A DNA stretch of 34,235 nucleotides from SAR202 cluster bacterium (GTDB taxonomy: Bacteria > Chloroflexota > Dehalococcoidia > Lucifugimonadales > GCA-2712585): positions 1 to 34,235 of the forward strand of contig VGZZ01000001.1 in NCBI GenBank assembly GCA_016872285.1, written 5' to 3'. Positions 1-34,235 of this stretch are shown here, one piece after another (positions within the stretch are counted from its first letter, which is position 1; the number at the start of each line of letters is the position of its first letter). A program made the position numbers and the translations under genes. A model generated the notes under the pieces. It was not told the origin of the DNA. It did not search any database and saw only the letters and a program-made list of their open reading frames with translations.

Positions 1-2
1 GC

Positions 3-191
3 GTCGCAGAGCGCGACAAGATAGCCCAGGAGCTCGGAGACATCTGGGTGAAGAAAGCCTTCACCATCCCCACGTTCTGGGTCACCGCTGAAATCGCCTA
101 CAACCCCAGCGTCGTTGCCGATTACACCGTGAACATGCTGCACATGGGCCCGGTTCGCTACCACGAGTACACCAAGGCCGTGACAAAGTAA
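3..191 (+). CDS. ABC transporter solute-binding protein, family 5-like (3' end only)
   Basis: Only the last 62 codons are inside the window; the first complete codon is at 3 and the TAA stop is at 189-191. The visible tail contains VADYTVNMLHMGPVRYHEY and ends TKAVTK. This style of C-terminus (an aromatic-rich segment after a helix, with YNP and a final Tyr-rich strand) resembles the ends of extracytoplasmic peptide/nickel-type binding proteins (SBP family 5), which deliver substrate to an ABC importer in the membrane. The assignment rests on resemblance of a short tail only, so the family is tentative. A perfect hairpin terminator follows 20 nt after the stop, so this is the last gene of its transcript. 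Confidence 0.45.
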   Translation, partial: VAERDKIAQELGDIWVKKAFTIPTFWVTAEIAYNPSVVADYTVNMLHMGPVRYHEYTKAVTK

Positions 192-211
192 CCCTTCTAA
201 GAACGGCTTAG

Positions 212-247
212 AAAGAGAAGCCCCCCGGAATCGGGGGGCTTCTCTTT
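212..247 (+). terminator. Rho-independent terminator after the solute-binding protein
   Basis: Perfect 16-bp stem (212-227 with 232-247) around the loop GAAT. The 3' arm ends in CTTCTCTTT and a pyrimidine tract follows. The U run is short but the stem is very G+C rich. Confidence 0.85.
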
Positions 248-328
248 TCCCTCCCGGCACGGCCCTACCCCGCCACCCTCCCCAATGCTAGAATACCGCC
301 TGTCCATCCCACCATTAAGGAGCCTGTC

Positions 329-2236
329 ATGCCCAGCTATTACAATCGAGGGGCCACGTACAAAGAGGAGCCGGTCCTCCCTGACGACCCCCTCATCGAC
401 CTCCTGGCCCAGACCAACGCCAAAGTCGAGCAGTTCGACCTCTCCGCCGACGGCAGGAAGCTGGCCTACGTCTCCGCCGAGTCCGGCGGCTACGACCTCT
501 ACACCTGCGACATCGACGGGGGGAACCGAAAACGCATCGTCACCATGTACCCCGAGGAATGCCTGGGCCCTTCCTGGTCCCCCGACGGCCAGTGGATCGC
601 CTACTGCGCCCGTGACACCATGTTCAAAGTAAAGGCTGACGGCTCAGAACCCCCCATCAACCTTACCTATGGCCGAGGGCCGGGAACAGCCCACGCCTTT
701 ATGCGCTGGACCCCCGACGGCAAGCGGATTGTATTCATCACTCTGGGCTCTAATGGCTACATGCAGGTGGCATCAGTATCCACTGAGATACCCAGGGGCA
801 GGATAAACATCAGGTACATCACCAATGAGGACTTCAACAGCACTGATGTCTTTGTCTCTCCCGACGGCAAGCATGTGGCCTTTATGTCGGACCGCTCAGG
901 CTATGCCGACTTCAAAAGGATGGATATCTGGATAGCCCCCATCGATGGCGGGGAAGCCAGGAACATGACCCCCAATACCCTTGAGCATTACGACTACCGG
1001 CCCAGGTGGTCCCCCGACGGCAAGAAGCTGGTCTATACGACAGACAAGAGCAACTTCAGGAAGATATGGGTTGTAGATATAGCTACAGGCAAGGCCTCTT
1101 CCCTTACCGAAGGCCAGGGAGAGTATGACGAGTACAACCCCAGGTACTCCCCCGACGGGCAGTGGATAGCCTACGTGGCCAACATGGGCTGGAACTTCCA
1201 CATTATGAAGATAAAGGCTGACGGGTCAGGCAAGCCGATCCAGCTAACTAAGCGGGACGGGGTGCATGGGGGCATAGACGCCTACCAGGCTAGAGGGTCT
1301 ATCAGGTGGACGCCTGATTCCAAGAGCATCGTGTTCACCTACATGAACCACGAGGTATGCTCGGGCATATGGAGCATCAGCGCTGAGGGAGGAGAGCCCA
1401 GGCAGATTTCCAACCACATGCCCAGGGGACTCTCTGGGTTCCAGTTCATCAAGCCCGCTCTGATTAAGTACAAGAGCAGGGATGGGCTGGAGGTGCCCGC
1501 CTGGCTGTACCGGCCCAAGGATGCGGGGAACAAGAAGACTCCCCTGGTAGTCTATGCCAGGGCCAACACCAAAGGCATCCACGTCAACGGGTTCTACCCA
1601 TACATCCAGTACTACCTGCACAAGGGCTACACCGTGGTCTGTCCTCTGGTAAGGGGCAGCGGGGGGCTGGGCAAGCGGTACGAGTTCCTGAACTTTGGTG
1701 ACTGGGGCGGCGGTGACATCGATGACTTCGCCTACTCGGCCTACCACCTGGCGGAGCAGGGGCTTATCGACAAGGACAAGGTGGTCATGCAGGGCGGCTC
1801 CACCGGCGGGTACTTCGCCCTCACCACCACCTTCCGCTACCCCGACCTCCTCAAAGCCTCCGTCTGCTTCTACGGCCCGCCCGACCTAATCCACATGTGG
1901 AACTGCCGCAACGGCGCCGCCAAGCCCGTCCTCGGCGACGTCGTCGCCGGCGACCGCGGCAGCCCCGAAATGGCCCCCGACCACTGGCAAGGCCGCTCCC
2001 TCATCTACAACCTCGACAAGCTCAAGACCCCCCTCCTCCTCCTCTGGGGCGACCGCGACAGCGTCCGAATCTCCATGGTCGACGACCTGTTCAAAGCCTG
2101 CCAGGCCAAAGGCAAGTACGCCGAGTACATCCAGTACAACTGCGAGCCTCACGGCTGGTACCACTGGCGCCCCGAAAACGTCCGGGACTCCCTGCGCCGC
2201 ATTCACGCCCACTTCAAAAAGTTCACCGGCGTCTAA
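329..2236 (+). CDS. S9 family (prolyl oligopeptidase-like) serine peptidase
   Basis: Predicted 635-residue serine peptidase, probably cytoplasmic because no signal peptide is visible. The N-terminal two thirds is a beta-propeller of PD40/TolB-like blades, seen as repeated (W/Y)(S/T)PDG motifs near residues 82, 127, 176, 227, 273 and 327. The C-terminal alpha/beta-hydrolase domain carries GGSTGGY with the nucleophile Ser491, the acid in WGDRD (Asp575 or Asp577) and His608 in EPHGW. Propeller plus this order of catalytic residues is the S9C acylaminoacyl-peptidase/oligopeptidase architecture. The ATG is preceded by AAGGAG at 317-322 with good spacing. The gene stands alone between two terminators. 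Codon choice is uneven: the ends use CGC/ATC-type codons while about 740-1720 uses many AGG and ATA codons. Confidence 0.9.
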   Translation: MPSYYNRGATYKEEPVLPDDPLIDLLAQTNAKVEQFDLSADGRKLAYVSAESGGYDLYTCDIDGGNRKRIVTMYPEECLGPSWSPDGQWIAYCARDTMFKVKADGSEPPINLTYGRGPGTAHAFMRWTPDGKRIVFITLGSNGYMQVASVSTEIPRGRINIRYITNEDFNSTDVFVSPDGKHVAFMSDRSGYADFKRMDIWIAPIDGGEARNMTPNTLEHYDYRPRWSPDGKKLVYTTDKSNFRKIWVVDIATGKASSLTEGQGEYDEYNPRYSPDGQWIAYVANMGWNFHIMKIKADGSGKPIQLTKRDGVHGGIDAYQARGSIRWTPDSKSIVFTYMNHEVCSGIWSISAEGGEPRQISNHMPRGLSGFQFIKPALIKYKSRDGLEVPAWLYRPKDAGNKKTPLVVYARANTKGIHVNGFYPYIQYYLHKGYTVVCPLVRGSGGLGKRYEFLNFGDWGGGDIDDFAYSAYHLAEQGLIDKDKVVMQGGSTGGYFALTTTFRYPDLLKASVCFYGPPDLIHMWNCRNGAAKPVLGDVVAGDRGSPEMAPDHWQGRSLIYNLDKLKTPLLLLWGDRDSVRISMVDDLFKACQAKGKYAEYIQYNCEPHGWYHWRPENVRDSLRRIHAHFKKFTGV

Positions 2237-2253
2237 CCCCTCAACTCAAAATA

Positions 2254-2291
2254 GGGAAGGGGCGGGCCGTCATGACGGTCCGCCCCTTCCC
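2254..2291 (+). terminator. Terminator after the S9 peptidase
   Basis: Near-perfect inverted repeat: GGGAAGGGGCGGGCCG pairs with the segment ending at 2291 with one mismatch, around the centre TCATGA. It begins 17 nt after the stop codon. No long U run follows. Confidence 0.65.
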
Positions 2292-2402
2292 CACTTATGT
2301 AATCTTTCTGTCTAGCCCTCTCTTCTCGCTGATCGCCCTGGATGGGATTCAATCCTCCCCGCCGATAGGCATAAGCGGAGTCCTGGTAAGAAACATGCGC
2401 GG

Positions 2403-2552
2403 CTAAGACCCACCCTTCCTCTGCTTCCCAACCTCCCTCCTGTTCTTCAACGGCATCTTTTTCAGTTCGTCCCCCTTGGTCCACGTCGACAGGTACTGCA
2501 GCAGTATCGCCGCCCCCAATACAGCCATGCCGATATAAAGGAATGCTTCCAT
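2403..2552 (-). CDS. Small single-span membrane protein (49 aa), hypothetical
   Basis: A 49-codon frame starts at ATG 2552 and stops at TAG 2403-2405. The product begins MEAFLYIGMAVLGAAILLQY, a clean hydrophobic helix of about 18-20 residues, then has a strongly basic tail (KKMPLKNRR, GKQRK). This is the shape of a single-span membrane peptide with a cytoplasmic positive tail. The start is preceded by AAAGGGAGAG, a usable ribosome binding site about 5 nt upstream. It lies alone in the gap between the S9 and M16 genes. I do not recognise a family. The hydrophobic/basic partition and the ribosome binding site argue that it is real, but it could be chance. Confidence 0.5.
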   Translation of the reverse strand: MEAFLYIGMAVLGAAILLQYLSTWTKGDELKKMPLKNRREVGKQRKGGS

Positions 2553-2762
2553 ATCTCTCCCTTTCTATATAGTGAGGTAACGCTCTGTCCCAAGTTTCAA
2601 GCGCCCTCGTATTTCTATAATCAAAACGTCCAAAATCCTCCACTGTCAGGCCCCTCAGCACCCAACTTATACCCACACCATCCCTCGAATTGCGCGGCGT
2701 TGGTCAGGCTCTCCAAGACAACAGACTCTCCTTTACCTGCTTCAACAGACCTTCATCAAGCC

Positions 2763-2798
2763 AAGACGGGTAGGCCGATCTATCGGCCTACCCGTCTT
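2763..2798. terminator. Perfect long hairpin, possible bidirectional terminator
   Basis: AAGACGGGTAGGCCGAT (2763-2779) pairs with ATCGGCCTACCCGTCTT (2782-2798). The plus-strand side is followed by TAATTAA. It lies about 330 nt beyond the M16 stop on the minus strand and has no obvious plus-strand gene before it, so the transcript it ends is unclear. Confidence 0.5.
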
Positions 2799-2871
2799 TA
2801 ATTAACCCAACGAGCTGACCGGTGTGATCCTTTGTCGTATACACGAGTCGGAAAGGGTCGGGGGCCCCTCC

Positions 2872-3082
2872 CATCTGGTTCTCCCTCTTCTCCTATTGAA
2901 AAGAGCTCCGCTACCTTAGCGCATATATCGCGAAGTCCGATGGAATCGGACCGTCCTGAGTCCGCCTCTGGCGGATCGAAGGAGGGTGATGAGGTGACCC
3001 TATTATTCCTTCTTCTTCCAGCAGGCTGTACTCAGTCCCGATGCAGTCGGGAAAGGGGCCAGGGGATGGTATCCCGAATGAG
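2872..3082. repeat. Composite intergenic repeat, family A (copy 1)
   Basis: It contains the shared modules ATCTGGTTCTCCCTCTTCTCC, CCGTCCTGAG...GGATCGAAGGAGG, GGGTGATGAGGTG, CCAGCAGGCTGTACTCAGTC and GATGGTATCCCG. All of these recur elsewhere in the window, most closely at 28311-28505. This copy is expanded and degenerate, with two modules in series. Confidence 0.75.
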
Positions 3083-3129
3083 GGCGAGGCCGGCCATTTC
3101 GGAATCAGGCCCCGGCAAAAACCAGACCC

Positions 3130-4452
3130 CTACAGCTTGAACACCTTCCTGAACCTCGCCTCAGACCTGAACGGCCCCACCACCGCCAGGTTCAACTGGT
3201 CCTCCCTCACAATATCCCGCGTCACCCTGTTGAGGTCCTCCAGCGTAACCATATCGATGGCCCTCGTCACATCCTCCACACTGTTCACATACCCCAGCAG
3301 CAGCTCCTGTGCTCCCTGCCACATCCCCACGCTGCGGCTGTCCTCCATCCTCAGCAAAAGCCGCCCCTTGGTCAACTCCTTCGCCTTCTCCACCTCCTCC
3401 TCGCTGAACCCCTGCGTCATCTTCCCCATCTCCCGCATAATAGCCTCCACCGACTCCGTGCTGCGAGAAGGCTCCGTGCCGCAATAAATAACAAAAGCGC
3501 CCGTGTCGTGGAACTGGCTTACCGAGCTATGCACGTCGTAAGCCAGGCCCAGCCGCTCCCTCACCTCCAGGAACAATCGGCTGCTCATTCCTTCGCCGAA
3601 AATCGTATTCATCAACATCAGTGCGTACCTGTCGGGGTGGTTCAGGGGCAAAGCGGGCAGCGCAATGCATATGTGCGCCTGCTCCGTCTTGCGGCTCTCC
3701 ACCCTCATTCCCTTCTCCCCCTGCTCCCTGTGCGACCTGCTCCACTCCCACGGCTGGCCCGGCTTCCACTCCCTGGTCGCCTCCGACACCTGTTCCAGCA
3801 CCTCGTCATGCGATATCGCCCCCGCCACCGACAGCACCACGTTATTGGGCACGTACTGGTTCCGCATCATATCCCACAGGTCGTCCCTTACAATCCCCGA
3901 CACTGACTCCTTGGTGCCTCCCACGTCCCTTCCCATAGGCTGGCTCGGCCACATCATCTCATCGATGAGCAAGTCCACCCTGTGAGATGGGTAATCGTTG
4001 CTCATCCTGAGCTCCTCCAGGATAACCTGCCGCTCCTTCTCCATCTCCGTCTGCTCCAACAGCGGGTGCAGCACCATGTCCGTCACCACTGACAGCGCCT
4101 TGGATGCGTGAGGCTTGGCCACCTTGCACCAGTAGGTGGTCATCTCCCGCTCCGTGCTGGCGTTCATTATCCCGCCCGTCCCCTCAATCGCCTCGCTGAT
4201 AATCTTGGCCGTCGGCCACTCCCGCGTCCCCTTGAACAGGAGGTGTTCCAGAAAATGCGTCGAGCCGGCTGTACGGTCCGACTCGTACCTTGAACCCGCC
4301 CCCACAAAGTACCCCACCGTCACCGCGTGGGTATGCGGCATCGACGTTGTAATGACTCTGAGGCCGTTGTCCAGCCTAGTGTTCCTGTATTCCACCGACT
4401 TTGGTTCCGTTCGAGATGCCTCCATCGTCTTCGCCGGCTTCACTTTTGCCAT
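3130..4452 (-). CDS. M16 family zinc metallopeptidase (pitrilysin/processing-peptidase-like)
   Basis: Predicted 440-residue zinc protease of the M16B type, homologous to mitochondrial processing peptidase beta and bacterial PqqL/YmxG proteins. The inverted zinc motif HFLEH lies at residues 66-70 (His66, His70 as ligands, Glu69 as catalytic base). The third ligand is the Glu pair at 146-147 in ILEEL, about 80 residues downstream as in the family. The second half is the usual non-catalytic M16 domain, with an R/Y-type segment near RLGLAYDVHSS. Its length fits a single-chain M16B enzyme that cleaves short peptides. No signal peptide is visible, so it is probably cytoplasmic. It follows the MBL-fold hydrolase gene by 67 nt on the same strand and may be cotranscribed with it. 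Confidence 0.93.
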   Translation of the reverse strand: MAKVKPAKTMEASRTEPKSVEYRNTRLDNGLRVITTSMPHTHAVTVGYFVGAGSRYESDRTAGSTHFLEHLLFKGTREWPTAKIISEAIEGTGGIMNASTEREMTTYWCKVAKPHASKALSVVTDMVLHPLLEQTEMEKERQVILEELRMSNDYPSHRVDLLIDEMMWPSQPMGRDVGGTKESVSGIVRDDLWDMMRNQYVPNNVVLSVAGAISHDEVLEQVSEATREWKPGQPWEWSRSHREQGEKGMRVESRKTEQAHICIALPALPLNHPDRYALMLMNTIFGEGMSSRLFLEVRERLGLAYDVHSSVSQFHDTGAFVIYCGTEPSRSTESVEAIMREMGKMTQGFSEEEVEKAKELTKGRLLLRMEDSRSVGMWQGAQELLLGYVNSVEDVTRAIDMVTLEDLNRVTRDIVREDQLNLAVVGPFRSEARFRKVFKL

Positions 4453-4519
4453 ACTTGTTTTTCTTGCGCTGCCTTTCTATATGTGGCCGGCGCCTAAGCG
4501 TCGGCTTATTAATGTCTCC

Positions 4520-5167
4520 CTAACTCTTAGCCCACGACACGTGCCCGTGCACGTCCGACGGATGGCTCCTCGACGCGAACGCCGCGTATTCTTTTTTTGA
4601 CTTCCCTATCGTGGTGTCGTCCCCATGTCCTGGATACACGTGCGTGTCCTCAGGCAGCGCCAGCAGCCTCGACGTGATGCTCTTCACTACCTGCTGAAAA
4701 GCCTCCGGCGACCTGGTGTAACCTGGCCCTCCTGGAAACAGCGTGTCGCCGGAAAATAAGTGCTTGCCCGTTAGAAAGCACACCCCGCCAGGTGTGTGGC
4801 CGGGCGTGTGAATCGCCCGTAAGCTTATCTTGCCGACGCTGATTGTCTGTCCATCCTCTAAATTGAACCCGGGCTTGTTCGGCAACAGGTTATGCGCGTC
4901 GCCTGAATGTATCCCGCCCGGCTTCCCGGCCCGCTCCGTCATCTCCTTGAAGCTGGCGATGTGGTCCCCGTGGCCGTGGGTGATAAGGATCGCCTTCACC
5001 TTCGACAGGTCCTTCACCTGCGACAGCAGCTTCTCCGGCTCCGCCGGCGCGTCGATGATTACGCACTCGCCCGTCTCCGCGCACGTTAAAATATAGCCGT
5101 TATTGTTCACCGGTCCCATATGCGGAATCTTCTGAATCAGTACCTTATCATGGTTGCGTGAGTCCAT
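4520..5167 (-). CDS. MBL-fold metallo-hydrolase (glyoxalase II-like)
   Basis: Predicted 215-residue metallo-beta-lactamase-fold hydrolase. The metal motif HGHGDH is at residues 64-69, followed by His124 in HTPGHTPGG, the bridging Asp141 in SGDTLF and His181 in YPGHGDD. This full set supports a working dinuclear metal site, as in hydroxyacylglutathione hydrolases and related thioesterases. The substrate cannot be read from the sequence, and the protein lacks the C-terminal glutathione-binding extension of classical GloB, so glyoxalase II activity is not assured. ATG 5167 is preceded by GAGGTGG. It is the first gene of a probable two-gene unit with the M16 protease. Confidence 0.9.
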   Translation of the reverse strand: MDSRNHDKVLIQKIPHMGPVNNNGYILTCAETGECVIIDAPAEPEKLLSQVKDLSKVKAILITHGHGDHIASFKEMTERAGKPGGIHSGDAHNLLPNKPGFNLEDGQTISVGKISLRAIHTPGHTPGGVCFLTGKHLFSGDTLFPGGPGYTRSPEAFQQVVKSITSRLLALPEDTHVYPGHGDDTTIGKSKKEYAAFASRSHPSDVHGHVSWAKS

Positions 5168-5570
5168 TGCGCCACCTCAGACCCTCATCCCACAATCTTA
5201 GCACGTGCTGATATTTGAAGGGTCAAGGACTCCGCCAACCCTCCCGCTGGATCCCCCGTCCCAACCTCATCTCTGGACAAAAGCCCGGGGAACTGGTGCA
5301 TCTTTAAAATCCTTCCTTCCGGCAGACGTGGATTCACATGAAAGGAAGTCTCACGCTTTCTTTTTCTTCTTTTAGGACTTGTTTATGAGAAGCTAGGAGC
5401 TATCTAAGCAGGCGGGGATGGGGGTTTCTTATGGTTCTCCCCCTTCGGCCTGGAAGGCGAAGGGGGAGCTAGAGGGGGTTGTGGTGCATTATTTTCTTTC
5501 CCTCTTCTCAGAAAGGAGAAGAGGGATAAAGGGTGATGAGGTCGCCCCGATTAGAACTAAGGCTGGCCTT
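5168..5570. other. Intergenic region with composite repeat
   Basis: This 403-base gap lies upstream of the MBL gene and downstream of the histidine kinase gene. Its 5427-5552 part is a two-hairpin repeat, listed separately. The rest contains a polypyrimidine stretch near 5360. No gene is seen. Confidence 0.6.
5427..5552. repeat. Composite intergenic repeat, family A (copy 2, two hairpins)
   Basis: Hairpin 1 (5437-5468) has CTCCCCCTTCG against CGAAGGGGGAG. Hairpin 2 pairs 5500-5509 with 5516-5525 (CCCTCTTCTC / GAGAAGAGGG) and is followed by ATAAAGGGTGATGAGGTCG. The linker AGAGGGGGTTGTGGTG between them is nearly identical in the copy at 32188-32320. It may terminate the histidine kinase transcript, since it lies just after that gene's stop. 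Confidence 0.8.
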
Positions 5571-7433
5571 CTAGCCAAGGCCCACAGGCAATAAATCCTT
5601 AGCCCCCAGCATCTCCAACTGCCCGCTCACCACCGGCAGTTCCACTATAAAATGCGCTCCTTTTTCCCTTCCCAACTGCACAAAAATCCTGCCCCCATGC
5701 TCAACGATTATGTTCATCGAAATCGTCAGGCCCAGCCCCACACTTCTCTCCGACCCCTTGGTGGTAAAAAACGGCTCGAATATCCTCTTTTCCATCCCCT
5801 TCGGTATCCCCGCCCCATTGTCCTTTATCTCCACCCGCACCCACTCCTTAAACACGCCCGTCTTAACCCACAGCTTCCGCCCCGACTTGCGGCTAATCAA
5901 GGCGTCTTCCGCGTTATCGATTAGGTTGGTCAGCGCCAGTTGTATCTGCAACGGGTCCGCTGTGACAAAGGGCAGTTCCTTGCATAACTCCTGCGCCGCC
6001 TTAATGCTTTTCCTCTCAAAAGCGCCCTTCCTTAAGTTCAACAATATAGACACCATCTGATTGATATCCACAGGTATCCGCTTCCCCCCTTGGGATCCGG
6101 TCAGCCGCAGCAAGCTGTGGACAATGTTCGCCGCTCTTTCGGCGTTAGAAGAAATCTCCTGAAGCCATCTTTCAGCATTGGGGTCCGACTTATCCCTCTT
6201 AATCAGTTCGGTAAACCCCAGAATCACCGCCAGCGGATTGTTTATTTCGTGGGCAATTCCCACCGCCATCCGCCCCAGGGCCGATAGCGTCCCCGTCCGC
6301 ATTAAATGCTCCATCGCCATGCGTTCCGATGTCACGTCGTGCAAGCTGACAATCGCATACCTGTTGGCGCCCAAAGCCTCTTCCAGGTCCGCGCTAGCCT
6401 CAAACGTGGTCACATTCGCCATCAGTGTCTTGGCCCCGGCCTTGGTCTCTATTGATACCTCAATATTCGCCAGCCGCCTATTGTTCTTTAGCGACGAATT
6501 GATAAATCTAATCAACGCCGGCGCTTTTACCACGTCCTCCAGCGGAACACCCTTCGTCTGCTTCGCCTCTATGTCTAGCATCGAATGGAAAGCGCGGTTT
6601 GCCAGCTCTATGACTCCCCCGCTATTGATAACCACCAACCCGCACGGCGCGTTGGCTAGCATCCGCCTCGCCAACTCCACCTGAAACCTGAGTTGGGCCT
6701 CCGTCCGCTTCTTCTCTGTCACGTCCCTCGCAATTTCCGACGCGCCCATCACCTCTCCCGAAACCCCAATCACAGGCGACACCGAAAGCGACACCCTCAG
6801 CAGCGCGCCGTCCTTTTTGAACCGTAGCGTCTCGTGGTGCGCTACCCTCCCTCCAGACCGGATTATGGACAGCATCTGCGCCGCCTCCGCCATCCGTCCA
6901 GGCGGAACAATGATGGAGGCGTTCTTCCCCACCACTTCTTCTTTGCTGTAACCGAACAGCCTCTCCGCCGCCCCATTCCAGCTAGTAATCTCCCCGTCCA
7001 GTGTCTCGCTTACAATCGCATCCTCTGATGACTCCACGATAGCCGCCAGCAGCGCCTGCCGCGACTCGGCTGGCTTTCTTGCGCTGACATCCCTGAAATT
7101 TGCCGCCACCCACCCAACCATAGAATCATCCAGCATATTCACCGCCGCTACCTCAATCCATCGCCACGTGCCGGCCTTATGCCTCAATCTGAACTCACCC
7201 GTGGCCGTGCCGCCGGGGCTCGCTATCAACTTGGCAAAGTTCGCCCTCATCCCTTCGCCATCCTCAGGATGCGCCAGCCCCATAAAATGTTGCCCCGCGA
7301 GATCCTCTGCGGCATAGCCCAATATCCTCGTCGTCGCCGGGCTGGCGTAGGCAATAGTCCCTTCTCGATTTATAAGGACTATCGCATCAAAGCTGCGCTC
7401 CAGCAGGGCCTGATAAAGCTGACTGTTGACCAT
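5571..7433 (-). CDS. Soluble PAS-domain sensor histidine kinase
   Basis: Predicted 620-residue cytoplasmic histidine kinase with no membrane segments. Three PAS domains lie at about residues 7-118, 127-243 and 252-370; PAS1 and PAS2 carry the PAC-type ends NFRDVSARK and EIARDVTEKK. The kinase core has the H-box AHEINNPL (phospho-acceptor His395), N-box LTNLIDNAEDAL (about 501-512), G1 DNGAGIP (538-544), F-box FEPFFTTK (552-559) and G2 VGLGL (565-569). All ATP-binding motifs are intact. There is no receiver domain and no response regulator gene nearby, so this is an orphan kinase whose partner lies elsewhere. ATG 7433 has GGAGG six to eight nt upstream. The sensed signal is unknown, as no cofactor-binding signature is evident. 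Confidence 0.93.
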   Translation of the reverse strand: MVNSQLYQALLERSFDAIVLINREGTIAYASPATTRILGYAAEDLAGQHFMGLAHPEDGEGMRANFAKLIASPGGTATGEFRLRHKAGTWRWIEVAAVNMLDDSMVGWVAANFRDVSARKPAESRQALLAAIVESSEDAIVSETLDGEITSWNGAAERLFGYSKEEVVGKNASIIVPPGRMAEAAQMLSIIRSGGRVAHHETLRFKKDGALLRVSLSVSPVIGVSGEVMGASEIARDVTEKKRTEAQLRFQVELARRMLANAPCGLVVINSGGVIELANRAFHSMLDIEAKQTKGVPLEDVVKAPALIRFINSSLKNNRRLANIEVSIETKAGAKTLMANVTTFEASADLEEALGANRYAIVSLHDVTSERMAMEHLMRTGTLSALGRMAVGIAHEINNPLAVILGFTELIKRDKSDPNAERWLQEISSNAERAANIVHSLLRLTGSQGGKRIPVDINQMVSILLNLRKGAFERKSIKAAQELCKELPFVTADPLQIQLALTNLIDNAEDALISRKSGRKLWVKTGVFKEWVRVEIKDNGAGIPKGMEKRIFEPFFTTKGSERSVGLGLTISMNIIVEHGGRIFVQLGREKGAHFIVELPVVSGQLEMLGAKDLLPVGLG

Positions 7434-7601
7434 CCTAGCCCTCCAAGCCCCTGCGAGCCTGTGGCCTCACCCCAAACGGCTCGCCATCCCGATTCTAGCC
7501 CTTAGCAACCCCCCCCGCCCTCGTACTTTGGTGTAGTAGTTATCAACCATGACTAGCTGTGACCATCAGAACAATCATTCAAGGCCCGTCATCTGAGGAA
7601 A

Positions 7602-7639
7602 TATGAAAGGCCCTCTGATGCATCAGAGGGCCTTTCATA
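7602..7639 (-). terminator. Terminator after the DUF4382/DUF5666 lipoprotein gene
   Basis: Perfect 38-bp palindrome: TATGAAAGGCCCTCTGATG (7602-7620) and its exact complement (7621-7639). It begins 15 nt beyond the lipoprotein stop, and the minus-strand side runs into CTTTCATATTTCC. Confidence 0.85.
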
Positions 7640-7654
7640 CGGTTTGCGCTTTGG

Positions 7655-9796
7655 CTAGTCCTTAATGTCTATGCTGCTCGTCACGTTAGTTTGAGCGTTG
7701 TATTGGACTGTTGCCTGTGACCCAATCTTGGCGGCGGCTATAAGCGCTGTTGAGGCGGCCCCATTGACCGTAATCTTAGTATCCGAAGTCAGCTTTAGCG
7801 CCATCTCTGACCCATTCTGGGCCGCGATCGTAATTGCGCCCGTCAGGGCGTTGAGCATCTTAATTGTTCCCGTAGCGGTGGTCTGAATAGTAGCCCCGGC
7901 TTCAGCATTAACACGGGTCGACACCTTCGTGCTTGCTTCATATTCCACCACTACCTGCGAGCCTATGCTGGCGGCAAGACCCGCCGCCGTAGAAGCCGCC
8001 GCGCCAACAGTTATCTTTGTATCCGAGACTAGCTTCACGACTATGTCGCCGCTGGATTGCGTGGCTACGGTCATAGTGCCCTCAGCGGTGTTCACCACCT
8101 TCAAGGTACCGTTCACTATAACGGTTGCCCGTGCCTGGACATGTACCACTGTGGCAGCGTTAGTCTGGGCATCGTATTCTGCCGTAATCGCGGACCCTAT
8201 CTTGCCGGACAAGTTTGCAAGAGTAGAAATCGACCCGTCGGTCACGACGCTGCTGGACGAGCCGACTTTTAGCTCTACGTCGCTGCCGGCGTCTGTGGTG
8301 ATAATCAAAGTGCCCCTATCCGCGTTAACCACTTTAATCTTTCCGGTAACCATAGTGGACTGCTCAACCTTGCTTTTGGCGTTGAGAGAGCCCACTACGC
8401 TGCTCTGCTGGCTGTAGTCCAGGGCAACTTCTGAACCAACCATGGATTTTAAGGTGGCCGCCGTCGCCATGGTCCCATTAATCATGACCTTGCTGTCTAA
8501 GGCCATCTTTAGCACAACGTCGCCGCTCGGGCTGGTAATGGTTACAGTCCCCGCCGACGCGTCAACCGCCTTGATAGTGCCATTAACGTTTACCATCGCC
8601 TCCGATTGACCCAATACCTCCATAGCCGTGCCGGACGAGGCGTTATATTCTGTTGTGACGCGAGCGCCAACCTTGCTAGCCAGATCCAGCAGACTGGATG
8701 AGACGCCCCCCAGCGTAAGCTTGCTGTCCGATGCCACCTTGAGCACCACTTCGGCCCCGCTGTCCGACACCACTGTGACCGTACCAGCCGCCGAGTTTAC
8801 CGACTTGATAGTGCCACTTATTTCCAGTGTCGCGCCGACTTCCGCCTTGGTTTTAGCGTCCGCCTCCGCTGCTACCTCCTTGGCGGCCTTAGTCTCGGCG
8901 TTATACTCCGCAATAATCTCTGCGCCCACCTTTCCGTTAAGTTGGGACGCTGTGCTGGACGACCCTTTCACGGTAATGGCACTGTCGCTGAATAGATGTA
9001 GGGTTAAATCTGTTCCGCTCTTGGTAACAATCGTGACTGTGCCGTTGGCGGTATCTACACTCTTTATCGTTCCTGTAACCAGCGCTTGACCCCGATTCTG
9101 GGATACCTTCCCCGACGCTGCAAGACTAAGAACCGCGTCAGGGGAAATCCTCAATCCAGAGTCCACCAAGCCTTCAGTGTTCATGCCAACGGTTATATCC
9201 GTGGTAACCTGCCCTCCGTTGAAGATAACCTCTTTATTGGTTTTTACCATGGCGGTAGCCTGCGCCCGAGTCTCCATTTTGATAACCGGCGCCAGAACGT
9301 ACCGGCCCTCTCCAGTTAGATGGAGCGACTGGTCTGCCAAGAAGTCGAAGTTGGCTGTAGCCACCGCGTTCGTTGCCACATCAAAGTTCCCATGGATCAG
9401 GATCTTGTTGCTGGGCAGCTTGGCTTCGTGTTCACCTTTGCCGTCCACAACCACTACCTTGGAAACGTTTAGCTCTATCTGATCATAGTTCCCCACTTCT
9501 ACTTTCGCCTCAGCAAGAAGTTGGGCAGTCCCCTTGGAGCGCAGCTCTAATAAGTTGAAACTCTGAGCTTGGCTGGAGACTGTTTTCCATGCGCCGCCCT
9601 CAGCGTGAATCTTTAACGAATCGATAGTGACCGTCACCTCTGTCACCTCACCCATGTCCGCAGCAGCATCAGACACCGCAAAAACTGCCTTGCCAAAATT
9701 TTCACCTGAAGACCCGCCCTCACCACCACACCCAGAAAGTACTAGCAGCGTCAGACTGAGAACTAGTAGCAGTGGTATTAGAATCTTGGTCTTCAT
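7655..9796 (-). CDS. Lipoprotein with DUF4382-like head and six DUF5666-like repeats
   Basis: Predicted 713-residue secreted lipoprotein. The signal peptide MKTKILIPLLLVLSLTLLVL ends in the lipobox LSGC with the lipidated Cys at residue 23, followed by a Gly/Ser-rich spacer. Residues about 33-180 resemble DUF4382 (pattern VTVTIDSLKIH ... NLLELRSKGT). From residue 242 onward there are six tandem units of roughly 78-86 residues starting near 242, 328, 406, 485, 563 and 643. Each opens with G(T/K)(I/L)K.(V/L)(N/D) and then G(T/A)(V/L/I/M).(I/V), and later has a (V/M)GS or IGS plus Y(N/D/E)A element. These match the DUF5666 beta-barrel pattern. The function is unknown; a cell-surface or envelope structural/binding role is likely. 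ATG 9796 follows GGAGG at ideal spacing. The gene is monocistronic with a strong terminator. Confidence 0.88.
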   Translation of the reverse strand: MKTKILIPLLLVLSLTLLVLSGCGGEGGSSGENFGKAVFAVSDAAADMGEVTEVTVTIDSLKIHAEGGAWKTVSSQAQSFNLLELRSKGTAQLLAEAKVEVGNYDQIELNVSKVVVVDGKGEHEAKLPSNKILIHGNFDVATNAVATANFDFLADQSLHLTGEGRYVLAPVIKMETRAQATAMVKTNKEVIFNGGQVTTDITVGMNTEGLVDSGLRISPDAVLSLAASGKVSQNRGQALVTGTIKSVDTANGTVTIVTKSGTDLTLHLFSDSAITVKGSSSTASQLNGKVGAEIIAEYNAETKAAKEVAAEADAKTKAEVGATLEISGTIKSVNSAAGTVTVVSDSGAEVVLKVASDSKLTLGGVSSSLLDLASKVGARVTTEYNASSGTAMEVLGQSEAMVNVNGTIKAVDASAGTVTITSPSGDVVLKMALDSKVMINGTMATAATLKSMVGSEVALDYSQQSSVVGSLNAKSKVEQSTMVTGKIKVVNADRGTLIITTDAGSDVELKVGSSSSVVTDGSISTLANLSGKIGSAITAEYDAQTNAATVVHVQARATVIVNGTLKVVNTAEGTMTVATQSSGDIVVKLVSDTKITVGAAASTAAGLAASIGSQVVVEYEASTKVSTRVNAEAGATIQTTATGTIKMLNALTGAITIAAQNGSEMALKLTSDTKITVNGAASTALIAAAKIGSQATVQYNAQTNVTSSIDIKD

Positions 9797-10056
9797 TTAT
9801 TGGTCCTCCAGTAAGTTTTGTGCGCTGGCACGAGTTGACGGAGTTCGCTTTACACTCTGGACGAGTAACAAGCTGCTCACAAACCTGCCTGTACTTATCT
9901 ACTGCTTAATGCTCACCATCGATTGTCCTTTACCTCCTCTGTCGATCTGCATCCCCGGGAATTGCGCTTTTGACTTCGGTTTCTGTATCTCATCAGTAAA
10001 ACGCCTCAAAAATACCAGCGTCAGGCGGATAAAGACTCTTATGACAAGCTGACAAC

Positions 10057-10067
10057 GTAACTGTTAC
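10057..10067. promoter_or_regulatory. Perfect palindrome GTAACTGTTAC, possible operator
   Basis: An 11-base perfect palindrome is followed 10 nt later by a second AACTGTT half-site (near 10077). It lies in the divergent lipoprotein/lysA promoter region next to an A+T-rich stretch. A regulator-binding role is inferred from symmetry and position only. Confidence 0.3.
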
Positions 10068-10111
10068 TATAAAAACAACTGTTCTTTCAACTACACGTCT
10101 TCCTTCTATCC

Positions 10112-10140
10112 TTGACACCCCCAACACCTCCCCCTAAGCT
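10112..10140 (+). promoter_or_regulatory. Candidate lysA promoter
   Basis: TTGACA at 10112-10117 is a perfect -35 box. A 17-nt spacer leads to TAAGCT at 10135-10140, a weak -10. The lysA ATG lies 29 nt further on, after an AAGGAG ribosome binding site. Confidence 0.5.
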
Positions 10141-10169
10141 AAAACCTCAACATCAACAAGGAGCGTCCC

Positions 10170-11480
10170 ATGTTCCCCAGCCAGGTCTTCCCGGAAACCG
10201 CCAAAATCAACGCCAAAGGCCACCTCGTCATCGGCGGCTGTGATGTCACCGACCTGGCTGCCCAGCACGGCACCCCCCTCTACGTCTTCGACGAGGCCAC
10301 CCTCCGCAACCGCTGCCGCGCCTTCGTCTCCGAGTTCCGCAAGCGATATCACAACACCCTCGTCTGCTATGCCAGCAAGGCCTACATCAACCCCGCCCTG
10401 GCTAAACTCTTCGTCGAAGAAGGTCTCGGCCTCGACGTCGTCTCCGGAGGCGAGGTAGCCGTCGCCAAGGCTGCTGGCGCCGACCCCGAAAAAGTTTTCT
10501 TCCACGGCAACAACAAGACCCGCGACGAGCTCCAGTACTCCATCGAATGGGGCATAGGCCGCATCGTCGTCGACAGCTTCTATGAGCTTTCCCTTCTCGA
10601 CGAGCTAGCCGCTCGCGCCCACAAAGTCCAGCGCATCCTCCTCCGCGTCTCCCCTGGCATCGACCCCCACACCCACGCCAAGACCACCACCGGCATCCTG
10701 GACAGTAAGTTCGGCTTCTCCATCGCCACCGGCGACGCCACCAAAGCCGTCCGACAGGCCCTCAACTCCAAGAACCTCAAGCTCATGGGCCTCCACTTCC
10801 ACCTCGGCTCTCCCATCTTCGAACTCGAACCCTACGAAGTCGCCATGGGCGTCGTCCTCGAGTACGCCTCCGGCCTGCGAGAGGAAGGCCTCGACCTCAA
10901 GGAGATCAGCCCGGGCGGCGGCTTTGCCATCGCTTACCTCCGCAGCAAGATTCCGCCTCCCATCGCCGACTACGCCAAAGCCATCACCTCCTCTCTCTCC
11001 GACGGCCTCAAGCGCTTCGGCTTCGAGCCTCCCCAGCTCATCATCGAACCTGGCCGCTCCATCGTCGGCCCCGCCGGCGTCGCCGTTTATCGAGTCGGCG
11101 CAGTCAAGACCATCCCCGGCGTCCGCAAGTACGTCTCCGTCGATGGCGGTATGGGCGACAACATCCGACCCGCCCTCTACGAGGCCCAGTACGAGGCCGT
11201 CCTCGCCAATCGCGTCAACGACCCCCCGACCGAAAAGGTCACCGTCGCCGGCAAGTACTGCGAGTCCGGCGATATCCTCCTCAAGGACTACCCCCTCCCC
11301 AAAATCGACACCAGCGGCGACCTCATCGCCATCCCCGCCTCCGGCGCCTACTGCCCCTCCATGGCCAGCAACTACAACCTCAACCCCAAGCCTCCCATAG
11401 TCCTGGTCAAAGATGGCAAGGCCCGCCTCATCCGCCGCCGTGAGACCTACGAAGACCAAATGCTCCTAGACCGCGTGTAG
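10170..11480 (+). CDS. lysA: Diaminopimelate decarboxylase
   Basis: Predicted 436-residue PLP enzyme that decarboxylates meso-diaminopimelate to L-lysine, the last step of lysine synthesis. It is a fold type III (alanine racemase-like) decarboxylase. The PLP lysine is Lys70 in CYASKA, followed by LDVVSGGE (89-95), the HLGS motif (His211), the glycine-rich GGG at 249-251, EPGRSIVG at 293-300 and, from the partner subunit, CESGD at 364-368, whose Cys is typical for substrate binding. The late tyrosine is in SGAYCPSMAS. Length fits the family. ATG 10170 has AAGGAG upstream. It stands as a single gene with its own promoter; no other lysine genes are adjacent. Confidence 0.95.
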   Translation: MFPSQVFPETAKINAKGHLVIGGCDVTDLAAQHGTPLYVFDEATLRNRCRAFVSEFRKRYHNTLVCYASKAYINPALAKLFVEEGLGLDVVSGGEVAVAKAAGADPEKVFFHGNNKTRDELQYSIEWGIGRIVVDSFYELSLLDELAARAHKVQRILLRVSPGIDPHTHAKTTTGILDSKFGFSIATGDATKAVRQALNSKNLKLMGLHFHLGSPIFELEPYEVAMGVVLEYASGLREEGLDLKEISPGGGFAIAYLRSKIPPPIADYAKAITSSLSDGLKRFGFEPPQLIIEPGRSIVGPAGVAVYRVGAVKTIPGVRKYVSVDGGMGDNIRPALYEAQYEAVLANRVNDPPTEKVTVAGKYCESGDILLKDYPLPKIDTSGDLIAIPASGAYCPSMASNYNLNPKPPIVLVKDGKARLIRRRETYEDQMLLDRV

Positions 11481-11494
11481 GGTAGGGCAATTAC

Positions 11495-11520
11495 GTCATT
11501 TCGAGCGAAGCCCAGAAACC
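11495..11520 (+). repeat. Family B repeat, degenerate copy
   Basis: GTCATTTCGAGCGAAGCCCAG followed by AAACC matches the start of the GTCATTCTGAG element seen complete at 16389 and 20954. Confidence 0.6.
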
Positions 11521-11572
11521 TCAACGTGCCACTTGATACTGCGTCTCTTGTCGAATATCGCGTTAACGTTAA

Positions 11573-11625
11573 TGTCATCCTGAGCCCAGGCGAAGGATCT
11601 AATCGCCGTGCCTGACGACACGTGC
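11573..11625 (+). repeat. Family B repeat
   Basis: GTCATCCTGAG, then GCGAAGGATCTAATCGCCGTG and GACGACACGTGCC. It is the same element as at 16389-16437 and 20954-21005, including the TCTAATCGCCGTG extension. Confidence 0.7.
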
Positions 11626-11660
11626 CTTCCGCCAACTACGATTCCACCTGATTCTTTCCC

Positions 11661-11731
11661 ATCTGGTTCTCTCTCTTCTCCCGTAGTCGGGAGAAGAGAG
11701 AGAAAGGGTGATGAGGGCCTCCCGCTTATGA
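11661..11731. repeat. Family A repeat (perfect hairpin plus tail)
   Basis: Seventeen bp of perfect pairing, 11667-11683 with 11688-11704, around the loop TAGT, then AAGGGTGATGAGGGC. The lead-in ATCTGGTTCTC matches other copies. Confidence 0.85.
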
Positions 11732-11794
11732 CATGGCCAGCTTATTATGTGGCGCCACGTCCTCTCCCGCACGTCCCCATGGGAGCCTAACCCC

Positions 11795-12817
11795 ATGTGG
11801 ACCACCCTCGCCCAGCCCCACGCCCTCCGCCAGCTTCAGGCCGAGCTCGCCGCCGGCCACCTCTCCCACGCCTATCTCCTCGTCGGCCCGCCCCACGTCG
11901 GCAAAATGTCCCTCGCCTTGGACATCGCCCGCGCCGTCAACTGCGCCGCCCCCGTCCCTGAACGCCCCTGCGGCGGGTGCCGCCAGTGCAAACGCATCAC
12001 CGCCGGCCATCACGCCGACGTCCTCGTTATCACCCTCCAGCACGTCGCTGTACAGCGGCGCGAAATCAGCATCGACGAAGTCCGCACCGTCGAGCGTCAG
12101 GCCGCCCTAAAACCCTTCGAGGGCGCCTCCCGCGTCTTCATCTTCGACAGCGCCGACCACATGAGCGAGGAGGCCGCCAACGCCCTCCTCAAGACCCTGG
12201 AGGAGCCGCCGCCCCAGAGCCTCCTCATCCTCCTGGCCATCCAGCCTGACCTCCTCCTCCCCACCATACTCTCTCGATGCCGCCGCATAGACCTTCGCCC
12301 CATGCCCCAGGACGCCCTAGCCCGCTACCTCATGGAATCTCACCAGGTCCCGGACTCCCAGGCCCAGCTCCTGGCCCGCTTGTCCAAAGGCTGCGTCGGA
12401 TGGGCGCTCAAAGCCCTCAAAGAACCCACCGTCCTGGAACACCGGCAGACCGAAATGGAGCGCGCCGTCAGCCTTATGGACGGCAGCCTGGAGCAGCGAT
12501 TCTCCGCCGCCTCTGACGTCTCTACTATCTACTATCGAGACCGCGCCGCCGCCATGAACAGCATCCACACCTGGCTTCAGTGGTGGCGAGACCTCCTCCT
12601 GGTCAAAGAAAGCGCGGAGGCTGTCGTCTATAACCTGGACTACCTCGAAACCCTAAAAGAAAAAGCGGCGCGCTACTCCGCCGCCGAAATCTCCGCCTTC
12701 CTCGCCGCCATCCTCGATGCCCTTAAAGCCATCGAAGCCAACGTCCAGCCCCGCCTAGCTCTTGAAGCCCTCATGCTCCGCATGCCCGCCTCCCACACCC
12801 CCAAAACCCCCGCCTAG
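11795..12817 (+). CDS. holB: DNA polymerase III clamp-loader subunit delta'
   Basis: Predicted 340-residue AAA+ clamp-loader subunit that helps load the beta clamp during replication. GPPHVGKM at 31-38 is a P-loop-like motif with Met where active loaders have Thr/Ser, which fits the usually ATP-inactive delta' subunit. Cysteines 50, 59, 62 and 65 (CGGCRQC) form the zinc module typical of delta' and DnaX. VFIFDSAD at 114-121 is the Walker B region, and SRC at 160-162 is the conserved sensor/arginine-finger motif. I chose ATG 11795 because conserved sequence begins there (MWTTLAQPHA) and GGGAG lies about 10 nt upstream. An in-frame ATG at 11747 would add 16 residues of repeat-flank sequence. 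The gene stands alone. Confidence 0.88.
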   Translation: MWTTLAQPHALRQLQAELAAGHLSHAYLLVGPPHVGKMSLALDIARAVNCAAPVPERPCGGCRQCKRITAGHHADVLVITLQHVAVQRREISIDEVRTVERQAALKPFEGASRVFIFDSADHMSEEAANALLKTLEEPPPQSLLILLAIQPDLLLPTILSRCRRIDLRPMPQDALARYLMESHQVPDSQAQLLARLSKGCVGWALKALKEPTVLEHRQTEMERAVSLMDGSLEQRFSAASDVSTIYYRDRAAAMNSIHTWLQWWRDLLLVKESAEAVVYNLDYLETLKEKAARYSAAEISAFLAAILDALKAIEANVQPRLALEALMLRMPASHTPKTPA

Positions 12818-12888
12818 TTCACCTTACTCAATTCTGTCTCGAGGGAAGCTAAGGTAGCTTCGCCGTCTCTAGTGGGGGACTTGTGGTA

Positions 12889-13020
12889 TCTCTCCTTCAG
12901 GTCCTCCCTCTTCTCCTTGGCAAGGAGAGGAGGGAGATAGAGGGTGATGAGGTCGCTTATTAATAATTTCCCTCTCTTCCAGCAGGAAGAGAGGGACAAA
13001 GGGTGAGATGGTATCCCGAT
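12889..13020. repeat. Composite family A repeat between convergent genes (two hairpins)
   Basis: Hairpin 1 is at about 12903-12936 (CCTCCCTCTTCTCCTT / AAGGAGAGGAGGGAG), followed by AGAGGGTGATGAGG. Hairpin 2 is perfect, CCCTCTCTTCC (12970-12980) with GGAAGAGAGGG (12985-12995), followed by ACAAAGGGTGAGATGGTATCCCG. The copy lies between the 3' ends of holB and the HNH gene and may act as a bidirectional terminator. Confidence 0.8.
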
Positions 13021-13083
13021 TATGAACGAGACTTTTTTTCAAGCCTATCAGGCTCAGGCCAAAGCCCCCCAAAACCCCAACCT

Positions 13084-13614
13084 CTAGTCCGCGCTCCCCT
13101 GCTCCTCCGCCACTTCCCACGGTATAAACTTCCGCCACGACTCCAGTATAGGCCGACCATGCAGCACGTAATACGGGCTCGGATACGGCGCGCGAGGTCG
13201 TTGAAGCAGCTTCATCCCCGCCTCCTGCGGCGTGCGGCCAGCCTTCACGTGGTTGCACGGAATACACGCCGCCACTATATTCTCCCAGCTCTGCCCGCCC
13301 CCCTGCCGGCGTGGTATCACGTGGTCCAGCGTCAAGTTCCTGCTCCGCTTCCCGCAGTACTGGCAGGTGTGCTTGTCCCGCAGCAGCACTTCTTTCTTCG
13401 ACAGCTTTCGTTTCGAGAAGGGTCGCCTAACCAGATACGCCAGCCGGATGACTGAAGGCAGCTCAAAAATGTCCTTCTCGCTCTGCACCACTCCACGCCC
13501 ATTCTCCAGCAGCTCTGCCTTGCCCTTAATAATCAGCAGCAGAGCCCTTCTCGCGTTGCACAGGTTGATAGGCTGGTAGTCCAGATTCAGCACCAGCACC
13601 TGCGAACTCAGCAC
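13084..13614 (-). CDS. HNH endonuclease family protein
   Basis: Predicted 176-residue HNH nuclease-fold protein. The zinc-ribbon/HNH core is clear: CQYC (Cys84, Cys87), LDHVIPR with the catalytic Asp97-His98, the GG..W.N segment, and CIPCN..K..R with Cys117, Cys120, Asn121, Lys124 and Arg127. The N-terminal VLVLNLDYQPINLCNARRA is a conserved feature of this widespread stand-alone bacterial family, whose role is not well established (DNA repair or phage-related nicking have been suggested). The annotated start is GTG 13614 without a clear ribosome binding site, so it could lie a few codons downstream. It follows the CvpA gene by 30 nt, probably in one transcript. Confidence 0.88.
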   Translation of the reverse strand: MLSSQVLVLNLDYQPINLCNARRALLLIIKGKAELLENGRGVVQSEKDIFELPSVIRLAYLVRRPFSKRKLSKKEVLLRDKHTCQYCGKRSRNLTLDHVIPRRQGGGQSWENIVAACIPCNHVKAGRTPQEAGMKLLQRPRAPYPSPYYVLHGRPILESWRKFIPWEVAEEQGSAD

Positions 13615-13644
13615 CTGTTTTAGTCCGCTGCTATCGAAGGCTTC

Positions 13645-14154
13645 TTACCCTCCCAAGTTGTTCGCGCTCTCTGACAAGTCCTCTGGCAATATTTTAATCC
13701 CTTCTAGCGTTACGTCAAACTTGTCGACCAAAAAAGACCCCAGGGTCGACTCGTTTATCGTGTCCTCCATCCCCAGCACCGCGTTCTGCTGCACTACCGA
13801 AAGCAACGCCGCCATCCCCGCCAGCGTCAGCAGAACTCCCACCACCATGCCGCCCAGGCTGTCCAGCGGTCCCAGAAGAAAGAACTTCACAATCTGCTTC
13901 AACATCACTCCTGCCACAAAAGCCGCCGCCAGCACCAGCAGGAAGACCAGTATAAAGCCTAGTATCCGCGCCGCCTCTTCATTATCCGTCATCCCGTTGA
14001 ATATCGGGGCGGCGGCGTCAAACAATCGGCTCGCCAGCACAATCGCCACCACCGTCCCCACCAGCGACATCGCCGTCCGAATCAACCCCACCGACCACCC
14101 CGTGAACGCTGCCACACCCGCCAGCACCAGTATCACAAGGTCTAACCAGTTCAA
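13645..14154 (-). CDS. CvpA family membrane protein
   Basis: Predicted 169-residue integral membrane protein. It starts at TTG 14154 with AGGAGG six nt upstream. The sequence NWLDLVILVLAGVAAFTGW, followed by GLIRTAMSLVGTVVAIVLA, is the typical CvpA opening. Further hydrophobic segments are at about 64-87 and 97-118, giving four spans, and the C-terminus is soluble and acidic. CvpA (colicin V production) proteins act in envelope homeostasis, but their exact biochemical role is unsettled. It lies between the PAP2 gene (55 nt upstream) and the HNH gene (30 nt downstream) on the same strand, so these three are probably one operon. Confidence 0.85.
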   Translation of the reverse strand: MNWLDLVILVLAGVAAFTGWSVGLIRTAMSLVGTVVAIVLASRLFDAAAPIFNGMTDNEEAARILGFILVFLLVLAAAFVAGVMLKQIVKFFLLGPLDSLGGMVVGVLLTLAGMAALLSVVQQNAVLGMEDTINESTLGSFLVDKFDVTLEGIKILPEDLSESANNLGG

Positions 14155-14209
14155 TTACGACCTCCTGGGGCAATGCTCGCCATTCTAGCACAGCCCGTGC
14201 CTGCGCTAT

Positions 14210-14857
14210 CTACGCGCTCCTTTGCTTTTTATTCCTATTTAGATATGTATTCGTCAAATAAATGATCGACGCCAAAAGCACTCCCCCCGCTAGGTAGCCG
14301 CCAGCCACATCGCTAGGCCAGTGCACCCCCAGGTACACCCTGGACGTCCCAATACCCAGAATTATCAGTCCCAGCGTACCAATCACCACACCCTTTACCC
14401 ACCTCTTCCAATCCGTCTGCGATACAAGAAACGCGGCAAATCCGAAAAACGTGACCGCGAACACCGCATGGCCGCTGGGAAACGCCAGAGAACTAGGCGC
14501 GGGCTGGAACAACGCAAACTCCGGCCGCGGCCTCCCCACCATTTCCTTCATCAGCGCATTTATCCCAGGCGCGATTCCTATCATTAAGCACGCCAGCGTC
14601 TCCCATCCTCGTTTAGCCATCAACAGCCCCACGCCCAGCGCCGCCGTCAGCGCCGTCCCCACGCCCACGTGCCCTAGCCAGGACAGTCCGCGCATGACAT
14701 CATCCAGCGCCCCGCTTCGCAGCGACTGGAATCCCCGCAGCGCTTCCTCGTCCCCAGGAAATTTCCCAAAGGACGCCGCCAGCCACGACAAGACCGCCAT
14801 GGCCGCCACGGCTCCTATGAAAGCTGCGTTAGTCCTCGTTGACCTCAGTTTGGACAT
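14210..14857 (-). CDS. PAP2 family phosphatase
   Basis: Predicted 215-residue membrane phosphatase of the PAP2/undecaprenyl-pyrophosphatase type. All three catalytic signatures are present: KEMVGRPRP (Lys104, Arg109, Arg111), PSGH (127-130, with His130 as acid/base) and SRVYLGVHWPSD (Arg173, His179 as nucleophile, Asp183). Several hydrophobic spans surround them. Likely substrates are lipid phosphates or undecaprenyl pyrophosphate; the sequence does not decide. No ribosome binding site is visible before ATG 14857. Instead a TAATAT element lies about 7 nt upstream on the minus strand, so a leaderless transcript is possible. It is first in a probable PAP2-cvpA-HNH unit. Confidence 0.92.
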   Translation of the reverse strand: MSKLRSTRTNAAFIGAVAAMAVLSWLAASFGKFPGDEEALRGFQSLRSGALDDVMRGLSWLGHVGVGTALTAALGVGLLMAKRGWETLACLMIGIAPGINALMKEMVGRPRPEFALFQPAPSSLAFPSGHAVFAVTFFGFAAFLVSQTDWKRWVKGVVIGTLGLIILGIGTSRVYLGVHWPSDVAGGYLAGGVLLASIIYLTNTYLNRNKKQRSA

Positions 14858-14900
14858 CTATCTATATTACCAGTGATTAGGATGAACCCACGTGCCATTG

Positions 14901-14906
14901 TATAAT
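14901..14906 (+). promoter_or_regulatory. -10 box upstream of cmk-plsC
   Basis: TATAAT is a perfect -10 hexamer preceded directly by TTG. It lies 44 nt before the cmk GTG. A convincing -35 box is not visible (TTAGGA at 14877-14882 is the best candidate). Confidence 0.4.
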
Positions 14907-14950
14907 CCCCTCTGCTTAAGAAGACGTGTGCTTAATTACCTGCGAACGTT

Positions 14951-15628
14951 GTGCCTAAACCTCACCTCATCGTCCCCACCCTCATAGCCATCGACGGCCC
15001 TGTTGCCACCGGCAAAAGCGTCGTGGGCCGCCTCATCTCCCAACGCCTGGGCTGCCGATTCCTCGACACCGGCGCCATGTATCGCGCCCTCACCTGGCTC
15101 GCCCTCCAGCGCGGCGTCGACACCCACGACCAGCCCGCCCTCACCGACCTAGCTCATCAGTACCCCGTCTCCGTGGACGACGAAGGACAGGTTATTATCG
15201 ACAACCGTCAAGTTCCCCTCCAGGATGCCCGCACCCAAATCGACCAGCACGTCTCCCTGGTCGCGCAGGTCCCCGGCGTCCGCGAAGCCCTGGTGGCCCA
15301 GCAGCGTGACATCGCCGCCCGGGGCCGCATCGTCATGGTGGGACGGGACATCGGCACCGTCGTCGCGCCGGACGCCCCCCTCAAAATATACCTCCAGGCC
15401 TCCCCACAGGAACGCGCCCGCCGGCGATGGCGCGAGCTTCAGCAGCAAGGCATCGCCATCGAACAGGATCTCGTCCTTGAACAGCTCATCCGCCGCGACA
15501 AACTGGACAGCGAGCGCGCCCACTCCCCCCTCCGCCCCGCCGCCGACGCCCATATCATCAACACTGACAATCTCACCGTTGAGCAAGTCGTGGATGCTAT
15601 TATTAGGCTCACAAGGGGGGACCGGTGA
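14951..15628 (+). CDS. cmk: Cytidylate kinase
   Basis: Predicted 225-residue kinase that phosphorylates CMP and dCMP using ATP. The P-loop GPVATGKS is at residues 16-23, DTGAMYRALT (about 39-48) binds the nucleotide monophosphate, and MVGRDIGTVVAPDAPLKIYL (about 128-147) with the following RARRR is the NMP-binding and LID region of Cmk. INTDNLTVEQV near the C-terminus is also conserved. The start is GTG 14951; no strong ribosome binding site is visible, but no other start lies in frame upstream. The stop overlaps the plsC start by four bases (GTGA), so the two are translationally coupled. Cmk feeds CTP/dCTP pools, and CTP is needed for phospholipid synthesis, which suits its plsC partner. Confidence 0.94.
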   Translation: MPKPHLIVPTLIAIDGPVATGKSVVGRLISQRLGCRFLDTGAMYRALTWLALQRGVDTHDQPALTDLAHQYPVSVDDEGQVIIDNRQVPLQDARTQIDQHVSLVAQVPGVREALVAQQRDIAARGRIVMVGRDIGTVVAPDAPLKIYLQASPQERARRRWRELQQQGIAIEQDLVLEQLIRRDKLDSERAHSPLRPAADAHIINTDNLTVEQVVDAIIRLTRGDR

Positions 15629-16296
15629 ACCTCTGGTACAACGCCTGGATGCTCTACGGTAAGCTCACCTTCAACACCCTTGCTCAGTGGAAAGTGGAAG
15701 GCCGGGAGAACATCCCGCCCAAAGGCCCCCTGCTGGTCGTTTCCAACCACCTCAGCAACGGCGACTCTCCCGTCGTCATGGTCGCCTTTAACCGGCCCCT
15801 CCACGCCCTGGCCAAAGACGACCTCTTCAAGCACCGACTCTTCGGCGCCTACCTGTGTTCTATGGGCGCCCACTCCGTCAACCCTGACGGCACCGACAAG
15901 GCTGCCATCCGATGGGCCCTGCGCCTCCTTGCCCAGGACCGGGCCATCCTTATGTTCCCTGAGGGCACCCGCAGCCAGAAGCCCGGCATGAGGCCCGCCT
16001 ACGTCGGCGTCGCCTACCTCGCCCTTAAGTCCCAGGCCCCTATCGTCCCCGTCGCCCTCACCGGCACTGAAGGCATCGGCCCCATTTGGCGTCTCACTAT
16101 TCCCCTCTGCCCCATCCACGTACGCATCGGTCAGCCCTTCACCCTCCCCATCATTGAGGGTAAGCTGGGGAAACCCATCCTCCAGCAAATGACAGACCTC
16201 ATCATGTCCCGAGTCGCCGCCCTCCTCCCCCCCGATTATCGCGGCCACTACGCCTTCCCCAACTCCACACCCCAACAGTCAAGCCCGAATATCTAA
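15625..16296 (+). CDS. plsC: 1-acyl-sn-glycerol-3-phosphate acyltransferase
   Basis: Predicted 223-residue acyltransferase that acylates lysophosphatidate at position 2 to give phosphatidic acid. The catalytic motif NHLSNGD has His42 and Asp47, and the substrate-binding motif FPEGTRS is at 111-117; the third block IVPVALTGTEG is at about 140-150. The N-terminal segment WYNAWMLYGKLTFNTLAQW is amphipathic and could anchor the protein to the membrane. GTG 15625 overlaps the cmk stop. The same cmk-plsC order occurs in several bacterial groups. No terminator hairpin is seen right after the stop. Confidence 0.92.
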   Translation: MNLWYNAWMLYGKLTFNTLAQWKVEGRENIPPKGPLLVVSNHLSNGDSPVVMVAFNRPLHALAKDDLFKHRLFGAYLCSMGAHSVNPDGTDKAAIRWALRLLAQDRAILMFPEGTRSQKPGMRPAYVGVAYLALKSQAPIVPVALTGTEGIGPIWRLTIPLCPIHVRIGQPFTLPIIEGKLGKPILQQMTDLIMSRVAALLPPDYRGHYAFPNSTPQQSSPNI

Positions 16297-16388
16297 TATC
16301 AAGGACTCCACTCGTAATACCCACAATCCTTTCCTTCATGGTGATTATAGATATATGAACCGTGTTCGGTAATAAACAGACCGCTAAT

Positions 16389-16437
16389 GTCATTCTGAGA
16401 CGCAGTCGAAGAATCTAATCGCCGTGACTGTTGCCTC
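16389..16437 (+). repeat. Family B repeat (full copy)
   Basis: GTCATTCTGAGACGCAGTCG, then AAGAATCTAATCGCCGTGA. About 40 bases are identical to the copy at 20954. Confidence 0.85.
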
Positions 16438-16467
16438 GCTTCTTTCATCACTACCAACGAAAGCTTT

Positions 16468-16494
16468 GTCATTCCGAGCGCAGTCGAGGAATCT
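16468..16494 (+). repeat. Family B repeat (short copy)
   Basis: GTCATTCCGAGCGCAGTCG, then AGGAATCT. It is in direct orientation 79 bases after the previous copy and lacks the TAATCGCCGTG extension. Confidence 0.75.
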
Positions 16495-16705
16495 GTTATG
16501 ACTGAAACTTAGCTGGGCATATCACTGACACGCCACGCATATCTCCTTGCCTACCCGCGTTATCAACACCCCAGAACTGGCATGAGCCTCCCTTTTAGAA
16601 GAAGGCTGGCTCATCCAATTGTCACACACCTTGCTTAGCCTAATTGAGCAGTCGAAATAGTCCTGCCTGTAGCTTTGCAAATCTGTACCTTTCGCCTGTT
16701 GCATG

Positions 16706-16711
16706 TATAAT
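16706..16711 (+). promoter_or_regulatory. -10 box upstream of dnaG-rpoD
   Basis: TATAAT preceded by ATG, in the same TG-TATAAT context as the cmk promoter. It lies 57 nt before the dnaG TTG. No good -35 is visible. Confidence 0.35.
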
Positions 16712-16767
16712 CGAAGGGGGTATTCCGCCCAAAATTAACCCAAGAGAACACTTGAGCTAATTACATC

Positions 16768-18552
16768 TTGGCAATCCTTGATGAAATAAAAGCCCGCCTG
16801 GACATCGTCGACCTGGTGTCCCAGTACGTGCCATTGCAAAAGTCCGGCGCCAGCTATAAGGCCCTCTGCCCCTTCCACAACGAGAGGACCCCATCCTTCC
16901 ACGTCTTTCCCAACCGCCAGACCTGGCGCTGCTTCGGCGCCTGCGCCGCCGGCGGAGACGCTTTCACCTTCGTCATGCGAAAGGAGAACCTGGACTTCCC
17001 CCAGACCCTCAAGCTCCTCGCCGACCGCGTCGGCGTCGTCCTCCCTACCCGCAAAGCCGCCTCCCATGACGATGCCCTGGTTAAAATTAACGAGGCCGCA
17101 GCCAGGTATTTCTCCCAGCATCTCAAATCCCCCGCGGGCGCCAAGGCCCTCGACTACCTCAAAGGCCGCGGCCTCACCTCCAAGACCATCGACGCCTTTC
17201 AGCTAGGCCTTAGCCCCAGCGACGGCCAGGCCCTCAAACGTCATCTCGTCTCCCTGGGCTACAAAGAGGAGCAGCTAGTCCTGGCCGGTCTCATGGCCCA
17301 GGCCACCGACGGCGGACACCAAGACCTCTTCCGCCGCCGCCTCATCTTCCCCATCTGGAACGCTGACGGCCAGCTCGCTGGCTTCGGCGGCCGCTCCATG
17401 GACGACTCGCCCCCCAAATATCTCAACTCCCGCCAGGGCCCCCTCTTCGACAAGGGCCGCATCCTCTTCGCCTATCACCTCGCCCTGCCCTCCATCCGGG
17501 AGAAGGGCCAGGCCGTAGTAGTTGAAGGTTATATGGACGCCATCGTCGCCCACCAGGAAGGCTTTGCCAACGTCATCGCCTCCATGGGCACCTCCCTGAC
17601 AGAACATCAGGCTGTCACGCTGAAAAGCGTCACCAAAGAAGTCGTCCTGGCCCTGGACCCGGACGCCGCCGGCCAGGAGGCTACCCTTAGAGGCCTAGAA
17701 TCCGCCTGGCAAGCCTTGCAGGGTCGTCCTGTAGCTCAATCTCGTGGCGTCACCCTCTACGAGCGGCCAAAAGGCCCCACCCTTAAGGTCGCGCCGCTTC
17801 CAGAAGGTGTGGATCCAGACGAAATTATTTTGAAGAGTAAGAATGAGTGGGACGGCATTACCAACGGTGCCCTAACTCTATGGGACTTCCTGAAGTCCTA
17901 TGTCCCCAAAAGGTTTGATATTTCTGCCCCTGAGGGGAAAGACCGCACAGCTAGAATGATGATGAACATAGTCCATTGGACAACCAATGGCTTTGACCAG
18001 GACCGCTACCTGAACGAGCTGGCTGCCCTCCTTGGCGTCAGCCCCTCTATGCTAACCTCCCACTATGGCCAGCCCAAAGCTGCCCCGACGCGAAGGAACA
18101 CTCCCAAGCCTGCCTCCAACGGCGCCGTCGCCCCCTTCGAAAAGCTAAACCAGGACCCCCTGGAGGAATACTCCCTCGCCCTCCTCCTTCAGGTGGCCCA
18201 GCTAGAGTCCGCTGCCTCCAGCCTCCGGTCCGAGCATTTCACCCGCCCCGAGAACCGGGAGGTCTTCTCCCACTGGCTCAAAGGCGCACCGCCGGAGCTT
18301 TTGGACCAGGACATCACCGCCCACTATTCCCATCTCTCCAGCAAGACCCTGCCTCCTTCCAACTCCAAGGAAAAAGAGGCGGCCTTCCAGCACTGCGCGC
18401 GGCGACTGGAGGAGCGCCGCCTTCGACGCCTTAAGGAAGAGGAAGCGCTCCGTCTGGCGGATATGGACCCCGGTGATATCTCTCAGCACCAGGATGAAAT
18501 CCTTCGTGTGAATCAGGACATAGAAGCACTCTTTAAGACTAGGAGTGGATAG
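16768..18552 (+). CDS. dnaG: DNA primase
   Basis: Predicted 594-residue primase that makes RNA primers at the replication fork. The N-terminal CHC2 zinc domain has Cys34, His37, Cys55 and Cys59 (CPFH ... CFGAC). The last pair is spaced CxxxC, one residue longer than the CxxC of E. coli or Bacillus primases. The TOPRIM domain shows VVEGYMDAI (Glu253) and LALDPDAAG (Asp297, Asp299), which bind catalytic metal. The C-terminal helicase-interaction region (about 460-594) is divergent. The start is TTG 16768 because homology (MAILDEIKARLDIVDLVSQY) begins there; the ribosome binding site is weak. rpoD begins 3 nt after the stop, the classic dnaG-rpoD arrangement. Codons from about 17740 to 18060 are less C-rich than the rest. 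Confidence 0.95.
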   Translation: MAILDEIKARLDIVDLVSQYVPLQKSGASYKALCPFHNERTPSFHVFPNRQTWRCFGACAAGGDAFTFVMRKENLDFPQTLKLLADRVGVVLPTRKAASHDDALVKINEAAARYFSQHLKSPAGAKALDYLKGRGLTSKTIDAFQLGLSPSDGQALKRHLVSLGYKEEQLVLAGLMAQATDGGHQDLFRRRLIFPIWNADGQLAGFGGRSMDDSPPKYLNSRQGPLFDKGRILFAYHLALPSIREKGQAVVVEGYMDAIVAHQEGFANVIASMGTSLTEHQAVTLKSVTKEVVLALDPDAAGQEATLRGLESAWQALQGRPVAQSRGVTLYERPKGPTLKVAPLPEGVDPDEIILKSKNEWDGITNGALTLWDFLKSYVPKRFDISAPEGKDRTARMMMNIVHWTTNGFDQDRYLNELAALLGVSPSMLTSHYGQPKAAPTRRNTPKPASNGAVAPFEKLNQDPLEEYSLALLLQVAQLESAASSLRSEHFTRPENREVFSHWLKGAPPELLDQDITAHYSHLSSKTLPPSNSKEKEAAFQHCARRLEERRLRRLKEEEALRLADMDPGDISQHQDEILRVNQDIEALFKTRSG

Positions 18553-18555
18553 ATA

Positions 18556-20142
18556 ATGGCAACCCCCAGAAAATCTAGAAGCAAACAGAAAAGTGAAGAA
18601 CAGTTCCTCGATACCTTAGGTGAAGAAGAGCAGCGAGGCGTCGGCATTGAGCAGCCCGCTCCCATCGCCATCCCTGAACCCACCGACGACATGGAGCACG
18701 AGGACGGCCGCTACATGGGCCGCCTCCCCGTCGAGGCCGAAGCCCCCGCCGCCGACTGGGAAGACCCCAAAGCCGAGGAGTTTCCCGCCGCCGCCGGACC
18801 TCGCGATGAAGAGCTCGCCGAGCAGGAAGAGGAGCCGGAGTGGGAACCCAGCCTTGAAGGCACCGAGGTCCTGGACGACCCCGTCCGCATGTACCTCCGT
18901 GAGATTGGCCGCGTTCAGCTCCTCACCTCCAAGGATGAGCGCGTCCTCGCCCGCAGAATGGAAGGCGGCAAACAGCTCACCACCCTCAAGGCGGAGTTGG
19001 AGGCTCGCACTGGCCGTCCTCCCCGCGCCTGGGAGATGACCCACCAGCTCCTCCAGCGTGTGGTGGACGCCGGCCCCCTCATCGCCTCCCTCGCCAAGCA
19101 CCTCGGCCTTCCCAAAAATCTTAACCTCCGCCAGATCACCGGCAATCAGAAGCTCCGCGACGCCATTGACGTCATCCTCGATCCGGAGCTTATGGCCAAA
19201 GTAGCCCACGACCTCAAAAAGCCCCAGGCCGATGTCGATAAGGCCGTCATCAACCTCTCCCTGGATAGCTGGGTCCTGCCTCCCGAGGCCGTCGAGATTT
19301 TAGAGGACAGCACCATAAGCAAAATCCTCACCAATCTGGACTCCGGCGAGCTTCAAGACACCCTCCCCAGGCTGGAACCCCTCTTCAGGGCCAGCTTCCT
19401 CCGCGTCCAGGCCGAGGCCGACCGCGCCGAGGCCCACCTCACTGAGGCCAACCTCCGCCTGGTGGTCAGCGTCGCCAAAAAATACATCGGCCGCGGCATG
19501 TCTCTTCTCGACCTCATCCAGGAAGGCAACATCGGCCTCATCCGCGCCGTGGAGAAGTTTGACTACCGCAAGGGCTACAAGTTCTCCACCTACGCCACCT
19601 GGTGGATTCGACAGGCCATCACACGCGCCATCGCGGACCAGGCCCGCACTATCCGCATCCCCGTCCACATGGTGGAGACCATCAACAAGCTCATGCGCCA
19701 CCACCGACGCCTCCTCCAGGACTACGGGCGCGAGCCTAGCCCGGACGAGATCGGCAAAGTCATGGAGCTTACCTCCGACCGTGTTGAGGAAATCCTGAAA
19801 ATCTCCCAGGAGCCTGTCTCCCTCCAGACCCCCATCGGCGAGGAGGAGGACTCCCACCTCGGCGACTTCATCGAAGACCAGAGTGCCCCCGCCCCCTCTG
19901 AGGCCGCCTCCTTCCAGCTCCTCAAAGAACAGATCGACGATGTCCTCCACACCCTCACCGACCGCGAGCGCCGCGTCCTTCAGCTTCGCTTCGGCCTGGA
20001 AGACGGCCGCAGCCGCACCCTGGAGGAAGTGGGCCGCGAATTTGGCGTCACCCGCGAGCGCATCCGCCAAATCGAAGCCAAAGCCCTCCGCAAACTCCGC
20101 CACCCCACCCGCTCCCGCAAACTCAAAGACTTCCTGGACTAG
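18556..20142 (+). CDS. rpoD: Primary RNA polymerase sigma factor (sigma-70, group 1)
   Basis: Predicted 528-residue housekeeping sigma factor. Residues 1-105 are an acidic low-complexity head in place of a clear region 1.1. Region 1.2 is at about 107-140 ([17 protein letters not shown]), a non-conserved insert covers about 141-295, region 2 is at 296-372 with the -10 recognition and melting helix [20 protein letters not shown], region 3 is at about 380-455, and region 4 is at 465-525 with the helix-turn-helix [17 protein letters not shown] that reads the -35 box. All core and promoter contacts look intact, so the genome should use ordinary TTGACA/TATAAT promoters, consistent with boxes seen in the window. 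ATG 18556 is 3 nt after the dnaG stop. Confidence 0.96.
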
Positions 20143-20151
20143 CTTCTCCTC

Positions 20152-20215
20152 CCTTATCTGGTTCTCCCCCTTCGGCCTTCAGGCCGAAGGGGGAGAAGGT
20201 CGCCGCGCTTAAGTA
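20152..20215. repeat. Family A repeat hairpin after rpoD
   Basis: Perfect 17-bp stem, TTCTCCCCCTTCGGCCT (20162-20178) with its complement (20181-20197), after the lead-in TTATCTGG and before AGGTCGCCGC. It starts about 20 nt after the rpoD stop and may serve as its terminator, although no U run follows. Confidence 0.8.
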
Positions 20216-20293
20216 GACGCCACGCAGTACAGAACCACTGTATGCTCACCGCATCCCAGGCCATCCCCTAGTCTCTTTGGACTATTGCCTGCC

Positions 20294-20327
20294 TTTCACC
20301 CATTATGTAAATTTCACCCATGGTGAA
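20294..20327. promoter_or_regulatory. Possible autoregulatory operator overlapping the marR start
   Basis: TTTCACCCAT occurs twice (20294-20303 and 20312-20321), 18 bases apart. The second copy forms the perfect inverted repeat TTCACC-CAT-GGTGAA (20313-20327), which covers the ATG at 20320. Symmetric sites overlapping their own start are common for MarR regulators; binding here is inferred. Confidence 0.4.
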
Positions 20328-20812
20328 CATTTCAACCCACATCCACAATCCCCTGCCACGACAGGGCGACGCCCGAAAGCTCATCCACCTCCTCGAAAGC
20401 CTCTCTGAGCGCGTCGGCCCCTACATCCTCGAGTCCGGCGCCCCCGTGGAGTTGACCCTCCAGCAAATCCGCGCCCTCGCCCTCCTCAAACGCGGCCCCC
20501 GCAATATCAGCCACCTCGCCGAGCAGCTAGGCATGACCCCCCTCCGCCGCCACCAGCTTCCTGGACCGCCTCGAAGACAAGGGCCTCGTGCAGCGCTTTG
20601 ACGACCCCGACGACCGCCGCGTCGTCAAGTGCGGCCTCACCCCCCTGGGCCGCGAAGAGTCCCAGTCCCTAAATCAAATCGACCGGCAGCGTATAGGCTA
20701 CCTCGTCAACCTCCTGAGCAACAGCGAGTTGGAGGCCATCTCCCACGCCCTCGACGTCCTCCTCTCCGCCTTCGACCGCGAGACCGCCTCCCTCGTTGAC
20801 CCCCGCCCTTAA
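20320..20812 (+). pseudogene. MarR family transcriptional regulator, frameshifted
   Basis: Two overlapping frames together encode one MarR protein. The first frame (from ATG 20320) gives the dimerization helices and the start of the winged helix (LTLQQIRALALL ... ISHLAEQLGMTP). It then runs into nonsense. The second frame (in use from about 20544, stop at 20812) continues with SAATSFLDRLEDKGLVQRF, the recognition helix and wing, then DDPDDRRVVKCGLTPLGREE, the typical MarR wing end. The switch falls in a run of six C (20537-20542). With five C the whole would read as a 163-residue intact protein. It may be an assembly or sequencing error, a true null allele, or a slippery phase-variable tract. 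The gene is monocistronic and downstream of rpoD. Confidence 0.85.
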
Positions 20813-20953
20813 GCCACCCGTCTCAGCCGCTGGTTACATACATGACAACCAAGTGTGTGTAATTGTCATAGGAGTTACGCACTTGAATCTCGTTTCATAT
20901 TCGGTTCAAGCGTCGCCACACCCACGATTCGTAGCCAACTGCGTAAGTCCTAT

Positions 20954-21005
20954 GTCATTCTGAGACGCAGTCGAAGAATCTAATCGCCGTGAAGGCTGCC
21001 ACGCT
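20954..21005 (+). repeat. Family B repeat (full copy)
   Basis: It is identical over about 40 bases to the copy at 16389 (GTCATTCTGAGACGCAGTCG, then AAGAATCTAATCGCCGTGA), followed by GGCTGCCACGC. Confidence 0.85.
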
Positions 21006-21035
21006 CCACTCTCGCTTCTACCCTGGCACCAAAAT

Positions 21036-21060
21036 GTAGGGGCGAGGTCCCCTCGCCCGT
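21036..21060. repeat. Short palindromic repeat TAGGGGCGAG...CTCGCCC
   Basis: GGGCGAG (21040-21046) pairs with CTCGCCC (21052-21058) around GTCCC. The TAGGGGCGAGG form is a known kind of dispersed repeat; only this clear copy is in the window. Confidence 0.55.
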
Positions 21061-21108
21061 CCCTTCCTCCCTCCCCTTTCCACACCCCTCCCTCTCCCCC
21101 TCCCGCCC

Positions 21109-23169
21109 CTAACTCCCCTTCCCCATCTCCACCGTGTACCGCGCCGCCTGGCTGCTGTGCCGGCTCATGCTCCCCACCACCAGCACCGCCTCCTCCAGCC
21201 CGGCCACATCCTTTATCTCAACGCTCCCATCATTCCCCTTATCCAACTCCACCCGCTTCGCTGACTTCACCCCGCCCCTAGTCTCCACCAGCCACACCGC
21301 ATACCCCTGCTCAAACCTGTTGTCCGTAAGATAAAACCCCTCCGGCGTCCATCCCCCTGCGCTCGACGTATCGTCCAACAGCTTGATCTCCGGTATCGAA
21401 ACATTGTCTACGCAGAACCCGGCTCCTCCCGTGGCGTCGTCAGTAACGTAATTAAGCCGCAGCAGCGCCTTCTTCCCCGCGTACGCCGACAGATCTATAC
21501 TGTCCACAGCCCAGCTCTGGCTGGCCCCTGAATACCCGGGCCCAAACCCGTTCCCCACCGGGTTCTGCTCCACCGCCAGCCTCCCCTTCAAAATATCCCA
21601 GGTCACCCCGCCGTCCGTGGACACCAGCACATACCCGTAGTCCCAGTCCTGCTCAATGTCATACCACAGCCTCAGTTCCAGCGTGGCCCGCTGCGCCGCC
21701 GTCAGGTCTATCTCCCGAGTCAGCGTCGTGCTTATCGAATCCCCTCGATTGCTCCACCAGCACTTCCCTCCGTCCAGCGGCTCCACCGGCATCAACTGCG
21801 ACGACGCCTCGCCGTTAAATCTGACCACCGACGGCTCTTTCACGTTCAGCTTTATGTACCGCGCCGAGTATTGCGGCTGCGCCAGTGTCGCCTTCTCGCC
21901 CGACGACAGATTATTGGTCGGCGTCGCCGCTATCTTCAGGTTGTCGTAGCCCAGAGGTCCGGCCTTGCTCTCGCCCATATAGTTGGCCGCCACCCATCGA
22001 GAGAACAGCCCGTCGAAGTCCTCCTTCGACCCTATCTTCTTAAGGTATTCCTCCACAGCGTATATGCCAGCCTCCTCCACCTCCCCCAGCATAGTCAGGT
22101 CGTTGTCCCTGGCATGCTGCCCCCGCAAAAACTCCGAGAATAGAAAGGCCGCGCCGTAGTTGGCCGAGCTGTTGGTGATGCTCAGCGGCCAGTGCACCAG
22201 CGACACCGGCTGCGACCCCAAAAACGCCCCCACCGTGAACGGCACCCGCCCGTACAGCAGCTCCGCCACCTGGGAAAGCCCCTCGTTCAGCCACGTCTCC
22301 TGCCCGCCGTTGATGTTCCATTGCGACGCGTGCTGCAACTCGTGGGCTAGCGTCGCCATGTACTCCGGCGACCCCACTCCCAGCGCCGTCACGCTGATGT
22401 ATATCATCTTCTTTTCGTTGCTCAGCAGATGCACCGACTTGGGGTACTCGTCCGACGAGCTGTAATACCCTCCCACACCCCTAAGCTTCGCATGGAGAAT
22501 CACCACTCTATGCCCCGGCGCCGCGTTCTCAGGCCACAGTGGCCCAAAGGTCTTCGTCACCATCGGATAGACCTTCTCCTCAAATTCCTTCGCCGACTGC
22601 TCCAGCCTGGCCCGGTCCACCGTCACCCCTTCCTGGAAATACCAGTAGGCGTGTTCCGACACAAGCTCTAGCTTCGCCTTGATAACCTCAGACTTCACAT
22701 CCACCTGGACCATAATCGTGAAGGTCTCGTTGTGCCCCGACTCTAACCGGAGCGGCGGCTGCGTGTAATCAAACCCCTGTATCGGCCTCGCCGTCTTCAA
22801 CGACAGCGCCCTGGCCAGCTCATACAGGTCCCGCTTTGTGGGCCGCGGCACACCTGCTAGTGGTGGCGCCGGCGTTGGTGTGGGCATCGCCGTAGGCGTT
22901 GGAGTAGGCGTGGCCGTGACCGTGGGCGCAGGCGTAGTGGCGGTAGTCGCCGTTGCCGCGGGCGTTCTGTTAGGTGTCGCTGATGGTAGGGGCGTGGCCG
23001 TCGATGTTGCCATCGGCGCCAATGTCGGCGTCTCGCTTGGCGTCGCCATGCTCCCTCGATTGCACCCCGCCACCAAAAGCGTCAGCCCTCCAACCAGTAA
23101 CACGGCCAGGACCACGGCATAAAACGCTCGCGGCTTTCTCAACCCGTCCATCCTACGTCTTATTATCAC
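21109..23169 (-). CDS. Secreted HExxH metallopeptidase lipoprotein (M6/gluzincin-like)
   Basis: Predicted 686-residue exported zinc peptidase. Signal segment AFYAVVLAVLLVGGLTLLVAGC ends in a lipobox with Cys36. Residues about 42-105 are a Thr/Pro/Ala-rich linker (TPTPTPTAMPTPTPAPP) that would hold the enzyme off the membrane. The catalytic motif HELQH is at 276-280, with the downstream ligand Glu296 in NEGLSQ, so it is a gluzincin. The C-terminal half (about 470-610) has paired beta-sandwich features (TLELRLWYDIEQDWDYGYV ... FCVDNVSIP) like those in immune-inhibitor-A (M6) proteases and MAM/jelly-roll domains. The start is GTG 23169; ATG 23151 would also leave a good signal peptide. The role is probably extracellular protein degradation. 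The gene is monocistronic. Confidence 0.82.
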   Translation of the reverse strand: MIIRRRMDGLRKPRAFYAVVLAVLLVGGLTLLVAGCNRGSMATPSETPTLAPMATSTATPLPSATPNRTPAATATTATTPAPTVTATPTPTPTAMPTPTPAPPLAGVPRPTKRDLYELARALSLKTARPIQGFDYTQPPLRLESGHNETFTIMVQVDVKSEVIKAKLELVSEHAYWYFQEGVTVDRARLEQSAKEFEEKVYPMVTKTFGPLWPENAAPGHRVVILHAKLRGVGGYYSSSDEYPKSVHLLSNEKKMIYISVTALGVGSPEYMATLAHELQHASQWNINGGQETWLNEGLSQVAELLYGRVPFTVGAFLGSQPVSLVHWPLSITNSSANYGAAFLFSEFLRGQHARDNDLTMLGEVEEAGIYAVEEYLKKIGSKEDFDGLFSRWVAANYMGESKAGPLGYDNLKIAATPTNNLSSGEKATLAQPQYSARYIKLNVKEPSVVRFNGEASSQLMPVEPLDGGKCWWSNRGDSISTTLTREIDLTAAQRATLELRLWYDIEQDWDYGYVLVSTDGGVTWDILKGRLAVEQNPVGNGFGPGYSGASQSWAVDSIDLSAYAGKKALLRLNYVTDDATGGAGFCVDNVSIPEIKLLDDTSSAGGWTPEGFYLTDNRFEQGYAVWLVETRGGVKSAKRVELDKGNDGSVEIKDVAGLEEAVLVVGSMSRHSSQAARYTVEMGKGS

Positions 23170-23583
23170 AGCCTGAATTTGCTCTCTTGTCTCTTCGATT
23201 CAGTGTCAACACCATTTATTGCGAAGCCTAGCATACAATCTATAAGTTAATGTGGATTCCCCCGGGCGAGCATCCTTGATTCAACTATTCAGCCCTTTGA
23301 TTCTATTTGCTTAGGGGTCTTACAAACAAAGTTCGATGCTGTGTCGCTTCCCAGTAACCTTCAGGTCCTCTCCTCCCTTGAGGGGGAGAGTTAGAAAGGG
23401 GGGTCAGGGTCTCGGTAGGGCGGGAGTACTGCTCATCACCTCTAAACAACTATTGAGCCTCCTCTATTTAAATACGTCCCACTTCTCTCCTTTGTTTCCT
23501 GCGCAGAGGCCCTTGTATCCCACCAAATATAGGCTAAACTATATCCAGCCTGACCTATACATTAAGAGTAACCCACCGAGCAT
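23170..23583. other. Intergenic region with a family A repeat
   Basis: This 414-base gap lies between two divergent genes and must hold both promoters. A repeat occupies 23362-23425 (listed separately), and the rest is comparatively A+T rich. No gene is seen. Confidence 0.6.
23362..23425. repeat. Family A repeat (AGGTCCTCTCC subtype)
   Basis: CTCTCCTCCC and GGGGGAGAG flank TTGA (23368-23390), then TTAGAAAGGGGGGTCAGGGT. It is nearly the same as 27161-27225 and as the 30590-30670 copy inside mutL. Confidence 0.8.
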
Positions 23584-23799
23584 ATGGACAATAACACATC
23601 AGCAAACACTCCCAAAACCCTCACCCGGCGCCGTGTCCTCGGCATCACCCTCCTGGGCGCCGCTGGCCTCGCCGTCATGGGCACCGCCCTCAAGGGTCTC
23701 CCGGGGTTCCTGAAGCGCAATCCTGCCCCTGCCGACGGCCCCACCAAAGACCTCCCACAAGACTCCATCTTCCAGCCTCGGCAAAACAAAAAATCCTAA
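23584..23799 (+). CDS. Small protein with twin-arginine-type signal (71 aa)
   Basis: Predicted 71-residue protein: a polar start, then TRRRVLGITLLGAAGLAVMG (residues 14-33), which has the arginine pair, hydrophobic core and small residues of a twin-arginine signal or membrane anchor, then a short polar tail ending in LPQDSIFQPRQNKKS. A tail this short without an obvious cofactor site suggests a membrane-anchored small subunit or an accessory peptide rather than an enzyme. I do not recognise a named family. A strong terminator follows 23 nt after the stop, which supports a real gene. No clear ribosome binding site precedes ATG 23584. Confidence 0.65.
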   Translation: MDNNTSANTPKTLTRRRVLGITLLGAAGLAVMGTALKGLPGFLKRNPAPADGPTKDLPQDSIFQPRQNKKS

Positions 23800-23822
23800 T
23801 AGCTCATCACCTGACCATCGTG

Positions 23823-23853
23823 AAAAGACCTCCAGGATTTTGGAGGTCTTTTT
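23823..23853. terminator. Bidirectional terminator between convergent genes
   Basis: AAAAGACCTCCA (23823-23834) pairs with TGGAGGTCTTTT (23841-23852) around GGATTT, followed by TAATT. The A run on the other side gives a U run on the minus strand, so it can also end the methyltransferase transcript at 23881. Confidence 0.92.
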
Positions 23854-23880
23854 AATTCCTATCGCTCTTGCTCGCTTGGT

Positions 23881-24951
23881 CTATCGCTTCCACGCCACGT
23901 AGTAGTAATGCTCAATATCCCCTTCGACGGTTTCGACGCTGATGTCCTTAAACCCCGCCTCGGCCATTAGCTCCTCCGCCTTCTGCTTGCCCCAGCACGT
24001 TCCCAATCCCTCCCCGCCATAAGCCAGCGATACCGTCATGCAGTGGAAAGTGCTGAAGGTGTACAGAAGAGGAGCTATTACGCCATCTGCGTTCTCTTCC
24101 AACAGGCTGGACGCGCCCTCGTCCATCATCAGGAAGGTCTCGCCGGGACGTAGAGCATCGTAAATCCCCTTAAGCACAACCCGCGGCCTCGCCTGGTCAT
24201 GGATAGCATCGAATGCTGTCACTAGGTCGAAAGCCTCTTTCTGCCCCAGCTTCGCCACGTCCTTAGCCTCGAACCGCGCGTTACGAAGACCCCATGCTTT
24301 CGCCTCGTCAGAGCCTCGCTTTATCCCCTCTTCCGAGAAGTCGTACCCCACAATCCGGCTCTTGGGAAACGCCTTGGCCAGCACGTTTATCGCGTGGCCC
24401 GCCCCTGTCCCAACATCCGCCGCATCTATCCCCTTTTCAAGCCGCTCCCTCAGTCCAGGAACCAGCGGTATCATCTTCTTCACCAGCAGGTGGTCGTAAA
24501 GCGGCGCGCTGGTCTCCGCCATCACCTCGGAGAATCGAGGATAAGAAGAGTAGGGCACTCCCCCGCCCTTGCGAAAACACTCCACCAGCTCATCTTCCAC
24601 TGTCCCAATCAGTGGAATCAACTGCGCGAAGAGGGCCAGGTTGTCCGGCCCCGCCTCCTTGGTGAGAAACGCCCCATGCTCCGGCGGCAGGCTGTACTTC
24701 TTGGTTGACGCGTCATACTCTACCACCTTCCCCACCACCAGCCCTCCAAGGCACTCCCGCACATACCGCTCATTAAGGCCCGCCGCCTTCGCAATCTCCC
24801 TACTCGTCGATGGCTTAATCTTAGCCATGGTCTCGAAGATCCCGGTGCGATAGGCCACACTGGTCAGAAATGTGAGGCCAGCCCCGTTCAGATTTCCTAT
24901 CATCCTCCCCGCGAACGCCTCTGCCTTTGACTGGTCAATCTGCGTAGTCAT
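23881..24951 (-). CDS. SAM-dependent methyltransferase with N-terminal winged helix (Rv2258c-like)
   Basis: Predicted 356-residue class I methyltransferase. Residues about 20-95 form a winged-helix dimerization domain (TSREIAKAAGLNERYVRECLGGLV), as in O-methyltransferases and Rv2258c-type proteins. The Rossmann domain shows motif I DVGTGAG at 179-185, the acidic ribose-binding Asp204 in VGYDFS, and a post-II segment ending in FDAIHD (about 248-253). The acceptor substrate is unknown. ATG 24951 is preceded by GGGAGG. It lies 118 nt after the UGA-containing methyltransferase gene on the same strand, with its own candidate promoter in the gap, so it may be either the last gene of that operon or independent. 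A bidirectional terminator ends it. Confidence 0.88.
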   Translation of the reverse strand: MTTQIDQSKAEAFAGRMIGNLNGAGLTFLTSVAYRTGIFETMAKIKPSTSREIAKAAGLNERYVRECLGGLVVGKVVEYDASTKKYSLPPEHGAFLTKEAGPDNLALFAQLIPLIGTVEDELVECFRKGGGVPYSSYPRFSEVMAETSAPLYDHLLVKKMIPLVPGLRERLEKGIDAADVGTGAGHAINVLAKAFPKSRIVGYDFSEEGIKRGSDEAKAWGLRNARFEAKDVAKLGQKEAFDLVTAFDAIHDQARPRVVLKGIYDALRPGETFLMMDEGASSLLEENADGVIAPLLYTFSTFHCMTVSLAYGGEGLGTCWGKQKAEELMAEAGFKDISVETVEGDIEHYYYVAWKR

Positions 24952-25000
24952 CGCACCCTCCCGCTATTACATCTTTTTAGCGAGAAAACTCCCCTTAGCG

Positions 25001-25027
25001 ATTATATTCGCCTTCTGACTCAAGCAA
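25001..25027 (-). promoter_or_regulatory. Candidate promoter for the Rv2258c-like methyltransferase
   Basis: On the minus strand TTGCTT (25027-25022) and a perfect TATAAT (25006-25001) are separated by 15 nt, slightly short. The start codon is 50 nt downstream. Confidence 0.4.
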
Positions 25028-25044
25028 GACTAGGAATCCTCTAC

Positions 25045-25060
25045 GGGCGCAGTAGCGCCC
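25045..25060. terminator. Small GC hairpin after the UGA-containing methyltransferase
   Basis: GGGCGC-AGTA-GCGCCC is a perfect 6-bp stem that starts 10 nt beyond the TAG that ends the read-through frame. It may be a weak terminator or a short dispersed repeat. Its place after the distal stop, not after the UGA, fits a functional extended gene. Confidence 0.4.
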
Positions 25061-25069
25061 CCTTACCTA

Positions 25070-25867
25070 CTAGGGCCTACTTGGCTTGTGCGCCCTGAAG
25101 TTTATCCCCAGCGTCCCAAAATTCGCCGCGCTGGAGGACTGGGGCGCCCCGCTGAACAGATCGGCCCGCCACGTGATCTCAAATCCCTGGAACCCCGCTT
25201 CCTCCACCACCAGCTGCAGCTCTGCTTCCAGCAGAGCGCCGGCAATTCAACCCGTCCAAAGGTCAATCTTGTCCTTGGCGCTCTGGGGGACTTCCTTCTG
25301 CACCAGGATGTCGCCAATCTGAAGCCGTCCTCCGGGCTTCAGCACACGAAACATCTCTCTAAACACGGCAGACTTGTCCGGGCACAGGTTCACCACCCCG
25401 TTCGACGTCACCACGTCCGCCCACCCGTCCTCCACCGGCAGCGACTCCGCCAGCCCCTGCTTGAACGACACGTTCTCCAGCCCCGCCTGGGCCGCTCCAG
25501 CTCGCGCCTTCTTTAGCATCTCCGGCGTCATATCCACTCCGATAACCCGCCCCAACGGCCCCACCATCCTGGCCGATATCAGGCTGTCGAAGCCCGCTCC
25601 GCTGCCCACGTCTACAACCTTCTTACCGGGCTTCAAAGCGCCCAGCGAGAAGGGGTTGCCCGTCCCCGCGAAGGACTCCAGCGTCCCTCGCGGCATCCAG
25701 TCCAGCATCGCCTTGTCGTAGCCCAGCATCTCCGCCAGCCGGCGGCCCGCGTGGAAGTGGAACCCCTTCTGCGGGTTCTCCGCCACCTCGGCGTACTCCT
25801 TGCTGATCTCTCGACGCAGCGTATTAAGATCCACGTTTGGTGTGCTTACTGTTGATGCCATTTCCAT
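25070..25867 (-). CDS. ArsM-like SAM methyltransferase, predicted selenoprotein (in-frame UGA)
   Basis: The frame opens at ATG 25867 (GAGGTGA just upstream), meets TGA at 25249-25247 after 206 codons, and continues open to TAG at 25072-25070, giving 265 residues with the UGA at 207. Motif I DVGSGAGFDS, then VIGVDMTPEML, SNGVVNLCPDK and VLKPGGRL place it with arsenite-methyltransferase-like class I enzymes. The UGA falls in WTG-U-IAGALLEAEL, where relatives have WTGCIAGAL-type sequence with Cys. The 58 residues after it (AGFQGFEI ... DLFSGAPQSSSAANFGTLGI) are conserved-looking family sequence, so this is not chance read-through. A SECIS-like hairpin follows. The ArsM Cys of SN-C-VINL is Gly here, so the acceptor may not be arsenite. 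The gene lies 17 nt after the DsrE-family gene. A nonsense mutation is the alternative. Confidence 0.82.
25219..25237 (-). promoter_or_regulatory. SECIS-like hairpin after the methyltransferase UGA
   Basis: On the minus strand GCTCTGC-TGGAA-GCAGAGC is a perfect 7-bp stem with a 5-nt loop whose second base is G. The loop begins 16 nt after the UGA. Bacterial SECIS elements lie immediately downstream of the UGA within the coding region, with a small apical loop that has a G near its 5' side. Function is inferred from geometry. Confidence 0.7.
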
Positions 25868-25884
25868 TCACCTCAAGAGTGACT

Positions 25885-26247
25885 TTAGAAGGTGATAACC
25901 CGGTCGTACTGCGCGTGCGCCGTGGCCGCGTCCACCGGCGTGCCAAACCCGCTGTTCTTGCCCTTAAAATCTTCCTCTGTGACCCCACGGGCCCTTCCGC
26001 AGAGTCCTCAAACCGATATTCTTACGTTGCGCTTTACCAGGAACTCCATCAGCTCCTTCAAGGGCGGCACGCCGATTCCCTGTATCTGCGAGGACATCTT
26101 ATCCTTAATCAAGGGCGCTGCCTCCCCCATAAGGATTATCCCTGTCTCATGCCCCGCCTCAATGGCCCCCTTAGCCATCAAAAACGGAAAGGTAGCCCTG
26201 GTCGGGTCGTCCGTCCCGTGTGTCGCGATGTATAGTAACTTCGACAT
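25885..26247 (-). CDS. DsrE-family protein, predicted selenoprotein with UxxC motif (in-frame UGA)
   Basis: The frame starts at ATG 26247, six nt after GGAGG, has TGA at 26010-26008 (codon 80), and runs on to TAA at 25887-25885, giving 120 residues. MSKLLYIATHGTDDPTRATF, then AKGAIEAGHETGIILMGEAA, is the DsrE/TusD-like opening. After the UGA comes GLCGRARGVTEEDF; family members have a CGPC-ARGI-type sequence, so the UGA replaces the first Cys of a CxxC pair and gives U80-G-L-C83. DsrE-fold proteins carry persulfide sulfur on such cysteines, so a sulfur or selenium relay or thiol redox role is likely. Its end IPVDAATAH-like region also looks conserved. A start farther upstream would give an unrelated basic extension and lacks a ribosome binding site. 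It is 149 nt downstream of the TehB-like gene and 17 nt before the selenoprotein methyltransferase. Confidence 0.82.
25975..26004 (-). promoter_or_regulatory. SECIS-like hairpin after the DsrE UGA
   Basis: On the minus strand an outer stem CTCTG / CAGAG (26004-26000 with 25979-25975) encloses an inner stem GGCCC / GGGTC (one G-U pair) and the apical loop GTG. The loop begins 19 nt after the UGA and starts with G. This is SECIS-like geometry in the same relative place as in the neighbouring gene. Confidence 0.65.
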
Positions 26248-26396
26248 GATGTTCCTCCATCCTGAGTTTTTGCGCCGCCTTGTCCTTTTAGGCCCGCGGC
26301 TCATGTCTGCATTCTCAAACCCCTCGGACCTGCCATCAATTGTTAATTTCCAAACTCGTCTATTAACGAAAGGCAATGAATCGAATCTGTTCCACA

Positions 26397-27071
26397 TCAC
26401 CTCTTCCGCATCGTCACCCGATATAGCCTCCTCGGCAACGCCCCCTCCTCAAATTCTCCCATCTCCACCACTTCAAACCCCTTCGCCATCTCATCCACCT
26501 TCTCACGGCTGAAAAAGTGGACAATAAATCCGCCCGATTCGTACATGTCCTCCCCACGATGAATCCCCGCCCTATAATGCGCGTCCTTGGTATTTCGCGC
26601 CGTGTACACCATCAGCCCTCCCGGCCTCAGCACCCGCCGCACCTCCCCCATTAACCCCTCCAACTGCTCCGACGTCATCGCCATACACAAAAGCATGTGT
26701 GAATAACAGGCGTCAAAAGTTGCATCCTCAAACGGCAGGGGCTCCCTAACATCATGCCGCACCACCTTCAGCCGCCCCTCCAACTCCTGCGATTTCGCCT
26801 TGGCCGATATCGCCTCCGCCCCGCTCTCGGTGTACTCCAGTGTCGTAACCATGAAGCCTCTCCGCGCCAGGTAAACGCTGTCCCGACCCTGCCCTCCCCC
26901 CAGTTCCAGGACATCCTTCACACCCTCGCTCTTAAAAAGCTTCGCCGCATACCGCCCCGTCTGGCTCGCGTCCGTTCCCAGCATATCCGGGTTCTGCGAA
27001 AACACCCGCTCCCAGTGATTCTTCTGTGCGTCCAATGCCTTCAGTTCCAAAGGCTCTATACGTTTCTTCAA
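26397..27071 (-). CDS. Class I SAM methyltransferase, TehB/thiopurine-methyltransferase-like
   Basis: Predicted 224-residue methyltransferase. Motif I is VLELGGGQGRDSVYLARRG (about 54-72), followed by the acidic TLEYTESGAEAI, a post-I segment VVRHDVREPLPFEDATFD and VLRPGGLMVYTARN. The GQGRDSVYLA signature is like TehB-type enzymes, which methylate tellurite and other chalcogen or thiol acceptors, but the C-terminal half differs and the acceptor is not proven. The start is TTG 27071 with AGGAG about 7 nt upstream. It ends in TGA right after TMRKR, a natural end with no conserved sequence beyond it. It precedes the two UGA-containing genes on the same strand and faces the LysR gene across a 268-base divergent region. 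Confidence 0.85.
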   Translation of the reverse strand: MKKRIEPLELKALDAQKNHWERVFSQNPDMLGTDASQTGRYAAKLFKSEGVKDVLELGGGQGRDSVYLARRGFMVTTLEYTESGAEAISAKAKSQELEGRLKVVRHDVREPLPFEDATFDACYSHMLLCMAMTSEQLEGLMGEVRRVLRPGGLMVYTARNTKDAHYRAGIHRGEDMYESGGFIVHFFSREKVDEMAKGFEVVEMGEFEEGALPRRLYRVTMRKR

Positions 27072-27160
27072 ATTAACGCTCCTGGCCTTACCTTGGTTTA
27101 CATTTGCTCGGTGATGTTACAAACTAAGCGAGGTGTATGGCTCCCATTCCTGAACCCCTT

Positions 27161-27225
27161 CAGGTCCTCTCCCCCCTTGAGGGGGAGAGCTAGAGAGGGG
27201 GGTCGGGGTAGAGGGGTAGGGTCTG
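27161..27225. repeat. Family A repeat in the LysR/methyltransferase divergent region
   Basis: AGGTCCTCTCCCCCCTTGAGG, then GGGAGAGCTAGAGAGGGGGGTCGGGGT. The stem is CTCTCCCCCC against GGGGGAGAG around TTGA (27168-27190). It is almost the same as 23362-23425. Confidence 0.82.
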
Positions 27226-27266
27226 CTCGGCACCACTCCAAGCAAATAGATGGAATAGTACCCTTA

Positions 27267-27297
27267 TTGACACCCTAGAACCTTGGTAGCCTACAAT
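27267..27297 (+). promoter_or_regulatory. Candidate promoter of the LysR gene
   Basis: TTGACA (27267-27272) is followed after 19 nt by TACAAT (27292-27297). The ATG lies 43 nt downstream. Both boxes are near consensus though the spacing is slightly long. Confidence 0.5.
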
Positions 27298-27339
27298 CAA
27301 TTGCGCTTTCTAAAACTATCCCATTGACCGTAGGAAATA

Positions 27340-28233
27340 ATGGGTCCTAACTTCCACCACCTGGAAATCTTTCACGCCGTCGCCCGCCTCGGCAGCTTCT
27401 CCAAAGCCAGCGAGGAGCTTCTCATCGGCCAGCCCTCCGTCTCCCTCCAGATACGAGACCTGGAACGCTACTACGGCGCGCCCCTTTTCCATCGACAGGG
27501 CCGCAAAATCCGACTCACTGACATCGGCGAAATCGTCTACCGTTACACTGAGCAGATCTTCAAGACCTCTAACGAGATGGAGCGCGCCGTGGACCGCCTC
27601 AAGCAGGCAGTCACCGGCCGCCTCGTCCTCGGCGCCAGTTCCACCCCTGGCGAGTACCTCGCCCCCCGTCTCCTAGGCCGATTTACCAAGATTTACCCGG
27701 GCGTGGAGGTCTCCCTTCAGATCGCCAACACCTCCCACGTTATCGCTCAGGTGGTCGCCCGCAATATCGACCTCGGCCTCGTCGGCGCCAAGGCCGACAA
27801 CCCCTCCGTCGAAGCCAAGGAGATCTACACCGACCGCCTCGCCGTCTTCGCCGCCCCCGACCATCCCCTCGCCTCCAGAAAGTCCGTCCACCTGACCGAG
27901 CTTGTCCAGCACCCCTTTGTCATGCGTGAGAACGGCTCCGCCACCCGAAGCGTGGCCGAAGACTATTTCAAAAAGCTGGATTTGCCCATCAAAATGTCCA
28001 TGGAAGTCAGCAACAATGAGGCGGTGAAACGCGCCGTGGCCGCCGGCCTCGGCGTCGGCGTCCTCTCCAGCCTCGCGTTGGAGGTAGACCTCGCCGCCGG
28101 CGCCGTCCAGCTAGTCGACGTCCCCGTCTTCGACTGCCGGCGTTCCTTCTACATCCTCCACCACCGCCAAGCCTACCTCTCCCGTGTCCAACAGGCCTTC
28201 TTAGACCTCATCCCAGACCTCCCCGAGTCCTAA
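27340..28233 (+). CDS. LysR family transcriptional regulator
   Basis: Predicted 297-residue LysR-type regulator. Residues 4-62 are the winged helix-turn-helix (FHAVARLGSFSKASEELLIGQPSVSLQIRDLE), a linker helix follows, and residues about 90-290 are the periplasmic-binding-protein-like effector domain (GRLVLGASSTPGEYLAPRLL ... VAAGLGVGVLSSLALEVDL). Such proteins bind DNA as tetramers and respond to a small ligand, often controlling the divergently transcribed neighbour. Here that neighbour is the TehB-like methyltransferase that heads the selenoprotein cluster, so control of that cluster is a fair inference. Some LysR proteins are linked to selenium metabolism, but I cannot assign this one to such a subgroup. 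ATG 27340 has TAGGA upstream. Confidence 0.93.
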   Translation: MGPNFHHLEIFHAVARLGSFSKASEELLIGQPSVSLQIRDLERYYGAPLFHRQGRKIRLTDIGEIVYRYTEQIFKTSNEMERAVDRLKQAVTGRLVLGASSTPGEYLAPRLLGRFTKIYPGVEVSLQIANTSHVIAQVVARNIDLGLVGAKADNPSVEAKEIYTDRLAVFAAPDHPLASRKSVHLTELVQHPFVMRENGSATRSVAEDYFKKLDLPIKMSMEVSNNEAVKRAVAAGLGVGVLSSLALEVDLAAGAVQLVDVPVFDCRRSFYILHHRQAYLSRVQQAFLDLIPDLPES

Positions 28234-28581
28234 CCGATTCTTCTCAGGCAAAGGGCGTTAGGAAACGTCACCTCAATCCTGGCATAGACATTGTGGGCCG
28301 GGGTTCTTGGAGTCTGGTTCTCCCCCTTTCCCCTGAAAGGCGAAGGGAGAGTTAGACGCCGTCCTGAGCCTGGCCGAAGGAGGGGGTTGTGATGAATATT
28401 TTTCCCTTCCCCTTCCAGCAGGCTGTACTCAGTCCCTATGCAGTCGGGAAAGGGGCTGCAAGTTCGCCGTGGCGAGATAAAGGGGATGGTATCTCGCTTA
28501 TGTAACTGGAAAACCAAAGAGAAACACCCCCTTAAACAATTGCTGGCATAACAAGCAGGCCACTACCATAAATTCCCAGCC
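28234..28581. other. Intergenic region between LysR and MFS genes
   Basis: This 348-base gap is mostly occupied by the composite repeat at 28311-28505. The 76 bases before the MFS gene are A+T richer, with no clear promoter boxes. Confidence 0.6.
28311..28505. repeat. Composite family A repeat (expanded copy)
   Basis: The modules in order are TCTGGTTCTCCCCC, GAAAGGCGAAGGGAGAGTTAG, GTCCTGAGCCTGGCCGAAGGA, GGGGGTTGTGATGAATATTT, CCAGCAGGCTGTACTCAGTC and GGGGATGGTATCTCGCTTATG. It shares its second half with the copy at 2872-3082. Confidence 0.8.
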
Positions 28582-29981
28582 ATGGCTTCAACATCACACG
28601 CCCCATCCCACATCCCAAGCGCCCCTCCAGCTCGCACAGTAAAGCGCGCCCTGCGACTATCCACCATGGAAGGCGTGGCCTTTGGGGCCTTCATTGGTCT
28701 TGGGGAACACTTCATCCTTGCCTTCGCAGTGGCTATGTCTGGCAGCAGCCTGGAAATCGGCCTGCTGGCGTCCCTGCCCGGCTTCCTAGGCTCCATTGCC
28801 CAACTCTTTGACACACGTCTAGTCCAATTGCTCAAGAGCAGAAAAGCAGTAGTCCTCATTTTTGCCTTGGCCCAGGGCCTTATCCTCCTGCCTTTAATAG
28901 CAGTCGTCTTTATAGATTCGGGTCAGGGCGTGTGGTGGCTCGTCTTATTCGCCAGCCTTTATTCCATCTTTGGTGCTCTTATCTCGCCTGCTTGGGGTAG
29001 CATCATGTCCCAGCTAGTCCCTGGAAAGCTGCGGGGCAGTTACTTTTCCAGGCGCAGCCGTCTTTCCACTTTAGCTAACGTGATGTCATTTCTTCTGGCA
29101 GGGCTATTTCTGAATCAACTCGTCGAAAAGGAACTCTGGGGATTCGCCGTCCTGTTTGGCGCTGCCGTTGTAGCCAGACTTATATCCTGGGCATTGCTTA
29201 CCCGGCTCCATGAGCCGGACAAAGAGCTATACCAGGTTGCCCACGCCTCGCACACCTCCAACAATGCTCAACGCCATAACCTCCGCACCTACTTGCTTTT
29301 CCTCTTCTGCATGAGCTTTGCCGTAAACATCGCCAGCCCCTACTTTACCCTTTACCAGCTTCGAGACCTTGGCATGGACTACCTTACTTTTGTCGCCTTA
29401 GAGGCTGTATCCACTTTGGCTACTCTGGTAGCTATCACCCACTGGGGCCAGGCGACCGCGCTGGAAATCGTAAAATTCTGCTCCTGACCTCCCTCCTCAT
29501 TCCCTTTGTCCCCCTGCTTTGGATTCCCTCCTCTAACTTCATGTACATAGCCTTGATACAAGCCTTTTCTGGGCTGGCGTGGGCTGGCTTCAATCTCTGC
29601 TCGGTAAACTATCTCTACGACGCCACCCATCCAGATAACAGGACTCGCTATTTGGCATACTTTAGCGCCGGCATGGGCATGACAGCAGGATTGGGCGCTC
29701 TGACCGGCGGATATATCCTCGAATGGCTGCCGGCTCTTCGGGGACATCAGATAATTACTCTTTTCCTAATATCTGGCCTCTTACGTTTGTTAACCACAGC
29801 GGCATTCATATCTCGTGTAAAAGAGGTAAGGAAAGTTAGCAACCTTCCCGCCAGCCAGCTATTTCATATCCTCATCGGTGGCCGGAGCGTTCATCGACGC
29901 GTCATTCACCACCACTCCCCACTCCACCACTTTCATCTTGGGAAAACCAAAGTCGGACAAGCCAACGGCCATCGGCCCTGA
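28582..29981 (+). pseudogene. MFS transporter, frameshifted
   Basis: Two frames together encode one major facilitator superfamily protein of about 466 residues. The first frame (28582-29487) gives roughly seven membrane spans (GLGEHFILAFAVAMSGSSLE, SLYSIFGALISPAWGSIMS and so on). It goes out of frame near 29452-29454 in GGCCAGGC/GACCGC. The other frame continues with DRAGNRKILLLTSLLIPFV, the conserved MFS loop between spans, and then YLAYFSAGMGMTAGLGALTGG to TGA at 29981. One missing base restores a continuous protein. The cargo is unknown. It may be a real null allele or an assembly error. Its codons are less C-rich than its neighbours', which hints at a different origin. It converges with mutL, with only 4 bases between the stops. 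Confidence 0.85.
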
Positions 29982-29985
29982 GCCC

Positions 29986-32079
29986 CTACCTCCTCCCAAA
30001 CTCCCTCTCCAAGTGCCTGGAACTCAAATGCAGCATCGTCGGCCTCCCATGTGGACACGTATGCGGGTTCACCGCCCCCTCCAGCAGCCGCACCATCTCC
30101 TCCATCTCCCGCTGGCTAAGTCCCTTCCCCGCTCTTACTGACCCGTGGCACGCTATCGACGCCGCCAGCGCCTCCCGCCGGTCCTTCACTCTCGCCTCCC
30201 TTGACATCATCTCCACCACCTCCAGGAACCCCCTCGACGGGTCCCCCTCCCCCATAGCCACAGGCGCCGCCCTCAGCAGATACGACCCTCCCCCAAACGC
30301 CTCCAGCGAAAACCCGTAAGCCTCCATCTCTTCCCTCGACTCCTCCACGACTCCCGCCTGCAGCGCGTCCACCTCCACCGTCACCGGCTCCAACAGCGCC
30401 TGCTGCGACGGCTTCCCCTCCTTCATCTCCCTCAATATCCGCTCGTACAGCACACACTCGTGCGCTGCATGTTGGTCGATTAAAAATATCCCGTCCGGTC
30501 CCTCCGCCACAATGTACGTCGACGACGCCTGCCCCAGCACCCGCAGCCTCGGCCCCGCCTCCTTCAGTGTGGGGGACTGTCCCATCTCGTCTGGTCCTCT
30601 CCCCCCTTGAGGCCTGTCCTGAGCCTGGTCGAAGGAGGGAGAGCTAGAGAGGGGGGTCGGGGTTGGGCGGGCGGATGTCCCAGACCCCAACGGAGCCTGG
30701 TAGTCCATCGGCGAAAGCCTCAACCCGCCTTCCGCTCCCCTCGACGGCAAATGCACCGTCGGCACCGGCGACGCCTCCACCAGCGCCGCCCTCACCGCCT
30801 TCTGCACCGAGCTGAACGCCCTGTCCTCGTTCCTGAACCGCACCTCCCGCTTGGCCGGATGCACGTTCACATCCACTTCCTCCGGCGGCACGGTCAAGTT
30901 AATAACCGCCAGCGGATACCTCCCCTGCGGCATCAGCCCCTTGTAGGACTCCTCCAGCGCGACCAAAAGCAATCGGCTCTGCACCCACCGTCGATTTACA
31001 AAAAACGTTATCTGGCTTCTATTCGACCTCTCCAGCGACGGCGGCCCCACATACCCCTCCACCTCATACCCCCGCCGCCTGCCGGAAGCCTGCCCTTGGC
31101 TCCCCTGGTCTCGCCTTCCTCCGCTTCTTGCCGTGGAAGGACCAAGAGCCTGTTCTGAGGAAGCCTGCCATGAGCCTGATCGAAGGGTCGAAGGAAGAAG
31201 GACCTCCCCTTCAGGTCCCTTCTCCCCTTGTGGGAGAAGGTTAGGATGAGGGGTGAAACCCTGCTGACCAGGCTCCATCTGGCTGGCTGCTTCTCGTTGG
31301 GTCTCCCCGTCTACTCCTCTCCCTCCTTGAGGGTGAGAGCTAGAGAGAGGGATCGGGGTGGTAAACGGTGGGTTCTCTCCCTCATCCTCCAACTCACCCC
31401 TCCGCCCTCCCACAGCCAGCAGCCGCCTCGCCGTCTCCGCCCCATATACCGACGCCACCGCCTCCTCCATCCGACCCGTCCCCGTCGACCGCAGCGAATC
31501 GCTCCCATCCATCGTCAAATGAAATCGTACTTCTGGAAAAGCCAGGATAAACTTTGAAATAAGGTCTTTTATCCGCCCCGACTCCGCTGTAGGCGACCGC
31601 AGGAACTTTCGACGCGCCGGCACGTTCTCGAACAGGTCCGTCACCGTCACCGACGTCCCCACGGGGCTCCCCGCCGGCCCCTCCCTCTCTACCGCGCCCC
31701 ACTGGAGCCTCACCTCCCACCCCTGCTCAGACCCCGCCGACCGTGTCAGCATCCGCACCCGAGACACCGACGCTATGCTCGGCAGCGCCTCCCCTCTAAA
31801 CCCCAGCGTGGCGATCTGCTCCAGGTCTTCAATATCTTTTAGCTTGCTCGTAGCGTGGCGCTCAAAGGCCAGCGCGGCTTCTTTCGACTCTATCCCCCGC
31901 CCATTATCCACCACCCGGATCAACTCTGCCCCGCCGGCCCTCACCTCCACCGTCACCTGCGTCGCCCCTGCGTCCAGGGAATTCTCCACCAGCTCCTTCA
32001 CCACCGACGCAGGCCGCTCCACCACCTCCCCCGCCGCTATCTTAGACGCTACATCGCCTGCCAGTACCCTAATCGCCAT
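29986..32079 (-). CDS. mutL: DNA mismatch repair protein MutL, with in-frame repeat insertions
   Basis: Predicted 697-residue MutL with all GHKL ATPase motifs: ELVENSLDAGAT (30-40), VVDNGRGI (56-63), HATSKL (75-80), TLGFRGEALPSI (91-102) and GTSVTVTDLFENVPAR (141-156). The C-terminal nuclease signature DQHAAHE...YE fits DQHA(X)2E(X)4E at 535-546, with ACHGSVR (643-649) and CPHGRP (675-680), so this is an endonuclease-type MutL that nicks the error strand after MutS. Residues about 229-335 are an extra, low-complexity insert inside the N-terminal region, just before EGYVGPPSLERSNRSQ, where other MutL proteins have only a short loop. It and the linker (about 470-500) carry translated copies of the intergenic repeat family. 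ATG 32079. Confidence 0.93.
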   Translation of the reverse strand: MAIRVLAGDVASKIAAGEVVERPASVVKELVENSLDAGATQVTVEVRAGGAELIRVVDNGRGIESKEAALAFERHATSKLKDIEDLEQIATLGFRGEALPSIASVSRVRMLTRSAGSEQGWEVRLQWGAVEREGPAGSPVGTSVTVTDLFENVPARRKFLRSPTAESGRIKDLISKFILAFPEVRFHLTMDGSDSLRSTGTGRMEEAVASVYGAETARRLLAVGGRRGELEDEGENPPFTTPIPLSSSHPQGGRGVDGETQREAASQMEPGQQGFTPHPNLLPQGEKGPEGEVLLPSTLRSGSWQASSEQALGPSTARSGGRRDQGSQGQASGRRRGYEVEGYVGPPSLERSNRSQITFFVNRRWVQSRLLLVALEESYKGLMPQGRYPLAVINLTVPPEEVDVNVHPAKREVRFRNEDRAFSSVQKAVRAALVEASPVPTVHLPSRGAEGGLRLSPMDYQAPLGSGTSARPTPTPLSSSPSFDQAQDRPQGGRGPDEMGQSPTLKEAGPRLRVLGQASSTYIVAEGPDGIFLIDQHAAHECVLYERILREMKEGKPSQQALLEPVTVEVDALQAGVVEESREEMEAYGFSLEAFGGGSYLLRAAPVAMGEGDPSRGFLEVVEMMSREARVKDRREALAASIACHGSVRAGKGLSQREMEEMVRLLEGAVNPHTCPHGRPTMLHLSSRHLEREFGRR
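30590..30670. repeat. Family A repeat inside mutL (linker)
   Basis: TCTGGTCCTCTCCCCCCTTGAGG, CCTGTCCTGAGCCTGGTCGAAGGA and GGGAGAGCTAGAGAGGGGGGTCGGGGT match the intergenic copies. It encodes, in frame on the minus strand, about residues 470-497 of MutL (PTPLSSSPSFDQAQDRPQGG). Confidence 0.85.
31107..31256. repeat. Family A repeat cluster inside mutL (ATPase-region insert)
   Basis: The part near 31203-31256 (CCCTTCAGGTCCCTTCTCCCC, then TGTGGGAGAAGGTTAGG) and the adjoining GAGCCTGATCGAAGGGTCGAAGG module encode about residues 275-325 (FTPHPNLLPQGEKG and STLRSGSWQ). Confidence 0.75.
31309..31362. repeat. Family A repeat inside mutL (ATPase-region insert, second copy)
   Basis: CCTCTCCCTCCTTGAGGGTGAGAGCTAGAGAGAGGGATCGGGGT is the same type as at 27161. 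It is read in frame on the minus strand as about residues 240-257 (TPIPLSSSHPQGGRG). Confidence 0.8.
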
Positions 32080-32134
32080 GCCCTTATGTTACCACAACAC
32101 CAGACTTAGGGGTTCTCAGATGTCATCCATAAGG

Positions 32135-32169
32135 GACCAAGAGGAGATGAGCGTCATCTCCTCTTGGTC
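32135..32169. terminator. Perfect 16-bp hairpin between the CBS gene and mutL
   Basis: GACCAAGAGGAGATGA (32135-32150) pairs exactly with TCATCTCCTCTTGGTC (32154-32169) around GCG. On the minus strand it is about 210 nt after the CBS gene and 56 nt before the mutL start, so it can be a terminator or a 5' regulatory hairpin. No U run follows on either side. Confidence 0.5.
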
Positions 32170-32187
32170 TGGGTCTCGGGGTGTCCC

Positions 32188-32320
32188 ATCAGGTTCTCCC
32201 CCTTCGGCCTGGAAGGCGAAGGGGGAGTTAGAGGGGGTTGTGGTTTTATTAATCTCTTTCCCTCTTCTCCCGATTACGGGAGAAGAGGGACAAAGGGTGA
32301 TGAGGGTTCCCCGTTGATTC
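32188..32320. repeat. Composite family A repeat (two hairpins)
   Basis: CATCAGGTTCTCCCCCTTCGG, GAAGGCGAAGGGGGAGTTAG, AGGGGGTTGTGG, CCCTCTTCTCCCG / CGGGAGAAGAGGG and ACAAAGGGTGATGAGGGTTC. The module order is the same as in the copy at 5427-5552. Confidence 0.82.
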
Positions 32321-32381
32321 CAAGGCCTGCCCTCGCATCAGCAGACCCCACATTTGGAGCCCCCGCACCCGCGGCCCGCCC

Positions 32382-32837
32382 CTACCTGTTCGGCGGCGCC
32401 CCGCTAATGTCCGCCAGCGCCGACTCTCTATCCTTCGCCAGCGCCAGGTCCCCTATCGATACAAACCCCACCGGCCTGTCCCCATCCACTACCGGCAGCC
32501 GTCGAATCGCCTTCTCGCGCATCAACCGCACCGCCTGGTCCGCGTCATCCGTCGACGATACTGTAACCAGATCCTTGCTCGTTATCTCCTCCAGCTTCGT
32601 CGTGGATGGGTCTTTCCCTTGAGCAATAGCCCTGACCACTATATCCCTGTCCGTCACAATCCCTAAGATCTTGCTGTCCTCGCCGATGACCACTACGTCG
32701 CCAATATCATTCTCCCGCATCATGTTCGCCGCCTCCCAGATGGAAGCGGACTTCGGCAGCGACTTCAGATTATTATTCATCACATCCTGTACCGTCTGCG
32801 CCACAACTCCACCTTTTTCTTTCTCGGCTTCGACCAC
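32382..32837 (-). CDS. CBS-domain pair protein
   Basis: Predicted 151-residue stand-alone Bateman module. CBS1 is at about 18-72 (TVQDVMNNNLKSLP ... ILGIVTDRDIVVRAI), CBS2 at about 84-138 (ITSKDLVTVSSTDDADQAVRLM ... RPVGFVSIGDLALAK). The VTDRD and SIGDLA segments are the usual adenosine-nucleotide contact motifs. Such two-domain proteins sense AMP/ATP or related ligands and act as energy or redox modulators; their partners are seldom obvious. The start is GTG 32837. It lies downstream of amt on the same strand, separated by the amt terminator and 236 bases, so it is probably a separate unit. A hairpin and repeat follow. Confidence 0.92.
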   Translation of the reverse strand: MVEAEKEKGGVVAQTVQDVMNNNLKSLPKSASIWEAANMMRENDIGDVVVIGEDSKILGIVTDRDIVVRAIAQGKDPSTTKLEEITSKDLVTVSSTDDADQAVRLMREKAIRRLPVVDGDRPVGFVSIGDLALAKDRESALADISGAPPNR

Positions 32838-33010
32838 GTTGCCTGGTCATCGCCGTTATTGCTCGACGCCCCCTACATCGAACGTTCTCTTGGGCGGCGT
32901 CCATCTCCATTCTTTAAGACTATTACTTGAATGCTAGATGTCATCATCCAAAAGTTTTAAACAAGACAGGAAATTCCACTCGCGCTTGTCTACAAACATG
33001 CGCCACCAAT

Positions 33011-33043
33011 AAAAAGGGGCTGTCCGGCGCGCCGGACAGCCCC
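33011..33043 (-). terminator. Rho-independent terminator of amt
   Basis: On the minus strand GGGGCTGTCCGG / CCGGACAGCCCC (33016-33027 with 33032-33043) around CGCG is followed by TTTTT (33015-33011). It lies about 30 nt after the amt stop. This is the best-formed terminator in the window. Confidence 0.95.
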
Positions 33044-33073
33044 CGAGATCAGGTGGTTGAAGCAGCCTAGAGC

Positions 33074-34234
33074 TTAATGCACCACACCGTACGCCACTTC
33101 CCCATGCTGGCTCACGTCCAGCCCCCTCGTCTCTTCCTCCTCCGACACCCTCAGGCCAATAGTCTTCTTCAACACCCACAGGATGCCGCAGGTCCCCACA
33201 AAAGCCCAGGCAGACGCCACTCCAATCGTCACCACCTGCCACAGTATCTGCTCGCCCCGTCCCATACCCGGTTGAGTCAGCGCCTCGAAGCTCAGGTACC
33301 CTACCCCTACGAATAACCCTGTGGCCAGAATACCCCAAGCGCCCGCCACACCATGCACCGCCCAAACGTCCAGCGAGTCGTCAAATCCCATCCTTGTCTT
33401 TATCTTTACCGCGGCGTAGCACGCCAGGCCTGCCACAAACCCGATCGCGATAGCCGGCATCGGCCCCACAAACCCCGCCGCAGGCGTTATAGCCGCCAGT
33501 CCCACCACCGCTCCCACAGCGGCCCCTACCACGCTAATCTTATTCGTGGCCTGCCAGTAGAGCGCCACCCAGGTCAGCGCCGCCGTGCAGGCCGCCGTGT
33601 TCGTCACCACAAAGGCGTTGGTGGCCGCCCCCAGCGACGACAGCGCGCTCCCCGCGTTAAACCCAAACCACCCAAACCAAAGCAGTCCCGTTCCCAGAAT
33701 TACAAAAGGAATGTTGGCCGGCTCCATCTTCTCAGAGCCTGATTGTATCCGCCTGCCAAAAATCAGGGCCGCCGCCATCGCCGCTACGCCCGCGCTTATA
33801 TGCACCACCGCGCCTCCGGCAAAGTCCAGCGCCCCCTCTCCGCCCAGCGCTCCCAGCCAGCCGTTGGTGCTCCACAGCCAGTGCGCCAGCGGCGCGTACA
33901 CAATCGTCGACCACAAAATCAGGAACACCACTATGGTCCGGAACCTCACCCGCTCCACAATTGCCCCTGTGATCAAAGCAGGCGTTATAATCGCGAACTT
34001 CGCCTGGAATATCATGAACGCCTGATGCGGTATCGTCGCCGAATACGGCCCCGCCTCCGTCGCCGACACGTCCTTCAGCCCAAACCACTTCAGATTCCCC
34101 ACCAGGCCCCATCCCTCCCAGTCCGGCCCAAAGGCTAGGCTGTAACCCCACAGCACCCATACCAGCCCTACCACAGCCATCGCTATGAAGCTCAGCATCA
34201 TCGTGTTCAGCACATTCTTCTGGCGCACCAGCCC
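33074..34234 (-). CDS. amt: Ammonium transporter (5' end outside the window)
   Basis: At least 386 residues of an Amt/Rh-family channel that carries ammonium across the inner membrane as a trimer. The frame is open to the window edge and enters as GLVRQKNVLNTM, the usual sequence of the third span region, so the true start lies beyond the window and the GTG at 34228 is internal. Visible family motifs are GAIVERVRF, DFAGGAVVHISAG with the first pore His, and DDSLDVWAVHGVAGAWG with the second pore His of the twin-His gate. The polar cytoplasmic tail (EEEETRGLDVSQHGEVAY) matches the region that contacts PII proteins. No PII gene (glnK) follows it, as the terminator comes right after the stop; it may be upstream of the window edge or elsewhere. 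Confidence 0.95.
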   Translation of the reverse strand, partial: GLVRQKNVLNTMMLSFIAMAVVGLVWVLWGYSLAFGPDWEGWGLVGNLKWFGLKDVSATEAGPYSATIPHQAFMIFQAKFAIITPALITGAIVERVRFRTIVVFLILWSTIVYAPLAHWLWSTNGWLGALGGEGALDFAGGAVVHISAGVAAMAAALIFGRRIQSGSEKMEPANIPFVILGTGLLWFGWFGFNAGSALSSLGAATNAFVVTNTAACTAALTWVALYWQATNKISVVGAAVGAVVGLAAITPAAGFVGPMPAIAIGFVAGLACYAAVKIKTRMGFDDSLDVWAVHGVAGAWGILATGLFVGVGYLSFEALTQPGMGRGEQILWQVVTIGVASAWAFVGTCGILWVLKKTIGLRVSEEEETRGLDVSQHGEVAYGVVH

Positions 34235-34235
34235 C

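Follow-up and report, generated by a model that had tools for sequence, protein, structure and literature searches.

Selenocysteine (Sec)-containing arsenite methyltransferases appear in published catalogues of selenoproteins from prokaryotes (PMC9312934, PMC13188914) as well as in the GOS survey of the ocean from 2008 (PMC2398784), the representative of the family being WP_011987699.1 (Table 1 of PMC13188914, citing Fomenko et al. 2007). The families NF041537 (ArsM/AhpD), NF041536 (ArsM/DUF2284) and NF047649 (methyltransferase/UXPK-star) are attributed in a review to Haft and Tolstoy 2025, and DsrE-like selenoproteins (PF02635) with a UxxC motif have been described as well (PMC13188914, PMC2398784). 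In CmArsM As(III) is bound by C72, C174 and C224, and both methylation steps depend on the last two of these (PMC3877260), while TtArsM of Thermus thermophilus HB27 methylates arsenite with a single active-site Cys and two His, the latter proposed as ligands (PMC8649762).

The window, i.e. the whole stretch of 34,235 nucleotides analysed here (contig VGZZ01000001.1 of a SAR202 cluster bacterium), holds an ArsM-like SAM methyltransferase gene, predicted to encode a selenoprotein, at 25070..25867 (-), with 265 codons from the first ATG to a TAG stop at 25072-25070. The frame contains a single in-frame UGA at 25249-25247, corresponding to residue 207 in the context WTG-U-IAGAL, and continues for 58 further conserved residues before the TAG, all as described in the original prediction. 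The second ATG (25861) may be an alternative start, favoured by its better spacing from the sequence GAGGT, and the Sec would then be residue 205. TAG is apparently the commonest stop among the long ORFs of the window (~16/25), which seems unusual, the mechanical ORF list including spurious frames.

The kind of protein encoded by this gene is already known, since Sec-containing ArsM-like proteins have been catalogued both in the surveys cited above and as NF041536, NF041537 and NF047649, and the novelty implied by the original prediction can therefore not be upheld. Like the listed Sec arsenite methyltransferases, to which it is likened by description, the window protein is of ArsM type with one Sec in a UxxG motif (here U-I-A-G), and in the three NCBIfam families the alignment to the ArsM-like domain likewise extends across the Sec. 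These families are however fusions or carry further Sec residues, while the window protein consists of one domain and has only one Sec, and no AhpD, DUF2284 or UXPK end was found in the 265-codon product. When ArsM/AhpD fusions were searched for in the phylum none matched, the control genomes likewise being without a match. Beyond the catalogued kind, the branch to which the gene belongs is, judging from the alignments, also without the other arsenic-holding cysteines. This replacement of the site, and the operon that the gene appears to form with a DsrE-like selenoprotein gene, were not found in the literature examined.

Searches with Pfam and NCBIfam placed the product among the SAM methyltransferases. 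The best NCBIfam models were NF041537, NF041536 and NF047649, whose N-terminal domain is ArsM-like (241, 222 and 215 bits, all below the cut-offs of 510, 575 and 460), together with the arsenite methyltransferase model PRK11873/NF008823 (arsM; 235.7 bits, below the cut-off of 263). The nearest solved proteins by sequence are CrArsM, CmArsM and AS3MT, and a structure model (pLDDT 91.7) gave as closest folds CmArsM 4fr0 (Z 26.8, rmsd 2.3 over 217 residues), 6cx6 and CrArsM 5evj. With these enzymes the window protein has the fold, the SAM site and the position of the catalytic Cys224 in common, but it is shorter, lacks the C-terminal extension and differs in its putative metal ligands. The residues of the SAM motif DxGxGxG (D86, G88, G90 and G92) are invariant and U207 is aligned on Cys224 of CmArsM, so that on alignment and model the protein is very probably an ArsM-fold methyltransferase with Sec in its active site.

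When comparing the arsenic-binding positions it was found that only C224 of the three As(III) cysteines of CmArsM is kept, as Sec. Wherever the sites align in the relatives the position of C72 is occupied by V, T, M or I (Thr in the window protein) and that of C174 by Gly, whereas in all 30 canonical ArsMs compared from this phylum C72, C174 and C224 are all Cys and none has a UGA. The same genome also encodes a canonical three-Cys ArsM of its own. In place of the N-terminal CC-type Cys cluster of the canonical enzymes a nearly invariant HFHTGR motif is found, with H37 and H39 present in 109 of 112 relatives, and the structural alignments to CmArsM begin at 37 to 42 and 38 to 44, around its Cys44, which we take to be a conserved cysteine. 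A further cysteine, Cys162, is present in 86 of the 112 relatives. As far as the sequences tell, the Sec is thus accompanied by the disappearance of the remaining thiol ligands. Since C72, C174 and the N-terminal Cys cluster are missing, arsenite as substrate is unproven and must be considered doubtful as the main one; of the arsenite reading that the ArsM-like label had carried, the fold and the Cys224 position stand, but the missing arsenic-binding cysteines had been overlooked. The loss of two cysteines does not on the other hand exclude arsenic, as TtArsM methylates arsenite with one Cys and two His, in which it may resemble the window protein, although its retained Cys is C77, at a different site, and the enzyme is without Sec and only distantly related.

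Directly upstream, at 25885..26247 (-) and ending 17–23 nt before the start of the ArsM-like gene, lies a DsrE/DsrF-like gene (PF02635, 120 aa), which was overlooked in the original prediction and is predicted to encode a second selenoprotein, its only in-frame TGA (26008..26010 (-), U80 of 120) forming the motif UGLC; both the family match and the UxxC motif are shared with the described DsrE-like selenoproteins. For its putative SECIS the ungapped model gave only -5.2 kcal/mol, and free folding gave a 10-bp stem of -15.7 kcal/mol without a G in the first two loop positions. DsrE-like genes are found near the ArsM-like gene in 16 relative loci, with the motif UGLC (L122), UGLU (L035) or UGGC (L121) by TGA, and CxxC in 13 further loci. 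In L035 (L035:1094-1459) the gene has three TGA codons, two of them within the UGLU motif and the last close to the end of the gene.

Further upstream, at 26397..27071 (-), a SAM methyltransferase gene is the first in a conserved order of three genes (methyltransferase, DsrE-like selenoprotein, ArsM-like selenoprotein), an order that recurs in L035, a locus in a genome belonging to the same family, although there the contig ends within the ArsM-like gene, ahead of the Sec site. The product corresponds to the N-terminal two thirds of the NCBIfam family MduS (NF045649; 275 bits, below the cut-off of 380, covering only 6–217 of 338 profile positions) and is without the C-terminal part of MduS, which bears two Sec; possibly it is an ancestral or split form of MduS. 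A reading of its terminal TGA as a MduS-type Sec was rejected and the codon taken as a normal stop, since another in-frame stop follows soon after and the profile match ends there. Near the ArsM-like genes ArsR-rhodanese regulators are found in 14 loci and further methyltransferases recur as well. Taken together the neighbourhood suggests a pathway for chalcogens or metal(loid)s, with no particular substrate named. A third methyltransferase in the row, with a Rv2258c-like winged-helix domain, is located downstream at 23881-24951 (-); genes of this type were not found beside the ArsM-like gene in the closest relatives.

The explanation that fits best as a whole, and that we consider likely, is a Sec enzyme in which a selenolate holds a metal(loid) for methylation by SAM, with a DsrE-like partner. 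SelB with Sec-tRNA(UCA) would read the UGA at codon 207 as Sec, directed by the hairpin just after it, as conservation and machinery suggest, and the product would be a class I SAM methyltransferase of ArsM fold with Sec replacing the catalytic Cys224. A soft metal(loid) would most likely be held beside SAM by the selenolate, either on its own or together with His37/His39 and, in the majority of members, with Cys162, this ligand set being proposed from conservation. The DsrE-like UxxC selenoprotein, probably co-transcribed, may supply reducing equivalents or carry chalcogen. Candidate substrates are arsenic in trivalent or methylated form, antimony, tellurium, selenium or a thiol.

That the methyl acceptor is a metal(loid) is rather more probable than the contrary, and the alternative that survives best accepts the Sec but proposes that a small thiol, selenol or persulfide receives the methyl group, the Sec acting as nucleophile or redox switch. 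Such an acceptor would agree with the absence in every relative of the two cysteines that canonical ArsMs keep with C224, with the presence of a canonical ArsM in the same genome, with DsrE-like and rhodanese-type neighbours pointing to sulfur or selenium handling and with scores below the ArsM family cut-off. Against it stand the facts that the sole retained position is the catalytic As-binding Cys of ArsM, that the ArsM fold match is by far the best and that TtArsM manages with one Cys and two His, and we regard it as a possible but less probable reading than a metal(loid) held by the selenolate.

To address the decoding of the UGA, homologues were collected from a scan of genome contigs (80 relatives) and from 400 sampled genomes of the phylum, some genomes being present in both sets. 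Of all loci with E < 1e-60 in which this site is included (n = 112), 103 have UGA and 9 have Cys (TGC or TGT), with no other codon, and the UGA is kept in relatives across several phyla. The homologues are thus all Cys or Sec at this site, which bears out the proposal that in this ArsM-like methyltransferase a Sec occupies a Cys position. In the phylum sample the subfamily is found in 30 genomes, 26 with UGA and 4 with Cys. Identity to the relatives is 73–81% after the UGA compared to 66–72% before it, with many synonymous changes, which indicates that the part downstream of the UGA is under protein selection.

The genome (2.6 Mb in 83 contigs, 95.6% complete) contains selA, selB, selC and selD, i.e. 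the complete machinery for Sec, with a tRNA-Sec of anticodon UCA (TCA) 76 bits over the cut-off and SelB, SelA and SelD at 365, 557 and 376 bits, all above cut-off. SelD (L027, G000:C33:2556-3479) has an in-frame TGA of its own (CAG-U-ASK) and is itself a selenoprotein. A selB hit is missing in 2 of the 26 genomes with the UGA form in the phylum sample, both less than 85% complete, and in 2 of the 4 with the Cys form, but with selB present in as many as 307 of the 400 genomes sampled from the phylum its co-occurrence adds little.

Downstream of the UGA a putative bacterial SECIS hairpin was identified at 25219..25237 (-), consisting of a 7-bp stem (GCTCTGC/GCAGAGC) and a 5-nt loop (TGGAA) containing GG. 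The stem and the loop with its G are as first proposed, but the distance is not, as the stem starts ~9–10 nt after the UGA and not 16; it is the loop that starts at 17 nt. According to the rules for bacterial SECIS elements a G is found in the first two loop positions, the spacing is 16–37 nt and the MFE is at most -7.5 (PMC13188914), and with -11.7 kcal/mol and a loop spacing of 17 nt in the 8-bp reading the hairpin agrees with these. An equally good hairpin follows 20 of the 916 TGA triplets in the window, so the hairpin alone is weak evidence and a comparison of the relatives was called for.

Among 96 distinct UGA sequences the first seven stem pairs are formed in ~96% of the cases, and the pairs vary in sequence, with pair 14–30 being C-G in 45 and G-C in 41 and pair 15–29 C-G in 51 and T-A in 29, whereas just half of the 8-pair cells hold standard pairs in the nine Cys forms. 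Double-sided changes appeared in 22 cells among 25 varied sequences, compared to 6.7 in shuffles and 1–5 in slid controls, and the pairing in the same sequences dropped from 93% to 32–47% when the partner strand was slid. Compared to codon-preserving shuffles the UGA forms have a stronger hairpin (mean z -2.1, 66% with p < 0.05) but the Cys forms do not (0/9), all these statistics being descriptive and not exact probabilities as related sequences are not independent. With the relatives considered, a stem that covaries in the UGA forms and not in the Cys forms is strong evidence for a SECIS at the predicted position.

Conservation and machinery together mean that the UGA at codon 207 (25247..25249 (-)), aligned with the catalytic Cys224 of CmArsM, is almost certainly decoded as selenocysteine. 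The reading of the UGA as a true stop, leaving a truncated methyltransferase of 206 residues, a pseudogene or a sequencing error, could draw on other genes of the window ending in UGA, as the original prediction had noted of the genome and as is the case at least for the MFS gene at 28582-29487 and the methyltransferase at 26397-27071 (-). It is nevertheless highly improbable, because 103 relatives from several phyla share the UGA, coding conservation goes on past it and it is followed by a covarying SECIS in a genome with full Sec machinery; pseudogene and truncation were rejected on conservation already. Decoding of the UGA as an amino acid other than Sec, through a suppressor or a general change of the code (to Trp, for instance), for which no supporting evidence was found, is more improbable still and was rejected, since UGA terminates other genes, the only alternative residue aligned in the relatives is Cys and a tRNA-Sec is present.

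In a tree with canonical ArsMs, with bootstrap not fully settled, the subfamily forms a clade at 100/100, inside which the Cys forms need about five changes within the Sec forms. As the Cys forms arise about five times inside the Sec clade, Sec is probably ancestral in the subfamily, with repeated loss from Sec to Cys (about five times). Tandem pairs of ArsM-like genes occur in L069, L093, L103, L115 and L122, both copies having Gly at the position of C174, and which copy has Sec and which Cys differs between L093 and L115. A wider proposal, held only tentatively, is that of a widespread subfamily in which the ArsM Cys site has been replaced by one Sec and the HFHTGR motif and which is paired with a DsrE-type selenoprotein in a pathway that depends on selenium and has a substrate other than arsenite, the Sec being ancestral and binding a metal(loid) or chalcogen during methyl transfer instead of taking part in redox chemistry.

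An annotation stopping at the UGA would cut the protein just before its catalytic residue, and this concerns relatives in several bacterial phyla, including the cultured Enhydrobacter aerosaccus and Desertibaculum subflavum. Should the loss of the arsenic cysteines have the meaning it suggests, many genes labelled arsM in environmental surveys may not encode arsenite methyltransferases, and Sec would then take part in methyl transfer as a ligand or a nucleophile, as is known for few selenoproteins.
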